This document shows positions 1-64,000 of a DNA stretch of 64,000 nucleotides, piece by piece. A program made the position numbers and the translations under genes. The DNA is from Convivina praedatoris. Lineage in GTDB: Bacteria; Bacillota; Bacilli; Lactobacillales; Lactobacillaceae. The DNA is taken from contig NZ_CAKOET010000004.1 of assembly GCF_933208495.1 (NCBI RefSeq), positions 62,001-126,000 of the forward strand. The letters run 5' to 3'. Numbering within the stretch: the first letter of the stretch is position 1; each line of letters begins with the position of its first letter. The notes below the pieces were generated by a model. That model was not told the origin of the DNA, made no database searches, and saw nothing but the letters and a program-made list of their open reading frames with translations.

Positions 1-128
1 AAACCTGCTACTCCAGGAGTATAAGCCTCCCCTAAATCAGTATTTGTCTTAATATCGAATTCGGATTTGATGTCCAAAACCCCTTGATGGGCTGCGTGAA
101 TATTAAGGACTTCGTCCATATCTACCAT
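1..128 (-). CDS. citM: Malic-enzyme-family oxaloacetate decarboxylase, N-terminal end only
   Basis: The 5' end of a gene that runs off the left edge. About 42 codons are visible, starting MVDMDEVLNIHAAHQG and containing LGEAYTPGVAG, the N-terminal signature of NAD(P)-dependent malic enzymes and the related soluble oxaloacetate decarboxylase CitM. The ATG at 128 is chosen because AGGAG lies 7 nt upstream; the ATG at 132 is in another frame. The divergent neighbour is a SorC-type regulator, which matches the known citI/citM arrangement of citrate fermentation clusters, so the likely role is decarboxylating oxaloacetate released by citrate lyase. A malolactic or malic enzyme cannot be excluded from this fragment. 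Confidence 0.72.
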   Translation of the reverse strand, partial: MVDMDEVLNIHAAHQGVLDIKSEFDIKTNTDLGEAYTPGVAG

Positions 129-172
129 GCATTTTCTCCTTACTTTTTTCTAATCAATGTAACCCGCTTCAC

Positions 173-201
173 AATTATTATTTTAGTTGGATTGCAGCCA
201 A
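173..201 (-). promoter_or_regulatory. Possible citM promoter
   Basis: On the minus strand TTGGCT (201-196) is followed after 16-17 bp by AATAAT/ATAATT (179-173), about 45 nt upstream of the citM start. The -10 match is poor, as expected of a promoter that needs an activator. Weak call. Confidence 0.3.
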
Positions 202-288
202 AAGTAAAGGTAACTTTTTGAAAAATTAGATTAAATAATCTTATTTTTAAAAATTAAAATGAATTTAGCTGAATTAAAAATCCCAATT

Positions 289-320
289 AAAAATAAAGTG
301 ACTTATATCACTTTATTTTT
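289..320. promoter_or_regulatory. Perfect 13-bp inverted repeat, probable CitI operator
   Basis: AAAAATAAAGTGA, a 6-nt spacer (CTTATA), then TCACTTTATTTTT: two perfect 13-base arms. It sits in the AT-rich spacer between divergent citM and citI, and its right end overlaps the citI -35 element by two bases. In Weissella, CitI is known to bind AT-rich operators in this spacer. That this palindrome is one of them is inference. It is unlikely to be a terminator because no gene reads into it from the left. Confidence 0.6.
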
Positions 321-347
321 GCTTGTTAAAAAATGTTAGTTTATACT
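319..347 (+). promoter_or_regulatory. citI promoter
   Basis: TTGCTT (319-324), 17-bp spacer, TATACT (342-347). The -35 abuts the palindrome at 289-320, so a regulator bound there would touch RNA polymerase; autoregulation is plausible. The citI start is 38 nt downstream of the -10. Confidence 0.65.
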
Positions 348-384
348 ACTTTATAAATGAATTTAACGGGATGGAGATTCTTAC

Positions 385-1329
385 ATGGTAACCACTAATG
401 TCCTAGCTCAAATCGCTGAGGACTACTACTTAAATAAAAAATCTTTTGGTCAAATTGCTGAAAAATATGACCTCAGCCGCTATTTAATTAATAAATATCT
501 CAATGAGGCGGTCAAAACTGGCGTAGTGAAGATTGAAATCACCGCCCTAGCCAGCCGTAATCCTCAACTTGAACAAGTCTTTAAAGAGGAATTCCTGCAA
601 ACTAATTGCTATATCATTCAAGATAGCACCACTTCAACAGCTACCGAGGAATCTCTATCTAAGTATGCTGCTAACCTCTTGGTTAAACATTTACTGGATA
701 ATGATCATATTGTTGGGGCAGCTTGGGGTGATACCATGCTTAGCCTAGTCGAAAGTATTAGTACTGCACCATTGGATCAAATTAAGTTCACCCAATTTAT
801 TGGTGATAATATGAAATACAATTCTATGGCCGGAGCCATGCCAATTGTCGAAAAAGCGGCCAAAAAAGTCGCCGGTGAGTTCTTAACCTTACCAGCACCA
901 CTGTATTTAGCCAATGATGACTTGCGTCAAAACCTGACTCAGGAACCTTCTTTAGCTAATACGCTCAACATGGCGGCTAAGATGGATACACTCATCACTG
1001 GAATTGGCACATTGGCCTCTTTACAATCAATTCCAATTTGGCATGATCATATGGACCAACTCTTTCCGAATTTAGCTAGCAAACAAATTGCCGGTATGAT
1101 TTATGGTCGGCCATTTGATAGTCAAGGACGTATCCTTAATCCAAACCAAGATAAGGTTTTTGGTCTATCACTTGATCACATTTTACAAGTTCCTAAACGA
1201 ATTTGTTTAGTTCGGAGTAAATCCAAGTCCCAAGCAACCTTAGGCGTTTTACGGGCTGGCCTCGTCACTGATTTAATTTTTAGCGAGTCGCTCGCCTACC
1301 GGATTTTAAATGAAAATGATTATATTTAA
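385..1329 (+). CDS. citI: SorC/DeoR-family transcriptional regulator of citrate metabolism
   Basis: A 314-residue SorC-family regulator. Residues about 5-55 form the helix-turn-helix (IAEDYYLNKKSFGQIAEKYDLSR), and the rest is the sugar-phosphate-isomerase-like effector domain with its GAAWGDT segment near residue 113 and IGTLASLQS near 210. GGAG lies 8 nt before the ATG. In W. paramesenteroides CitI is a citrate-responsive activator of the citMCDEFGRP operon, and here too it is divergent from a citM-like gene. The assignment rests on family plus position; a sugar regulator beside a malic-enzyme gene is the alternative. A bidirectional terminator follows directly. Confidence 0.85.
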   Translation: MVTTNVLAQIAEDYYLNKKSFGQIAEKYDLSRYLINKYLNEAVKTGVVKIEITALASRNPQLEQVFKEEFLQTNCYIIQDSTTSTATEESLSKYAANLLVKHLLDNDHIVGAAWGDTMLSLVESISTAPLDQIKFTQFIGDNMKYNSMAGAMPIVEKAAKKVAGEFLTLPAPLYLANDDLRQNLTQEPSLANTLNMAAKMDTLITGIGTLASLQSIPIWHDHMDQLFPNLASKQIAGMIYGRPFDSQGRILNPNQDKVFGLSLDHILQVPKRICLVRSKSKSQATLGVLRAGLVTDLIFSESLAYRILNENDYI

Positions 1330-1360
1330 AAGCCGTTCAATTAATTGAACGGCTTTTTTA
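1328..1360. terminator. Bidirectional terminator between citI and ykoC
   Basis: Perfect 24-bp palindrome AGCCGTTCAATT/AATTGAACGGCT (1331-1354), with a T-run on the plus side and an A-run on the other. It ends citI and overlaps the stop codon of the convergent ykoC. Confidence 0.85.
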
Positions 1361-2026
1361 GTAGATATGAAATAAGATAATACTAGCGGGCCAAGCCAGG
1401 CTAACCACAATAATAATAAGCCAGCCAAAAGGCCAGTATGGATATAAACGATAATGAGAACGTTGGCCCCCTTCTTGGAAACCACGGGCCGTCATCGCCA
1501 TTGCTAGACTTTCTGACCAAATTAAAGCTTGAATAATCGCTTTAAAATATAAGGTTGGCGAAAAAATTGATAGAGACTGCCCCCGCATCAAGCCGGCCGC
1601 TCGAATACTTTGTAAGGCCTGTTTAAAACGAGGAATAAAACTTACTGCCCCTAAAATACCATAGACAAAAGTCGTCGAAAGTCGTAAATTTTGCTCTAAA
1701 GAAGCCATTAACTCGTAAACATCTAATCGGTAACTGAACCAAGCACCAACATAGACAAAAGTTAAAATTCGACTGGCCATAACGCCACCAAAATGAAAGT
1801 TTTGGCTGGAAGTGCCAGAGCCATAAAAATAAAAGGACAAAAAGGTACCAGCCATGGGAATTGCCGCCAACAGTAAATAACCCAGTAGCCGTTTTACAGA
1901 AATCCGACGCCATAATAGTGAAAGAATACTTAAGAATACTAGCAAGAGATTGGCCCAAATCGACTGCGTAAAGGCCACTTCCAATGAAATAGTCAATGAA
2001 AATATAAAACGCTGCGTCAAATTCAT
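1358..2026 (-). CDS. ykoC: ECF transporter transmembrane (T) component
   Basis: 222 residues, hydrophobic, about five membrane segments, with the EcfT family feature of charged coupling helices near residues 130-185 (RFKQALQSIRAAGLMRG and a second A-R-G signature, TARGFQEGG). It forms the membrane scaffold that couples the double ATPase to the S component. The start overlaps the ykoD stop (ATGA). It is the last gene of the TPP-riboswitch-controlled ykoE-ykoD-ykoC set, so the substrate is thiamine or its pyrimidine (HMP) moiety; this follows from the riboswitch and gene order, not from the protein itself. Confidence 0.85.
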   Translation of the reverse strand: MNLTQRFIFSLTISLEVAFTQSIWANLLLVFLSILSLLWRRISVKRLLGYLLLAAIPMAGTFLSFYFYGSGTSSQNFHFGGVMASRILTFVYVGAWFSYRLDVYELMASLEQNLRLSTTFVYGILGAVSFIPRFKQALQSIRAAGLMRGQSLSIFSPTLYFKAIIQALIWSESLAMAMTARGFQEGGQRSHYRLYPYWPFGWLIIIVVSLAWPASIILFHIY

Positions 2027-3420
2027 GCCCTTACCTCCTGACTATCGTTTAATTGCCCCGGCGTAAAGACAAGATGATAATCCAAAATTGGGACTAAAGG
2101 CTGAACTTGGTGCGAAATGATTACTAATGACAAGTGGCAAGCCTTCTGCACACTATCAATTAGACTAACTAAAATTTGAGCACTCTTTACATCCAGCCCT
2201 GCCAAGGGTTCATCTAACAATAAAACAGCCGGTGCCATAATCAACATCAAAAGAACCTGTAGCTTTTTTTGTTGTCCACCGGAAAGTATATAAACTGAGT
2301 GGTCACGATGATTCTCCAATTGTAAGGTCGCTAAAACCTGATCCACTCTTTCCTTGGTCCAATAATCTTTCTGGTTAGAACGAGCTAGTACTTGATTAAG
2401 TTCTTCTTGAACTGTAATGGTCAAAAATTGTTCCCGAGCATTTTGGAAAACTAAGGCCACCTGCTTAAAATATTTTTTACGGGAAATTTTGCTGACTAAA
2501 TGTTTTTGATAAAACAACTCCCCCTGGTAGGGTTGTAATTTAGCTAAAGATTTTAATAGGGTCGACTTCCCCACCCCATTGGGGCCGGTAATTAGACTAA
2601 CCGCATTAGCAGCTAGTTGTCCCTGATAATTTTCTAAGAGACCCTGTCCCCCACTACTTAGATTAAAAGCATTAAAGGTAAATAATGCTGCCGATGCTTG
2701 TTGTTTTGATAAGTGATAGCTTTGAGACTGCCAAGCAAAATTCCCCCATTGGTCTGGATTTTGCCATACCAACCGACGATCTTTGAGTTGATATAAGTTA
2801 TTAATCAGGGGCAAATACCCATAGGCATCATGGTCTGAAACCAAAATGGCATAGCCCTCTTGAACCAATTCTTTTAAAAGGGACTGCAATTCAGCCCGAG
2901 CCTTGCTATCAACAGCTGCAAAAGGTTCGTCTAATAGTAAGTATTTAGCACCCAAGGCTAAGGTTTCTACCAGTGCAATTTTCTGGAGTTCTCCGCCTGA
3001 TAGAGTGATAAAGGAACGATGATAAAAATCAGTCATACCAACCTTATCTAAAGCCCAGGCAATGCGCCGGTCAATTTCTTCAGCCGGTAAGGCCAGATTT
3101 TCTAAGGCAAAAATTAATTCCTCGGAAACAGTGGGCATGGCAAACTGTTCGTCTGGATGTTGAAAAAGTAAAGCTACTTTTTCAGCCCGTTGATTAGCCG
3201 GCAATTGACTGACCGAGGCTTGATCCAAAGTGATTTGTCCGCTAACTTGCCCACCAAACTGCGGATATAGACCAGCCATAGCCTTCAAAAAGGTGGATTT
3301 TCCACTACCAGAAGGTCCCATCAGCAGCGTGAATTCTCCCGAAGACAAGGAAAAATCCAAATTGTCAATAATCACAGTTTGATCATAAGCAAGGGTTAGA
3401 TGCTGGGTTACTAAAGCCAT
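2023..3420 (-). CDS. ykoD: ECF transporter double ATPase (two fused ABC domains)
   Basis: 465 residues with two tandem ABC domains. The first has Walker A GPSGSGKST near residue 35, signature LSGGE near 140 and Walker B LLLDEP; the second has Walker A GPNGVGKST near 278, signature LSGGQ and LLLDEP. It powers uptake through the YkoC/YkoE complex. Fusion of both ATPases in one chain is typical of YkoD and unlike the separate EcfA1/EcfA2 of group II systems. GAGG precedes the ATG. It sits 22 nt after ykoE and overlaps ykoC by 4 nt. Confidence 0.9.
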   Translation of the reverse strand: MALVTQHLTLAYDQTVIIDNLDFSLSSGEFTLLMGPSGSGKSTFLKAMAGLYPQFGGQVSGQITLDQASVSQLPANQRAEKVALLFQHPDEQFAMPTVSEELIFALENLALPAEEIDRRIAWALDKVGMTDFYHRSFITLSGGELQKIALVETLALGAKYLLLDEPFAAVDSKARAELQSLLKELVQEGYAILVSDHDAYGYLPLINNLYQLKDRRLVWQNPDQWGNFAWQSQSYHLSKQQASAALFTFNAFNLSSGGQGLLENYQGQLAANAVSLITGPNGVGKSTLLKSLAKLQPYQGELFYQKHLVSKISRKKYFKQVALVFQNAREQFLTITVQEELNQVLARSNQKDYWTKERVDQVLATLQLENHRDHSVYILSGGQQKKLQVLLMLIMAPAVLLLDEPLAGLDVKSAQILVSLIDSVQKACHLSLVIISHQVQPLVPILDYHLVFTPGQLNDSQEVRA

Positions 3421-3442
3421 AACTTTCCTCTTTGATTATTCT

Positions 3443-4015
3443 TTATCGCTTTTTTAAAATTTGTGATCGTTCCAAAAGGTTCACAATCCAATAAACCAAC
3501 AATCCTGCAAAAATAAAAATTGATATAAAGCGGGCGATAAATAGAATCAGAAGCATTGACCAACTATAATGCAGGTAACCACTTTTAATCATCGACCAAG
3601 CAAAGGTGACAATCGTTCCCGTTAAAGTTGACAACCATAAACCAGCTTTCCAATTTCGATAACCAGTCAAAGCAAAACCTAATTCCGAACCAACCCCTTG
3701 AATCACACCAGACAACAAGGTGCTAACCCCGAAGGTACCACCCAAAAGCATTTCACCAGATGCACCTAATAGCTCCCCTAGGACACCGGCTCCAATTCGC
3801 CGCAACAAATAACTGGCTAACGGACCAGCCATCATCCAAGGGCCTAAAGTTAATTCGTCATTGAGCGGTTGTAAACCTACGGCCCCTAAAAGCACGCCGG
3901 TTACCTGATAAACTGAATCCATTAGCCAGTAAATTAAGCCAAAGGCAATTCCAATTAAGGCTAACCAGATAACCTCTTGTAAATGCCAGGTCGTTGACTT
4001 TGTTTCTTGTTGCAT
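3443..4015 (-). CDS. ykoE: Thiamine/HMP-specific ECF S component
   Basis: About 190 residues with five or six membrane helices, matching the YkoE family (GVQGVGSELGFAL-type segment in the middle). It is the substrate-binding subunit. The ATG at 4015 is preferred because GGAGG ends 8 nt before it; the in-frame ATGs at 4030 and 4021 overlap or crowd that ribosome-binding site. It is the first gene of the operon, directly below the TPP riboswitch and its terminator, so it should be off when thiamine pyrophosphate is plentiful. Confidence 0.85.
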   Translation of the reverse strand: MQQETKSTTWHLQEVIWLALIGIAFGLIYWLMDSVYQVTGVLLGAVGLQPLNDELTLGPWMMAGPLASYLLRRIGAGVLGELLGASGEMLLGGTFGVSTLLSGVIQGVGSELGFALTGYRNWKAGLWLSTLTGTIVTFAWSMIKSGYLHYSWSMLLILFIARFISIFIFAGLLVYWIVNLLERSQILKKR

Positions 4016-4059
4016 GTTCATTCCCTCCATTTTGCAAGAGGAACCACTGTGATTAACAT

Positions 4060-4106
4060 AAAAACCACTGATTCCGTGCTAAAGAACACAGAAACCAGTG
4101 GTTTTT
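4060..4106 (-). terminator. Riboswitch-controlled terminator upstream of ykoE
   Basis: On the minus strand AAAAACCACTG pairs with CAGTGGTTTTT around a 25-nt loop, ending in a short U-run. It lies between the TPP aptamer and the ykoE start. A further CCACTG copy (about 4043-4049) lies just downstream. Confidence 0.75.
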
Positions 4107-4119
4107 TCATCCAGATTGC

Positions 4120-4191
4120 TATCTTCCTTCGCAGGTATTAACCTGACAGGTTCGATGGGTATAATCTCAACCAAAAGTGGTACCCCAGATA
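4120..4191 (-). promoter_or_regulatory. TPP riboswitch (THI element)
   Basis: The minus strand shows the P1 pair TATCT/AGATA (4191-4187 with 4124-4120), GGGGT, TTGAGATTATACCC, AACCTG and GGTTAATACCTGCG, the conserved core of the THI-box aptamer. A terminator hairpin follows at 4106-4060. Expected effect: TPP binding favours termination, switching off ykoEDC. Confidence 0.95.
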
Positions 4192-4206
4192 TTAATTAAC
4201 GTTCTC

Positions 4207-4235
4207 ATCATACAATAAGTTATTTTAAATTACAA
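4207..4235 (-). promoter_or_regulatory. Promoter of the TPP-controlled ykoEDC operon
   Basis: TTGTAA (4235-4230), 17-bp spacer, TATGAT (4212-4207). Transcription would begin about 10 nt before the aptamer P1 stem. The promoter lies right after the stop codon of the upstream hydrolase gene. Confidence 0.75.
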
Positions 4236-4239
4236 ATTA

Positions 4240-5106
4240 TTAGTCCCACAGAAACTTTATAACTGCTCGATCAACCGTACTATTTTCATGGAGTTGACTA
4301 TGTTGAGCCTGCTTACCCTTAATTAGTAATTCTCGATATGAATGAACCTGATTACCGAGTAAATATTTCAAAGATTGCGAAGAAACATTGGTAACACTAC
4401 CATCTGAGTGGCTACCGTCTTCTAAATCACCGTAGATATTTAATACATCAACAGTCGACATATCAAAATTTTGACGATGATCTAATAAATACTGATAATA
4501 CGATTTAATCAGTTCTGGACGCCCGTCTGCAGCTAATTGATTTGAATTAGCCGGATCATCCATAGCACGAATCCCATCAAAATGTCCAGCAATCGCCACA
4601 TATTTATCTAGCTGCGGTAACTGTTGCTGTTGACCATAGTCAGCTAAGTAATACATCAGCGTCAAATTTCCCATTGAATGGGCCACCACATTGAATTTTT
4701 TGAAATGATAGCGCTCCTGTAAGCTAGTTATTACTTGATGAAAACCAGCCGCATTATAATGAAAATCTGAATTGCGATTATCCTCATATATCACTTGAAT
4801 CACTGGTCTTTTAACGCCTGCTGGCCAATCACCCTCGAACTTAACCTCACCATTTTTATTTACTCGAGCAATTAAAACCCGCTTCACACCGGATTGCTTT
4901 TGAGCCGCTGCAACCATATTTTTGGTCGAGTTATAAGTGCCACCATAACCATGAAGATAAAAAGTTGGCACCGTATTAGCTGGGATAGTTGTTAGCTCTT
5001 TTACTTGATTTTTGGGATGGTAAAAATAAATTAAAACACTTACCCCAATTATTGTAAGCCCTAATACCAGCAAGCAATAACGCCACCAATGTGTTGTTTT
5101 AGTCAT
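4240..5106 (-). CDS. Membrane-anchored alpha/beta hydrolase (DUF915 family)
   Basis: 288 residues. Residues about 10-29 are a single hydrophobic signal anchor after a short charged start, so the catalytic domain should face outside. The oxyanion-loop motif LHGYGGT is near residue 51 and the nucleophile elbow AHSMGN places Ser144. This is the pattern of the cell-surface hydrolase family (DUF915) common in lactobacilli; the substrate is unknown. AGAGGA lies 6 nt before the ATG. It has no terminator of its own before the next promoter, so read-through into ykoEDC is possible. Confidence 0.8.
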   Translation of the reverse strand: MTKTTHWWRYCLLVLGLTIIGVSVLIYFYHPKNQVKELTTIPANTVPTFYLHGYGGTYNSTKNMVAAAQKQSGVKRVLIARVNKNGEVKFEGDWPAGVKRPVIQVIYEDNRNSDFHYNAAGFHQVITSLQERYHFKKFNVVAHSMGNLTLMYYLADYGQQQQLPQLDKYVAIAGHFDGIRAMDDPANSNQLAADGRPELIKSYYQYLLDHRQNFDMSTVDVLNIYGDLEDGSHSDGSVTNVSSQSLKYLLGNQVHSYRELLIKGKQAQHSQLHENSTVDRAVIKFLWD

Positions 5107-5154
5107 CGTTTGATCCTCTTCGTATTGTGGTTCCCATTATATCCTAATTAAACA

Positions 5155-5182
5155 GCAAGAAAAAAGGCCCCGATGGGCCTTT
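5155..5182 (-). terminator. Terminator after the ykcC-like gene
   Basis: Minus-strand AAAGGCCC, 4-nt loop, GGGCCTTT, then a U-run (5162-5155). Confidence 0.85.
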
Positions 5183-5185
5183 CTG

Positions 5186-6202
5186 TTAATTAGCATTAAC
5201 TGATTTATAAATTGAAATATCAGCTTGATTTTCTGGTTCTTTCAGACCAGTCACGTTTTCAATCTGGAAGCGAGGTCGTTGTTTAACTTCAGTAAAGATT
5301 TTACCAATATAAATACCAACAACACCAATTGCGATTAGATTAATACCACCCAGGAGCCAAATTGAAATCATCAACGACGACCAACCACTCTGGGGATTAC
5401 CAAACATTTTTTCAAAAATGGTATAGACAATTTCAATTCCAGCAATACCAACTACTAAAATTCCTAAATCAAAGAGGAAGCGAATTGGTTTGACACTGAA
5501 ACTAGTAATCCCATCAATGGCAAAGGTCAACATTTTTTTCAACGGATATTTTGATTGACCTGCTTGGCGTTTACCACGTTCATAAGTTACTTCAGTGGAT
5601 GGATAGCCTAGCAAAGGTACCATTGCTCGTAGGAAGAGATTACGTTCAGGTAATTTCATCAAAGCTGCTACCGATGTTTTACTCATCAATCTGAAATCAG
5701 CATGATTGGGAATTAAATCGACCCCTAACCAAGCGGCGATCTTGTAAAAGGCCAATGCGGTATTGCGTTTAAACCAAGTATCCGTTTGACGACTGGATCG
5801 AACGGCATAAACAATTTCATAGCCTTCATGGTATTTAGCGACCATCTGTCCGATAATTTCCGGATTATCTTGTAAATCAGCATCCAAAGTAATCACAATG
5901 TCCGCCAATTTACTGGCCTCAGACATCCCCGCCAATAGTGCCGGTTGATGACCGAAATTACGGGACAGTTTCACCCCGATAATATCTGGATTGGTAGCTT
6001 CGTACTCATTGACCAAAGCCCAAGTGCGGTCTTTAGAGCCATCATCAACAATCATGATAAAACTGTCGGCAGTAATGGCACCACTTTTCACTAATTCAGA
6101 GCGAATAATTCTTAATTTAGTTAGCGTGATTTTCAAGACTTCCTGCTCATTGTATGCCGGTAAAATCAATCCTAAACGAGGAACTTTTTGTCTGATAATC
6201 AT
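5186..6202 (-). CDS. ykcC: Polyprenyl-phosphate glycosyltransferase (GT2, GtrB/YkcC-like)
   Basis: 338 residues. The GT-A domain starts with LILPAYNEQE, has VDDGSKD near residue 54 and the metal-binding LDADLQD near 106; two C-terminal membrane helices (about 240-265 and 278-300) match the DPM1/GtrB type. Such enzymes put a sugar on undecaprenyl phosphate at the inner membrane face. It follows 32 nt after a GT39-type transferase, the pairing seen as ykcB-ykcC in Bacillus: one makes the lipid-linked sugar, the other uses it outside. The acceptor is unknown; lipoteichoic acid or another wall polymer is a guess. Confidence 0.85.
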   Translation of the reverse strand: MIIRQKVPRLGLILPAYNEQEVLKITLTKLRIIRSELVKSGAITADSFIMIVDDGSKDRTWALVNEYEATNPDIIGVKLSRNFGHQPALLAGMSEASKLADIVITLDADLQDNPEIIGQMVAKYHEGYEIVYAVRSSRQTDTWFKRNTALAFYKIAAWLGVDLIPNHADFRLMSKTSVAALMKLPERNLFLRAMVPLLGYPSTEVTYERGKRQAGQSKYPLKKMLTFAIDGITSFSVKPIRFLFDLGILVVGIAGIEIVYTIFEKMFGNPQSGWSSLMISIWLLGGINLIAIGVVGIYIGKIFTEVKQRPRFQIENVTGLKEPENQADISIYKSVNAN

Positions 6203-6234
6203 AGATGAACCTACCTTTCTAAGTTATAGCATCC

Positions 6235-8337
6235 TTATTTCGCTTCTGATAAATCGTATAGGGTGGTAGATGCCTGCATGCCCCCCTTAGCACTATCACT
6301 GCTAGTCGACTGATTATTGTTGTAGTTGACTTTTTTACCGTTAGCTTCAACCCAGGCGATAATTTTACCAATTTGTCCAGTTGAAGACTTAGAATGACCA
6401 CCACTGATAAAGTAACGAACTTGCCCACTAGCCACTAACTTCTTAAATTGACTAAGTGTCATAGTAGGGTCGGTACCGTTATAACCCCCAATGGCCATCA
6501 CCGCTTTCTTAGATTTGATAATGTAACCAGAAGCCGAATTTGAATCAGCAGTGGCTGCCAAATACTTGGCCTGCCCTTGATGATCTTCTAAATAACTAAG
6601 TAATTTGGTATCAACACTGCTACCTATCATATCTTGACTACCGGACTTAGCCAGTAGCGATGGCCCAGCAAATGGAATTGCCGCTGAGTTATGAGCAATA
6701 GTTGGTGTTAGCGCCCACCAGCCTGCTAATACCGTCACAACCAAAGCTGACAAAATAATCTTTACCTGGTGTAACTTTTGACTTGGTAACCACCACCAAG
6801 CTGATAAACCAAGCGCTATAATCATTAGAATAACTGCAATCACTGGGTAATAAGACCAAGCATAGTAAGCTTGTAAGGCCACAGTTGATAAGATACCAGT
6901 TGTAATAATTCCTTTGGCCCAAGTAGCCTTTTTACCACCCGCTGGCAACAGTTTCTTAACAGCGACAACGCCAATGGCCGTCAATGCCGCAATAGCTGGA
7001 GCTAACATAATAGTGTAATAAGGGTGGAAGAAACCAGCTACAGAGAAGAAGCCATAGATTGGTACTAACCAACCGGTCCAAAGTAGCACTTCTTTTTGCT
7101 GATCAGTGAACTGATACCACTTGTTTTTACGATTACGGAAGGCAAACCAACCGCTTAAACTACCAATAATTGACAATGGTAAGAACCAACCAATTTGCGA
7201 TCCCAAATCAGCTTGGAAAAGTCGGAATGGACCAGCAGAACCGATGGCAAAGGCACTACCAATACCACCAGCACCGCCACCCTTAGCATTCTTACCAGGG
7301 CCACCTGCTTTACCATTAGCACCACCTGGTCCAGCATTAGTCGGCTTTTGATTACCAGCTCCGGTTGGTGCAACAGTTTGCTTTTGACCATTTCCACCGG
7401 GTTGACCCCCATTAGCACCAGGTCCGCCCGCCGGCATCTGTCCAGCTTGTCCAGTAGGTGCTGTCATCTCGGCATTTTGAGCATTACCATTTGACTTACT
7501 ATTCTTTTTAGTAGTGGTACCCATGCCTGGGAAGGCGCCACCTTTACCAGTTGACTGTCCTAAAAGACGTTCTGTCCCGTTATAACCAAAGGCCAATTCC
7601 AGCAAAGAATTACTTTGTGAACTACCAACATAGGGGCGATTATCCTTACTTACCGAATCAACGGCAGTTGGATAAGCTAGGGTGAAGATTGCTAAGGAAG
7701 CAAAACCAGCTACTAACCAGGTTAATTTCTTTTTCCAAGGAACCTTGATAGCCAACCAGTAATACAGCACCATGGCTGGCAAAATCATAAAGGCCTGCAA
7801 CATTTTAATGTTAAAACTGACCCCAACTAGGGCGAAGCTAAGTAAGACCAACCAAAAATTTTTCTTGGATACGGCCCGACTCAAGATATAAACCGCTAAG
7901 AGTAAAGCAAAAACTAAGATGGCATCCATGTTGTTAGTACGATTATTAGCCACTACCGTTGGGGTAATAGCCAATAGCAAAGCACCAATTCGACCAGCCC
8001 AGGGACCAAATTTAGGAGTCAGTAATTTGTACATCAGATAAACTGAACCTATACCAGCTAAGACGCTGGGTAAGACAATTGACCAACCGTGTATCCCAAA
8101 AATTTTAGCTGAAATAGCCATAAACCACAGCGCTACTGGCGGCTTATCAACGGTAATGAAACCGGCTGGATCAAAGGCGCCATACCAAAAGTTATGCCAG
8201 CTTTGCGTCATCGACGTAATTGCGGCGGTGTAGTAACTGTTGGCATTACCAGCATCCCAAATCCCCCAACCAAATAAAAATGTACTGAGGACCAGAATGC
8301 CGATTAAATACCAATCGAGCGTTCTGTTTCTATTCAT
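6235..8337 (-). CDS. ykcB: GT39/PMT-type membrane glycosyltransferase with a Gly/Asn/Pro-rich loop
   Basis: 700 residues, 11 or more membrane helices. The N-terminal half carries GT39 (ArnT/PMT) marks: an acidic pair near residue 28-31, DKPP at 64-67 and NNRTNNMD near 131. Residues about 262-360 form a glycine-, asparagine- and proline-rich low-complexity stretch in what should be an external loop, followed by further helices and a C-terminal soluble domain. It probably moves a sugar from polyprenyl phosphate to a surface acceptor, supplied by the downstream GT2. GGAGG precedes the ATG. Confidence 0.82.
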   Translation of the reverse strand: MNRNRTLDWYLIGILVLSTFLFGWGIWDAGNANSYYTAAITSMTQSWHNFWYGAFDPAGFITVDKPPVALWFMAISAKIFGIHGWSIVLPSVLAGIGSVYLMYKLLTPKFGPWAGRIGALLLAITPTVVANNRTNNMDAILVFALLLAVYILSRAVSKKNFWLVLLSFALVGVSFNIKMLQAFMILPAMVLYYWLAIKVPWKKKLTWLVAGFASLAIFTLAYPTAVDSVSKDNRPYVGSSQSNSLLELAFGYNGTERLLGQSTGKGGAFPGMGTTTKKNSKSNGNAQNAEMTAPTGQAGQMPAGGPGANGGQPGGNGQKQTVAPTGAGNQKPTNAGPGGANGKAGGPGKNAKGGGAGGIGSAFAIGSAGPFRLFQADLGSQIGWFLPLSIIGSLSGWFAFRNRKNKWYQFTDQQKEVLLWTGWLVPIYGFFSVAGFFHPYYTIMLAPAIAALTAIGVVAVKKLLPAGGKKATWAKGIITTGILSTVALQAYYAWSYYPVIAVILMIIALGLSAWWWLPSQKLHQVKIILSALVVTVLAGWWALTPTIAHNSAAIPFAGPSLLAKSGSQDMIGSSVDTKLLSYLEDHQGQAKYLAATADSNSASGYIIKSKKAVMAIGGYNGTDPTMTLSQFKKLVASGQVRYFISGGHSKSSTGQIGKIIAWVEANGKKVNYNNNQSTSSDSAKGGMQASTTLYDLSEAK

Positions 8338-8417
8338 GTTTTAGTGCCTCCATTAATTAATGATGTAAGTGTACAAAGGGGGCATTAAAAATTAATTAAG
8401 TAAAAATAAGTTGAAAA

Positions 8418-8443
8418 TTAAAAAAACCAGCCGAAGCTGGTTT
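8418..8443 (-). terminator. Terminator after nox
   Basis: Minus-strand AAACCAGC, TTCG tetraloop, GCTGGTTT and a U-run. Confidence 0.85.
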
Positions 8444-8457
8444 CATAGCATTTTAGA

Positions 8458-9792
8458 TTAGGATTGACTGGCTGCTGCAATCGCTACTGAAGAAATGTAA
8501 TTAATTGGCTGGTCAAAGTTGGGCTGGAAGAAGAAGTCGGTCATGGCTAACTGATCAATAGTCATCTTATTTTCAATGGCTAATGAAACCACGTTAGCGG
8601 CCTGACTAATATCATGCTTAGATAAGAAAGCGCCTCCAACGATCCGACGAGTATCAACCTCCCATGTTAAAGAAGCAGTCACCTTATCGGTGGTCAACAT
8701 GAAATTAGGCCGGTAGTCTTCTTGAATGCTAACGGTCTGCGTTTTAACACCCTTTTTAGCGGCACTGGACTGATTAAGCCCGGTTGAAGCATAGGCTAGA
8801 CCATAAAGTTCCACTGCCGAAGTCGCTTGAGTTCCCTGATAGGCAACTGTTGGTTTAACGATGTTACGACCCACCAGAATTCCTTGACGAACGGCATTAG
8901 TGGCCAATGGGATATAATCATGTTCCTGCGTTGGATTGTAAAAGACAGTGCTAGCATCCCCTGCCGCAAACACATCAGGGACATTCGTTTGCATATACTG
9001 GTCAGTAACAATTGCCCCATTCCCCAACATATCCACTTGACCCTCAAAGAGGCTGGTATTGGGTACAAAGCCAATACTCAAAATCGCAATATCAGCTGTA
9101 TAAGAACCCTTATCAGTTGTCACGGTAATTCCTTGGTCACTTTCTTCAAAGCTCACAACCCTTTGTTCCAAGGCCAATTCCACGCCGTGTTCTTGATACG
9201 CCTTAGCAAAAACATCTGAATAAGTTTCATCAGTATTGTTAGCTAAAACACGATCCAAGGCATCAATCAAAGTTACCTGCTTATCATTTACCGAAAGTTG
9301 TTCAGCTAATTCAGCACCGATATATCCAGCACCAATCACAATGGCACTCTTAATATCTTCACTAACTTTTTTCAAAGCATTGGCATCGTCCCAATTTTTA
9401 GCGAGATAAATTTTATCGCTGTCAATGCCTGGTAAATTAGGTTTAACGGCCCGTGATCCAGTCGTAATTACAATCTTATCAAAGCGTTCTTCAGTTTGTT
9501 CACCACTTTGTAAGTCGTTAATAGTCAGAACTTTGTCAACTAAATCAGCCTTTCCCACCAAAGTGTGCATATGCACGTGCAAACCCTGTTTTGCTAAAGA
9601 TTCTGGTGATTCGTAAAACATTCGATCGGGACTGGAAACGTGATTTCCAATCCACAGTGCAATTCCACAGGAAAGAAAAGAAACTGTATCGTTTTTTTCA
9701 TAGATATGAACTTCAGCATTCGGATTTTGAGCTAAAACTTCCTTAGCGGCAAAAACACCGGCATGGGTACTACCAATAATCGCAACTTTCAT
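8458..9792 (-). CDS. nox: NADH oxidase (FAD-dependent, water-forming type)
   Basis: 444 residues, pyridine-nucleotide-disulfide oxidoreductase fold. N-terminal FAD motif VAIIGSTHAG, redox Cys42 in SFLSCGIAL, NAD-binding GAGYIGAE near residue 155, and FAGDAST near 276 close the FAD site. The single active-site cysteine is that of Nox/Npr (sulfenic acid) enzymes rather than a disulfide pair. The ATG at 9792 is used because AAGGAG lies 6 nt before it; the in-frame ATG at 9807 precedes that site. In heterofermenters such an enzyme reoxidises NADH with oxygen. NADH peroxidase or CoA-disulfide reductase are the alternatives. Confidence 0.85.
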   Translation of the reverse strand: MKVAIIGSTHAGVFAAKEVLAQNPNAEVHIYEKNDTVSFLSCGIALWIGNHVSSPDRMFYESPESLAKQGLHVHMHTLVGKADLVDKVLTINDLQSGEQTEERFDKIVITTGSRAVKPNLPGIDSDKIYLAKNWDDANALKKVSEDIKSAIVIGAGYIGAELAEQLSVNDKQVTLIDALDRVLANNTDETYSDVFAKAYQEHGVELALEQRVVSFEESDQGITVTTDKGSYTADIAILSIGFVPNTSLFEGQVDMLGNGAIVTDQYMQTNVPDVFAAGDASTVFYNPTQEHDYIPLATNAVRQGILVGRNIVKPTVAYQGTQATSAVELYGLAYASTGLNQSSAAKKGVKTQTVSIQEDYRPNFMLTTDKVTASLTWEVDTRRIVGGAFLSKHDISQAANVVSLAIENKMTIDQLAMTDFFFQPNFDQPINYISSVAIAAASQS

Positions 9793-9874
9793 TTTGAACT
9801 CCTTCATATTGTCAACAAGGGAATAATTGAACCGACCAAATTGCTAATGAAAATATGAGCAATCCACCTACTAG

Positions 9875-10444
9875 TTATACCACAGATCTTTGCATGTGCC
9901 TATATTGATGCTGTCCAATCATTAATTGACCGACTGTTTCAAATCCGACCCGCTCGTACAAACGCTGAGCCTGAGGATTTTGATCATCAACATTTAAACC
10001 AACTACTGGTAAATCAGCTGATTGGGATAATTGGTTACTAGCAGCCAATAACTGACCGCCAATCCCCTTACCACGGGCAGTTTCAGCCACTACCAAAGAA
10101 TCTAAATACCATTCATTGGGATAAACCTCTGAATCAGGGAAAACTAATTCATTAATCCCATATTGTTCTAACAAAAACTGTTGAAAAGTTTGATCTAAAA
10201 ATGGTTCGTCCTGAGCGGGATAACCAAACATAACTCCCAGTACTTCACCATTCTCGACAGCTACTTGCGCTCTTTGATAGCTGCAACGGCTGTTAGCATC
10301 AACAGTAGCAACCTGATATAACAGATTTTGTATCTGCTGGCTGGATAAGTGCCCAAGTAAGGGTAATTCCATATCCTTAAAAATCGTCATTTCTAAAGAA
10401 ATAATGGCCTGCTGATCAGCGATAGTGGCTGGTCGAATTTGCAT
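9875..10444 (-). CDS. GNAT-family N-acetyltransferase
   Basis: 189 residues, a single GNAT domain. It begins MQIRPATIADQQAII (strand 1 and helix 1) and carries the acetyl-CoA loop ARGKGIGGQLL near residue 131, then LNVDDQNPQAQRLYERVGF, the typical C-terminal half. AAGGAG lies 5 nt before the ATG. The substrate cannot be read from the sequence. It stands alone between HU and nox. Confidence 0.85.
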   Translation of the reverse strand: MQIRPATIADQQAIISLEMTIFKDMELPLLGHLSSQQIQNLLYQVATVDANSRCSYQRAQVAVENGEVLGVMFGYPAQDEPFLDQTFQQFLLEQYGINELVFPDSEVYPNEWYLDSLVVAETARGKGIGGQLLAASNQLSQSADLPVVGLNVDDQNPQAQRLYERVGFETVGQLMIGQHQYRHMQRSVV

Positions 10445-10507
10445 GAGTGCTCCTTATCATTTGATAAAATAAAAAACGCACCCGAAGATACGTTTGTTTA
10501 AAACCAA

Positions 10508-10783
10508 TTATTTAACAGCATCCTTCAAAGCCTTACCTGGCTTAAATGCTGGTACCTTTGATGCTGGAATTTGAATTTCTTCCTTAGTTTGTGGGTTACG
10601 TCCCTTACGGGCAGCACGCTCACGTACTTCAAAGTTTCCAAAACCAATCAATTGAACCTTTTCACCCTTTTGAAGTGCTTCTTCAATTGAGCTCAATACA
10701 GCTGCAACTGCCTTGTCAGCATCCTTCTTAGTCAATCCAGTCTTCATTGCAACTGAATCAATTAACTCTTGCTTATTTGCCAT
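10508..10783 (-). CDS. hup: HU DNA-binding protein
   Basis: 91 residues ([20 protein letters not shown]), the normal HU length, with the DNA-binding arm [18 protein letters not shown] and the C-terminal [14 protein letters not shown]. The ATG at 10783 is used, behind AGGAG; the longer reading frame from 10888 runs through the ribosome-binding site and probable promoter (TACACA, 17 bp, TATCCT with TG) and is not coding. HU compacts and bends DNA as a dimer. Confidence 0.95.
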
Positions 10784-10904
10784 TCCTTTTCTCCTATAAG
10801 AAAATATTTTTATTTCGTCACTAGAATTAGTCGTATCCCAGTTCATGAAAGGCATAGCTACGCCGTCCATAGAAATAGGATAGCACACGCAACCTTGAAT
10901 GTGT

Positions 10905-10929
10905 ACCCCTTTTGCCTAATCTAAGGGGT
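10905..10929. other. Hairpin in the der-HU spacer
   Basis: ACCCCTT and AAGGGGT pair around an 11-nt loop. On the strand in which der and HU are transcribed no U-run follows, so it is not a standard terminator for der. It overlaps the likely -35 of HU. Role unknown. Confidence 0.4.
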
Positions 10930-10961
10930 TTTTACGCTAATTTTCATGAAAATTTAACTAA

Positions 10962-12272
10962 TTATTTACGCTGACGGATAATTAATTTCAACGGTGTCCC
11001 AGAAAAATCAAATGAAGAACGAATCTGATTTTCTAGAAAACGTTGATATGAAAAATGCATCAACTCTGGATCATTTACAAAAATAACAAAAGTTGGTGGT
11101 GCTATGGCCACTTGGGTAGCATAGTAAACCCGTAAACGCCGACCATTATCGGTTGGAGTAGGATTAATGGCAATCGCATCCATCAAGACATCATTCAAAT
11201 GTGATGAAGGAATCCGCTTTTGGTGATTTGCATTCACGTCCAAAATCATCTGTGGTAATCGATCTAAACGTTGACCAGTCTTAGCTGAAACAAAGACAAT
11301 TGGGGCATAATCTAAGAACTTAAAATCTTGGCGAATTAAGTTTTCAAAATCCGTCATAGTATGGGTATCTTTATCAATTGCGTCCCACTTATTAACCACA
11401 ATAATCAAAGCTTTTCCGGCTTCATGCGCATAGCCAGCAACATGCTTATCTTGCTCCTGAATACCTGTTTCAGCATCTAAGACCATCAGGACTACTTGAC
11501 TATCATCGATAGCTTTCATTGCCCGCATAACTGCATAACGCTCAGTATTCTCGTAGACCTTACCACGTTTACGAATACCAGCCGTATCGACCATGACAAA
11601 TTCATCATCGTCATTAGTAACAAAACGCGTATCAATGGCATCGCGAGTCGTTCCTTGAATATTGGATACAATCATTCGGTCTTCACCCAAAATGGCATTG
11701 ACAATTGAAGATTTACCAACGTTGGGACGGCCAATAATACTAAAGCGAACTGCTGGATCATCTTGTTCAGCCGCTTCATCAGGAAAATGAGCAACTACAT
11801 CATCAAGAACATCACCCAAGCCCAAGCCGTGTGAACCAGAAACTGGATGAGGTTCACCCATGCCTAGGGCATAGAAGTCGTAAACCTCACTCCGCATTTC
11901 TGGATTATCGACCTTATTAACGGCCAAAACAACCGGCTTTTCACATTTATACAACATTTTAGCCACGACTTCATCGTCGTGGGTCAAACCTTCGCGACCA
12001 GATACGACCATCAAGATAACATCGGCTTCATCAATGGCCAAATCAACTTGAGCCCGAATTTCAGTCAAAAATGGTGCGTCGCCTAACTCAATTCCACCGG
12101 TATCAATCAAACGAAAATCATAATTTAGCCATTCAGCGTGAGCGTACAAACGGTCGCGCGTTACTCCTGGTTGATCCTCCACAATGGCAATTCGATCGCC
12201 AACAATTCGGTTAAATAAAGTCGATTTACCAACGTTAGGACGGCCAACAACGGCTACTATTGGTGATGACAT
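10962..12272 (-). CDS. der: Ribosome-assembly GTPase Der (EngA)
   Basis: 436 residues with two tandem GTPase domains (GRPNVGKST near residue 10 and GRPNVGKSS near 182; DTAGI and NKWD in the second) and the C-terminal KH-like domain ending in KLIIRQRK. The duplicated G domain is diagnostic of Der, which acts in 50S subunit assembly. GAGG precedes the ATG. It lies downstream of rpsA behind a terminator, the usual rpsA-der-HU order. Confidence 0.97.
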
Positions 12273-12293
12273 GTTCTTACCTCACAATTTCAA

Positions 12294-12323
12294 GAAAAAA
12301 GGGACTGGATACCCAGCCCCTTT
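12294..12323 (-). terminator. Terminator after rpsA
   Basis: Minus-strand AAAGGGGCTGG, loop GTAT, CCAGTCCCTTT (one G-U pair) and six further T. Confidence 0.9.
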
Positions 12324-12334
12324 GAAAAAATAAC

Positions 12335-13522
12335 TTACAGCTTGTCGCCGAAGATGTCGCCTAAGGTTGCGGCACCATCGTCTTCTTGTTGATATGCAGC
12401 TACATCGGCACGTGAAGCACGGTTACCTTGTTCTTCACGGTTATTATCAGCAGGCTTTTCTTCCAAAGCCTTCATTGAAAGTGAAATCCGCTCTTCAGCA
12501 GGCTTTACATCCAATACTTGAACCTTAACCTTATCACCTGACTTCAACACATCAGCTGGATTCTCAATCCGCTTGTGTGAAATCTGGGAAACGTGAACCA
12601 ATCCTTCAATACCAGGGAAGATTTCAACGAAAGCACCGAAGTCCTTAACTCGCTTTACAATACCTTCTAAGACAGTACCGGCAGGAGCCTTTTCAGCAAC
12701 TTCATCCCATGGTCCTGGTTGAGTAGCCTTGATTGACAATGAGATACGACCACGGTCGCTATCCAAAGCCAAAATCTTAACTTGAACAGTTTCACCCTTT
12801 GACAAAACATCAGCTGGGTTCTTAACACGGTCATGAGAAATCTCAGAAACGTGAACCAAACCATCAACACCACCAAGATCAACGAAAGCGCCAAAGTCAG
12901 TCAAACGAGCAACCTTACCTTCAACAACTTCGCCAACTTCCAAACGGTTAAAGGCTTCAGCCAACTTTTCAGCACGTTCTTGAGCAGCAACTGCCTTACG
13001 AGACAAAATCAAACGAGCCTTAGCTGGATCGATTTCAATAACTTCGGCCTTAATGTCTTCACCCTTGAATTGGTTCAAATCTGAAATGAAACGTTCAGCA
13101 ACCATTGATGCAGGTACGAATCCACGTACACCGTTAACATCAACAATCAAACCACCACGGACGGCGTTCAATACCTTGGCATCGACAACATCGCCTTCGC
13201 CAAAGCTAAGCTTTTCCCAAGCCTTGCGAGCTTCCAAACGCTTCTTTGATAGAAGGTATGAAACCCCTTCCTTATCGCTAGTTACGTTAGAAATTACTAC
13301 AGTTTCGATTGTATCTCCGACCTTCAAGTTGTCGGCCAAGCTGACGTTACGATCGTCAGAGTACTCACGCGCTGGCACAACTCCTTCTTCACCGGTATGC
13401 AGACCAATCACTGCCTGGTTATCGTTATCAATGGCCAAAACCTCACCTGTAACGACATCTCCCACCTTGATTTGATCAGCACTTTCAAGAGCTGCTAATA
13501 GCTCGTTGTTTGTATCACTCAT
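12335..13522 (-). CDS. rpsA: 30S ribosomal protein S1 (four S1 domains)
   Basis: 395 residues from the ATG at 13522 (MSDTNNELLAALES), with four S1 RNA-binding repeats; the third and fourth show LTDFGAFVDLGG-VDGLVHVSEISHDR and VKDFGAFVEIFPGIEGLVHVSQISHKR type cores. AGGAGG lies 12 nt before the ATG, a rather long spacing. The frame extends to 13588 but that part contains the ribosome-binding site. Firmicute S1 homologues of this length assist mRNA binding. It is preceded by cmk, as in many Firmicutes. Confidence 0.94.
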   Translation of the reverse strand: MSDTNNELLAALESADQIKVGDVVTGEVLAIDNDNQAVIGLHTGEEGVVPAREYSDDRNVSLADNLKVGDTIETVVISNVTSDKEGVSYLLSKKRLEARKAWEKLSFGEGDVVDAKVLNAVRGGLIVDVNGVRGFVPASMVAERFISDLNQFKGEDIKAEVIEIDPAKARLILSRKAVAAQERAEKLAEAFNRLEVGEVVEGKVARLTDFGAFVDLGGVDGLVHVSEISHDRVKNPADVLSKGETVQVKILALDSDRGRISLSIKATQPGPWDEVAEKAPAGTVLEGIVKRVKDFGAFVEIFPGIEGLVHVSQISHKRIENPADVLKSGDKVKVQVLDVKPAEERISLSMKALEEKPADNNREEQGNRASRADVAAYQQEDDGAATLGDIFGDKL

Positions 13523-13599
13523 GACGTCAAACGTCCTCCTACATTTACACTTATAAGGATATTCTAACAAACTCATGCTAATTTGCATAGGGTAAATAT

Positions 13600-13629
13600 A
13601 AAAACCACCTTAACTGTCTTGGTGGTTTT
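13600..13629 (-). terminator. Terminator overlapping the end of cmk
   Basis: Minus-strand AAAACCACC, 11-nt loop, GGTGGTTTT then TATATTT. The upstream arm lies in the last cmk codons. It separates cmk from rpsA. Confidence 0.75.
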
Positions 13630-14296
13630 CAATAATTTGACTAATTGTTGCCACTACCTGCTCAATACTTTGACCCGTCGTATCAACAACTTGGGCATCT
13701 TGTGCCTTGGTAAGAGGACTAATTTCGCGGTGCGAATCTAAGTAATCGCGATGTTCAATTTCTTTTTTAAGGGTTGGTAAATCAGCCTCAATCCCCCGAG
13801 CCTGATTTTCCTTGTAACGACGCTGAGCACGTTCATCAACACTAGCGATCAAATAGATTTTGACCTGCGCTTGGGGCAAAACAGTTGTCCCAATATCACG
13901 GCCATCCATCACCACGCCACCCGCTTGAGCCAGCTGTTGTTGCCGGTCAACCAAATCTTCACGGACAGCCGCATAAGCAGCAACTTGGGAAACATGATTG
14001 GTAATCTCACGTGACCGGATGGCTTCGGTTACTTCTTGGCCATTAAGAAAGACATGTTGCACCGGGCTCCCTGGTTTAAATTCAATTTGTACCTGTGGCA
14101 ATAGAGCGACAACGGCTGCTTCGTCTTGATAGTCAATCCCAGCCAGCTTTGCTGCTAAGGTAATAGCTCGATACATGGCCCCAGTATCAACATAAATATA
14201 GTGAAAATTGTGCGCCAAAATTTTAGCAATGGTTGACTTACCGGCTGAGGCTGGGCCATCAATAGCAACTTGGAAATTATGTGCAATTTTTGTCAT
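13610..14296 (-). CDS. cmk: Cytidylate kinase
   Basis: 228 residues. P-loop GPASAGKST at about residues 14-22, the [13 protein letters not shown] segment, and the MDGRDIGT signature near residue 150 identify CMP/dCMP kinase, which phosphorylates CMP and dCMP with ATP. It starts 6 nt after the LysM gene, so the two are probably co-transcribed. Confidence 0.96.
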
Positions 14297-14302
14297 TATG
14301 GC

Positions 14303-14851
14303 TTACTTCACCCTCAATGCTTGACCAGCATACTGACTATAGTTGTTAGCATTCAAACCAGGATTTAAACTGATTACTTGCTGAGTTGTCGTACCGTGTG
14401 AAACCGCAAAGTTATACAAGGTCTGGCTCGGTGCTAAAACGGCTGTATTACCAGTAGCAGCTTGACTGCTACTACTGCTTTGGCTAGGCTGTTGGCTACT
14501 TGACTGAGCACTTTCTGACATAGCACTACTACTGTGTTCACTAGCAGAAGTTGGCTGGCTACTACTTTGACTGCTTGTGCTACTTTTAGAAGAGCTAGAA
14601 GAACTAGTTGATTCCGACTTAGAAGCAGACGATTCCTTCTTGCTACTACTGCTTTTACTGGCACTGGGGCTAGGATGATTGCTGATAAGACCATAAATTG
14701 GCGCACTAGAAAGCACTACTAACGATACCATCACCAAAAACACGATTAAACGAGCATGACCCTTATTTTGATGAGCATCTTGTTTTGCAGCTTGCTTGTG
14801 TTCTGCTTTATTACGCAAACTACGGCTCATTGGTTGTTGATTCTCATTCAT
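14303..14851 (-). CDS. Membrane-anchored LysM protein with Ser-rich linker
   Basis: 182 residues from the ATG at 14851, preceded by GGAGG at 8 nt (the longer frame begins at a TTG and contains that site). Layout: basic cytoplasmic N-terminus (1-33), one membrane helix (about 34-56), a serine/glutamine-rich linker (about 60-135), then a C-terminal LysM domain (about 140-182: YNFAVSHGTTTQQVISLNPGL). The type II topology puts LysM outside, on peptidoglycan. The equivalent gene before cmk in other Firmicutes is also a LysM protein of unclear role. Confidence 0.85.
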   Translation of the reverse strand: MNENQQPMSRSLRNKAEHKQAAKQDAHQNKGHARLIVFLVMVSLVVLSSAPIYGLISNHPSPSASKSSSSKKESSASKSESTSSSSSSKSSTSSQSSSQPTSASEHSSSAMSESAQSSSQQPSQSSSSSQAATGNTAVLAPSQTLYNFAVSHGTTTQQVISLNPGLNANNYSQYAGQALRVK

Positions 14852-14921
14852 CAATTTAGCCTCCAATTAATTCCTAAAAACAGTTTACCATAGGCATTAA
14901 CTAGAAAATGATAACCTTTTC

Positions 14922-15503
14922 TTAAGATTTAAAGCGATTTTTAAAAGGGGCGACGAGAATTAATACAAAATAAGATACACCCGACCAAAATAACCCTTCA
15001 ATTAGATTAAATGGTAAGACCATCCCCCACAGGTAGGTTTTGGTACCAATGAATTTACTGATATCAAAATGAGCAAATTCGCTATACAAAGGCATGGCAA
15101 TCGTTACATTGACCAGTAAAGCTACAACCGTCATGGCAAGAGTGCTAACTACCAGAGCTAGTACCTTACGTCCTTGTTGTTGGCCAAAATCAAATTCTGG
15201 CAGACAAAGTTTCAAGCCAATAATAAAAGTTAAAGCAACGGCTAAATTAACTGGCAAGCCAATATAGGTATTAACCCCGCCATTTAATAGAAAAACTTTT
15301 AAAAGCGTTCTTAAAACTAGCACCCAAACGGCACTAGTAAAATCTAGCCAATAAAGGGCAATCACAACTGGGATAATCGAAAATTCAATTTTTAAAAACG
15401 ATGCGCCCGGTATTAGTGAAAACTGCGGAAAAATCATTAGGGCAAACGAGATTGTTGCCAAAATACTAATGAGTGTGATTTGCTTGGTACGAAGATGTTG
15501 CAT
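14922..15503 (-). CDS. ribU: Riboflavin ECF transporter S component
   Basis: 193 residues with about six membrane helices. MQHLRTKQITLISILATISFAL is the usual RibU-like start, and the family pattern continues with EFSIIPVVIALYW. The ATG at 15503 is used since AGGAGG sits 7 nt before it; the in-frame ATG at 15509 is too close, and the frame up to 15578 runs through the riboswitch terminator. It binds riboflavin outside and delivers it through the shared ECF module. An FMN riboswitch upstream confirms the substrate. Confidence 0.92.
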   Translation of the reverse strand: MQHLRTKQITLISILATISFALMIFPQFSLIPGASFLKIEFSIIPVVIALYWLDFTSAVWVLVLRTLLKVFLLNGGVNTYIGLPVNLAVALTFIIGLKLCLPEFDFGQQQGRKVLALVVSTLAMTVVALLVNVTIAMPLYSEFAHFDISKFIGTKTYLWGMVLPFNLIEGLFWSGVSYFVLILVAPFKNRFKS

Positions 15504-15535
15504 GGTCATTCCTCCTGAAATATTGTGCAGACAAC

Positions 15536-15575
15536 AAAAAAACTGCCTTTCGTCTCCAGGGTTCACGAAAAACAG
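15536..15575 (-). terminator. Terminator of the FMN riboswitch
   Basis: Minus-strand CTGTTTTTCGT pairs with ACGAAAGGCAG (two G-U pairs), followed by seven T. It lies between the aptamer and the ribU start, so FMN binding should stop transcription here. Confidence 0.85.
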
Positions 15576-15590
15576 CACAAAATAGGCTTT

Positions 15591-15713
15591 AACTTCTTTA
15601 TACCCGACTTTACGGTCGGCTCTGGATTCTCACCAGATCAGCTACATAAGTAGGTCGCGGGCTTATCATGACTGCATCACCGCCGGTTAGGACTTTCACC
15701 TGACCCCGAAGTT
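15591..15713 (-). promoter_or_regulatory. FMN riboswitch (RFN element)
   Basis: Minus strand: P1 AACTTC/GAAGTT closes the element. Inside are GGGGTCAGGTGAAAGTCC, ACCGGCGGT, AGCCCGCGA, GGTGAGAATCCAGAGCCGAC and AAAGTCGG, all conserved RFN-box blocks. A terminator follows, then ribU. Confidence 0.96.
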
Positions 15714-15733
15714 ATTGAAATTATTAATATTTT

Positions 15734-15763
15734 ATCATAAAAAGCAATTACTTTCGACGTAAA
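15734..15763 (-). promoter_or_regulatory. Probable promoter of the FMN riboswitch-ribU unit
   Basis: TTTACG (15763-15758), 18-bp spacer, TATGAT (15739-15734), about 20 nt before the aptamer. The -35 lies inside the end of rluB. Confidence 0.5.
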
Positions 15764-16497
15764 TTACGATAATTACCCTCTTTGAGGCGCTTAACCTCAT
15801 CGTGCTTTAATGCTCGATATTCACCAGGCTGCAAACCAACCAAGTCTAAAAAGGCATAGCGTTGACGAGTTAGTTTAATAACCGGTAGACCGACCTTCGC
15901 TAACATTTCTTTCACCTGATGATTACGACCTTCATGAATGGTAATGGTAATCATACTGGTGTTTTTCGTGTGATCCCAGCGACTAATGGCTACCTTAGCT
16001 GGAGCCGTTTTACGACCATCAATGACCACTCCTTGACGTAAAGGTTGAATTTGTTCTTCAGTAGCCAGACCTTTGACCTTAGCTAAATAGGCCTTGTTTA
16101 CCCTTTTTTTAGGGTGCATTAATTCATTGGCTAAAGTACCGTCATTAGTTAACAACAAGGCCCCAGTAGTATCATAATCCAAACGGCCAACTGGATAAAC
16201 TCGCTGGCTCACATCACTTAATAAATCCACAACTGTATGACGGTTCTTTTCATCATGATTGGTCGTCACGACACCACGGGGCTTATTGAGCAGATAGTAA
16301 ACTAACTTTTCTCGCTCTTCAATTGGCACGCCATCCACACTAACGTGATCATGGGGCCCAACTTTAGTCCCTAAAGTCCGCACAATCTCCTGGTTAACTT
16401 CAACTCGACCAGTTGTAATCAATTCTTCAGCCCCACGGCGAGAAGCCAAGCCAGCTTGGGCAATCACTTTTTGCAGTCGTTCTTTTTCTTCATCCAT
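15748..16497 (-). CDS. rluB: rRNA pseudouridine synthase (RluB/RsuA family)
   Basis: 249 residues: N-terminal S4 domain (ERLQKVIAQAGLASRRGAEELI), then the catalytic domain with GRLDYDTTGALLLTNDG near residue 100 (catalytic Asp) and EGRNHQVKEML near 190. It isomerises a uridine in 23S rRNA, helix 89 by family. It follows scpB by 2 nt, in the conserved scpA-scpB-rluB cluster. Confidence 0.93.
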   Translation of the reverse strand: MDEEKERLQKVIAQAGLASRRGAEELITTGRVEVNQEIVRTLGTKVGPHDHVSVDGVPIEEREKLVYYLLNKPRGVVTTNHDEKNRHTVVDLLSDVSQRVYPVGRLDYDTTGALLLTNDGTLANELMHPKKRVNKAYLAKVKGLATEEQIQPLRQGVVIDGRKTAPAKVAISRWDHTKNTSMITITIHEGRNHQVKEMLAKVGLPVIKLTRQRYAFLDLVGLQPGEYRALKHDEVKRLKEGNYRNLRRK

Positions 16498-16499
16498 GC

Positions 16500-17108
16500 T
16501 TATGAGTTCTCTTCCTTTTCTGTTAGCTTACTAGGCACTTCTGTCGAACTAGCTTGAAATAAATCCTGTGGATCGAGCTCACTATCAGCCAAATTTAATT
16601 CAGCAATATCTGGTAAATCAGGCAAATCCTTCAGATTTTCTAAACCAAAATAATCTAAAAATTCAGGTGTGGTCACATACTCGAGCGGACGACCAATTTC
16701 ATCTCGTCGACCTCCCACAGCAATTAAGCGATATAGTAACAATTTTTGCAAAGTTCCTGCCGAAGACACCCCACGAATTTGTTCGATTTCTACTCGAGTA
16801 GTTGGTTGTTGATAGGCAACAATTACCAAAGTTTCCAATTGGGGCTGTGTTAATTTATCGTTGACCGGTGAAACAAAGAGGCGATTCACCACGGGTCCTA
16901 ATGCTGGTTTAGTTACTAGCACATAGCGTTCTTGATCCAAACGCAAGGTTAGGCCACTTTCGACTTGATGATAGCGTTCTCCCAATTGTTCCAGTAAATG
17001 TGGCATGGCCGCCCGATCAAAGCCGGTCGCTTGTACCAAATCATTCATACTAAGCCCTTCATCTCCGGCTACAAATAAAAGGGCTTCTAATTGACTAAGA
17101 TTGTTCAT
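16500..17108 (-). CDS. scpB: Condensin subunit ScpB
   Basis: 202 residues, two winged-helix domains: LEALLFVAGDEGLSMNDL at the start, then ETLVIVAYQQPTTRVEIEQIRGVSS and LPEYVTTPEFLDYFGL-like segments. It joins SMC and ScpA in the chromosome-segregation complex. The start overlaps scpA by 14 nt. The C-terminal 30 residues are acidic and probably disordered. Confidence 0.95.
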   Translation of the reverse strand: MNNLSQLEALLFVAGDEGLSMNDLVQATGFDRAAMPHLLEQLGERYHQVESGLTLRLDQERYVLVTKPALGPVVNRLFVSPVNDKLTQPQLETLVIVAYQQPTTRVEIEQIRGVSSAGTLQKLLLYRLIAVGGRRDEIGRPLEYVTTPEFLDYFGLENLKDLPDLPDIAELNLADSELDPQDLFQASSTEVPSKLTEKEENS

Positions 17109-17847
17109 TGATTATCACTTTAATTAAGATTTCTGCTTGGCGATTACTTTGTGACAGCGCTATTTCACCAGATTTAGCCAATTCCAACAAGGCTAAAAAT
17201 AAGACCAATAAAAAATCACGCTCGTATATATCAGCCAACAGCTGATCCAAATTTAAGGATTGATTTGGCTTAGCTTGAGCTAAACGCTGACGTAGAGTAT
17301 CAATCCCCTCACCAATGGTATAAGTTTCTTTTTGAATTTGACGGCGCTGCGGTATTTTAGCCTGTTGACGATTTAAAATACTGTCAAAAGCCAATTGCAA
17401 GTCAATTAGCGTCAAACCCGGAGTTAAATGGATTTCTTTTTGTTGATTGGCATCCGTTAACTGGGTTGGTCGGGTAAAGGCATGTTGCTCTTGAGTTACC
17501 CGTTCTTGAAAAAACTCACTGGCCGCTTGGTAGCGATGATAGGCCAATAGACGGTCAATCAGCTCTTGACGCGGATCCTGGTAGTCATCTTCAAGCTCAT
17601 CAACAGCAGCCGGGCGCGGTAACAAATCAATTGATTTTAAACGAATTAAATTGGCCGCCATGACTAAATATTCACTGGCAACATCTAATTCCATTGATTT
17701 TTGCACTCGAATAAAATCTAGATATTGTTGCGTAATTTGAGCAATTGGTAAGTCAAAAATGTTCATCTTATTTTTTTTAATAAGATGTAGTAATAGGTCT
17801 AATGGTCCCTCAAAGTCAGTTAATTTAATTGTCAAGCTCGTGCTCAC
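17095..17847 (-). CDS. scpA: Condensin kleisin subunit ScpA
   Basis: 250 residues. The N-terminal SMC-binding part reads FEGPLDLLLHLIKKNKMNIFDLPIAQITQQYLDF (in two blocks), and the C-terminal winged helix ends VLFLALLELAKSGEIAL. The start is GTG, with GGAGG 11 nt upstream, overlapping the ribT stop (GTGA). It bridges the two SMC heads. Confidence 0.95.
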   Translation of the reverse strand: MSTSLTIKLTDFEGPLDLLLHLIKKNKMNIFDLPIAQITQQYLDFIRVQKSMELDVASEYLVMAANLIRLKSIDLLPRPAAVDELEDDYQDPRQELIDRLLAYHRYQAASEFFQERVTQEQHAFTRPTQLTDANQQKEIHLTPGLTLIDLQLAFDSILNRQQAKIPQRRQIQKETYTIGEGIDTLRQRLAQAKPNQSLNLDQLLADIYERDFLLVLFLALLELAKSGEIALSQSNRQAEILIKVIINEQS

Positions 17848-18203
17848 GATGGCGTTTGCCTCCAGTGTTGAACTAGCTTTTGAGTGGCCAAACTGCCCAT
17901 GATAAAGCTGTCCTGATTTAAACGCTGTAAATTATCCAACATTTGAAAGTAATGTTCTTGCGAACGGACACCGGGGGTCAAAATAATATGACGAACTAAA
18001 AGTAACTCGGGATTAATTTGTTCAACTCCCAACAGGCCTTGAATCTGACTTTGAGGATTTTCCTGCCAGACATATAAAGTCCGCGAGGGCTTTTGATATT
18101 CGGCTAGCTCGACATTTAAATGCGCGATTTCCTTTAGGCCGGGTAACAGCGAAAACAAGCCCATAACCATTTTTTCATCATCTTGACGTGATTTAATCAG
18201 CAT
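17844..18203 (-). CDS. ribT: RibT-like GNAT protein
   Basis: 119 residues, resembling the RibT family: short GNAT-like proteins named for their place in the Bacillus rib operon. The core GLFSLLPGLKEI, LYVWQENPQ and LLVRHIILTPGVRS fit. It is not tied to riboflavin genes here; it sits between xerD and scpA, where many lactobacilli also have it. The acetyl-CoA loop is poorly conserved, so activity is uncertain. Confidence 0.75.
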   Translation of the reverse strand: MLIKSRQDDEKMVMGLFSLLPGLKEIAHLNVELAEYQKPSRTLYVWQENPQSQIQGLLGVEQINPELLLVRHIILTPGVRSQEHYFQMLDNLQRLNQDSFIMGSLATQKLVQHWRQTPS

Positions 18204-18211
18204 AAAAACTC

Positions 18212-19105
18212 CTAGGCGCGTGGGTGAAATTCATCGTACACCTGACTTAAATGTTTCTTTGAAATATGAGTATAAATCTGAGTCGTCGAAATATCAGAAT
18301 GTCCTAGTAGTTCTTGAACAATCCGCAAATCAGCGCCATTCTCCAATAAATGTGTTGCAAAAGAATGACGGAGGGTGTGGGGTGAAATTTCTTTATTAAT
18401 ACCAGCTAATAATACTAATTTTTTAATAATTTTCCAAACACCTTGACGACTCAGTTGGCGACCATGGTCATTTAAAAAAACGTAATTGCTCTCGCCATTT
18501 TTTAATAGTTGCGGGCGACTCTTGACAAAATACTGTTTTAACCAATCCATAGCCAAGTCACCGATGGGGATAATCCGCTCCTTGTCACCCTTTCCTAGCG
18601 TTTGAATCAATCCTAAATCCAGATGTAAATCGCTCATTTTTAGATTGGTCAACTCACTAACCCGCAATCCACTAGCATACATCACTTCTAGCAGGGTTCG
18701 ATTTCGTAAACCTAACGGAGTGGTCACCACTGGGACTTGAAAAAGTTGATCAATCTCATCAATGGTTAAAACAGCCGGTAAAGCAGCTGCTTTTTTAGGA
18801 GATTTAACTTTGTCCATCGGATTATGGCTTAGGACATCTTCAGCCTGAAGGTAGCCAAAAAATTTACGCAAGGTACTAACCATATGTGCCACACTACTAG
18901 TAGAAGCCCCTTTTGTTTTTAAATGGTTTAACCAATCTAAAATAACCAAATAATCAATTTGCTGAGGAGTGATTTTTTGTGTTGATAAATAAATTAAAAA
19001 TTGCCGCAAGTCCTGCCGGTAACTTTTAATTGTATTGACCGACAACCCCCGTTCAATTTGAATGTAGCGCAGATAATCCACTACTTGATCATTCAGGGTT
19101 TCCAT
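18212..19105 (-). CDS. xerD: Site-specific tyrosine recombinase XerD
   Basis: 297 residues from the ATG at 19105. N-terminal SAM-like domain (VVDYLRYIQIERGLSVNTI), then the catalytic domain with Arg in ASGLRVSELTNL, HTLRHSFATHLLENGADLR (His-x-x-Arg) and the tyrosine in GHSDISTTQIYTHIS. With XerC it resolves chromosome dimers at dif. The frame extends to 19144 but that part overlaps cvfB coding and lacks a better start. It overlaps cvfB by 17 nt. Confidence 0.95.
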   Translation of the reverse strand: METLNDQVVDYLRYIQIERGLSVNTIKSYRQDLRQFLIYLSTQKITPQQIDYLVILDWLNHLKTKGASTSSVAHMVSTLRKFFGYLQAEDVLSHNPMDKVKSPKKAAALPAVLTIDEIDQLFQVPVVTTPLGLRNRTLLEVMYASGLRVSELTNLKMSDLHLDLGLIQTLGKGDKERIIPIGDLAMDWLKQYFVKSRPQLLKNGESNYVFLNDHGRQLSRQGVWKIIKKLVLLAGINKEISPHTLRHSFATHLLENGADLRIVQELLGHSDISTTQIYTHISKKHLSQVYDEFHPRA

Positions 19106-19970
19106 CCTTGACCACCAACCTCGTTCCTGCTGGAACCTGTTCAATTAATCCCTGCTTATAAAGACGACCCAGAGCCCGCTTGAATTGTGCTTTACTAAAG
19201 CCAAACTGAGCTCGGATAGCATCCGGATCACTCTTATCGTTGAAAGGTAAGAAATGATCAGTCTTCCGTTGCAACTGCAATAGCAAAAAGCGAGCATCCT
19301 CATCCATCACTTGATAAGCCAAGGGTTTCAGCGAAAGATTTAAAACACCTTGTTCGTTAACTCCGATAATGCGGGCTTCCACCTGTTCCCCTAAACGAGG
19401 TTCATTATCCCGCTGTGATGGGTGAATGAAACCTAAATAGCATTCGGGCGTAATAACCAAGGTACCGGCCATCTTATTTCGATACACAGTGGCCTTGGTT
19501 TTATGATTTTCCTTGACTTGTGAATTGGCCCGTCGTGCAACGGACTGGACAATATCGGCTTGGGCAATTTCACCCCATAAAAGACCCTTATGATCTTCTT
19601 TTAAGGATAATAACAGCCGATCACCCTTTTGGGGCCATAAGGTCTTGATTGTGGGTAAATCATCCAAAGAAACCACAATATCTTTGTTTGGTAATCCAAT
19701 ATCCACGAAAACACCCAAATCATGACGGTTGGCAACCACTGTGCCCCAAGCATACTGATCCTTTTGAACCGCTGGGATTGTCTTACTAATTTGTAATTGG
19801 TGATTTTGGTTACGATAAGCAAAGCCAGTCACCCAACCGCCTAATTTCAACGGTTTTTGTAACTCCACTTTTTCAATTTGATAAGTTAATCCATCTACTT
19901 GAGCGAAAAAATACTCATCATTTTGATCCGTAACTTGCGCCTTGATCGTACTTCCAATAATTGGCGTCAT
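19089..19970 (-). CDS. cvfB: CvfB-type S1 RNA-binding protein
   Basis: 293 residues with several S1-like OB folds and a C-terminal winged helix (DPDAIRAQFGFSKAQFKRALGRLYKQGLIE, in two blocks), the domain layout of CvfB/YitL. The family binds RNA and affects virulence-factor expression in staphylococci; its role here is not known. It lies upstream of xerD and overlaps it. Confidence 0.88.
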   Translation of the reverse strand: MTPIIGSTIKAQVTDQNDEYFFAQVDGLTYQIEKVELQKPLKLGGWVTGFAYRNQNHQLQISKTIPAVQKDQYAWGTVVANRHDLGVFVDIGLPNKDIVVSLDDLPTIKTLWPQKGDRLLLSLKEDHKGLLWGEIAQADIVQSVARRANSQVKENHKTKATVYRNKMAGTLVITPECYLGFIHPSQRDNEPRLGEQVEARIIGVNEQGVLNLSLKPLAYQVMDEDARFLLLQLQRKTDHFLPFNDKSDPDAIRAQFGFSKAQFKRALGRLYKQGLIEQVPAGTRLVVKDGNPE

Positions 19971-20007
19971 GCAAAATTTCCTTTATTCCTTCAACTAGTT
20001 CAAAAAC

Positions 20008-20466
20008 TTACTTGGCGAGCTCTGCTAACAGTGTTTTAACCCGATTGGCCACTACTTTCCCATCGGCACGGCCCTTAACTTGACCAGAAACAATACCCAT
20101 TACCTTCCCCATGTCACTAGGACCAGTAGCACCACTTTGTTTGATGGCCACTTGCACAACTTCGGTAATTTCATCATCATCTAACTGTTTTGGCATGTAG
20201 CGACTAAGCAAGTCAAGTTCTTTTTGGGTCTTGTCAGCTAAGTCTTGGCGTTGTCCATCAATAAATTCTTGCAGTGAATCCTTACGTTGCTTAACTTCTC
20301 GAGCAATCACTGCCAACTCTTCATCGCGATTGAGGTCATCTTTTTTTAGTTGAATCTTTTCATTCATCACCGCCGACTTTAACTGGCGGATTACTGAAAG
20401 AAGGTCTTTTTCTTGGGCCTTCATGGCAACTTTCATATCATTTTGTAACTGGTTTAAAAGAGACAT
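20008..20466 (-). CDS. yqeY: GatB/YqeY domain protein
   Basis: 152 residues: MSLLNQLQNDMKVAMKAQEKDLLSVIRQLKSAV (in blocks) and the C-terminal ATGPSDMGKVMGIVSGQVKGRADGK, the YqeY fold related to the tail domain of GatB. Often next to rpsU, as here. It probably interacts with tRNA or an amidotransferase; the precise function is unknown. Confidence 0.94.
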   Translation of the reverse strand: MSLLNQLQNDMKVAMKAQEKDLLSVIRQLKSAVMNEKIQLKKDDLNRDEELAVIAREVKQRKDSLQEFIDGQRQDLADKTQKELDLLSRYMPKQLDDDEITEVVQVAIKQSGATGPSDMGKVMGIVSGQVKGRADGKVVANRVKTLLAELAK

Positions 20467-20515
20467 ACATTGCTCACTTTCCGATATTTATATACTCAGT
20501 CTACCACGACTGCTA

Positions 20516-20546
20516 AAGAAAAAACGCCACCAACGTGACGTTTTTA
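20516..20546 (-). terminator. Terminator after rpsU
   Basis: Minus-strand AACGTCAC, loop GTTG, GTGGCGTT (one G-U pair), then a U-run. Confidence 0.85.
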
Positions 20547-20552
20547 ATCGAA

Positions 20553-20741
20553 TTAACGATTCTTCTTCTTTTTGTTGCGCTTACGAGCAGCTTCTGACTT
20601 TAACTTACGCTCTACAGAAGGCTTAATGTAAAATTCACGCTTACGGTATTCTTGGAGAGTTCCGTCTTTTGAAACACCACGCTTAAAACGACGCAATGCA
20701 TCATCCAAAGATTCATTCTTACGAACAATAACCTTGGCCAT
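20553..20741 (-). CDS. rpsU: 30S ribosomal protein S21
   Basis: 62 residues, the whole bS21 family ([20 protein letters not shown], basic tail [10 protein letters not shown]). Own promoter upstream and terminator downstream. Confidence 0.98.
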
Positions 20742-20801
20742 GTCGATCCCTCCCTTCCAGCACTGTATTTCGCTAACACGACATGCAATATAACGTAGTC
20801 T

Positions 20802-20830
20802 ATTATCTCAAATAAAAGACTATTAGTCAA
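20802..20830 (-). promoter_or_regulatory. rpsU promoter
   Basis: TTGACT (20830-20825), 17-bp spacer, GATAAT (20807-20802), about 60 nt upstream of the rpsU start. Confidence 0.65.
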
Positions 20831-20841
20831 CTAAAAAGTCA

Positions 20842-21711
20842 CTAGGCTTCCGGTACGTGGAAGAGACCACCAGTCGACTCAACCTTCCAACCACTGTAGA
20901 AAGCTTGTGGATCAACCGCTTGGATGGCTTCTCGTAATTCAGGCAACTCATACTGGGTCACAACTGTAAATAAAATCGCTCGTTCCTGACCAGTATAACC
21001 CCCCTGCGCGTTGTCAACAATGGTTACCCCATGCCGCATTTTACACTGAATAGCCTCGACCATTTCTTGAGGTTTTGTCGTTACAATCATTTCTTGCATT
21101 TGCTGTTGACGAGTGAAGAAAAAGTCAATTAACTGGGCACTAATAAAGACCCCAATGATGGAATATAGGGCGTACTTCCAACCGTAAGTTAAACCGGCAC
21201 CAACCATAATGACAGCATTGAAAGCCAAATTAACCGAACCAATTTTATAACCTAAATGCCGCTTGACAATCATACCAATAATATCAAGTCCACCCGTACC
21301 AACACCACAGCGGAGTGCCGTTCCCACCGCCATACCATTTAAGGCTCCTCCAAAAATAGCATTTATCAAAGGATCCGGTGTTAAAACAGTGTTGGTGGAA
21401 AATAGTGGTACTAAGAGGGCACTAAGTAAAACGGCCCCAGTGGTAAAAATTGCAAATCGACGTGATAGTTGAATCCAAGCCAACACCAAAAGCGGTAAGT
21501 TAGTCAAGGCTAATGCCCAAGCAATTGGAATTTGATTATTGGATAAAGTCGACAATAACTGGGCAAATCCGGTAAAACCAGACGAATAGACGTGCCCAGG
21601 CAGCCAAAAATAGTTCATCGCTACCGCTAAAACAACCGCATAAAAAATCGCCCCAGCAATTTGCCGTAAATAAAAGTGCTTTAATGAATTCCGTAAATAT
21701 TTCGTAATCAT
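20842..21711 (-). CDS. YitT-family membrane protein (DUF161 plus DUF2179)
   Basis: 289 residues: five or six N-terminal membrane helices with the glycine-rich GALNGMAVGTALRCGVGTGGLD block near residue 130, then a soluble C-terminal DUF2179 domain (MIVTTKPQEMVEAIQ ... FTVVTQYELPELREAI). This two-domain layout is the YitT/YvjA family, suspected transporters or sensors with no settled function. Confidence 0.88.
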   Translation of the reverse strand: MITKYLRNSLKHFYLRQIAGAIFYAVVLAVAMNYFWLPGHVYSSGFTGFAQLLSTLSNNQIPIAWALALTNLPLLVLAWIQLSRRFAIFTTGAVLLSALLVPLFSTNTVLTPDPLINAIFGGALNGMAVGTALRCGVGTGGLDIIGMIVKRHLGYKIGSVNLAFNAVIMVGAGLTYGWKYALYSIIGVFISAQLIDFFFTRQQQMQEMIVTTKPQEMVEAIQCKMRHGVTIVDNAQGGYTGQERAILFTVVTQYELPELREAIQAVDPQAFYSGWKVESTGGLFHVPEA

Positions 21712-21752
21712 AAATTTCTATCCCATTCTACCAAGCTAATGATTAGTTGGGA

Positions 21753-23546
21753 TTACTCTTCATCTTTTGGATTTTCAGTTGGTTCAACTTCAAGTCCTAG
21801 TTCTGTTAATTGTTTAAAGTCAACTGGTGTAGGTGCTTGAGTCATTGGCTCAGTGGCACGCGAGTTCTTTGGAAAGGCAATAACCTCTCGAATGTTATCC
21901 TGACCAGCCAACAACATTGCCAGACGATCTAAACCTAAGGCAATTCCACCCATTGGTGGGAAACCATACTCCATTCCTTCGAGCAAGAAACCAAACGCCT
22001 CTTGAGCCTTTTCAGGGGTAAATCCGAGGGCTTTAAGCATTTTTTCTTGAATATCCATCCGGTGAATACGAATCGAACCAGAACCTAATTCGTAACCATT
22101 CAGAACCAAATCATAACTTTGCGCATGAGCTTGGTGTGGGTCTTCTCCCTCATCCAAATAGTGCAAATCTTCTTCGTTAGGCATCGTAAAGGGATGGTGA
22201 GCAGCAATCCAGCGGCCGAAATCTTCTGAATATTCAAATAATGGCCAATCAACAATCCAAGCAAAACGCCAAGGACGATCAGCTTCAACCAAGTTCAAAT
22301 CTGCAGCTGTTTGACGCCGTAAGTAGTCTAATGAAGCAGCTACGATATCTTGACGGCCGGCCCCAAAGAGAATCAAGTCCCCAGTTTGAGAACCACTCAA
22401 AGTTACAATTTCTTGGACCTGTTCATCATTAAAGAACTTGGCAATTGGTCCATTAAGGCCGTCATCAGTTACTTTCAACCAGGCCAAACCTTTCGCACCA
22501 AAACGTTCGATATACTTAGTAAGTTTATCAATATCTTTTCTTGAATAGTGTTCGGCACCACCTGGAACAGCCAACGCCTTCACTACACCGCCCTTTTGAA
22601 TTGTTTGCGCAAAGACACCGAAATCAACATCAGCCATCATGCTGCTAAGATCTTTAATTTCGTAGGCAATTCGTAAATCAGGCTTGTCAGTTCCAAAACG
22701 GTCCATTGACTCTTGCCATGTCAAAGTTTGAATATGGTCAATGTCAAGATCAAAATCAACTACGTCCTTCATGATTTGTTTAATCCATTGATTAACCAAA
22801 CTTTGAATTTGTTTAGCTGACATAAAACTAGTTTCTAAGTCCAACTGGGTAAATTCGGGTTGACGATCGCCACGTAAATCTTCATCACGGAAACAACGGG
22901 CAATTTGGAAGTAGCGATCAAAGCCAGCACCCATCAATAATTGCTTAAAAAGTTGTGGCGACTGAGGCAAAGCATAAAACGATCCCGGAAATACTCGTGA
23001 AGGTACCAAATAATCACGAGCTCCTTCTGGCGTAGACTTAGCTAGATAAGGAGTTTCAATATTAATAAAGTCATTTTCATCCATAAAGCGCATAGCACTA
23101 GCCATCAGCTTTGAACGAATACGTAAGTTCTTTTGCATTTCTGGCCGACGCAAATCCAGATAACGATACTGCAACTTTAATTCTTCATTGGCATTAACGC
23201 CATCTTCAATATAAAAAGGTGGTGTCTTAGAGCTAGCTAAAATTTCGGCTTCTTGAACTTCAATTTCAATTTGGCCGGAAGCCAGTTTGGTATTGATTTG
23301 GTCATCAGCCCTTTTAACAACTTTTCCGGTAACTGCTAAAACGTATTCACTACGAGCTTCTTGGGCAATTGCCAAGGCTTGTGGATGCTTGGCATTAAAA
23401 GTTAATTGTACGATTCCTTCTCGGTCACGTAGATCAATAAAGACCAATTCACCAAAATTACGGCGCTTTTGCACCCAGCCAGTCAGCGTTACTGTCTGAT
23501 CTAAATAACTCTCGTTTACTAATCCAGCGTATGTTGTCCGTTCCAT
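21753..23546 (-). CDS. aspS: Aspartyl-tRNA synthetase
   Basis: 597 residues, class II synthetase. N-terminal anticodon-binding OB fold ([26 protein letters not shown], in blocks), motif 2 [18 protein letters not shown], a bacterial insertion domain, and motif 3 [13 protein letters not shown]. The ATG at 23546 is used because AAGGAG ends 7 nt before it; the ATG at 23552 is too close. It overlaps the hisS stop and shares its T-box leader. Confidence 0.97.
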
Positions 23547-23548
23547 TT

Positions 23549-24850
23549 TCATTCTCCTTGACTGGCAGCTTGCATAATTGTTGGTACAGCTTCTGCCAGT
23601 TCATTCAAACTAATTTCGTGTTGTTGCCCACTTGCCATATTTTTTAAAGCGACTACGCCCTTTTCTAATTCACTTGCACCAATAGTAATCACAAAACGGG
23701 CGCCAATCCGGTTGGCACTCTTAAACTGTGCCTTAGCTGAACGATCTAGATAATCACGTTGAGCCTTATATCCCAAATAGCGTAACTGCTGGGTGACTGC
23801 TAGGCTGGCTACCTGAGCTTCATCACCAATATTTACAATATAGAAGTCAACATCAGTTTGGCAAGCTGGAAGCTGTCCTTGAGCAGCTAACAAGCTTAAG
23901 AGGCGTTCAACTCCAATTGCAAAACCAACCCCGGGCGTCGCTGGGCCACCAAATTCTTCCACCAAACCGGAATAACGACCTCCCCCAGCAATTGTTGCTG
24001 CCCCGCTGAGGCTTTCATCGTTGGTCATGATTTCAAAAATAGTGTCATTATAATAATCTAGACCACGCACCATACTGCTATCAATTTCATAACTAACATT
24101 TAATTGATCAAGCAAGATTTGCACGGCTTGCCAGTGCTCAGCTGACGATGATGAAAGAAAATCTAAAATAGAAGGCGCCTGCGCCACGATGGCTTGATCT
24201 TGCGGAGCCTTAGAATCTAATACTCGTAAAGGATTTTTTTCCAAGCGAATTTGTGAATCGCTGGAAAGTTCATCAAAGTGGGGCTTTAAGTAGTCAATTA
24301 AAGCTTGGCGATATTGAGCACGGGACTGAGCATCACCAAGTGAATTAATCGCTACCGTTAGGTTTTTTAATCCAAGATTTTTTAGATAATCAACCACCAT
24401 GGCAATCATTTCAACATCTAAAGCAGGCGAGTTAGAACCAAAGGCCTCCGCCCCAATTTGATGGAATTGACGAAAACGCCCTGCTTGAGGACGCTCATAG
24501 CGAAACATTGGCCCCATGTAAAACACTTTGTAAGGCTTTTCATGCTCCGGTCCATATAACTTATTTTCACAATAAGCCCGTACTACTCCGGCAGTACCCT
24601 CTGGCCGTAAAGCCATGTGTCGATCACCCTTGTCATCAAAATCATACATTTCCTTGGTAACGACATCCGAAGTATCACCAGCCGAACGAGCAAAAACCTC
24701 AAAATTTTCAAAAATTGGTGTACGAATCTCACCAAAACCATAACGATCAAATAATGTCCGAGCTACGGCCTCAATCTTCTGCCATTGATACACCTGATCT
24801 GGCAGAATATCGGCTGTTCCTTTAGGACGTTGAAAAGTTTTTTTTGCCAT
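23549..24850 (-). CDS. hisS: Histidyl-tRNA synthetase
   Basis: 433 residues, class II synthetase with PKGTADILP, motif 2 [16 protein letters not shown], the His-specific [13 protein letters not shown] and motif 3 [11 protein letters not shown]. The ATG at 24850 must be the start since TAA lies in frame just upstream. Its only good Shine-Dalgarno (GGAGG, 24879-24875) is 24 nt away, but a 5-bp hairpin (24860-24874) in between could shorten the distance to 9 nt. A T-box leader controls it together with aspS. Confidence 0.97.
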
Positions 24851-24900
24851 AAATTACTTGTACGTTAATCGTACCCTCCGCTTTATCATTAATTAACCAA

Positions 24901-25121
24901 ATAAAAAGCACCCCAACGACTCAGTCGTTAAGGGTGCTTTTGCACGGTACCACCTTAAATTCAGTGTTAGACAACACTCTCAAGTTGCTTAACGCGCAAC
25001 TCACGATCAATTTAATGATGTACCTCAAAGGTGTCAAAACTACGCCGTTGCCCCATTCTCATCAACCATGAGGTTTCTAACTGTCAAAACGCAACCTTAT
25101 CCTTATCATCGGTTTTATTAT
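24901..25121 (-). promoter_or_regulatory. T-box leader of the hisS-aspS operon (Asp specifier, possible His overlap)
   Basis: The T-box sequence AAGGTGGTACCGTGC (24956-24942) is followed by a terminator. In Stem I the 3' strand reads GACACCTTTGAGG; aligned with known T-boxes, the triplet before A-CC-TT and the TGAG K-turn is the specifier, giving GAC (Asp, 25035-25033). The next overlapping triplet CAC (25033-25031) is a His codon, matching the two synthetase genes. Uncharged tRNA should stabilise the antiterminator. Confidence 0.88.
24903..24941 (-). terminator. T-box terminator upstream of hisS
   Basis: Minus-strand AAAGCACCC and AACGAC pair with GTCGTT and GGGTGCTTT, followed by a T-run. 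The adjoining T-box sequence can form the competing antiterminator. Confidence 0.88.
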
Positions 25122-25127
25122 GGTTAC

Positions 25128-25156
25128 ATCATAACTAGAAGGCCGGCAACTGTCAA
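25128..25156 (-). promoter_or_regulatory. Promoter of the T-box hisS-aspS operon
   Basis: Perfect -35 TTGACA (25156-25151), 17-bp spacer, TATGAT (25133-25128). It lies 20 nt beyond the tRNA-Ser gene, so hisS-aspS has its own start. The predicted start point is near 25121. Confidence 0.85.
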
Positions 25157-25175
25157 GCCAGATTTTGATTAAAAA

Positions 25176-25264
25176 GGAGCTAGCGGGATTTGAACCCGCA
25201 CACCGCCATACGACGGCTCGACGGATTTCGAGTCCGCTGCAGTACCAGATTGTGCCATAGCTCC
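25176..25264 (-). tRNA. tRNA-Ser (anticodon CGA)
   Basis: 89 nt, class II tRNA. Acceptor GGAGCTA/TAGCTCC (7 bp), D arm GCA/TGC, anticodon stem GCGGA/TCCGT around loop CTCGAAA (anticodon CGA, codon UCG), a long variable arm, and T arm GCGGG-TTCAAAT-CCCGC. The CCA end is not encoded; the base after the acceptor stem is T followed by more T, so the discriminator would be U, unusual for serine. It lies just after typA. Confidence 0.93.
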
Positions 25265-25298
25265 ACAAGGGGTAGAGAACTACCTACCCATTATAAAA

Positions 25299-27149
25299 TT
25301 AGTTAGATGATGCCTTACGACGCTTAGCAGCCTTTTCACGCTCAGCAGTGTTTAAAATAGCCTTACGGATACGAACGTTTTCTGGAGTTACTTCAACATA
25401 CTCATCATCGTTCAAGAATTCCAAAGACGCTTCCAAATTCATAGTACGTGGTGTCTTAATTGAAGCAGTTTGATCCTTGTTAGAAGAACGAACGTTAGAC
25501 TGTGGCTTAGCCTTAGTAACGTTAACTGAAATATCGTTATCACGAGCATTCATACCAACAATCATACCTTCATAAACATCCACTCCGGCTGGAATGAACA
25601 TTTGTCCACGGTCTTCAACACCCATGATGGCATAGTTAGTAGTCTGACCCTGTGTAATTGAAACCAAAGCCCCATTACGACGACCAGGTTCCCAATTACG
25701 AACCATTGGACGGTATTCAGCATAGGTATGGTTGTAAATACCATAGCCATGAGTTGCAGTCATAAACTCAGTTGAATAACCAATCAAACCACGTGAAGGT
25801 GCCATATACATCAAACGTGTCTGGCCGTTACCAACTGATTCCATGTTTTGCATTTCACCCTTACGCTGGTTCAAAGAATCGATAACAGCCGAAGCATATT
25901 CATCAGGAGTATCAATTTGAATTGATTCATAAGGTTCGCAAGTTTCACCATCGATATCACGGAAGATAACCTGTGGACGAGAAGCTTGCAATTCAAAGCC
26001 TTCACGCCGCATTGTTTCGATCAAGATTGAAAGGTGCAATTCACCACGCCCAGAAACCAACCAAGCACCAGCCTGACCAGTATCTTCGACACGCAAAGAA
26101 ACATCGGTATGCAATTCACGACGCAAACGATCATCAATTTGACGAGCAGTTACAAACTTACCTTCACGCCCAGCAAAGGGACTGTCGTTTTGACGGAAAG
26201 TCATTTGCAAAGTCGGCTCATCAATCCGAAGCAATGGTAGAGCTTCTGGATGCTGTGGATCAGCAACCGTTTCACCAACGGAAATGTCTTCCATTCCTGA
26301 AACCGCAATCAAATCTCCAGCCTTAGCTTCTTTGATATCAACTTGTTCCAAACCAATGAAACCAGCTAACTTAGTAACACGGAAACTTTGCGTAGAACCA
26401 TCGAGCTTCAAAACTTCAACGTTGTCTCCCACCTTGATTGTTCCGCGCTTAACACGACCAATTCCAATACGACCAACGAAGTCGTTATAGTCCAACATGG
26501 CAACCTGGAACTGCAAAGGCTCATCAGAATTATCAACTGGAGCTGGCACTGTCTTAAAGACTGTGTCAAAGATTGGCTTCATTGTGTGTTCTTGCGTCGC
26601 TACATCAGGATCGTAAGAGCTAGTTCCGTTCATAGCTGAAGCAAAGATAACTGGGAAGTCCAAATCGTCATCATCAGCACCCAATTCGATAAACAAGTCT
26701 AAAACTTCATCGACAACTTCTTGAGGACGGGCACCAGGACGATCAACCTTGTTAACGATTACGATCGGTGTCAAGTGTTGCTCAAAGGCCTTTTTCAAAA
26801 CAAAACGAGTCTGTGGCATGGTTCCTTCAAAGGCATCGACAACCAACAAAACACCATCAACCATCCCCATGATACGCTCAACTTCTCCACCAAAATCGGC
26901 GTGACCAGGAGTATCCAAGATGTTGATTTGCTTATCACCAACTCGAACAGCAGTATTCTTTGAAAGAATCGTAATACCACGTTCTTTTTCGATATCATTG
27001 GTATCCATAACACGATCCCCAAGGGCCTCTTCCTTACGGGCATCCAATGTATCTGATTGCTTTAACATTTCATTAACCAACGTCGTCTTTCCATGGTCGA
27101 CGTGGGCAATAATAGCGATATTACGAATATCTTCGCGAAGTTTTGCCAA
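25299..27149 (-). CDS. typA: Translational GTPase TypA/BipA
   Basis: 616 residues. G-domain motifs [18 protein letters not shown] and [10 protein letters not shown], then domain II, an EF-G-like domain and the C-terminal [18 protein letters not shown] segment typical of BipA. It acts on ribosomes under stress and in assembly at low temperature. The start is TTG at 27149 (TTGGCAAAACTTCG), with AAGGAG 10 nt upstream; no closer ATG keeps the G domain. Confidence 0.96.
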
Positions 27150-27186
27150 TTTCCTAGTGCTCCTTTAATGTTGATACTACTCACAT

Positions 27187-27214
27187 TAAAAGCTAGGGAA
27201 AGCGGATTCCCTAG
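27187..27214 (-). terminator. Terminator after suhB
   Basis: Minus-strand GCTAGGGAA, 6-nt loop, TTCCCTAGC, then TTTTAATGT. It overlaps the suhB stop. Confidence 0.75.
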
Positions 27215-28002
27215 CCCTTCAACATCGTTACAATTTCATGATGTGTGCTGTAAGTAGCAACTAATACTGTGTTTGATGATAGCATATTCAGCGCTTGTCC
27301 GTCAAGATTAGTAACGATAAATCCCAAGCTTTCCGCTAAAACTCGACCAGCAGCGACATCCCAAGGCATCAATTTTGAAACGTAACCGTTAACTTGTCCC
27401 TTCAATAAATATGAAAAGGCAATGCCAGCTGAACCAATCACCCGAAAGGCTAAGGCTTTTTGTGCTAAAGTTTTATACCCATAATCACCGGCAACTAGGC
27501 AGCGTCCACTGAGCATCAGAATACTCTGCGATAACACTACATCAGGAGTGGCTGGGACTTTTTGCTGATTTATTTGAACACCAATGGCTGGTCCCCCATG
27601 ATGAATATCATTTCCCATAACATCGGCAATCCACCCTAACAATGGTTTTCCATCCCTATATAAGGCGACCATGATGGCAAAGTCTGTATGTTCATGAACA
27701 AAATTCATTGTGCCATCAATTGGATCGACAAACCAGACATCCCCATCCATATCCACCAGATGATCACCAAAGCCCTCTTCACTAATAATCTTAGCGTGTG
27801 GGTTAAAAGTTCGAATCTTTTGATCAAGCCAACACTCATTTTCCCGATCAACATTGGTTACTAAATTACGAGCATTCCCATCCTTATTTTGGACATCCAC
27901 ATGGCTTTGAACCAGTTCCCGAGCTTGATGCATCAGCTCTTCTAACCATTGGCACACCATTTGATCAATATCATTTAATTCTTTGAGCTGACTGTCTGTC
28001 AT
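27211..28002 (-). CDS. suhB: Inositol-monophosphatase-family phosphatase
   Basis: 263 residues. Metal-binding motifs SEEGFGDH near residue 70, DPIDGTMNFVH near 92 and the C-terminal WDVAAGRVLAES near 215 define the IMPase/FIG superfamily. The substrate could be inositol phosphate, another sugar phosphate, or PAP. It overlaps the UPF0223 gene by 4 nt (ATGA) and so is translationally coupled to it. Confidence 0.9.
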   Translation of the reverse strand: MTDSQLKELNDIDQMVCQWLEELMHQARELVQSHVDVQNKDGNARNLVTNVDRENECWLDQKIRTFNPHAKIISEEGFGDHLVDMDGDVWFVDPIDGTMNFVHEHTDFAIMVALYRDGKPLLGWIADVMGNDIHHGGPAIGVQINQQKVPATPDVVLSQSILMLSGRCLVAGDYGYKTLAQKALAFRVIGSAGIAFSYLLKGQVNGYVSKLMPWDVAAGRVLAESLGFIVTNLDGQALNMLSSNTVLVATYSTHHEIVTMLKG

Positions 28003-28268
28003 AAGCGTAATTGCTTTCGGGTAGCTTGTTGGGCTTGTTTAATCGTTTGATAAATACTGTAGCCGGTTTGTTGTGCTAAATCACGATCAAAAGTTTTTTG
28101 TTCACTTTTAGCTGGCATCACTTGGCAAAAGGCTTGATAATCAGCCAATAATTTCTGACAGTCGATCCCTTCTTCATAAGCCATGAGCACATCATCAACC
28201 AAAGTCGACACTGCAATAATATCGGCAGTATTCCAATTGCCATCAATCGGTAGTTGGTAATTATTCAT
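27999..28268 (-). CDS. UPF0223 family protein
   Basis: 89 residues from the ATG at 28268 (MNNYQLPIDGNWNTADIIAV), behind AAGGAGG; the frame up to 28346 lies in another gene and is not used. The segment LPIDGNWNTADIIAVSTLVDDV matches the small UPF0223 (YktA-like) family. Function unknown. It overlaps its upstream gene by 8 nt and suhB by 4. Confidence 0.82.
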   Translation of the reverse strand: MNNYQLPIDGNWNTADIIAVSTLVDDVLMAYEEGIDCQKLLADYQAFCQVMPAKSEQKTFDRDLAQQTGYSIYQTIKQAQQATRKQLRL

Positions 28269-29430
28269 CAAGCTCCTCCTTCGTTTCAGCCGTCTTAGCC
28301 TTAGTGGCTGCAATTTTTTGTTGTTCTGCAAATTTAGCAAAACCAAGAGCTCTCCGCCGACTATTTTGATAATTGGCTAAATAGTTTTGATAAGCTTCCT
28401 GTCGCTGGGCTAAGGGTATCTCCTGCCATGCATAAACGTCGTGAGAACCACCTTTTTTAACAATATCCACATACTGTCCCGGGTGCTGTTTATCAAACAC
28501 ATCCGGTTCGTAAGGCCATTGCTGGGTGGCTTTTTGACGTAATTGTGCATCTGCCGGATGTTCAATGTCCAAACGCCAATGACTTTTATGATGCACTTGA
28601 CCAAAATTAAATGATTCTGTATTGGCAATTATTGAAAGTTCATATTGGCCATAATGACTCGGTTGACTATCGATTAAGCCATTATCAAGCGGTTTTAAAA
28701 CGTCCCATTGGGTGACAAAGTCCCCTCGAACTAAATCAATAATAAACTCAGCATGTTTACTTTTGGCTGTTACTTGAACTTTAAAATTATTAGGGTAAAT
28801 GAAGCGACCCTGATAACGATTGTGATAAGTAGCATCGGTTTGATAGTCAAGGGATAAGCCATAATAAGTTTGGTAGTTTAGTAATTTTTGATAGTCATTT
28901 TCACCGGGAAAATTTCCCCGAATATAGTGAATATTTTGTCGATCAATCCAGTAGCGTAAGAGATGAATTTGCTGGGCTAAGAGCGCTAGTTCTCCATCCC
29001 CCTGGGCATATTCGGCCAAGGTCTGTGCTTTAAACACCCGTTGAATATCTTGACATAAAAGCACTAAAAAAAGGGCATGCGGTGCCAGTTGGTCATCAAA
29101 GTGATAAGCCCCCTGTATTTGCAAAAAGTGGTACTGATCAATTTTGGCTCCTAATTGGCCTAAAATCATTTGGAGGCGCTGAACTGGTTCTTTTTGACTA
29201 GCTTGGTACATCTGCGTGTAAAATTCACTACCAATAGCATGAATTTGATGCCACATGTGAGCCTTTTGCTTTTCAATTTGTTCTAGTGAAGTCAGCTTTT
29301 GCTGATACAAGTACTGAGCCGCCTTGCGTTGACTAGCTTTATCCCATCCATCCGTTGACAAAAGCTGGACTTCTTTGTCACTAAACTGAATTGATCCCCG
29401 ATATTTATCTAATAACCAGCTAAAAGTCAT
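28261..29430 (-). CDS. DUF3114-like protein of unknown function
   Basis: 389 residues, no signal peptide or clear membrane helix. The C-terminal half carries FIYPNNFKVQV, FIIDLVRGDFVTQWDVL, IANTESFNFG and HWRLDIEHPAD, which I recall as features of DUF3114 proteins of lactic acid bacteria; that recognition is from memory. The last 25 residues are lysine/glutamate-rich. GGAG precedes the ATG. First gene of the unit with the UPF0223 gene and suhB, which says little about its role. Confidence 0.62.
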   Translation of the reverse strand: MTFSWLLDKYRGSIQFSDKEVQLLSTDGWDKASQRKAAQYLYQQKLTSLEQIEKQKAHMWHQIHAIGSEFYTQMYQASQKEPVQRLQMILGQLGAKIDQYHFLQIQGAYHFDDQLAPHALFLVLLCQDIQRVFKAQTLAEYAQGDGELALLAQQIHLLRYWIDRQNIHYIRGNFPGENDYQKLLNYQTYYGLSLDYQTDATYHNRYQGRFIYPNNFKVQVTAKSKHAEFIIDLVRGDFVTQWDVLKPLDNGLIDSQPSHYGQYELSIIANTESFNFGQVHHKSHWRLDIEHPADAQLRQKATQQWPYEPDVFDKQHPGQYVDIVKKGGSHDVYAWQEIPLAQRQEAYQNYLANYQNSRRRALGFAKFAEQQKIAATKAKTAETKEELDE

Positions 29431-29527
29431 TTTTTATTCTCCACTCAACTGTCTTAATTACTCAATATCTATTCTAGCAAGCAAGCGTTATTTTCTCCAT
29501 CTCCAAAAGGATATTTAAACATCAACA

Positions 29528-29555
29528 TTGGCAAAGAGCTAAGTTTTGATATACT
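29528..29555 (+). promoter_or_regulatory. def promoter
   Basis: TTGGCA (29528-29533), 16-bp spacer, TATACT (29550-29555) with the extended TG motif (TGATATACT). Confidence 0.8.
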
Positions 29556-29585
29556 AGGATAAGATTTTACTTGAAGGAGAACAGT

Positions 29586-30164
29586 ATGAAAGTCCGTTTT
29601 ACCATGGATAAAATAACCCGTGACGGTAACCCCGTTTTACGGGAAATCAGTCAGGCCGTCCCCTTCCCCCTCAGTGACGAAAATCGTCGCTTAGCCCAGG
29701 ATATGATGACCTATTTAGAAGTTTCCCAGGATGATGAAGCCAACGAAAAATATGGGCTCCGTCCAGGAGTTGGCCTTGCTGCCCCACAGGTTGGTTATGC
29801 CCTTCAAATGGCAGCGATCTTAATTCCAGCACAAAACCCTCAAGAAAATGACGAGGAACCTTACTTTAAAGGCGTAATTTTCAATCCAGTCATTGTTAGT
29901 GAAGCCGTACAACGAGGAGCCTTAAACGTTGGTGAGGGTTGTCTATCAGTTGATGAAGATGTTCCTGGTTTTGTTCCCCGTTCCAATCGGATTACCGTTC
30001 GCTACCAAGACGAAGAGGGGCAAAGTCAAACCATTAAACTGCGCGGTTATCCAGCCATTGTCTTTCAGCATGAAATTGATCATCTTCACGGACATTTATA
30101 CTATGATCATATCAATCGAAATGATCCTTGGCATGTTGACGATCAAACTAAATATATTGAATAA
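29586..30164 (+). CDS. def: Peptide deformylase
   Basis: 192 residues from the ATG at 29586, 6 nt after AAGGAG (the frame also opens at a TTG at 29571, which overlaps that site). All three family motifs are present: GVGLAAPQVG, EGCLSV and HEIDHLHG, whose Cys and two His bind the metal. It removes the formyl group from new proteins. Type 2 insert between motifs, as in Gram-positives. One of few plus-strand genes, with its own promoter and terminator. Confidence 0.97.
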   Translation: MKVRFTMDKITRDGNPVLREISQAVPFPLSDENRRLAQDMMTYLEVSQDDEANEKYGLRPGVGLAAPQVGYALQMAAILIPAQNPQENDEEPYFKGVIFNPVIVSEAVQRGALNVGEGCLSVDEDVPGFVPRSNRITVRYQDEEGQSQTIKLRGYPAIVFQHEIDHLHGHLYYDHINRNDPWHVDDQTKYIE

Positions 30165-30192
30165 AAAAGCAATCCAGCTGGATTGCTTTTTT
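30163..30192. terminator. Bidirectional terminator between def and dnaJ
   Basis: Perfect 30-bp palindrome AAAAAAGCAATCCAG/CTGGATTGCTTTTTT, serving def and the convergent dnaJ. Confidence 0.92.
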
Positions 30193-30198
30193 ACTTGC

Positions 30199-31116
30199 TT
30201 ATAAATCAAAAATTGACTTCTTTTTACTACGTTTAATATTTGAAACACTAGCAAACTCTTCCAAGGCATTCTTCTGATCTTTATTTAGACGAGTTGGGAC
30301 TACAACATTAACCACCACAAATTGATCCCCATGACCGCTACCATGTAAGCGAGGAGCTCCCTTTCCACCTAAGCGGAATCGCCGCCCATTTTGCGTACCA
30401 GCCGGAATTTTTAGCTTGACATCCCCCTGAACAGTTTTAACATCAATCTCGTCACCTAAGGCAGCACTGACAAAGCTAATATCTTGTTGCAAATAGATGT
30501 CAGCTCCATCACGCTCGAAACCTTCAGATGAGGCACTGACCGAGAAGACAACGTACAAATCACCTTGAGGACCGCCGTTAACACCCGATTCTCCTTGACC
30601 ATTCAAACGCATTTGTTGACCAGTTTCAACACCGGCTGGGACTTTTACCTTAACTTCATGTTGTTGTCCTTGACCATCGGCCTCACGATTATATTTAATC
30701 GTTTTCTCTGTACCAAAAATAGCTTCATCAAAGGTTAAGTGCATCCGGTACTGTAAATCCCGTCCTTTACGAGGAGCATTGGGATCAAAGCCGCCACCAA
30801 ACATTTGACTAAAGATATCACCCAAGTCAGAAAAATCGCTAAAGCCACCCTGTCCGCCTTGGAAACCGCCAAATCCTTGACCGCCGAAACCGCCCTGGGC
30901 ACCAGCAGCACCAAACTGATCATACTGGGAACGCTTTTGAGGATCTCCTAAAGTTTCAAAAGCTTCCTGAATATCTTTATACTTATCTTCAGCTCCAGGT
31001 TCATGGTTCAAATCTGGATGATATTTTTTAGATAGCTTACGATAAGCTTTTTTTATTTCATCCTGACTAGCATTTTTATCTACACCTAAACGCTCATAAA
31101 ATTCAGTATTATTCAC
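30199..31116 (-). CDS. dnaJ: DnaJ chaperone lacking the zinc-finger domain
   Basis: 305 residues. J domain at 1-70 with HPD at 33-35, Gly/Phe-rich region about 71-110 ([18 protein letters not shown]), then two beta-rich substrate-binding domains and a C-terminal dimerisation part. The four CxxCxGxG repeats expected between about 145 and 210 are absent, and the protein has no cysteine at all; [21 protein letters not shown] spans the gap. Start is GTG at 31116 with AGGAG 7 nt upstream. It is last in hrcA-grpE-dnaK-dnaJ, so it is the partner DnaJ of this DnaK. Confidence 0.92.
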
Positions 31117-31148
31117 CAGGATACTCCTTTTCTTATTAAACTATGTAC

Positions 31149-31174
31149 ACAAACCGCCCCTTTGGACGGTTTGT
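31149..31174 (-). other. Intercistronic hairpin between dnaK and dnaJ
   Basis: Minus-strand ACAAACCG-TCC pairs with GG-CGGTTTGT (one bulge). No U-run follows in the transcribed direction, so it is more likely a processing or stability element than a terminator. Confidence 0.5.
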
Positions 31175-31185
31175 TTTACTAATTA

Positions 31186-33027
31186 TTACTTCTTATTCTT
31201 GTCATCTGGTTTAACTTCTTCGAAGTCGCCATCAACAGTATTGTCATCCTTTGGCTGAGTCTGACCATCTTGTTGTGGAGCAGCCTGTTGATACAACTTA
31301 GCAGCTAATTCACTAGCAGCCTTAGTCAAATCTTCAGTCTTAGCCTTCAAATCTGTCAAATCAGCATCCTCAGCTTGAGCATCTTCTTTAGCCTTCTTCA
31401 AAGCCTCCAAGGCATCTTGGGTAGCCTTCTTATCAGCATCAGGAAGCTTGTCCCCAACTTCTTCCAAAGTCTTTTCAGTTTGGAAGATTAATTGGTCAGC
31501 GTTGTTACGTGTATCAACTGCATCCTTTTTCTTAGCATCGGCTTCTTCGTTGGCCTTAGCATCGTTCATCATCTTTTCAATTTCTTCATCTGACAAACCA
31601 CCAGCAGCTTGAATTGTAATCTTTTGTTCCTTTTGAGTACCCAAATCTTTGGCTGAAACGTTCACAATCCCGTTCCGGTCAATATCAAAGGTAACTTCGA
31701 TTTGAGGAACACCACGTGGAGCAGCTGGAATATCTGCTAATTGGAAACGACCCAAAGTCTTGTTGTCAGCGGCCATTGAACGCTCACCTTGCAAGACATG
31801 GATATCAACGGCTGGCTGATTATCAGCAGCAGTTGAAAATACCTGTGACTTAGAAGTTGGAATCGTAGTGTTACGTTCAATCAACTTAGTGAAGACACCA
31901 CCCATGGTTTCAATACCAAGTGACAATGGTGTAACATCAAGCAAAACAACGTCCTTAACATCACCAGAGATAACACCACCTTGAACCGCAGCACCCAAGG
32001 CAACCGCTTCATCAGGATTAATTGAGTGGTTAGGCTCTTTACCAGTTAACTTTTTAACAGATTCTTGTACAGCAGGAATACGAGTTGAACCACCGTTTAA
32101 AATTACTTCATCAATATCAGAGAATGATAGGCCAGCATCCTTCAAGGCATTCAACACTGGCTGCTCAGCCTTCTTAACCAAATCGGCAGTCAATTCGTTG
32201 AACTTAGCACGGGTCAAAGTTGTTTGCAAATGCAATGGACCTTCACTACCAGAAGCAATAAATGGTAAATCAATTTGAGCTTCGTTTGCAGAAGACAAAG
32301 TCTTCTTAGCTGTTTCAGCAGCATCCTTCAAACGTTGCAAGGCCAACTTGTCATCACGCAAGTCAATACCGTTATCAGCCTTAAATTGCTCAGCCAAGTA
32401 ATCAATAACCTTATTATCAAAGTTATCACCACCAAGATGGGTATCTCCATTAGTTGACAAAACTTCAAAGACACCGTCACCTAACTCAAGGACAGAAACA
32501 TCAAAAGTTCCACCACCCAAGTCATAAACCAAAATCTTTTCATCACGATCTAACTTATCAAGACCGTAGGCCAATGATGCGGCTGTTGGTTCGTTAATAA
32601 TACGCTCAACTTCCAAACCAGCAATCTTACCAGCATCCTTAGTTGCTTGACGTTGGGCATCGTTAAAGTAGGCAGGTACGGTAATAACGGCCTTATCAAC
32701 AGTTTCACCCAAGTAATCTTCAGCATAACCCTTGATGTACTGCAAAATCATTGCTGAAATTTCTTGTGGTGTGTATTCTTTATCGTTAGCCTTAACCTTA
32801 TAACCAGCCTCCCCCATGTGAGACTTAATTGAGCTAACAGTATCTGGATTAGTAATGGCTTGACGCTTAGCGACATCACCAACTTGAATTTCGCCGTTCT
32901 TAAATGAAACGACTGAAGGGGTTGTACGGCCACCATCAGGGTTAGTAATAATCTTAGGCTTACCACCTTCTAAGACAGCAACTGCAGAATTTGTTGTTCC
33001 TAAATCAATACCAATAATCTTGGACAT
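31186..33027 (-). CDS. dnaK: Hsp70 chaperone DnaK
   Basis: 613 residues. ATPase domain begins [15 protein letters not shown] and contains [12 protein letters not shown] and the [11 protein letters not shown] motif; the substrate-binding domain begins near residue 370 ([14 protein letters not shown]) and a lysine/glutamate-rich helical lid ends the chain. Third gene of the CIRCE-controlled heat-shock operon. Confidence 0.98.
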
Positions 33028-33115
33028 AAAATTACAACTTCCTTTTCTTATAAAATTTAAACATTCATTAGCTTTTTAAGGTGTGGTGCCTCATTGGGCT
33101 GATTCACCAAGTTCA

Positions 33116-33718
33116 TTACTTTGTTGCCACAACTACCATGGCTGGACGGATAACGCGGTCATGCAATAAGTAACCCTTTTGCAAAACTCGAGCTACTTGA
33201 TCAGCTTCAACATCATCGACTTCATCAGCACTCACGTTTTGAATTCCTTGCATGGTGTTAGGATCAAACTCTTCGCCAACCTTACCTGTTTCAGTAATGC
33301 CGTTATCAACTAGGGCTTGACGCAATGTCTTGAGGGTCATTTCAACCCCTTTTTTGATTTGAAGGGCGATTTCATCTTCAGCATCTTCAACCGCTAAAGC
33401 TCGTTCTAAATTGTCCACTACTGGCAAAACCGCTGTTGCTAAGCGTTGTCCGTCATACTTACGTATATTTGAAATTTCACGGGCATTACGCTGTTGAATA
33501 TTTTGCACTTCAGCTTGACTGCGTAACAATTGATCTTCTAAATCCCCCACTTGTTTTTCTAACTGGGCGATTTGATCATCAGCTTCAATTGCAACCTGAT
33601 CTTGATTAGCAGTTTGGGCAGTCTCTACAACCTGCTCAGTCTCCGCTGTTTGACCATTATCCTGATCTTGTTTTAATGCTTGATCGGTTTGAACTTGTTC
33701 TTTGTCCTCTTTTGCCAC
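33116..33718 (-). CDS. grpE: GrpE nucleotide exchange factor
   Basis: 200 residues: a long acidic/glutamine-rich N-terminus (about 1-50), a coiled-coil dimer helix (about 50-110), and the beta domain with NGITETGKVGEEFDPNTMQGI and the C-terminal LLHDRVIRPAMVVVA. Start is GTG with AGGAGG 8 nt upstream. It releases ADP from DnaK. Confidence 0.97.
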   Translation of the reverse strand: MAKEDKEQVQTDQALKQDQDNGQTAETEQVVETAQTANQDQVAIEADDQIAQLEKQVGDLEDQLLRSQAEVQNIQQRNAREISNIRKYDGQRLATAVLPVVDNLERALAVEDAEDEIALQIKKGVEMTLKTLRQALVDNGITETGKVGEEFDPNTMQGIQNVSADEVDDVEADQVARVLQKGYLLHDRVIRPAMVVVATK

Positions 33719-33739
33719 TGGAACGTCCTCCTGAATTTG

Positions 33740-34771
33740 TTATACGTAATCTAACATCTTTTGTGTTAAAGCTTGACCAAATATATTTAAAATTAAAGCA
33801 TTTTGGGCATAAGGCATGCGAACCGGTCCAACCAAAATTATTAGACCCTGATCCTGCTGACCAATTGAAAAATGTCGACTTAAGACGCTATATGAATCTA
33901 ATAAGTCTTCACCAATCTCACTACCAACTTTAATTGAAATACCAGAACCAGATAACCGAGCTAAATGTCGCAAGGCCTGCGGTGAATCTAACAATTCCAG
34001 CAATCGACGAGCCTTAGTCAAATCGTCAAAATGATTTTCAGTCAGTTCCAAAACATTTAACCGCCCACCAACATGAACATGTTCTTCAATAGATTGAGCT
34101 AAAACCTCACCAAACAATTGTAAGAAAGCGGCTGGACTTTGAATTTCACGAGTTAACTGAATTGGTAACTCACCGGAATTCATCATCGTCAGCACTTCTT
34201 TAACCGGTCGGCCAACCATTTGGGCGTTAATATAAGTAACCATATTGGTTAGCGAATCAGCATGAAGACCTTGCGGTAACTTGAAAGTCTGACTCGTTAC
34301 TTTACCGTAGTTAGTCACCAGGACGGTAATTAATTGCCGTCCCTCCAGTGGAATCAATTGAAAACTAGAAATTTTCAAATCCACATAAGGTGGTTTTAAA
34401 ATCAAAGCCGTACAGTTGGTTAACTCCGACAAGCGCTTCGCCGTTTCATCTAGGAAGTCATCAATTTCATGAAAATTACCACTCAAACTGGTTAATAGTA
34501 GTTCAATGTCACTTTGACTAACCGACCGACTAATCATTAAATGATCAAGATAATAACGGTAACCAGCAACTGAAGGTACTCGACCAGCAGAAGTATGTAA
34601 CTTACGAATCAAATCGGCTTCTTCTAGAACCGCCATCTCATTACGAATAGTGGCTGGACTAACTTTAATATTAAGTTGTTCTTGTAACTTTTTTGATCCG
34701 ACAGCATGGGCCGTTTGCGTATACTGATAAACAATTGCTCCTAAAATCAACTTTTGTCGTTCAGTTAACAT
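33740..34771 (-). CDS. hrcA: Heat-inducible repressor HrcA
   Basis: 343 residues from the ATG at 34771 ([21 protein letters not shown]), which has AGGTGG 7 nt upstream; the extra 10 codons to 34801 overlap the CIRCE site and are not used. Winged-helix DNA-binding domain ([19 protein letters not shown]), then GAF-like domain. It binds CIRCE and shuts off this operon, including itself. Good CIRCE-like sites lie directly upstream. Confidence 0.96.
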
Positions 34772-34790
34772 TAACTTCCCACCTTTCGGT

Positions 34791-34817
34791 TTAGCACTCA
34801 TATTATTCGACTGCCAA
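34791..34817. promoter_or_regulatory. CIRCE operator, proximal
   Basis: TTAGCACTC-N9-GACTGCCAA, a match to the consensus TTAGCACTC-N9-GAGTGCTAA with a perfect left arm and 7 of 9 in the right arm, with the canonical 9-bp spacer. It sits at and just after the expected hrcA transcription start. Confidence 0.8.
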
Positions 34818-34824
34818 TAACTAT

Positions 34825-34852
34825 ATTATACTGAATCTTTTTTATTTTGCAA
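34825..34852 (-). promoter_or_regulatory. Promoter of the hrcA-grpE-dnaK-dnaJ operon
   Basis: TTGCAA (34852-34847), 16-bp spacer, TATAAT (34830-34825). It is flanked by a CIRCE site on each side. Confidence 0.8.
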
Positions 34853-34857
34853 CATTT

Positions 34858-34883
34858 TTAGCACTCTTTTTTTTAAGTGCTAA
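34858..34883. promoter_or_regulatory. CIRCE-like operator, distal, with 8-bp spacer
   Basis: TTAGCACTC, eight T, AAGTGCTAA: one mismatch to consensus and a spacer one base shorter than usual. Perfect 11-base arms (TTTTTAGCACT/AGTGCTAAAAA) remain. It lies just upstream of the hrcA -35 and its right end merges with the U-run of the ribF terminator. Confidence 0.6.
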
Positions 34884-34917
34884 AAAGCAGTTAACGGCTT
34901 AATCGTTAACTGCTTTT
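34882..34917 (-). terminator. Terminator after ribF
   Basis: Minus-strand AGCAGTTAACG, 7-nt loop, CGTTAACTGCT, then TTTTT, which also belongs to the distal CIRCE arm. Confidence 0.85.
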
Positions 34918-35849
34918 AAAAGGGCTTGCGCCTGGGCTTTGTCTTGGTGGAGTTGCTTGATCAAAGCATCAGCGCTGACAAATTTTTCTTCACCGCGTAG
35001 GTAGGCAATCCATTCAATTTGAACTAACTCACCATAAACTTGATCATTAAAATCAAAAATATTAATTTCGACCGTAATCGGCCGTTCCGCTTCAAAAGTT
35101 ATATTACGGCCGATACTAGCCATCCCCTGATACCATTGTTCATTAATTTGAATTTTGACCGCATATACCCCAATAGTTGGTAACCATTCAGCTTCTGGTG
35201 TTGCGATATTAACCGTCGGATAGCCTAAAGTTCTTCCGCGAGCATCCCCATGCACCACCAAACCACTCGTTTGATGATAGCGTCCTAAATCGGCCGCTGC
35301 ATCAGCTACTCGACCCTCTAATAAGGCTTGCCGAATTCGACTTGAAGAAACTTTGCCAACATCATTTAGGGCTGGGACAACGGCAACCTCAAAACGATTC
35401 CTGCTATAAGTTGCCAGATGTTGCATATCAGCGTGTTCACTAGCTAAACCATACAAATGATCAAAACCAGCCACAACTACGGCCGGATTAAGTTGCATTA
35501 AGACCTGATCCACAAAATTTTGTGGACTTTGAACAGCTAAATGAGAAGTTAATTGTAGGCAGTAAACCTGCTTAACCCCTAATTGACTTAGTAAAGCAAC
35601 CTTTTGCGTTAGTGGCGTTAAATACCGAAGTGGCAAAGCCATTTCTTGAAATACAGCCCCAGGATAGGGATTGTAGGTTAAAACCACCAAAGGCAACTGC
35701 CTTTCTTGCGCCAGCTTAGCTGCCGTTTGAATCACCGCCTGGTGTCCACGATGAACACCATCAAAAAAGCCCATCGCAATGACGGTCTTTTGAGCCAGAG
35801 GCTTAAAATTTTTAAGCGGAAAATGTAAATGCGTTACTTGTGCTAACAT
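34899..35849 (-). CDS. ribF: Bifunctional riboflavin kinase / FMN adenylyltransferase
   Basis: 316 residues. The N-terminal FAD synthetase domain has MGFFDGVHRGHQ near residue 26 and a KVSSSRIRQALLEG motif near 163; the C-terminal flavokinase domain has GDARGRTLGYPTVNI near 200. It turns imported riboflavin into FMN and FAD, so it works with RibU at 14922. It follows truB by 3 nt, the common truB-ribF pair. Confidence 0.96.
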   Translation of the reverse strand: MLAQVTHLHFPLKNFKPLAQKTVIAMGFFDGVHRGHQAVIQTAAKLAQERQLPLVVLTYNPYPGAVFQEMALPLRYLTPLTQKVALLSQLGVKQVYCLQLTSHLAVQSPQNFVDQVLMQLNPAVVVAGFDHLYGLASEHADMQHLATYSRNRFEVAVVPALNDVGKVSSSRIRQALLEGRVADAAADLGRYHQTSGLVVHGDARGRTLGYPTVNIATPEAEWLPTIGVYAVKIQINEQWYQGMASIGRNITFEAERPITVEINIFDFNDQVYGELVQIEWIAYLRGEEKFVSADALIKQLHQDKAQAQALLKAVND

Positions 35850-35852
35850 AGT

Positions 35853-36752
35853 TCACCGATTTGAAAAAACATACCGTGAGCGCCAAAGCGCCTGTTCTGA
35901 ATTGTATTGATAAACAGCTTTAAGCTGTCCTTGATAGTATAACTGAAGATACCCACTCTCATTAATTGGCCAATCTGAAATTTTTTGTCCATTAGAAACA
36001 GCGAACCATTCGGTCTGGTCTAGTTCCTTAATGGGCCAATCCAAAATTTGATTAATTGGTACCACCATCCGCTCAACAATCTGATCCACTGATAAAGCTA
36101 AGAGTCCGTCCAAAGAAGTTGCCTGACTTAAATCAAAGCCACTCCCGCTGATACGAGTCAAACGCGTCATGGTTGCTGGTAAATTAAGAAATTCTCCAAC
36201 ATCACTGGCTAAGGTTCGAATGTAGGTTCCCTTAGAAACTTGAGCTTGAAAATCAAAACTTTGATAACGACCATCAAATTCTGGTTGGCTCGTTCGTTTG
36301 AAATCATAAATATAAGCTGAACGGGCAGGCCGTTCTACTGGTTCATTGGCTCGAGCATATTCATATAAACGACGACCAGCTACTTTAACCGCCGAATAGA
36401 GTGGCGGAACCTGAGTAATTTGCCCGTGAAAATGGGCAATCGCTTGATCAATGTCATTAACCGACAACGGAATGGTTAATGCCTGTTCTTTAATGATAGT
36501 CCCCTCGCGATCCTCGGTTTCGGTTTGAAAACCAAGGGTAATCTCCCCCTGATAAGTCTTTGGGCGACTTTGTAAAACATCAATTAATTTAGTCGCTTTG
36601 CCTAAAGCTAAGACCAAAATACCATCAACACTAGGATCAAGTGTCCCCGCATGGCCAATCTTTTTTTGACCTAAATGGCGTCTCAAGCGGGCAACAACAT
36701 CAAAAGAAGTCATGCCAACCGGCTTATTTACAACTAAAATACCATCAACCAT
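35853..36752 (-). CDS. truB: tRNA pseudouridine-55 synthase
   Basis: 299 residues from the ATG at 36752 (MVDGILVVNKPVGMTSFDVV). Catalytic Asp in the GHAGTLDPSVDGIL motif near residue 40, then KTYQGEITLGF and the AQVSKGTYIRTLASDVG segment. The frame also opens at 36764, overlapping the preceding stop; neither start has a strong ribosome-binding site, and the inner one fits the family. Confidence 0.95.
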   Translation of the reverse strand: MVDGILVVNKPVGMTSFDVVARLRRHLGQKKIGHAGTLDPSVDGILVLALGKATKLIDVLQSRPKTYQGEITLGFQTETEDREGTIIKEQALTIPLSVNDIDQAIAHFHGQITQVPPLYSAVKVAGRRLYEYARANEPVERPARSAYIYDFKRTSQPEFDGRYQSFDFQAQVSKGTYIRTLASDVGEFLNLPATMTRLTRISGSGFDLSQATSLDGLLALSVDQIVERMVVPINQILDWPIKELDQTEWFAVSNGQKISDWPINESGYLQLYYQGQLKAVYQYNSEQALWRSRYVFSNR

Positions 36753-36756
36753 TGTG

Positions 36757-37941
36757 TCACCCATTTACTCGTAATGCAGTTACATACTGACTAATTCTAG
36801 TGAGACCAGCCTTAACATCTTCATCACTAGCCGCATAGGACAGACGAATATAAGCTTGACTACTTGGTAAACCACCAAAACATTCGCCTGGAATCACCGC
36901 TACTTTAGCAACTTGTGCCATGTTTAAAGCAAATTGATGGCCATCGGTCCCCAAATCAACTGGTAGCTTGGCAAAGATATAAAAGGCTCCTGCTGGTTTA
37001 GCGATTGTAAAACCAAGTCCTTCTAAAATTTCAACCATATAGTCTCGACGCTTTTGGTATGTTGCCTTCATCATGTTGATTCGATCATCATCCTCAACCA
37101 TAGCCATCTGTGCAGCATCTTGAATAAAGGTTGGAATGGCAAAGGCTAGCGCACCATGCACCTTTTGCATTTCAGAAATTGTATCTTCTGGACCTAAGAT
37201 AAAGCCCACCCGATAACCAGTCATAGCATGCGATTTTGACAAGCCGTTTAGCAAAATCGTTTGCTCTGGTAGTAGTTCCGCCATTGAAACATGTTGTCCT
37301 TGATAAGTTAACTCAGAGTATATTTCATCGGAGATAACCCAGATATGATGCTTTTTAAATACTTGCGCGAGTGCTTCTAATTCGGTCCGATTATAGGTCA
37401 TCCCAGTTGGATTATTAGGATAATTTAGCAAAATTGCTTTGACTGGTACTTCCGAATGTTCAATAGCGGCTTCCACTTGTGCTGGCGTTAATTTAAATTC
37501 ATGGATCGTCGTATCAACACTGATACAAACCCCATGAGCTAAATCTAACGATGAAAAATAAGGGCCATAAGCAGGTTCTGGTACCAACAAGCCATCCCCA
37601 GGAGCTAAAAGAGTTTGAAAAATTACATTGATAGCCTCAGTTACACCGGAAGTAATAATTACTTGATCTCTGCTTTGATAATTAAGATGATAACGTTGAT
37701 TAAAGTAATCAACCACTGCCTGCCTTAAAGGTGCCTCCCCTTGGCTTTCGGCATAGTGTGAGCGGTTAGCTTCAATTGCTTTAATAGCCGCTTGTTTAAT
37801 GGAATCAGCTACGTTAAAACCTGGTTCCCCAAAGGTTAATTTAAGCACATCCGGAATTTGACTAATTTCTTTTTGAAAGCCGAGTAGTTTATCTGGGGCC
37901 ATGTTTTTCACGATAGGATTAATTGTAAGTGGTTGATCCAC
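36757..37941 (-). CDS. Class I/II pyridoxal-phosphate aminotransferase
   Basis: 394 residues. The N-terminal ISQIPDVLKLTFGEPGF, the central NYPNNPTGMTY and the PLP lysine in LNGLSKSHAMTGYRVGF (near residue 235) mark the AAT-I fold, close to PatA/AraT-type enzymes. It probably transaminates aromatic or methionine-type amino acids. Start is GTG at 37941 with AAAGGA upstream. It is followed by truB with a 4-8 nt overlap or gap depending on the truB start. Confidence 0.88.
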   Translation of the reverse strand: MDQPLTINPIVKNMAPDKLLGFQKEISQIPDVLKLTFGEPGFNVADSIKQAAIKAIEANRSHYAESQGEAPLRQAVVDYFNQRYHLNYQSRDQVIITSGVTEAINVIFQTLLAPGDGLLVPEPAYGPYFSSLDLAHGVCISVDTTIHEFKLTPAQVEAAIEHSEVPVKAILLNYPNNPTGMTYNRTELEALAQVFKKHHIWVISDEIYSELTYQGQHVSMAELLPEQTILLNGLSKSHAMTGYRVGFILGPEDTISEMQKVHGALAFAIPTFIQDAAQMAMVEDDDRINMMKATYQKRRDYMVEILEGLGFTIAKPAGAFYIFAKLPVDLGTDGHQFALNMAQVAKVAVIPGECFGGLPSSQAYIRLSYAASDEDVKAGLTRISQYVTALRVNG

Positions 37942-37989
37942 GATTTGGTACTTCCTTTCTTAATTTAAGAAAAATAATCTGTATGTATG

Positions 37990-38022
37990 CAGAAAACGCC
38001 ACCTCAAATAAAGGCAGCGTTT
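37990..38022 (-). terminator. Terminator of the nusA-infB-rbfA operon
   Basis: Minus-strand AACGCTGCCT, 7-nt loop, AGGTGGCGTT (two G-U pairs), then TTTTCTG. Confidence 0.7.
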
Positions 38023-38029
38023 CTTGCAG

Positions 38030-38383
38030 TTAATCTTTTTTATGAAGTTGGCGAATCAAACTTTCAATATGATCACCATATTGAACCGAACTATCTAATT
38101 CAAAACGCAACTCCGGAATTTTGTACACTGTCAAACGACTTCCTAGTTCTTTACGAATCAAGCCTGATGCAGCTTGTAATCCTTGGGCAACTTTCTCTTG
38201 CTCACTAGTAGCATCTGACAGAATGGAATAGTAAATCGTGGCAATCTGAAGATCACCCGAAACATCCACACTGGTAATTGTAACGTCCTGTAGGCGAGGA
38301 TCATTGATTCGCTTTAACAGAAGGTCTGAAACATCACGTTGAATTTCCTGAGCTAAACGCCCAGCTCGTTGTGCATTTGCCAT
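38030..38383 (-). CDS. rbfA: Ribosome-binding factor A
   Basis: 117 residues from the ATG at 38383 (MANAQRAGRLAQEIQRDVSD), with AAGGTGG 5 nt upstream; the longer frame to 38401 includes that site. The KH-like fold shows DLLLKRINDPRLQDVTITSVDVSGDLQ and the tail LRFELDSSVQYGDHI. It helps mature the 30S subunit at the 5' end of 16S rRNA. Last gene of the rimP operon. Confidence 0.96.
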   Translation of the reverse strand: MANAQRAGRLAQEIQRDVSDLLLKRINDPRLQDVTITSVDVSGDLQIATIYYSILSDATSEQEKVAQGLQAASGLIRKELGSRLTVYKIPELRFELDSSVQYGDHIESLIRQLHKKD

Positions 38384-38427
38384 TCTTACCACCTTCCTCA
38401 TTCCATCATTAAATTGGCATCTCTACC

Positions 38428-40902
38428 TTATTTAGGCTTAACTTCTTCCATAATGTAAGCTTCAGCTGTATCACCAGGCTGAATATCGTTAAATTTGTTA
38501 ACGGTAAATCCGAAGTCAAATCCCATCTTAACTTCATTAACAGCATCTTTACCACGTTGCAATGAAGCCAACTCACCCTCATAAACGACCGTACCGTCAC
38601 GAACGATACGAACCTTAGACTCGCGAGTAATCTTACCCTCTTCAACACTAGCTCCGGCAATGGTTCCAACCTTAGAGAACTTAAAGAGTTCCTTAACTAG
38701 GACATGCCCAATAACCTTTTCTTCGTAGACAGGTTCTAGCTGACCCTTCATGGCTGCGGTCACATCATCAATTGCGTTATAAATAACGTTGTAATAGCGC
38801 ATATCAACTTGATCGTTTTCAGCTTGTGAGCGAGCAAATGGTGTTGGTCGAACATTGAAACCAATAATAATTGCACCAGAAGCTTCAGCTAAGCTAACAT
38901 CTGATTCATTAATCGCACCAACAGCAGTGTGGATAATATCAACGCGGACGCCATCAACTTCAATCTTCTTTAATGAACCAGTCAAAGCCTCAACAGATCC
39001 TTGAACATCAGCTTTAACAATAATTGGTACAGTCTTCATAGCCTTTTCAGCCATAGTGTTAAACAAGGTGTCCAAAGTAACTACTGAACCAGCATTCCGG
39101 ACTTCTTCACGAGCACGTTTTGCACGTTCTTCACCGGCTGCACGGGCAGTCTTTTCATCAGCCATAACGATGAAACGATCACCAGCTTGTGGTACATCAT
39201 TTAATCCAGTAATTTGAACTGGAGTTGCTGGTGTAGCACCTCCCATATCTATACCACGTTCATTGGTCATCGTACGAACACGGCCGTAAGTGTTACCAAT
39301 TACAATTGGATCACCAACACGCATTGCTCCTTGTTGAACCAAAACAGTCGCTACCGGACCACGACCCTTATCCAAACGAGCTTCAATGACAGAACCACGG
39401 GCTGGAATCTTAGGATCAGCCTTTAATTCTAGGACATCAGCTTCCAGCAAAATCATTTCTAATAATTGCTCAACATTTTGGCCAAACTTAGCCGAAATTT
39501 TAACGAAGATGGTATCCCCACCATACTCTTCTGGTACTAAGTCATAAGCCATCAATTGGTTCATCACGTTATCAGGATTAGCACCTGGCTTATCAATCTT
39601 GTTCACAGCCACGATAATTGGTGTTCCCGCAGCTTTAGCATGATCAATGGCTTCAATCGTTTGTGGCATGACACCATCATCAGCGGCAACGACTAAGATT
39701 GTAATATCCGTAACGTTGGCCCCACGAGCACGCATTTCTGTAAAGGCCGCGTGACCTGGTGTATCCAAGAAGGTAATCAAACGATCATTCAAACGAGCCT
39801 GATAGGCCCCAATATGCTGGGTAATTCCACCAGCTTCCCCTTCAGTAACATTGGTGTTACGAAGATAGTCCAACAAGGTCGTTTTCCCGTGGTCGACGTG
39901 TCCCATGATAGTAACAACTGGCGGACGAGGAGCCAAATCTTCTGGCTTGATATCATCTTCATCAAAGAAGCGGTCAATATCAGCGACATCTTCTTCTTCT
40001 TTCATCTTGGCGTCAATGTCATAGTCGGCAGCCAAAATTTCAATGGTATCTGAATCCAAACTCTGGTTTTGGTTGGTCACAATCCCTAACAAGAAGAGCT
40101 TCTTAATAATTTCAGAAGCATCCCTATGCAAAAGTTTAGCCAAATCTTGAACGTTCATACCTTCGCGATATTCCAAAACTTCTGGAAGTGGCTGTTCCTT
40201 ACGGACTGTAGCCGGCTTCTTAGGTTGTTGCTTAGCAGCAATACGACGCGACTTTTTAGAACCATGCGGCTTGTTGTTGCGACGTGGGGTTGGCTGACCA
40301 GTCCCATTGGTATTACGTTTACGACCATTGTTGCGAGCAGAGTTATTACCAGAAGCTAAAGCACCACCGAAACGGCCACCACCATTGGTAGTGGCAGCTG
40401 CTTGAGGTGCTTCTTTACTAGTAGGGGCACTGGTATTGGCCTTTTTAGTCGTTTTAGCTGTTTTAGCTGCCTGACTAGCTTCAGCCGCTTTTTTATTCTG
40501 ATTAACGTATTCCTTAAGACTGTCATCTTTTTTAGCAGAATAGTTAATTTGTCCTTCACGAGGCTTAGTTGACCAATTTTTCTTTTCACGAACCATAGGA
40601 CGTCCACTAGTAGGGGTCAAACGCGAATTTGGCCGACTCGAACGACTTTGCCCGTTCCGTTTAGTATTAGCAGCTGGTTTTGAACCAGTTGAACCACCTT
40701 GCCTACGGGGTTCATTTTGCGTTTTTGGACGGCTAGGACGACGAGTAGCTGTCTCATTACTTTGCTGACTCCGTGAAGCCCCATCTGATAATTTAGCAGC
40801 GTGACGACGTTGCGAAGCTGGCAACTCTTTTCGTTCTGGTCTTGCTTGTTTATGCGCAGGCCTAGGCTGGTTTGAGCTAGAGAATTTCTTTTCTTCTGCC
40901 AT
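38428..40902 (-). CDS. infB: Translation initiation factor IF-2
   Basis: 824 residues. A basic, low-complexity N-terminus (about 1-230, rich in Ser, Asn, Arg, Lys and Ala), the IF2-N fold near 245-300, the G domain with [17 protein letters not shown] near 335 and [18 protein letters not shown], then domains II-IV ending MEEVKPK. It brings initiator tRNA to the 30S subunit. Start overlaps the ylxQ stop (TAATG). Confidence 0.98.
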
Positions 40903-41222
40903 TAATTGCGCTCCTTTTCGATTAGTAATTGTTTAATTTTTTTACTAAAGCCTTGATCACTAACCCCAAAAACACTGCGATTAGCACCAATAGCTTGACT
41001 GAGAGTATCTCGATCAAAGTCTTGCACCAGCTGGATATGATAAAACTGGGTCTTATCTTGAAATTTTTTAGCTTGGCTTTTTCCACCATCATTTGGAAAA
41101 AAAACTACTTGCACCTTCTGCTGGCGAATAGCATCTAAAGTTGGTCCAGTACCCAGGACTAGTTTACCAGCTTTCATAGCCAAACCTAACAAATTTCTAA
41201 TTGCTATTTGATTATCGTTCAC
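40902..41222 (-). CDS. ylxQ: L7Ae-family RNA-binding protein YlxQ
   Basis: 106 residues from the GTG at 41222, with CAGGAG 7 nt before it. The N-terminus reads [25 protein letters not shown], typical of bacterial L7Ae/L30e-like proteins that bind kink-turn RNA. The frame can be read from 41264 but that part lies within ylxR. Ends on the infB start codon. Confidence 0.9.
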
Positions 41223-41508
41223 CAAAAAGCTCCTGACGAGCTTGCTGGTGGTCAACATACTCAATTAATTCTTGATAAAAACTAGCTGGGATTGCTACCC
41301 CAAAAGCCTTTTCAAAAACATGTTCACGCTGCGCTTGCTGAGCAACGTTAACATCTAGGCTAATATAAGCACCCCGACCATTTTTCTTACCAGTGGGATC
41401 TAAACTTACTTCGCCTTCTTTGCTGCGAACAACCCGAACTAAGTCTTTTTTAGGAAACATAGCCCCGGTGACGATGTCCTTACGCAACGGAATTTTGCGT
41501 GTTTTCAT
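41212..41508 (-). CDS. ylxR: YlxR/RnpM-family RNA-binding protein
   Basis: 98 residues: RKIPLRKDIVTGAMFPKKDLVRVVRSKEG and KKNGRGAYISLDVNVAQQA (in blocks) match the YlxR fold with its GRGAY motif. Recent work on the family links it to RNase P modulation. The CxxC pair of many YlxR proteins is not present (VTGAMFPK). GGAGG precedes the ATG. Between nusA and ylxQ, as in most Firmicutes. Confidence 0.92.
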   Translation of the reverse strand: MKTRKIPLRKDIVTGAMFPKKDLVRVVRSKEGEVSLDPTGKKNGRGAYISLDVNVAQQAQREHVFEKAFGVAIPASFYQELIEYVDHQQARQELFGER

Positions 41509-41525
41509 GATTCACCGCCTCCTTT

Positions 41526-42653
41526 TTAACTGAAATCAGCTGGCGTATCCGACTCACTAACAACCTCATCTTCAGCAATTTCAGGAGCTGCACTTGCTTT
41601 TAAAAGGTCCCCAGCTTCACTTTCAGACTTAATATCAATTTTAAAGCCAGTCAAGCGGGCTGCTAAGCGAGCATTTTGTCCCCGCTTTCCAATTGCCAAA
41701 GACAACTGGTCGTCTGGTACAATTACCGTCACAACTCGTTCGTTTTCCTGATCAAAGATTACATCCGTAACTTCGGAAGGGTTCAAGGCATTGGCAATGT
41801 ATTGGGCTTCATCTTCAACCCATTCAACAATGTCCATGTGCTCGCCACCAAGTTCATTGACCACATTTTGCACTCGAACACCCCGTTGTCCCACTAAGGC
41901 ACCAACTGGATCCAAATCAGCATCATGAGTATAAACGGCAATCTTAGAACGATCACCAGCTTCACGAGCAATGCTAACGATTTCAACTGTGCCATCATAA
42001 ACTTCTGGAACTTCTTGCTCAAATAATCGTTTTACCAAATCAGGCGCTGTTCGTGACACAAAGATTTGAGGACCCTTAAGGTTATTGTCAACCTTGGTCA
42101 CCAAGACTTTGATTCGATCACGCATCCGGTAATGTTCATTTGGCATTTGGTCACCAGGGGCCATCACAGCCTCTTGTTGACCAGCTAACATGACATATAA
42201 GAAGCGGGCGTCTTGACGTTCCACCTCACCGGTAATGATTTCATTTTCATAGTCCTGAAACTTGTTATAGATGGCTTCACGACCAGCTTCACGCATTTTT
42301 TGTACGATGACTTGTTTAGCAGCCTGAGCGGCCATCCGACCAAAGTCCTTAGGTGTTACATCAAAGCGAATTTCATCACCAGGTTCGTAGGCCTTGTTAA
42401 TTTTTAAGGCGTCACTTAAAGAAATTTCTAGATCAGCATCAACAAAATCTTCATCCAAGACAACTAATTTAACTTGCTTAATTGTCATCTTACCCTTCTT
42501 GTCATCAAAGGTGGCTTCCACATTTTGAGCGGCATTGTATTGCTTTTTATAAGCCGCTTTAAGTGCGTTTTCCAAAGCTTCAACAACCACGGTCCGATCA
42601 ATTCCGCGTTCTGCCTCTAAAGCATTAAGAGCATCGACTAATTCTTTACTCAT
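41526..42653 (-). CDS. nusA: Transcription factor NusA
   Basis: 375 residues. N-terminal polymerase-binding domain ([27 protein letters not shown]), S1 domain (about 135-200), then two KH domains with [22 protein letters not shown] and [19 protein letters not shown]. The acidic repeats of proteobacterial NusA are absent, as usual in Firmicutes. It affects pausing and termination and so may act on its own leader. Confidence 0.97.
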
Positions 42654-42680
42654 TTATTTTTCTCCATGTTATCTCTTAAA

Positions 42681-43157
42681 TTAAAACTGAACATCCAAAG
42701 CCGCTTTAGCAATTTCATCGTAATTAAATTGTTGAAGGCCTTGATCACTTTCAATTGTAATTCCTTGATCAGTAACTTCAGTAAGCTTACCAGCCCATTT
42801 TTTTTGCCCTAAACGGGGTGAAAAAAGGGCTAGAACAATCGGCTCTTGGCCTTCCAAAGCCCACTGAAAGTGCCACTGCTCCACTAAAGGGCGGTCTAAT
42901 CCGGGTGAGCTAATATCTAACAGATAAGCTTCAGGGATTGGATCATTGTCAACATCGTCCAAAACTTCATTAACCGCCTGAGTAAAGAGCGTCAAATCAT
43001 CCATGGTGACAGCGACGTGCTCTGGTCGATCAACCAAAACTTCAACGGTTTTTTGTCCGCCGCCATTCTTAATCGAGAGCTGCCACAAAAGTAAGCCCTG
43101 ATTGTCTAGAATCGGCTGTATTAATGTTAGTAAGGCATTTTTTGCTTGACCTGCCAA
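42681..43157 (-). CDS. rimP: Ribosome maturation factor RimP
   Basis: 158 residues: N-terminal alpha-beta domain with LLLWQLSIKNGGGQKTVEVLVDR, the YLLDISSPGLDRPL signature near residue 82, and a C-terminal SH3-like barrel. Start is TTG at 43157 with AAAGGA 6 nt upstream. First gene of the operon, behind a leader that contains a terminator-like hairpin. Confidence 0.93.
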   Translation of the reverse strand: MAGQAKNALLTLIQPILDNQGLLLWQLSIKNGGGQKTVEVLVDRPEHVAVTMDDLTLFTQAVNEVLDDVDNDPIPEAYLLDISSPGLDRPLVEQWHFQWALEGQEPIVLALFSPRLGQKKWAGKLTEVTDQGITIESDQGLQQFNYDEIAKAALDVQF

Positions 43158-43196
43158 GATAATTCCTTTCTGCTAATTAAAACTTGTCCAATTCAT

Positions 43197-43231
43197 AAAA
43201 AATGAGCCGGTCGTCAAATCGACCCGCCCAT
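43197..43231 (-). terminator. Terminator-like hairpin in the rimP leader (probable attenuator)
   Basis: Minus-strand ATGGGCGGGTCG pairs with CGACCGGCTCAT (one G-G mismatch, one G-U) around a 6-nt loop and is followed by six T. It lies 20-70 nt downstream of the predicted rimP operon start point and 40 nt before rimP, so it would end most transcripts early unless relieved. Confidence 0.65.
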
Positions 43232-43261
43232 TTACAGTACGCATGTAAATTAACTACCTCA

Positions 43262-43290
43262 ATCATAGCCTAAATGCCTTCAATTTGCAA
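43262..43290 (-). promoter_or_regulatory. Promoter of the rimP-nusA-infB operon
   Basis: TTGCAA (43290-43285), 17-bp spacer, TATGAT (43267-43262). It lies between the rpsN terminator and the leader hairpin. Confidence 0.7.
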
Positions 43291-43308
43291 ATTAACAATT
43301 TTGGCTAC

Positions 43309-43340
43309 CAAAAATACGCTCATCAAGCGATGAGCGTATT
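43309..43340 (-). terminator. Terminator after rpsN
   Basis: Minus-strand AATACGCTCATC, loop GCTT, GATGAGCGTATT, then a T-run: a perfect 12-bp stem. Confidence 0.93.
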
Positions 43341-43358
43341 AAGAGAGATAAGCTCAGC

Positions 43359-43628
43359 TTACCAAGAAGCCTTCCGAACACCAGGAATTTGACCCTTGTG
43401 TGCTAATTGACGGAAGTTCAAACGTGAAATACCGAATTCACGCATGTAAGCGTGAGGACGACCATCAACTTGGTCACGGTTATGAACACGTACAGGTGAA
43501 GAATCCTTTGGCAATGCAGCCAAACCGATGTAATCACCAGCAGCCTTTAAAGCAGCACGCTTGTCAGCGTACTTCGCAACCAACGCTTCACGTTGCTTTG
43601 CCTTTGCAATCTTTGATTTCTTTGCCAT
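43359..43628 (-). CDS. rpsN: 30S ribosomal protein S14, zinc-free long form
   Basis: 89 residues ([20 protein letters not shown]), with [23 protein letters not shown] at the end. The two CxxC pairs of the 61-residue zinc-binding S14 are absent; this is the long, cysteine-free form (like B. subtilis YhzA). It directly follows rpmG, whose stop overlaps its start (TAATG). Confidence 0.96.
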
Positions 43629-43777
43629 TACTTGATCTCCTTAAAAGTTACAACTTTACGAAGTTTGGGTGAGTACTTCTTTAACTCAAGACGGTCAGGC
43701 GTATTACGACGATTCTTGGACGTCAAGTAAATACGCTCACCAGTTTCATCATTTCCTAAAACAACGTGAATACGCAT
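43628..43777 (-). CDS. rpmG: 50S ribosomal protein L33, cysteine-free form
   Basis: 49 residues, translated by hand: [20 protein letters not shown], then [20 protein letters not shown] and a KVVTFKEIK end. It has the L33 pattern (Y-T[16 protein letters not shown]) but no zinc-binding cysteine. GAGGAG lies 8 nt before the ATG. It is co-transcribed with the zinc-free S14, a pairing elsewhere used during zinc shortage; whether that holds here is unknown. Confidence 0.95.
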
Positions 43778-43835
43778 AGTTTCAGCTCCTCAGTATTTTT
43801 TTAATAGAATTATTTGCTTGTCAATACAAATGTCA

Positions 43836-43864
43836 ATTATACATGGGACAAGGTCATGTGTAAA
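43836..43864 (-). promoter_or_regulatory. rpmG-rpsN promoter
   Basis: TTTACA (43864-43859), 17-bp spacer, TATAAT (43841-43836) with the extended TG. A strong promoter. I see no clear Zur or AdcR operator near it. Confidence 0.82.
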
Positions 43865-43904
43865 GGCTTTGACGAATTTTTAACTTGATGACAACTAATT
43901 TGGC

Positions 43905-44810
43905 TTAAAATTGCCCTTCCAATGGTGGTACAACTTGCTTTTTACGTGAGACAACGCCAGGCAAATCAATCACATTATTAACCAATTTTTTGCCAAAAGC
44001 ACTTTCAATACTAGCCGGTGTATCCCCAAGATACAAAGCCTTTGAGTTAGAATTCAAAATATCAGTAATCACAAACAGGAAGTCTTCATACCCTTCAGCC
44101 TTCATAGCTTGTTCTAAGCCAGCCTGACGGGCCAACACATCATCAATATCAACAGTATTGACTTGACCAATTCTAAATTGGTGTCCACCCATTTCAAAAG
44201 ATTTTGCATCCCCATCCAACAACTCTTGGTCGGAACGAGTTGACAAATCTGTACCAGCCTTTAGCATAGCTAGACCATAACTATCGACATCATCAAGTCC
44301 AGCTAAACGAGCCAAACTTGGCAAAGCTTGACGATCCCAGTCAGTCGTTGTTGGACTCTTTAATAGCAAGGTGTCTGAAATAATCCCTGATAAGAGCAAA
44401 CCAGCCAACTGCGCTGGAATTTCAATTTGGGCTGCTTGTAATTCAAAGTACAAGATAGTGGCCACAGAACCCCAAGGCTTGGCTGTGATATAAAGTGGGG
44501 TAGCATTTTGAAAATTGAACTTGTGATGATCAAAAATATGATTAACTGTCACATCAGTCAGGTTATCAACTGATTGTGCTACCTCATTGTGATCAACCAA
44601 TACCACTTCAGCACTAGTTGCTTCACTAATAATTGGTAAAGGCTCAACCTTAAAATAATCTAATACGTACTTGGTTTCAGCATTAGGCTTTCCCTGTGCA
44701 AAGGCCTGGGTATCTAGTCCCTGTTGATTTAAAAGATAACTAGCGCCAATTGCCGAAACAACTGTATCAGTATCGGGATTTTTATGTCCAAAAACTTGTA
44801 TCTGTGCCAT
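43905..44810 (-). CDS. ppaC: Manganese-dependent inorganic pyrophosphatase
   Basis: 301 residues, DHH-family class C pyrophosphatase: VFGHKNPDTDTVVSAIG at the start, LVDHNE near 72, the DHH motif in HIFDHHKFNF near 96, and the C-terminal SRKKQVVPPLE substrate-binding loop. It drives biosynthesis by hydrolysing pyrophosphate in the cytoplasm. 44 nt after parC. Confidence 0.97.
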   Translation of the reverse strand: MAQIQVFGHKNPDTDTVVSAIGASYLLNQQGLDTQAFAQGKPNAETKYVLDYFKVEPLPIISEATSAEVVLVDHNEVAQSVDNLTDVTVNHIFDHHKFNFQNATPLYITAKPWGSVATILYFELQAAQIEIPAQLAGLLLSGIISDTLLLKSPTTTDWDRQALPSLARLAGLDDVDSYGLAMLKAGTDLSTRSDQELLDGDAKSFEMGGHQFRIGQVNTVDIDDVLARQAGLEQAMKAEGYEDFLFVITDILNSNSKALYLGDTPASIESAFGKKLVNNVIDLPGVVSRKKQVVPPLEGQF

Positions 44811-44854
44811 AACTTCACTCCTATTTTTTAATTATTTTATCATATTAATACTAC

Positions 44855-47287
44855 TTAACTAAGGGTTAAAGGCTGAATTTGAATCGCCTGACCAAGTTTT
44901 TTAACATCCAAAACTTCTCGGCCATTACTAGTTCGGCTAGCCTGACTATAATCACTTAATTGCAAACTCACTTCCTGCTGGCGCTCCGTTAAAATCGAAA
45001 TTGCTTGATCATTAGTACCCAAGAGACAAGCCGCTGCCAATTGATAGCTTCGCGTTTTACGTTGTGTAAATATTTGTACCCCTTTAGTAGCACGGTGTGC
45101 CAGAGGTAATTCAGCCAAACTCATGTGCTTAAATGCCCCGTTTTCGGCAACTAAAGCGACTTGCGTCATTTTATCATCAGCTAAAGTAGCTGCCACTAGG
45201 CTATCGCCCTCTGACAAATTAATCGCTTTAACTCCACTCGTCCGATTGCCAACAACTGGTACTTCATTCAAATCATAACGTAGCGCTTGGGCTGCCTGAC
45301 TGAAAATCACGACTTGTTCGGATTGAGTAGTTGGCGTAACCATTGTTACCGTCAGTAACCGGCTAGTTGACTGCTTCAATTTCATGGCCATAATCGATTT
45401 CTTTTTATAAGCCTTAGGAATTAAATCAGTTAAGTTGGTTTGTTTAATGAAACCATCATTACTTGTTAACAAAACTGTTTGTTCTGATTGAGGATTATCA
45501 ACCACTAAAGCTGCTACCAAACTTTCATCCCCCTGCCAACTCGTCAATTGCTGGGACAAGTGTTCACCCAAATCTTTCCAACGTAAATCTGGCAAATCAA
45601 AGACCGGTCGATAAATGACATTTCCTAAATTCGTAAATAATAGTAAATGCTGGGTAGTATTTAACGTCCCTTCAAAACATACCAAGTCATCTTCAGCCAA
45701 CCCATTTTCAGGGGCCGAAGCCTTGTAGGAACGTAGTGACGACCGCTTATAGTAACCATTTTTAGAAACGAGTACGCGAACATTTTCTTCTGGGATAGTC
45801 ACAGCCGTGTCAATGACTAGATCCTCAATTTGATCTTCAATCACACTGCGACGATCGGAGACATACTGCTTGGAAATAGCTTTAATTTCAGCTCGAACCA
45901 CATCATGTAGGGCATCTTGCTCCGTTAAAATTCGTTGTAACTGTTCAATTTTGGCCTTTAATTCGGCATGCTCGTTTTCTAACTGTGTTACATCCGTATT
46001 AGTTAGGCGATACAACTGTAAGGTTACGATTGCTTCGGCCTGCTGCTGTGTAAATTGATACTGGTCAATCAGGTTTTGAGTCGCATCTTTTCGATTTTTA
46101 GAAGACCGAATGGTGGCAACCACCTGATCTAAAATCGATAGCATGCGAATCAAGCCTTCGACAATGTGTTGCCGGGCTTGGGCACGTTTTAATTCATAGG
46201 CTGAACGCTTCAAGACAACGTCCTTACGAAAGTCTAAAAAGGCTTGTAATCCAGCTTGAAGACTAACTAAGACCGGCCGTTGTTGATGAATGGCCACCAT
46301 GTTGAAATTATAAGAAATTTGTAAATCAGTTTTCTTAAATAGATAGGTTAAAATTCCCTGAGCATTCGCATCACGGGCTAATTCAATGACAATTGATAAT
46401 CCTTCGCGATCAGATTCATCACGAACTTCTGTAATCCCAGCCACATCGCGATTTAAACGAATGGCATCAATTTTGGCTACCAAATTTGATTTCACCACTT
46501 CATAGGGGAGCTCAGTAATTTCAATTTTTTGTCGACCAGCCTTTAAGGCACTTAGTTCTGTTTTAGCTCGGACAATAATCCGACCACGGCCAGTTTTATA
46601 GGCGTCCTTAATTCCCTCTAGTCCCTGAATAATACCACCGGTTGGAAAATCAGGACCCTTAACATAGCGCATTAATTGGTTCAAAGTCGCCTGTGGATGG
46701 TCAAGCAAATAAATTAAAGCATTATTAATTTCTTTTAAATTATGTGGTGGAATTTCAGTGGCATAACCAGCTGAAATTCCAGTCGCACCATTAATAAATA
46801 AATTGGGTAAACGTGATGGCAAAACCGTTGGTTCATAAAGTGTATCATCAAAATTAAGCACCATATCAACGGTATCTTGACCCAAATCACGCAAAATTTC
46901 GTCGGCAATTTTAGAAAGACGCGACTCAGTATAACGCATCGCTGCGGCTGGATCATTATCAATGGAACCATTGTTTCCATTCATATCAATCAGCGGTTCA
47001 CGGACCTTCCAATCTTGAGAAAGTCGTACCATGGCTTCATAAATTGAAGAATCACCATGTGGATGGAAATTTCCCATGACATTTCCCACTGATTTAGCCG
47101 ATTTACGGTAAGGATGGTCATATGTATTACCATCTTCTTCCATAGCATACAAAATTCTTCGTTGAACGGGCTTTAACCCATCCCGAATATCGGGCAAGGC
47201 TCGTTCTTGAATAATATATTTGGAATAACGGCCAAAGCGTTCACCCATCACTGCTTCTAGCGATAGTTCTTGAATCCGATCTACCAT
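44855..47287 (-). CDS. parC: DNA topoisomerase IV subunit A
   Basis: 810 residues. YIIQERALPDIRDGLKPVQRRIL and the catalytic Tyr in AAMRYTESRLS are type IIA topoisomerase A marks. The pairing with parE and plsY makes it ParC rather than GyrA, and the C-terminal beta-pinwheel lacks the GyrA box. The quinolone-determining segment reads HPHGDSSIYEAMVRLSQDWK, with the usual Ser and Glu, so no resistance change is seen there. It unlinks daughter chromosomes. Confidence 0.95.
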   Translation of the reverse strand: MVDRIQELSLEAVMGERFGRYSKYIIQERALPDIRDGLKPVQRRILYAMEEDGNTYDHPYRKSAKSVGNVMGNFHPHGDSSIYEAMVRLSQDWKVREPLIDMNGNNGSIDNDPAAAMRYTESRLSKIADEILRDLGQDTVDMVLNFDDTLYEPTVLPSRLPNLFINGATGISAGYATEIPPHNLKEINNALIYLLDHPQATLNQLMRYVKGPDFPTGGIIQGLEGIKDAYKTGRGRIIVRAKTELSALKAGRQKIEITELPYEVVKSNLVAKIDAIRLNRDVAGITEVRDESDREGLSIVIELARDANAQGILTYLFKKTDLQISYNFNMVAIHQQRPVLVSLQAGLQAFLDFRKDVVLKRSAYELKRAQARQHIVEGLIRMLSILDQVVATIRSSKNRKDATQNLIDQYQFTQQQAEAIVTLQLYRLTNTDVTQLENEHAELKAKIEQLQRILTEQDALHDVVRAEIKAISKQYVSDRRSVIEDQIEDLVIDTAVTIPEENVRVLVSKNGYYKRSSLRSYKASAPENGLAEDDLVCFEGTLNTTQHLLLFTNLGNVIYRPVFDLPDLRWKDLGEHLSQQLTSWQGDESLVAALVVDNPQSEQTVLLTSNDGFIKQTNLTDLIPKAYKKKSIMAMKLKQSTSRLLTVTMVTPTTQSEQVVIFSQAAQALRYDLNEVPVVGNRTSGVKAINLSEGDSLVAATLADDKMTQVALVAENGAFKHMSLAELPLAHRATKGVQIFTQRKTRSYQLAAACLLGTNDQAISILTERQQEVSLQLSDYSQASRTSNGREVLDVKKLGQAIQIQPLTLS

Positions 47288-47320
47288 TCTGTTAGCAACC
47301 TCTTTCCTTTCTAAGGTCTC

Positions 47321-49381
47321 TTAAAATAACTCAAGATTTTGATTCTCAGTGGACTTAGGAGCCGATTTCCCTTTAGCCTTACTGCCCTGCTTTTCTTGGA
47401 GAACTTGTTCAAAGAAGTTGCTGTCTTGCTGATTTCCTTGAACATTATCCAAAATCGAACCAGTATCGCCCATTGTAAATTGGACATTAGCTTCAATCCA
47501 TTGTCGGCGTGGATCAACTTTATCGCCCATCAGGGTCGTCACTCGTTTTTCAGCCAAAACTGCATCATCAATTTTAACCCGAATTAGCGTTCGTGATTGC
47601 GGATCCATGGTCGTTTCCCACAGCAGGGGCGCATTCATTTCCCCCAACCCCTTAAATCGGGTTAGCTCATAACTAGCTTGGTTTTTAGCAGTAATTTCAG
47701 CCAATTCATCATTGGTCCAAGCAAAAGCATCCGATATTTTTTTGGAACGATAACGGACACGATAAAGTGGTGGTAAGGCGATATAAACCTTGCCAGCTTC
47801 AACCAAGGGCCGCATATATTTGTAAAAGAAAGTCAATAACAGTGTTTGAATATGAGCACCATCGTCATCGGCATCAGTCATGATAATAACTTTATCAAAG
47901 GCCGCATCAGCGATTTTAAAGTCAGGCCCTACACCAGCACCAATGGCATAAATCAAGGTTGAAATTTCTTCGTTCTTTAAAATATCAAGTAATTTAGCTT
48001 TTTGGGTATTTAATACCTTCCCACGTAAAGGTAAAATGGCTTGGAATTTACGATCTCGGCCTTGTTTAGCTGAACCACCGGCAGAATCACCCTCCACTAG
48101 GAAAAGTTCATTTTTGTCAGAATTTTTTGACTGAGCCGGTGCTAACTTACCTGATAATAACTTTTCCCGAGCCCCTTTAGTTTTACCAGTTCGGCTCTCT
48201 TCTCGGGCTTTACGGGCGGCTTCACGAGCATCCCGAGCTCGTAGTGCTTTACGGACAATCTTTTGACCAAAGTCACCGTTTTCTAGTAAGAAACGGCTTA
48301 GTGTTTCATTAACAACACTATCAACGGCGCCACGGGCTTCCGGCGTTCCTAACTTATCTTTTGTCTGCCCTTCAAATTGCAAAAGTTGTTCTGGAATCCG
48401 TAATGAAATAACGGCCGATAACCCTTCACGGACATCGGTTCCTTCTAAGTTTTTATCCTTATCCTTTAACAAACTAACCCGACGAGCATAGTCGTTAAAA
48501 GCTTTGGTCCAGGCCGAGCGAAAGCCCACTTCATGACTACCACCATCCTGGGTCCGCACATTATTAACAAATGACAACAGGGTTTCTGAATAACCGTCAT
48601 TATATTGAGCCGCCACATCAACGATAATCTCATCGCTTTGGCCCTCAAAAGTCATAACTGGCCCCAGATTGGCCTTATCTTCGTTCAAAAAATCAACGAA
48701 GGACTCTAACCCGTGTTCATAGTGATAAACATCGGTTTTAATCGGCTCAACTCGTTCATCACTAAGGATAAACTTGACCCCGCTCATCAAAAAGGCCGCT
48801 TCCCGCAAACGTTCAGATAGGGTATCAAAATTAAAAATCGTCGTCGAAAAGACATTTGGATCAGGCTTGAAGGTTACAGTCGTACCAGTGGACGCCTTGC
48901 TAGGGCCTAAATCTTCTAGGGTGCCAATTGGTTGTCCCCCATTTTTAAACTTTTCCACCCAGCGATGACCTTCACGAATAATGTCAACACTAAGACTTTC
49001 TGACAGGGCATTAACAACTGAGGAACCAACCCCGTGCAAACCACCCGAAGTAGCATAGCCACCCTGACCGAATTTTCCACCGGCGTGTAAAACCGTTAAA
49101 ATTACTTCTGGGGTTGGCTTGCCAGAAGAGTGCATGCTAACGGGCATTCCCCGACCGAAATCTTGAACCGTGATGGCATTATTGGCATGAATGGTAACCC
49201 GAATTTCATCACCAAATCCTCCTAAAGCTTCATCGACAGCGTTATCAACAATTTCATAGACCAAGTGGTGCAAGCCACGACCATCGGTCGAACCGATATA
49301 CATACCCGGTCGTTTACGAACAGCTTCCAGCCCTTCTAAAATTTTGATTGAATCTGCATCATAGTGAACGTTTTTTGCCAC
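47321..49381 (-). CDS. parE: DNA topoisomerase IV subunit B
   Basis: 686 residues. GHKL ATPase (VYEIVDNAVDEALGG, GRGMPV, GGLHGVGSSVVNALS), transducer, and TOPRIM domain with EGDSAGGSAKQGRDR and MTDADDDGAHI. Position beside divergent plsY is typical of parE. Start is GTG at 49381 with GAGG upstream. A low-complexity, charged tail (KQGSKAKGKSAPKSTEN) ends the chain. Confidence 0.95.
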   Translation of the reverse strand: MAKNVHYDADSIKILEGLEAVRKRPGMYIGSTDGRGLHHLVYEIVDNAVDEALGGFGDEIRVTIHANNAITVQDFGRGMPVSMHSSGKPTPEVILTVLHAGGKFGQGGYATSGGLHGVGSSVVNALSESLSVDIIREGHRWVEKFKNGGQPIGTLEDLGPSKASTGTTVTFKPDPNVFSTTIFNFDTLSERLREAAFLMSGVKFILSDERVEPIKTDVYHYEHGLESFVDFLNEDKANLGPVMTFEGQSDEIIVDVAAQYNDGYSETLLSFVNNVRTQDGGSHEVGFRSAWTKAFNDYARRVSLLKDKDKNLEGTDVREGLSAVISLRIPEQLLQFEGQTKDKLGTPEARGAVDSVVNETLSRFLLENGDFGQKIVRKALRARDAREAARKAREESRTGKTKGAREKLLSGKLAPAQSKNSDKNELFLVEGDSAGGSAKQGRDRKFQAILPLRGKVLNTQKAKLLDILKNEEISTLIYAIGAGVGPDFKIADAAFDKVIIMTDADDDGAHIQTLLLTFFYKYMRPLVEAGKVYIALPPLYRVRYRSKKISDAFAWTNDELAEITAKNQASYELTRFKGLGEMNAPLLWETTMDPQSRTLIRVKIDDAVLAEKRVTTLMGDKVDPRRQWIEANVQFTMGDTGSILDNVQGNQQDSNFFEQVLQEKQGSKAKGKSAPKSTENQNLELF

Positions 49382-49469
49382 AGTACATTTCCTCTATTAT
49401 CTAATACAACTGAATTATTCTTCAAAAATTCCAGTGCCAAAACAACCATTAAAATTGGCAATCTATCTC

Positions 49470-49498
49470 ATCATAGAGTAAAAGATAAATCCTGACAA
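49470..49498 (-). promoter_or_regulatory. parE-parC promoter
   Basis: TTGTCA (49498-49493), 17-bp spacer, TATGAT (49475-49470), 88 nt before the parE start. Confidence 0.7.
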
Positions 49499-49539
49499 TA
49501 GTAAAATCCATCAAATCCTCTCATCCACCGGCTGCTCTA

Positions 49540-49548
49540 TGGTAAAAT
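49540..49548 (+). promoter_or_regulatory. Possible plsY promoter (extended -10)
   Basis: TGGTAAAAT, an extended -10 element 50 nt before plsY. No good -35 is seen. Confidence 0.4.
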
Positions 49549-49598
49549 AGTAGCTGTTAATTTTTCATTAAATCACCTTTTAATTAAATGAGGATATC

Positions 49599-50213
49599 AT
49601 GTTCGAAACTATTTTAATGTTTGTATTAGCCTATTTATTAGGTTCATTAGTACCAGGTTATTGGTTAGGGAAGTACGTTTATCATAAAGATATTCGTAAC
49701 GAAGGCTCGGGCAACATCGGTACCACTAACGCTTTTCGAATTTTAGGACCGGTACCAGGATCAATCGTCTTGCTGCTAGACATGTTTAAGGGGACCCTAG
49801 CTGGCCTCCTCCCCCTATTCTTTCACAGTTCGATTAATCCCATGTTAGTTGGTTTAGCAGCCATTTTGGGCCATACTTTTTCCATTTGGATTGGCTTTAA
49901 AGGAGGCAAAGCCGTAGCGACATCAGCTGGTGTCCTCCTAGCTTACAATCCGACTTTCTTTTTCATGGTCTGGGGCGTATTCTTATTGATTTTATCCTTA
50001 TCGTCGATGGTTTCAGTCGCCTCAATGATTGGATTTTCCTTTGCAACCATCATGTCCATCTTTTACTACCACGATCCGATTTTAGCAATTGTCGCGGTCG
50101 CACTAACTGCTTTTGTTTTCTACCGCCATCGTAATAATCTAAATCGAATTATTCATGGGCAAGAAAGTACCATTCCTTTTGGCTGGTACTATTACCGCCA
50201 TCATAAAAATTAG
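49599..50213 (+). CDS. plsY: Glycerol-3-phosphate acyltransferase PlsY
   Basis: 204 residues, five membrane helices. Conserved motifs: GSLVPGYWLGK, the RNEGSGNIGTTNAFRILG block near residue 34, and GFKGGKAVATSAGV near 104. It acylates glycerol 3-phosphate from acyl phosphate, the first step of phospholipid synthesis. GAGGATATC precedes the ATG. Divergent from parE, as in many Firmicutes. Confidence 0.96.
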   Translation: MFETILMFVLAYLLGSLVPGYWLGKYVYHKDIRNEGSGNIGTTNAFRILGPVPGSIVLLLDMFKGTLAGLLPLFFHSSINPMLVGLAAILGHTFSIWIGFKGGKAVATSAGVLLAYNPTFFFMVWGVFLLILSLSSMVSVASMIGFSFATIMSIFYYHDPILAIVAVALTAFVFYRHRNNLNRIIHGQESTIPFGWYYYRHHKN

Positions 50214-50219
50214 TCAAAT

Positions 50220-50255
50220 AAAACATGCCAGAATCATATGATTCTGGCATGTTTT
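50220..50255. terminator. Bidirectional terminator between plsY and dtd
   Basis: Perfect 36-bp palindrome AAAACATGCCAGAATCAT/ATGATTCTGGCATGTTTT, whose right end touches the dtd stop. Confidence 0.9.
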
Positions 50256-50700
50256 ATGGTGCCTTACTATCTAAACTAATGGTAACGGGTCCATCATTTA
50301 CTAAGCTAACTTGCATATCAGCGCCAAATTGTCCGGTTTCAACAGTTAATCCGGTCGCCATTAAGGCCTGATTGAATTCTTGATAACGTTGATTAGCTAA
50401 ATCAGGCGCAGCCGCTTGGGTAAAACTAGGTCGATTACCCTTTTTAGTATCAGCATATAAAGTAAACTGTGAAATTGATAGAATCGCTCCTTCAATATCT
50501 AAGATGCTACGGTTTAAACGTCCCTGATCATCAGCAAAAATGCGCATCCGCGTAATCTTACGAACTAAGTAATCAATATCTTCCCTTTGATCATCAGGGC
50601 CAACCCCAACTAACAACATTAATCCAGCGTCAATTTGACCAATAATTTCAGTATCAATCCTTACTGAAGCTTGGCTGACCCGCTGTAAAATAACCCGCAT
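50254..50700 (-). CDS. dtd: D-aminoacyl-tRNA deacylase
   Basis: 148 residues, the family's normal length, with the active-site motif [17 protein letters not shown] near residue 77 and the C-terminal NDGPVTI(S) in place of the usual GPVT motif. It removes D-amino acids mischarged on tRNA. Downstream of relA, as in many Firmicutes, with one membrane protein gene between. Confidence 0.96.
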
Positions 50701-50703
50701 GGC

Positions 50704-51282
50704 TTACCTCCACTCAATAATTTGCTTAGTTGAAACCCGAATACGACTAATCGCATGTGGAATCAAACGGCGCATAAACAAGGCACCATGCACCGTGATC
50801 AATAAGGCATCCACCACATCAGCTTTAATGATATACAAAACTAAAAACATCAGAGCCGTTGGTGGTAACAAGGTTAAGACAAAGAGAACCCAGGCCCGTT
50901 CAAAAGGCCACTTTTGCAATTGTTTGGTCAAATCACTTACATCAACGGTTAATGGTATCAATTGTTTGGCATCATAGCCTTGCTTTTGACGGCCAAAAAT
51001 CCAAGCCAATATTGGTAACCCAGCGGTTAAAAATAGGATTAACCACCACAAGGCGGGATTATGGATAATGATACGGGGTAAAGTGACAAAATACTTTAAT
51101 AACCAATAGGGGGTAACCAAGACACCACTAATAATCAGCATCCACAATAGCCAACGTTCAGCCTGAGGTTCTGGTAAAACTTGGGGAGTAAAGTAGGACT
51201 TTTGCTGTTGACGATCAACGATTAAAGTGCCATTCTGGTCATTTTGCCGAATCGGCGCAATCGCCATTAAATAATCTTTCAA
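50704..51282 (-). CDS. Predicted three-helix membrane protein of unknown function
   Basis: 192 residues, not recognised. Membrane helices at about 43-65, 74-96 and 135-158, with short charged parts between and after (PFERAWVLF and RRLIPHAISRIRVSTKQ). Start is probably TTG at 51282, since GAGGAG lies 9 nt before it; the ATG at 51267 has no such site. It is squeezed between relA and dtd (3-21 nt gaps), so it is co-transcribed with them. Confidence 0.7.
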   Translation of the reverse strand: MKDYLMAIAPIRQNDQNGTLIVDRQQQKSYFTPQVLPEPQAERWLLWMLIISGVLVTPYWLLKYFVTLPRIIIHNPALWWLILFLTAGLPILAWIFGRQKQGYDAKQLIPLTVDVSDLTKQLQKWPFERAWVLFVLTLLPPTALMFLVLYIIKADVVDALLITVHGALFMRRLIPHAISRIRVSTKQIIEWR

Positions 51283-51303
51283 GAATCTGGTCTCCTCTAC
51301 ATT

Positions 51304-53541
51304 CTAGTGAAAGGTTCTCTCAACGGTACTAACGGCTGGTAAATTATGTAAATTGTCCATAATACCATGTAATTGTTCAACATTGCGGACCCCAATCGAT
51401 AAGGAAATCTGCATCATACCACTTTTTGTTACATGTCCATTAATGCTATTGACATACCGTGTACGACTATTTAAAACCCGAATAACGTCATTTAACACAC
51501 CGCCATTATTTTCGGCATGAACCGTCAAATCTGCAGCATAATTAGCTTTTTGTCCATTGGAGTCTTCCCACTGTACATCCACTAACCTCTGTCCTTGACC
51601 CTGTGCCTGACGAATATTGGGACAGTCTAGTCGGTGCACAGAAACCCCCCGTCCTTTGGTAATATAACCCTGCACAGCGTCCCCTGGAACAGGCGTACAA
51701 CAACGTCCTAAACGGATTAAGAGGTTATCAACACCAGCAATCACAATATCATTGGCCTTATTGGCTTCTTTATGAGAAAAACCAGTTTGATCAGCCGTAA
51801 TGGCGTGCCCTTCTTCTAAAATTTCACGTTGTAATTCTTGGGCAGCTTGATCAGCCTGTTGCTGACGCGCACTTTCAGTTAACTTTTTAACAACGCCCTG
51901 TCCAGCCATGTCTCCATAACCAACAGCGGCTAACATGTCATCGGCACTAGAAAAATGTAAGTCTAAAGCGGCTTGTTTTAATTGGTTTTCATCTAAGAAA
52001 TCAGCACTATTAAAATGTTCCTGCGTTAATTCCTGACTAATTACTTCCCGACCAGCTACAATGTTATCTTGTCGATTAAGTTGCTTGAAATACTGCTTAA
52101 TTTTATTACGGGCCCGTCGAGTTGATACCAAATCAAGCCAATCTCGACTTGGTTTAGCATTAGGACTAGTAATAATTTCGACAATATCACCGGTTTTAAT
52201 CTTGTAATCCAAAGGCACAATTCGACCATTTACTTTTGCCCCAGTCGTCTTTAAGCCGACATTTGAATGAATCGAAAAGGCCATATCAAGTGGACCAGCA
52301 CCCTGGGCTAGTTCATAGACATCCCCTTTAGGAGAAAAGGCATACACTCGATCGCCAAAAAGGTCACCCTGAACACCAGCCATAAAGTCTTGAGCATCCT
52401 GAGCGCTTTCTTGTAATTCCAAAATTCCCTGAATCATATTGAGGGCTTGCTGATTTTTATCGCTAACTTGAGCTTGCTTATCCGAACCATGATTTTGTTT
52501 GTAAGCCCAATGCGCAGCCACTCCAAATTCAGCAACTTCGTGCATTTTATGCGTCCGAATTTGGACCTCCATAGGTCGCCCACCTGGACCAATCACCGTC
52601 GTATGTAGACTTTGATAACCATTAGCCTTTGGCAACGCAATATAATCTTTAAATCTTCCTGGGATGGGTGTCCAACGGGAATGAATGGTCCCCAAAACAG
52701 CATAAGTATCCGGGATTGTGTCCGTTAAGACTCGGATAGCCGATAAGTCATAAATCTCACCGAATTCCTTATGTTTGTCAACTAATTTACGATAAATCGA
52801 ATAAATGTGTTTTGGCCGACCATACACATCAACGTTTTTCAAACCCAAACTATCAATGGCTGCATTGATTTCATCAACAGCAGTCTGAATATAAGCCAAT
52901 CGTTCATCACGTTTCATATCCATCAAGGAGGCAATATGATGATAGTCATCAGGATTCAAATAACTTAGCGAAAGATCCTCTAGCTCCCATTTGATTGTAC
53001 TAATTCCCAAACGATCAGCCAAAGGAGCATAAATATCAAGGGTTTCACGAGCAATCCGCTTTTGTTTATCCGGCCGCAAAGCATCCAAAGTGCGCATATT
53101 ATGCAACCGATCGGCCAATTTAACAATAATAACCCGGATATCTTTAGACATCGCCAAAAGAAGCTTACGATGATTTTCAGCCAGCCGTTCTTGGGAATTT
53201 TGGTATTTAATTTGACTGATTTTAGTGACACCATCGACAATTTGTGCCACTGCTGGGTCAAATTTATCGGCTACATCCGCCAGAGTTGCAGGAGTATCTT
53301 CAACTACATCATGTAAATAGCCGGCCGCTACCGTAGCTGTATCCATTCGTAGTTCAGCCAAAATGCCGGCTACTTGAATGGGATGTACAATATACGGTTC
53401 GCCGGAATTACGCCGTTGTTCTTGATGTAACTGAGCTGCCCACTGGTAGGCCTGGTTAACTTCTTGGGTGTCGGCTGGTGACATATAAGATGCCACCATC
53501 TCCATTACATCACTAGCGGTATAGTCTCGATACTTTGTCAT
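51304..53541 (-). CDS. relA: Bifunctional (p)ppGpp synthetase/hydrolase
   Basis: 745 residues, Rel/SpoT layout: HD hydrolase (YIVHPIQVAGILAELRMDTATVAAGYLHDVVEDT, in blocks; intact H and D), synthetase domain (KANGYQSLHTTVIGPGG near 305), TGS (VYAFSPKGDVYELAQGAGPLDMAF), and C-terminal zinc-finger-like and ACT domains. The intact HD site means it should both make and degrade the alarmone. Confidence 0.96.
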   Translation of the reverse strand: MTKYRDYTASDVMEMVASYMSPADTQEVNQAYQWAAQLHQEQRRNSGEPYIVHPIQVAGILAELRMDTATVAAGYLHDVVEDTPATLADVADKFDPAVAQIVDGVTKISQIKYQNSQERLAENHRKLLLAMSKDIRVIIVKLADRLHNMRTLDALRPDKQKRIARETLDIYAPLADRLGISTIKWELEDLSLSYLNPDDYHHIASLMDMKRDERLAYIQTAVDEINAAIDSLGLKNVDVYGRPKHIYSIYRKLVDKHKEFGEIYDLSAIRVLTDTIPDTYAVLGTIHSRWTPIPGRFKDYIALPKANGYQSLHTTVIGPGGRPMEVQIRTHKMHEVAEFGVAAHWAYKQNHGSDKQAQVSDKNQQALNMIQGILELQESAQDAQDFMAGVQGDLFGDRVYAFSPKGDVYELAQGAGPLDMAFSIHSNVGLKTTGAKVNGRIVPLDYKIKTGDIVEIITSPNAKPSRDWLDLVSTRRARNKIKQYFKQLNRQDNIVAGREVISQELTQEHFNSADFLDENQLKQAALDLHFSSADDMLAAVGYGDMAGQGVVKKLTESARQQQADQAAQELQREILEEGHAITADQTGFSHKEANKANDIVIAGVDNLLIRLGRCCTPVPGDAVQGYITKGRGVSVHRLDCPNIRQAQGQGQRLVDVQWEDSNGQKANYAADLTVHAENNGGVLNDVIRVLNSRTRYVNSINGHVTKSGMMQISLSIGVRNVEQLHGIMDNLHNLPAVSTVERTFH

Positions 53542-53628
53542 AAGTGCCCCTTAAATTCCGCTTCCTGCTAGTCAATGTGGTAATCATTCTCCCAAATGGG
53601 CCACCAAAAGCGAATTAATATCATTGCT

Positions 53629-53657
53629 ATTATATTAAAAATACCCCTTTTTCACAA
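53629..53657 (-). promoter_or_regulatory. relA promoter
   Basis: TTGTGA (53657-53652), 17-bp spacer, TATAAT (53634-53629), about 88 nt before relA. Confidence 0.75.
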
Positions 53658-53746
53658 GCGAACTCTAGCTATACAGTGCATAATTTATGAAATCGGTTTA
53701 GAATAGATATTTGAGTCTAAAAACAGATTAGAAAGGTACATATGAG

Positions 53747-54958
53747 ATGAATTGGTTAAGTAAAAAGGAGATTTGGGAACGTAATGTAATCGTTGTTTGG
53801 TTTGGTGTCTTCATGACTGGAATTGGCCTAAGTGAAATCATCCCTTTTTTATCATTATATGTTGACACCCTAGGTAACTTTTCTAAAAACGAATTAACAC
53901 TTTATTCTGGTATGGCATTTGCGGTAACTTTCTTAGTCACAGCCATAGTTTCGCCCTTATGGGGGAAACTAGCTGACCAAAAAGGCCGTAAACTAATGAT
54001 GCTACGCGCTGCTGCTGGCATGGGCTTAATTTTCTTCCTAATGGGATTTACAACTAATGTTTGGCAACTTATCATTCTACGAGCGATTCAAGGTGCTTTA
54101 GGTGGCTTTGTTTCCAATGCCAACGCCTTAATTGCCACCCAAACACCCAAGTCACAGGTGGGCCGTTCCTTAGGCATTGTGGTCACTGGTTTTACGGCTG
54201 GTACCCTACTGGGACCAATTGTTGGCGGTGCACTCGCCAGTGCTTTTTCTTATCAACTAACCTTTCACATCACTGGTTTCATCATGTTCTTGGTTTTCTT
54301 TTTAATTTTATTTTTAGTTCAGGAAAATCAGCGCCCTACCCAAGTCGACCAACAAAAGCCCCTCGAGAAAATTACCTGGGGGACCTTGCCGCATAAGCAT
54401 TTGTTGATTTCTCTATTTATTACCACCATGTTGGTTCAGGCTGTAAATATGTCCATTAATCCAATTGTCTCATTGTTCGTCCGTGAATTGGTTCACAACA
54501 GTCATAATGTCACCTTTCTAGCCGGGGTAGTAGCGGCCGCTCCCGGATTGGCAACTATCATCGCTGCACCTAGTTTTGGCCGTTTAGGAGACCGAATTGG
54601 TACCCGATTTTTAATTCAAATTGGCTTTGTTATTGCTGTTTTGGCCTTTATTCCAACGGCTTTTGTCACCAGTGTAACGATCTTAATCGTACTGCGATTT
54701 ATCGTGGGGATTAGTGATGCCACCTTATTACCAGCTATTCAAACCCTTCTTTCCAAAAACTCACCTCAAAATATGATTAGCCGAATTTTTAGTTATAATC
54801 AAAGTTTTCAAGCCATCGGCAGTGTAGCCGGTCCCATGTTGGGTGCTGTGATTGCTAATCTATATGATTATCGAGCAATTTTCTTAGTGAGTGCTGGCAT
54901 CATGATTATCAACGCCTTGCTCTTTTCTTGGAATACCCGCCGCCAAACAGCCAAATAA
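53747..54958 (+). CDS. MFS multidrug-type efflux transporter
   Basis: 403 residues, 12 membrane helices. MFS motif A appears as GKLADQKGRKLMM near residue 75, and motif C-like GFTAGTLLGPIVGGAL near 148; the second half repeats FGRLGDRIGTR near 280. These antiporter marks and the closeness to PmrA/TetA-type pumps suggest proton-driven drug export, but the substrate is unknown. Single-gene unit with its own terminator. Confidence 0.88.
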   Translation: MNWLSKKEIWERNVIVVWFGVFMTGIGLSEIIPFLSLYVDTLGNFSKNELTLYSGMAFAVTFLVTAIVSPLWGKLADQKGRKLMMLRAAAGMGLIFFLMGFTTNVWQLIILRAIQGALGGFVSNANALIATQTPKSQVGRSLGIVVTGFTAGTLLGPIVGGALASAFSYQLTFHITGFIMFLVFFLILFLVQENQRPTQVDQQKPLEKITWGTLPHKHLLISLFITTMLVQAVNMSINPIVSLFVRELVHNSHNVTFLAGVVAAAPGLATIIAAPSFGRLGDRIGTRFLIQIGFVIAVLAFIPTAFVTSVTILIVLRFIVGISDATLLPAIQTLLSKNSPQNMISRIFSYNQSFQAIGSVAGPMLGAVIANLYDYRAIFLVSAGIMIINALLFSWNTRRQTAK

Positions 54959-54997
54959 AAACGCCGAGTTGTCAATTGACCACTCAGCGTTTTTTTA
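54957..54997. terminator. Bidirectional terminator between the MFS gene and the GT2 gene
   Basis: ACGCCGAGT and ACTCAGCGT (one mismatch) close a loop that itself contains GTCAATTGAC; T-run of seven on the plus side, A-run on the other. Confidence 0.8.
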
Positions 54998-55000
54998 TGA

Positions 55001-56227
55001 TTAACGTTCCACATGTTCCCAGGAACTTTCTTGTTTGAAAATCTCATCTTGATGGAGCAAGCAACGAATCAAGGACAGATAATCAACCAAGGAAATGACT
55101 TCCAAGAATAAAAAGGCCATGGGGGCGGTCAAAAAGAAAATCATCCTCTCCTTTAAAGTTAATTTTTCAGCATTTAGTACTGCAAAAGAGGCATAGGCAC
55201 CATAAAGTAGTACCAAGGAAATATAGGTTGAAAAATCACCATACTGTACCAAACAAAATAAGGCTAAACAAATAAATCCTGGTTCTAGGAACATTAAAAA
55301 TTCTTCCAACCAAATCTTAGGTAATTTCCAAAAGGATAACGACAAACTATATTTGGGGTTAAGATTAAAAATCATAGCCCGATATTTAATGAGGGCCTTG
55401 AAGCGACCGTATTTCCAACGCAGACGTTGATTTAATAGTTCATGAAAAGTGTGAACGGCTGGTGTGTAGGCAATTACATCATTAGCATAGACAAATTTAT
55501 ATGTGGTATTGCCATAATAAGCCAGTAACTTCATGGTCAAATCAATGTCCTCGGTCACGGTATCACTGTCATATCCGCCAGCTTTCAGTAAGCAATCGCG
55601 TCGAAAACAGGAACCAATGCCCCCAATGATATATTCTATATTCAATGGTATTTCGGAATTTTTTAAATAATAACTAACAAAATACTCAACCCGTTGGACA
55701 TATTCAATAAAATGGGGAGCCTCTTTAATCCGTACATTAGCTGCTGCTGCCAAAACCCGCCGATCTTGAAAATAGCGATTCATCCTGGTTAATGCGTCCG
55801 CTGATAGGATTGAGTCAGCATCTAAAACCATAATTAATTCATACTGAGCATAATTAATCAAAGCATTATTTAAGGCAACCGACTTGCCACCATTAGTCTG
55901 ATCGGCAATCACTAAATTTGGATATTCTAATTGGACAGTCCGCAATCTATTCAACGTATCATCATGGGATCCATCATTAATCACAATTACTTCAAAATTA
56001 TCATAATCTAAGTTCAAAGCTGATAAAACGCTGTCTCGAATACTTTTTCCTTCATTGTAGGCGGGAATCAAAATACTAAAAGAATGATAGTATGCTGGCT
56101 TGGCAGTTCCCTTTTTCAATTTTAGCGTTTTTAACTCATATATATTAGCAAAAAAAATGCCAAGTAAAATTCTAAGGGCAGCATAAAGACCCAGTAGAAT
56201 AACACTAATAACCAGCCAATTAGACAT
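55001..56227 (-). CDS. Processive GT2 membrane glycosyltransferase (HAS/IcaA-like)
   Basis: 408 residues from the ATG at 56227. One N-terminal helix (2-28), cytoplasmic GT-A domain with INDGSHDD near 83-90, DADS at 136-139, GGIGSCFRR near 202, TED at 225-227 (catalytic base) and QRLRW at 267-271, then three or four C-terminal helices. The Q-x-x-R-W motif marks enzymes that add sugars and push the chain out, such as hyaluronan, PNAG or cellulose synthases. The start overlaps the micro-protein stop by 8 nt, so translation is coupled. The polymer made is unknown. Confidence 0.85.
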   Translation of the reverse strand: MSNWLVISVILLGLYAALRILLGIFFANIYELKTLKLKKGTAKPAYYHSFSILIPAYNEGKSIRDSVLSALNLDYDNFEVIVINDGSHDDTLNRLRTVQLEYPNLVIADQTNGGKSVALNNALINYAQYELIMVLDADSILSADALTRMNRYFQDRRVLAAAANVRIKEAPHFIEYVQRVEYFVSYYLKNSEIPLNIEYIIGGIGSCFRRDCLLKAGGYDSDTVTEDIDLTMKLLAYYGNTTYKFVYANDVIAYTPAVHTFHELLNQRLRWKYGRFKALIKYRAMIFNLNPKYSLSLSFWKLPKIWLEEFLMFLEPGFICLALFCLVQYGDFSTYISLVLLYGAYASFAVLNAEKLTLKERMIFFLTAPMAFLFLEVISLVDYLSLIRCLLHQDEIFKQESSWEHVER

Positions 56228-56396
56228 TCTTTTTATAAAAGAGGTACAAACTAGATAAAAGCGCCCCGACAAAGGCCAATCCAATAATGATAGAAAGACC
56301 AACCTGCCAATTGGAATTAACGCGTATACCCGTTTGTGGTAATAACGCGACCCCAACTGCACCTGAAACTACCACGGCCGATGCTTTTTGATACAT
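56220..56396 (-). CDS. 58-residue membrane micro-protein with an LPQTG motif
   Basis: Found by translating the spacer; too short for usual cutoffs. It begins MYQKASAVVVSGAVGV, then ALLPQTGIRV, a second hydrophobic helix (about 33-53) and the tail YKKNV. LPQTG followed by a helix and a basic end is the sortase sorting signal, but here LPQTG comes straight after an N-terminal hydrophobic stretch, leaving no surface domain. Two readings: a two-helix helper of the downstream synthase (like IcaD/PgaD in place), or the remnant C-terminus of a lost surface protein. Ribosome-binding site weak; two possible promoters lie upstream. Confidence 0.6.
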   Translation of the reverse strand: MYQKASAVVVSGAVGVALLPQTGIRVNSNWQVGLSIIIGLAFVGALLSSLYLFYKKNV

Positions 56397-56447
56397 AATA
56401 GCTACCCAACTTTCTCTTTTAAATAAATTATATCACATAAAAGTCCT

Positions 56448-56476
56448 ATCATAGCTTTAAAAACAGCATTTAGCAA
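56448..56476 (-). promoter_or_regulatory. Promoter for the micro-protein/GT2 pair
   Basis: TTGCTA (56476-56471), 17-bp spacer, TATGAT (56453-56448). A second extended -10, TGATATAAT, lies at 56435-56427 without a good -35. Confidence 0.6.
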
Positions 56477-56504
56477 AAATAATTGACAACAAATTACAAC
56501 TATA

Positions 56505-57176
56505 TCAATTTTCTTTTTCAAAGAAGCCCTTCAAATCAGCCCGCCACTGTTCCAGACTAAATGGCTTTGGTAAACCAAAGCTATCTGGTTGACTAAAATT
56601 GGTCAATAATGACGCCTGATGCTTGATTTTAAACAGGCCCATATTTTTTCCGTTAGCAATTTGCTGAGCATCCTGGGCTTGATCAATAATTTGGTTAGCC
56701 TTGCGTTCTTCAATCCGAATCTTTTCCTGCTGTTGATTCTTGTCAGTTCGAGACAAACTAGTATCGTTATTAATCTTTAAAAATAGTTGCTGGCTACTTT
56801 GCCTAATACTCGCTTGGGCTTGTCGTTTTTGCAGCTTTAACGCTAGACCAATTGCATGTTGCTGAGCCATAGCTAAATCAGCCCGTTGCATAATTCGTTG
56901 AATGGCTGACCAACTATTAGCCCGGAATAAAGCCAATTTTGCTTGCCCTAACTCTTGGCTTAAAGCAGCCATTTGAGCTTGCTTTTGTCTATCCGTTAGA
57001 GTTAAATCAGTCTTTATTGCTTCAGCTATTTTTTGCTGTTTTTTTATTAAAGCCAACTGAGCGGCCTGTTTATAACGGATATTAGGTGAAAGAATTGATG
57101 CGGCTAGTAGATCATCATCAACTAGTGGGCTAATATTTCCGGACCCATAATAGTCCCGAATTGGCTGGTCTGACAT
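56505..57176 (-). CDS. Helical repeat protein of unknown function (DUF1542-like repeats)
   Basis: 223 residues, not recognised as a whole. Mostly helical, rich in Gln, Ala and Lys, with no cysteine, signal peptide or membrane helix. Two related stretches, about 48-90 (IAEAIKTDLTLTDRQKQAQ) and about 130-170 (LKINNDTSLSRTDKNQQQEK), share the I-x-N-D-x-x-L-x-x-x-x-K pattern of DUF1542/FIVAR-type surface repeats. Without export signals it could be cytoplasmic or a fragment of a former surface protein. Possibly co-transcribed with the gene at 57248. Confidence 0.55.
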   Translation of the reverse strand: MSDQPIRDYYGSGNISPLVDDDLLAASILSPNIRYKQAAQLALIKKQQKIAEAIKTDLTLTDRQKQAQMAALSQELGQAKLALFRANSWSAIQRIMQRADLAMAQQHAIGLALKLQKRQAQASIRQSSQQLFLKINNDTSLSRTDKNQQQEKIRIEERKANQIIDQAQDAQQIANGKNMGLFKIKHQASLLTNFSQPDSFGLPKPFSLEQWRADLKGFFEKEN

Positions 57177-57247
57177 ATATCTCCTGTTTACATGTAGTCA
57201 AACTGCATGCTCCTTTCGAATATATTGTAAGCATTAATCAACAAAAG

Positions 57248-57553
57248 TTAACCTTTTTTAGATGTTATCCAAGCTTGTAAGGCCATTATATTTACTTGGC
57301 CGCTAGTCCAACGTGCCAAAGGCTGATAATCATGGCGTTGATTAAAGGCCAAGGGCGCACGATCAATAACTGCTACTGCTTGTCCATTTTCAGTTAAAAA
57401 AACTTGTCCCAACTCAAAAAACTTTCCTTTAGTATGCTTACCGATCCGCCAGGTATGGGCTTTGGCATGAGCTTGGGGTAAGTAGTTCCCCGAAGGATCT
57501 TGTTCAACCATCAACCCAATAATTTTTTCAGTTGGATACTTTTTATTACTCAT
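57248..57553 (-). CDS. Small protein of unknown function coupled to the CarB-like gene
   Basis: 101 residues from the ATG at 57553, with AAGGTGG 6 nt before it. Not recognised. No membrane helix; predicted beta-rich (KGKFFELGQVFLTENGQAVAVIDRAP) with a C-terminal helix (QVNIMALQAWITSKKG). It overlaps the end of the CarB-like gene by 8 nt, so it is translated from the same message. That coupling is the only hint: it may act with the CPS-like pair. Confidence 0.6.
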   Translation of the reverse strand: MSNKKYPTEKIIGLMVEQDPSGNYLPQAHAKAHTWRIGKHTKGKFFELGQVFLTENGQAVAVIDRAPLAFNQRHDYQPLARWTSGQVNIMALQAWITSKKG

Positions 57554-60059
57554 CATTAACCACCTTCACACCCATCTCAAATCGGGTCGTATCAATCGGG
57601 CCACTAGGTTGCAAGTGTAGTTGATAGTTAGTTAAAGCCTTGGTCATCCACTGCTGAACATGGGGCGGATTTTTGGAAATCATTTGCAGCATCTCCCAAT
57701 CACGGGGCGTCAATTCATCTAACATAGCCCGCACAATTAAACGCAGAAAATGAATGCCCATGGCCTTACTCAAATAGGCTACCTGACCATATGATACTGG
57801 TCGCAACCAAGTATCATGTGACAAATCTGGAATTTCAACCTGGTTAATCCATTCATTGACATCTGCTCGCCAAATAATTTGATAAAGTCCAGGGCTAGGC
57901 AAATTCAAATCATTCAAATCTTCCTTGATGTCTAAAGCTTGATTTAATAGGCGCATTTCCCCTGCGCGGTGTTGTCCAACGATCAAAGGATAGACTTCTA
58001 CGCCATCGTAGAAAAAATTCAAAGAAAATTCTGACTTGTGATTTTCCGGTCCATTAGCTAAATGCTTTTCACGGGGTAAAATCAACACCCGTTGGCCCAA
58101 TTCCTCTAAGACTTTAATCAACTTTTTTCGGTTACCTGGCACCATAATTGCCTGCGGTTGTTCTTTATCAACCACGGCCATTACATCAGAAATTTCAAGC
58201 GGTTCAAGGTACTGTTTATCTGAAATGTGAGGCAACAAGGTTGCGTCACTGCTGTTATTGTTCATCGCAACCGTGTGATACTGCAACCGACGTAATTCCG
58301 ATAAAATAATCGTCGTTGCATAACCGCCCGAAGCCGATTCACCTAAACGAAAGGCCCCCGAACCAACGACAAGAATACTATCTTTACCCAAGGGAGTCGA
58401 CTCATCTTCTGTCTCAAAGGTGGCGTAATACTGGTGAGCATTCTCCGGAAATTCCCCAGCAGAAGGTTCTAAGGCTTTATAGGTTGGTTGAATATCATTT
58501 TGACGAGCTAAGCGGCGAATTGACTGAAAATCACTATGCCAAAAACGAGCAATCAAGCCGTCGGACAAGCCAGCTTGTTTAGCCTGTTTCAACATATTAG
58601 GATCATCAATTTTAGCTTCCACCATTTGTTCTAAAGCGATTAGATGCTTTAACTGGTAGAAATAAAAGGCATCAATATGACTTAATTCTGTCAATTCGTC
58701 AACTTCATAGCCCCGTCGTATCGCTTCAATAAATAACAAAACTCGATTATCTTGGGGATGAATCAACTGCTGAATTAATTCATCATCAGAAATATGTTCC
58801 ATGTAGGTTGGCGAAAAGCCCCGGTTATTAAAGTGGGCGGCCCGAATCGCCTTTTCCAAGGCTTCGATAAAGGTCCGACCAAATCCAATCGTCGAACCTA
58901 CCGATTTTTGAATACTACTTAGGTTGCGGTCGACTTCAACCCCACTGGCGTGTAGATCACCAAAGGGGAAAACTGGTAACTTAACGGCAATGTGATCCAT
59001 CATTGGCTCCATCATGGCCGTTTTCGGATGGAAATTGTGGGGTAACACAATATCTTCAAACGCCTGTCCCAAAGACAAATACATGGCAACCAATAGCATC
59101 GGATAACCAGTTACCAAAGCCATTCGAGTAGCCATTTGATCAATATAAGGCGCAATTTTAATGATGTAGATTTTACCAGTAACTTCACTCACGGCAAATT
59201 GCAGGTGCAAGGCTCCTTGTATCTGCAATAAATCAGCCACTTGAAAGGCATAGGAGCGCATTTGTTCCATAAAACGATCTTGAATCGTTAAAACCGGGGA
59301 AACACTAAGCGAATCAGCCGTGTGAATCCCAATAGGATCCATATCCTCACTGGCACCAACCTGCAAACAATTACCACGGTAATCACGTAAAACCTCCAGG
59401 CTAACCTCTTTCATACCATTAATGGCCTTAGAAATTAACACTTCATCTAGGAGGGACTGACTTTTAACCTCGTCGACAACCTGCTCTAAATCGTCCAAGC
59501 GTTCAACAATTTGGCGGGTGTTACTTTGCACAGGATTGTTGGCCCGAACCACCAAGGGTAAGGATAACGACCGCATTAATTCGTTAACTTCAGTTTGGGA
59601 TTTTGCAATTTTACTTTGAATCACGGGCAAACCGGCATCGATTAATAGTTGATTTAACTGAGTAATATCGGCTGATTCACGTAGTACTGCCGGATTTAAG
59701 CCCAAAGTACGCGGAATTTGGCCATCATCAGTATGCCATTCATTTAATATTTGATTCCAAAGTCGTAAGGCTCGATGTCCTCCAAATAGAGGCGCCACTG
59801 CATCAATTTGATGGTCTTTAATGATTTTTTTTATATTGGTGACGGTTAAAGGTTCCCAAAAAGTTGTCGCCGCAACACTCTCCAAAGCGACCGAATAGGG
59901 ATTATCATCAACCACAAAAACGTGATAGCCATGCCCATGTAATTCAGGCAAAACCTGATAAATAGCCGCATCATTTTCGCCCTGAATCCCAAAATCATTG
60001 GGTCCAGCCCCCAGAAATAGGATTTTATTTAGTTTAGATTTAGTTGTACTGTTCGACAT
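57546..60059 (-). CDS. carB: CarB-like protein, degenerate and shortened (pseudoenzyme)
   Basis: 837 residues from the ATG at 60059; normal CarB is about 1060. The order pre-ATP-grasp (12-110), ATP-grasp (120-400), oligomerisation domain (410-555) and second pre-ATP-grasp (560-640) is kept. But the Gly-rich ATP loop of the first site (RPSFTMGGSGGG in E. coli) is VVRANNPVQSN, and the metal-binding E-x-N-P-R is K301-I-A303-P-Y305. Most of the second ATP-grasp is deleted (only about 685-790 is traceable) and the MGS allosteric domain is absent. No frameshift or stop. It overlaps the CarA-like gene by 20 nt. Carbamoyl phosphate synthesis is very unlikely. Confidence 0.88.
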   Translation of the reverse strand: MSNSTTKSKLNKILFLGAGPNDFGIQGENDAAIYQVLPELHGHGYHVFVVDDNPYSVALESVAATTFWEPLTVTNIKKIIKDHQIDAVAPLFGGHRALRLWNQILNEWHTDDGQIPRTLGLNPAVLRESADITQLNQLLIDAGLPVIQSKIAKSQTEVNELMRSLSLPLVVRANNPVQSNTRQIVERLDDLEQVVDEVKSQSLLDEVLISKAINGMKEVSLEVLRDYRGNCLQVGASEDMDPIGIHTADSLSVSPVLTIQDRFMEQMRSYAFQVADLLQIQGALHLQFAVSEVTGKIYIIKIAPYIDQMATRMALVTGYPMLLVAMYLSLGQAFEDIVLPHNFHPKTAMMEPMMDHIAVKLPVFPFGDLHASGVEVDRNLSSIQKSVGSTIGFGRTFIEALEKAIRAAHFNNRGFSPTYMEHISDDELIQQLIHPQDNRVLLFIEAIRRGYEVDELTELSHIDAFYFYQLKHLIALEQMVEAKIDDPNMLKQAKQAGLSDGLIARFWHSDFQSIRRLARQNDIQPTYKALEPSAGEFPENAHQYYATFETEDESTPLGKDSILVVGSGAFRLGESASGGYATTIILSELRRLQYHTVAMNNNSSDATLLPHISDKQYLEPLEISDVMAVVDKEQPQAIMVPGNRKKLIKVLEELGQRVLILPREKHLANGPENHKSEFSLNFFYDGVEVYPLIVGQHRAGEMRLLNQALDIKEDLNDLNLPSPGLYQIIWRADVNEWINQVEIPDLSHDTWLRPVSYGQVAYLSKAMGIHFLRLIVRAMLDELTPRDWEMLQMISKNPPHVQQWMTKALTNYQLHLQPSGPIDTTRFEMGVKVVNDE

Positions 60060-61119
60060 AGTCGGCCACCGTTTCAAAGAAATCTGCAAAAATCACATTA
60101 GGTTCAATGGGGCCTGGCGCCCCATCAGGGAAAAATTGCACACTAAAAGCTGGATAATCACGATGTCGTAGTCCTTGGATTGATTGATCAACTAAATCAC
60201 GGTGGGTCACAAACATCTTTTTACGATCAACTGTCTGGTCATCCACGACATAGCCACGTCCCTGCATGGCATAGAAAATTTCTTGGGAAATAATTTCTTG
60301 AATTGGATGATTCATCCCATGATATTCAGCCACCAAGGGATTTAAAGTCGCCCCATTAGCCATAGCAAAAAGTTCGTGGCCTAAGCCAATGCCCAACATG
60401 GGGGCTTTAGTCTGTAAGACACGAATTAAGGTAAACACACTTTCTGGCAAACTATTAGGATCGCCTGGCCCACTGGACAAAACAATCCCGTCAGGATCAA
60501 GAGTTAAAACCTCTTCAACACTAGTCGTGTAAGGCAGCACTGATACATTGCTGTCATAGTCACCCAGCATCCGCAAAATTCCATGTTTCAAGCCAAAATC
60601 AATCACTACAATATGATAGCCTCGACCCGGATTAGCATAGGCCTTAGGTGTGGCAGTATTTTGCACTTGTTGTTTAGTTAATACCGTTGCGGCCAGCTGG
60701 TCACGGGCATGATCATCAACATAATCAACAATCGTCGCCTTTTGAGGACCACTTTCTCGTAAGTGTCTGATTAACTGCCGAGTATCAACTTGACAAAGAC
60801 CGGGAATATTATTTTGTTTTAAAAATCGATCCAAGCTCATTCGACGTTGCCGGTTAGTTGATATTTCAGCTAAGTCATGGACAACCATTCCCCGAATGGT
60901 GGGTTTAACTGATTCGTATGCCTCGGCATGAATCCCATCGGCTCCTACTACAGGCATGGCAAAGACAATCATTTGACCATCATAAATTGGATTGGTAATA
61001 CTTTCTTGGTAACCGGTCATCGCCGTTTGAAAAACAATTTCACCAAAGGTCGTTGCTGGCGCACCAAAACCCTCTCCTACAAAAGTAGTACCATCTTCTA
61101 ATATCAAGTGCCGTTGCAT
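60040..61119 (-). CDS. carA: CarA-like protein lacking the glutaminase triad (pseudoenzyme)
   Basis: 359 residues, full CarA length. The N-terminal small-subunit domain is well kept (GEIVFQTAMTGYQES, SLDRFLKQNNIPGLCQVDTR), as is SSGPGDP near 215. In the class I glutaminase domain the nucleophile motif G-I-C-L-G-H-Q is G-I-G245-L-G-H-E, and the H-P-E of Y-H-P-E-A is F330-P-D332. All three triad positions are changed, so it cannot release ammonia from glutamine. AAGGAGG precedes the ATG. 18 nt after pyrR, and no PyrR attenuator lies between. Confidence 0.9.
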   Translation of the reverse strand: MQRHLILEDGTTFVGEGFGAPATTFGEIVFQTAMTGYQESITNPIYDGQMIVFAMPVVGADGIHAEAYESVKPTIRGMVVHDLAEISTNRQRRMSLDRFLKQNNIPGLCQVDTRQLIRHLRESGPQKATIVDYVDDHARDQLAATVLTKQQVQNTATPKAYANPGRGYHIVVIDFGLKHGILRMLGDYDSNVSVLPYTTSVEEVLTLDPDGIVLSSGPGDPNSLPESVFTLIRVLQTKAPMLGIGLGHELFAMANGATLNPLVAEYHGMNHPIQEIISQEIFYAMQGRGYVVDDQTVDRKKMFVTHRDLVDQSIQGLRHRDYPAFSVQFFPDGAPGPIEPNVIFADFFETVADYVEQYN

Positions 61120-61137
61120 GCCTTCCTCCTTGGGAGA

Positions 61138-61665
61138 TTAGTGAATAATTTCTACCGCATCTTTACCATCAATCTCTTCCACTGAAACTTGAATTTTTTC
61201 ATTTTGAGCTGTTGGAATATTCTTACCAACAAAATCAGCGCGAATCGGTAATTCCCGGTGCCCACGATCAACTAGCACTGCCAAAGAAATTGATTTAGGT
61301 CGGCCAATATGAATTAAAGCATCTAAAGCGGCGCGAATCGTGCGGCCGGTAAAGAGAACATCATCAACCAAAACGATGTTTTTGTCGACAATGTTAATTG
61401 AATCCTTTTCATCCAAGCCCAAGTGATCGCCATGGGCTAAAACATCGTCACGATAATTGGTAACATCAATGGCCATAACTGGAATTGTTTCTTTTTCCAA
61501 TTGCTCTAGCCGGTTGGCAATTCGATGAGCTAGGTATTCACCTCGCGTTTTAATACCCACTAAAACCAACCCTTGTCCGCCCTTATTACGCTCTAAAATT
61601 TCGTAGGTAATCCGAGTCAGGGCTCGTTGTAGAGAGGCTGAGTCTAAAACAACTTTATTAGCCAT
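61138..61665 (-). CDS. pyrR: PyrR regulator / uracil phosphoribosyltransferase
   Basis: 175 residues, full length. The PRPP-binding loop [18 protein letters not shown] near residue 95 is intact, and [14 protein letters not shown] and the [18 protein letters not shown] segment match PyrR, which binds pyr mRNA in response to UMP. No pyr structural gene (pyrB, C, D, E, F) is nearby; it heads the CarA/CarB-like pair instead. It follows rluD by 4 nt, a common LAB arrangement. A PyrR2-type paralogue is possible. Confidence 0.92.
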
Positions 61666-61669
61666 GGTG

Positions 61670-62617
61670 TTAATACTCCTTGTCTAAATTATCTTTAATC
61701 CTAATAATTGGTTCTAATTTTGCTAAAACGTCTGTAAAATAAGGCGGTAAATCACTGGTAAAAGTCAGTTCTTGACCAGTACTTGGTTGCGTTAGCGAGA
61801 GCGTTTTAGCGTGTAAGAGCTGTCCCTTTTGACCTAGATTGGTTGCCAGACTACCCTTGCCATATAGCGGGTCACCAACCACTGGATGGCCAATATAGGC
61901 CAAATGAACGCGAATTTGGTGAGTTCGTCCAGTTTCTAAACGTAATTCCAAAAGGGTGTAACCAGGATAGCACTCTTTAACCTTAAAATGAGTCAAGGCC
62001 TCACGTCCTTGCGCTAACACTGCTTGTTTTTTACGATCTACCGGATGGCGGCCGATTGGCGCATCAATCTGGCCCTCATCTTCATCAAATTCACCCTGTA
62101 CTAAGGCATAGTAAAGCCGGGTGTTTTTGTGAGCCTTAAGTTGCTCTGATAAGACCTGATGAGCATGATCATTTTTAGCAACCATTAAGAGACCACTCGT
62201 ATCACGATCAATGCGATGCACAATCCCTGGTCGAAACTCGCCGTTAATTGAAGAAAGCGGTGCATGATGTAATAAAGCATTAACTAGGGTGCCATCCGGA
62301 TGTCCTGGAGCAGGATGAACTACCATCCCCCGGGACTTATTAACCACTAATAAATCATCATCTTCATAGACGATATCTAGGGCGATGTCTTGTGGTACTA
62401 ACTCACTAGCAACTGGTTGCGGTGGATTAATGCTAATTTTATCCCCTGCTTGTACTTTATAAGAGCTTTTAACGTCTTTGCCATTCACTAATACATGCTT
62501 TTTTTGAATTAAACTAGCTACTTGAGAACGAGAATATTCTTGATCTAGTTGCGCTAATACTGCGTCTAATCGACCAGTTTGCTGATCGTTGATCAAAAAC
62601 TGCTTATTTTCTGTCAT
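61670..62617 (-). CDS. rluD: 23S rRNA pseudouridine synthase (RluD family)
   Basis: 315 residues: N-terminal S4 domain ([19 protein letters not shown]), catalytic core with the Asp in [19 protein letters not shown] near residue 138, and [24 protein letters not shown]. Family members modify helix 69 of 23S rRNA. Start overlaps the upstream membrane protein gene by 14 nt. lspA, often the neighbour in other LAB, is not present here. Confidence 0.93.
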
Positions 62618-62993
62618 CTTGCTTTATTTCCTTTAATTTGCGAGCCATGCGCTTACTAATCCAATAGGTTTGTAAACGACTACCGGATTGGATGCTAAGA
62701 CGGCGGCCATTTAACTGCCAATATAAGCCATTGTCCAAATTATATTCGGCATAAGTTCGCCGTAAAGCGTACCCCATAAATAATTGACTGCCAGTTAGAT
62801 AAAGTCGGTGACGAGCAAAGGCAAAAATACCAATACCCACTAAAACAACTAGATAAATTGTCAGCCACAGAGGCATTTGGTACATTCGTTCTGAGGAAAT
62901 AATAACCCCTAACATCGTTAAAATTGCCCACCACATCCATAATATTTGATTCCAAGAATCAAGTGGTTGATAAAAACCAGTTGTAGGACCCAT
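62604..62993 (-). CDS. Small membrane protein, possibly EbsA family
   Basis: 129 residues with two N-terminal membrane helices (about 15-33 and 41-58) and a basic soluble tail (about 60-129) containing YLTGSQLFMGYALRRTYAEY. Size and layout resemble EbsA-family proteins of enterococci and lactobacilli, which often lie near an RNase HI-like gene as here. I cannot confirm the family from the sequence alone. The promoter is probably the extended -10 TGGTAAAAT upstream. Confidence 0.5.
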   Translation of the reverse strand: MGPTTGFYQPLDSWNQILWMWWAILTMLGVIISSERMYQMPLWLTIYLVVLVGIGIFAFARHRLYLTGSQLFMGYALRRTYAEYNLDNGLYWQLNGRRLSIQSGSRLQTYWISKRMARKLKEIKQDDRK

Positions 62994-63076
62994 TTCATGC
63001 TCCTTACCATATTTAAAATCACTCCTATTTTACCATGAAATTTAACCAAAGCTTGGCAAGACTAGCCAGCCAGCCC

Positions 63077-63082
63077 TATAAT
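63077..63082 (+). promoter_or_regulatory. Possible -10 of the RNase HI-like gene
   Basis: TATAAT at 20 nt before the start codon; the -35 is poor, and the divergent promoter for 62993 lies close by. Confidence 0.4.
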
Positions 63083-63101
63083 AACTTGCAAGGAGTAATA
63101 A

Positions 63102-63494
63102 ATGTTAATTAAAATTCACTTTGATGCTGCCCGACAACCAAGTACAGGTCATTCAGCAGCGGGATGTTTGTTAATTATTAATGGTCAACAAGAGCAATTA
63201 AAAGTACCCCTCCCACTCACCAATGACAACCATCAAGCTGAGTTTTTAGCAGCTATTTGGGCCCTATCCAACTTACCAACTGGCAAGCATCAGTTACACC
63301 TATATTCGGATTCAAAATTACTGGTTGATGCCCTCAATAAAAACTATGCCAAACATTATCAAATTTATGTGGACCGCCTGCATACAATTTTGGCCGCTTA
63401 TCCGCTTGTATTAATTGATTGGGTTAGCGAAAAACAAAATCAAGGACCACACCATTTGGCCTTACAAGCATTAAAAAACGCAGATCGATTATGA
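63102..63494 (+). CDS. RNase HI-like protein with His at the fourth catalytic position
   Basis: 130 residues, one RNase H fold. Active-site residues D8 (HFDAA), E47 (QAEFLAA) and D70 (LYSDSKLL) are present. The fourth, an Asp in the N-x-x-x-D-x-L-A motif, is His117 (NQGPHHLA). A His there is reported to be tolerated in E. coli RNase HI, so activity is plausible. It should cut RNA in RNA-DNA hybrids. AAGGAG lies 6 nt before the ATG. Confidence 0.85.
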   Translation: MLIKIHFDAARQPSTGHSAAGCLLIINGQQEQLKVPLPLTNDNHQAEFLAAIWALSNLPTGKHQLHLYSDSKLLVDALNKNYAKHYQIYVDRLHTILAAYPLVLIDWVSEKQNQGPHHLALQALKNADRL

Positions 63495-63504
63495 TCTGCG
63501 TTTT
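63475..63504. terminator. Bidirectional terminator at the end of the RNase HI-like gene
   Basis: AAAACGCAGATC, 6-nt loop, GATCTGCGTTTT; overlaps both convergent gene ends. Confidence 0.88.
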
Positions 63505-64000
63505 AATCTTGAATTAAGAGTTGATATGCCCAACGGGCAGTACTGATATTATCGCCTTCTTGCATATGGACTGTCCCGCGTTTTTCAAAACCATTATTAG
63601 TAATGACTTTTTGCATTGGTAAATTACCAGGATGCGTATCAATCCGGAAATCACGAGCGCCTTGGGCATAGAAATAAGAAATCAAAGCGGTCATAAAACG
63701 TGGTGCTAACCGTTGACCACGATACTTATCTGACATAGCTACTCGATGAAGGCTAGCATAGTCATGGCCATCAACGAGCCAATTACCATCTTCTAGGGCA
63801 GTATATAGTGGATCTTCGCCTTCAAAAGCGGCCGCATAACCAGCTACTTGATCGTCAACAACTAGTACAAAAGCTTGATGATGATCCATATCTTTTTGAA
63901 CAGTATCAAGGTTTGGGTATTCTCCCTGCCATTGGTCTAATCCCTGTTCCTTTAGATACTTCTTCGCCCCTTGTAGAATTTCCACAATCGAGGCCATATC
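63503..64000 (-). CDS. GNAT-family N-acetyltransferase, 5' end beyond the window
   Basis: At least 164 residues. The frame is still open at the right edge, and the ATG at 63997 gives a start (MASIVEILQG) that lacks the usual first strand, so the true start probably lies a few codons outside. Acetyl-CoA-binding part SDKYRGQRLAPRFMTALISY near residue 92, and the C-terminal FRIDTHPGNLPMQKVITNNGFEKRG, are typical. Substrate unknown. Confidence 0.85.
   Translation of the reverse strand, partial: DMASIVEILQGAKKYLKEQGLDQWQGEYPNLDTVQKDMDHHQAFVLVVDDQVAGYAAAFEGEDPLYTALEDGNWLVDGHDYASLHRVAMSDKYRGQRLAPRFMTALISYFYAQGARDFRIDTHPGNLPMQKVITNNGFEKRGTVHMQEGDNISTARWAYQLLIQD

Follow-up and report, generated by a model that had tools for sequence, protein, structure and literature searches.

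A zinc finger-less DnaJ of apparent class A descent as the only J-domain protein found in Convivina praedatoris

The last gene of the heat-shock operon of Convivina praedatoris encodes a DnaJ protein devoid of the zinc finger, and the same holds for the corresponding protein throughout the clade formed by the former Leuconostocaceae. With a probability of about 0.88, we consider this protein to be the housekeeping DnaJ, descended from a class A protein from which the finger was excised once, in the ancestor of the clade, and serving as the sole J protein. The gene was found in a window of 64,000 nucleotides (the whole stretch of DNA that was analyzed), and the evidence comes from domain searches, structure prediction, phylogenetic analysis and comparison of related genomes.

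The gene, its product and its operon

The operon has the order hrcA-grpE-dnaK-dnaJ, which is preserved in the relatives compared (Table 1). As read from the sequence, dnaJ starts with GTG preceded by AGGAG, and def, beyond the terminator-like repeat, is convergent with it. Because the CIRCE-like element overlaps the first possible start of hrcA, translation of this gene probably begins at an ATG further inside the ORF, at 34771.

Table 1. Coordinates of the features discussed (positions in the window unless another locus is named)
Feature	Position	Strand	Basis or remark
Terminator-like inverted repeat in the dnaJ-def intergenic region, flanked by A/T runs	30162..30191	.	sequence reading
dnaJ, encoding 305 aa without cysteine or zinc finger	30199..31116	-	no other J-domain gene found in the genome
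C-terminal tail, about residues 295-305, with the ending KKKSIFDL	30202..30234	-	resembles the tail in class A relatives
C-terminal domains I and II, residues 121-274	30295..30756	-	Pfam PF01556; model pLDDT about 90
Junction, residues 144-153, at the site that holds the 65-residue zinc-finger unit in class A relatives	30658..30687	-
G/F region with DIF motif, about residues 67-117	30766..30918	-	sequence; DIF block conserved in alignment A1
J domain with HPD motif, residues 5-66	30919..31104	-	Pfam PF00226; HPD invariant in alignment A1
dnaK, 613 aa	31186..33027	-
grpE	33116..33718	-
hrcA, longest ORF	33740..34801	-
CIRCE-like HrcA operator, degenerate	34791..34817	.	2 mismatches, 0 expected by chance
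Hsp33, redox-switch chaperone without the switch	L136-L147; window genome G000:C2:233935-234765
Adenylate kinase without zinc lid	window genome L224:11560-12114; also L211, L220, L235, L238/L239, L244, L249	-	strand of L224
RpoC with site 2 lost	L210:3602-7171 (Leuconostoc); L252/L253 (G430)

An earlier note, made from the sequence alone, had recognized a J domain, a G/F region and both beta domains in this protein and had reported the absence of CxxCxGxG repeats and of cysteine. Both observations were borne out: Pfam matches were obtained for the J domain (PF00226; E = 2.8e-25) and for DnaJ_C (PF01556; E = 9.8e-50), a scan of the sequence found 0 repeats and 0 cysteines, and the Pfam search of the protein returned no match to the zinc-finger model PF00684. 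The architecture is that of class B (type II) proteins, namely, J domain, G/F region and C-terminal domains (CTDs) I and II, with the zinc finger on which class A membership depends being absent. The match to the bacterial DnaJ equivalog model TIGR02349 is split into two stretches and, at 313.9 bits, falls below the cut-off of 377.2.

Alignment with class A DnaJ of Lactobacillaceae and Streptococcus pneumoniae placed the junction within CTD I; the finger of the class A relatives measures 65 residues from the first Cys to the last Gly, and in the window protein the gap is bridged by 14 residues. In the predicted structure (mean pLDDT 77, about 90 in the C-terminal domains and low at residues 73-105), the junction is closed as a two-strand hairpin, with strands at residues 136-146 and 149-159. 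The HPD motif, the DIF motif and many CTD residues are kept across 23 sequences from both finger-less lineages described below, the HPD and many of the CTD residues being invariant.

Distribution of the finger-less protein

The genome (1.52 Mb, 98.45% complete) contains exactly one match to PF00226, the window dnaJ. A second, canonical dnaJ, which the earlier note had proposed to look for, was not found: PF00684 matches in this genome only below the cut-off, in the intact zinc modules of two UvrA-type proteins. The earlier note had also considered that an assembly deletion at 30640-30700, an interval within which the junction falls, might have removed the finger. A deletion introduced during sequencing or assembly of the window genome could leave such a clean in-frame gap, and nothing else supports it; it is refuted by the absence of the finger from 67 of 67 related genomes and by the same structure in many named type strains, and we assign it almost no probability.

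These 67 genomes emerged from a family sample of 397, in which the other 330 all carry PF00684 above the cut-off; they are the sampled members of seven genera, which, as identical sequences show, include Convivina, Fructobacillus and Leuconostoc. A J-domain protein is encoded in each of the 67, with an ORF of about 300-340 aa at dnaJ (frame-broken in draft G007). In the proteins from 30 of these genomes and in the named loci there is no CxxCxGxG repeat and no cysteine, whereas thirty class A genera of the same family have at least eight cysteines together with four repeats or, in one case, three. The window protein is 98% identical to the DnaJ of Convivina intestini. One of the seven genera, g28, lacks MutS1 in 5/5 genomes, and the other clade genera tested have it; because absence of MutS1 is a published mark of Oenococcus (PMC6498615), g28 is taken to be Oenococcus, and we infer that g17 is Weissella. 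The comparison across genera that the earlier note had suggested thus shows the finger to be absent throughout the clade, in Convivina, Fructobacillus and Leuconostoc by name and in Oenococcus and Weissella by these assignments, so that what the note had called unusual is universal in this group.

In an order sample of 148 genomes, the finger is missing outside the clade only in genome G430. A phylum sample of 299 showed it to be absent only from the window genome and from four scattered genomes; of these four, three show no DnaJ_C and one has a finger reduced to two repeats. Several individual cases were observed. The DnaJ of genome G720 (L133), encoded next to dnaK, has only two of the four CxxCxGxG repeats, that is, a half-deleted zinc finger; one genome of the Fructobacillus group has an additional J domain (G001:C22:43767-43952), which is part of an ORF of 191 aa; and in the draft of Leuconostoc fallax KCTC 3537 (L086, L015), dnaJ, dnaK and hslO are all frame-broken, probably through sequencing errors.

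Because the HPD, DIF and CTD residues are conserved, the gene resides in the heat-shock operon and no other J protein was found in the genome, the window protein appears to be functional and to be the working DnaJ; if so, substrate transfer must run through the J domain, the G/F region and the CTDs alone. Alternatively, the loss of a domain could be a sign of decay, the J-protein role having become dispensable in the clade. This is extremely unlikely, given that each of the 67 genomes carries a J-domain gene, that the HPD and many CTD residues are invariant among the 23 sequences, that the operon and the CIRCE element are preserved, and that the only broken copy seen, in L. fallax, comes from a draft with further broken genes.

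Descent from class A and a second, independent loss

Among PDB entries, the window protein matches the S. pneumoniae class A DnaJ best, with 396 bits, compared with 174 bits for the class B protein of Thermus, and outside the zinc finger and the G/F region, it is 70-72% identical to class A proteins of Streptococcaceae and 36-47% identical to other class B proteins. A tree was computed without the finger columns, with six metagenome proteins and a class B paralog from the same class (L134) as class B references, E. coli CbpA itself lying outside both the tree and the approximately unbiased (AU) test. In this tree, the finger-less clade forms a single group (91/82, moderate support) beside Streptococcaceae and inside the class A proteins of Lactobacillaceae and Lactobacillales, and the AU test rejects its grouping with the seven other class B proteins (p = 9.5e-6). 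Because the clade nests within Lactobacillales class A and the class B grouping is rejected, the phylogenetic analysis identifies the window DnaJ as a class A ortholog from which the finger was excised in place.

The earlier note had instead interpreted the protein as a type II-like (CbpA-like) DnaJ that replaced the type I protein in its own operon. The class B architecture stands, as does the location in the dnaK operon, in the place of the class A gene; the CbpA-like replacement very probably does not, since sequence similarity and the tree place the protein inside Lactobacillales class A and the AU test rejects its grouping with the class B proteins sampled. Displacement of the operon-borne class A gene by a class B gene, whether transferred or paralogous, would be consistent with the architecture and with the Foldseek search, in which the Thermus class B protein was the top match to the model (E = 3.8e-26), narrowly above the class A protein of S. 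pneumoniae (E = 3.1e-25). Nonetheless, it is very unlikely in light of the sequence comparison and the tree, the C-terminal tail resembling that of class A relatives, and the score of 184 bits against the CbpA model NF007618, for which the cut-off is 403; for the class B proteins sampled, it is refuted by the tree and the AU test.

In the same tree, the DnaJ of Streptococcaceae joins the finger-less clade inside Lactobacillaceae (99/88), and the two share the N-terminal start MNNTEFYxRLGV; this suggests that dnaJ passed from one of these lineages to the other long ago.

A finger-less DnaJ is also encoded in two genomes (G430 and G822; loci L124 and L135) of genus g59, which belongs to another family of the order, f8. 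The G430 protein groups with class A proteins of its own family (80/46, weak support), and its gene lies behind dnaK. A common origin with the finger-less clade was considered and is rejected by the AU test (p = 0.007), so that, by the phylogenetic evidence, the finger was lost in this genus independently and in place. Given that the two losses are separate, at least two in-place losses appear to have occurred in Lactobacillales.

Cysteine loss, proposed mechanism and known systems

Other zinc proteins of the clade were affected as well. The scores of Hsp33 fell into two groups, and reading of the sequences showed that the protein keeps 0/4 zinc cysteines in the clade genomes (12/12, representing six genera) and 4/4 in G430 and seven class A relatives. 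The four-cysteine zinc lid of adenylate kinase (about 32 residues; present in Lactobacillus) is missing in 7/7 clade genomes from six genera, which may reflect an in-place deletion or may reflect replacement by a short-lid enzyme; G430 keeps a lid of the CCCD type. In RpoC, zinc site 1 is kept in every genome in which the protein was found. Site 2, the spacing of which (74/7/3) we take to be that of E. coli C814/C888/C895/C898, reads CCCC in five class A Lactobacillaceae, among them the reference G036. One g17 genome has this site intact and a second one has CCCD; Leuconostoc (NSSD) and G430 (DCSS) have lost it. In addition, the probable zinc-binding cysteine tetrad of MurT in Firmicutes has been reported to be replaced by Ser and Asp in Oenococcus, Weissella and Leuconostoc (PMC6085368).

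The trend extends to cysteine content in general. Across 123 ortholog pairs, a few of which may be antisense ORFs (one such pair was demonstrated), Leuconostoc has 49 cysteines and Lactobacillus 134, a ratio of about a third; the number is lower in Leuconostoc in 55 pairs and higher in 9 (sign test, 3.5e-9), with 350 tryptophans on either side. This set was enlarged from an initial 52 pairs that contained no zinc proteins. In eight clade genomes, the ratio to Lactobacillus is 0.15-0.62 for cysteine and 0.82-1.18 for tryptophan; in class A relatives, the cysteine ratio is 0.47-1.58, based on small samples. Zinc sites were not lost wholesale, because UvrA, RpoC site 1 and a Fur-like protein retain their cysteines in the clade.

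Judging from Hsp33, adenylate kinase, MurT, RpoC site 2 of Leuconostoc and the cysteine counts, the change in DnaJ looks like part of a wider retreat from cysteine and zinc-thiolate sites. That the former Leuconostocaceae underwent such a removal throughout the lineage, as an adaptation to a cytosol short of zinc or unsafe for thiols, is in our estimate about as likely as not. The competing view, that the finger loss was isolated and neutral and that the other losses are coincidental, draws on the persistence of some zinc sites in the clade and on G430, where, of the sites checked, only RpoC site 2 and the DnaJ finger are gone while the zinc ligands of Hsp33 and adenylate kinase are kept; loss of the finger therefore does not require the wider trend. 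Still, with ligands gone from four other proteins of the same clade (in RpoC, from site 2 of Leuconostoc) and cysteine, but not tryptophan, depleted in all eight genomes, we consider coincidence rather unlikely.

Under the preferred reading, a single excision in the ancestor shared by the former Leuconostocaceae would have taken out the zinc-finger unit, and the ends would have been rejoined as a short hairpin on CTD I. With no class A copy retained, the one class B protein would perform all J-domain work: the J domain would trigger ATP hydrolysis by DnaK, domains I and II of the dimer would bind clients, and hand-over to DnaK would proceed without zinc centers, through the J domain, the G/F region and the CTDs, as in class B proteins. 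The likely cause would be a retreat of the whole lineage from cysteines and zinc-thiolate sites, which would have cost Hsp33 and adenylate kinase their zinc sites as well. Class B proteins handle clients with stronger disaggregation and depend on the EEVD-like tail of Hsp70. The EEV tail of DnaK (DGDFEEV ending) was considered as a matching adaptation; it occurs in the clade but also in some class A relatives and is uninformative. ClpB gave no match above the cut-off in 13/13 clade genomes checked, but because it is present in G430 and absent from several class A relatives too, we claim no link to the finger.

The closest known system is the orthologous class A DnaJ of Streptococcaceae and Lactobacillaceae, exemplified by that of S. 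pneumoniae (PDB 6jzb), which shares with the window protein the J domain, the G/F region with DIF, CTDs I and II and the tail, and, in Lactobacillaceae, the place in the operon, but differs from it in carrying four CxxCxGxG repeats, with eight zinc cysteines; the window protein has none of either. Canonical class B proteins usually, although not strictly, lack the class A C-terminal tail, of which the window protein keeps a short version. Thermus thermophilus DnaJ (PDB 4j80, 9dvi) is a finger-less class B protein with a fold similar to the window model; about 35% identical and from another lineage, it acts in a DnaK-DnaJ-DafA complex and offers a precedent for a class B DnaJ working with DnaK. 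E. coli CbpA has the same domains and no finger but is an accessory paralog beside a class A DnaJ, whereas the window protein stands alone. MurT lost its probable zinc tetrad in the same genera, yet it is a peptidoglycan enzyme in which residues were substituted, whereas in DnaJ a domain was excised (PMC6085368).

Conversion of class A to class B proteins by finger loss is already known. According to the main text of PMC12799103, which does not mention Lactobacillales or Leuconostoc, actinobacterial DnaJ2B likewise arose from a class A ancestor through complete loss of the finger, independently of the CbpA clade; there, however, a duplicate lost the finger, whereas in the present clade the single copy did, leaving no class A protein. 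Our two bacterial cases add to that claim and, set against the account given there, indicate that duplication is not required. In the open-access literature, the scope of our search, no earlier report on DnaJ or Hsp33 of Leuconostocaceae was found; as far as that literature shows, the loss from a single copy, its extent over a whole family, the additional instance in a different family, and the connection to Hsp33, adenylate kinase and RpoC are new.

The zinc finger of DnaJ is held to assist the hand-over of clients to DnaK, and yet a whole group of bacteria associated with food and plants (Leuconostoc, Weissella, Oenococcus, Fructobacillus and Convivina) lives with a finger-less sole DnaJ. 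The role of the finger can thus be tested with natural proteins, the sister orthologs being about 70% identical elsewhere, and the cysteine losses in several further proteins of the clade provide a natural test of what zinc sites are for. That Hsp33 lost its zinc switch in parallel, and other proteins their zinc sites, points to a cause acting on the whole cell; if this is correct, the DnaJ and Hsp33 chaperones of the clade would run without any thiol or zinc chemistry.
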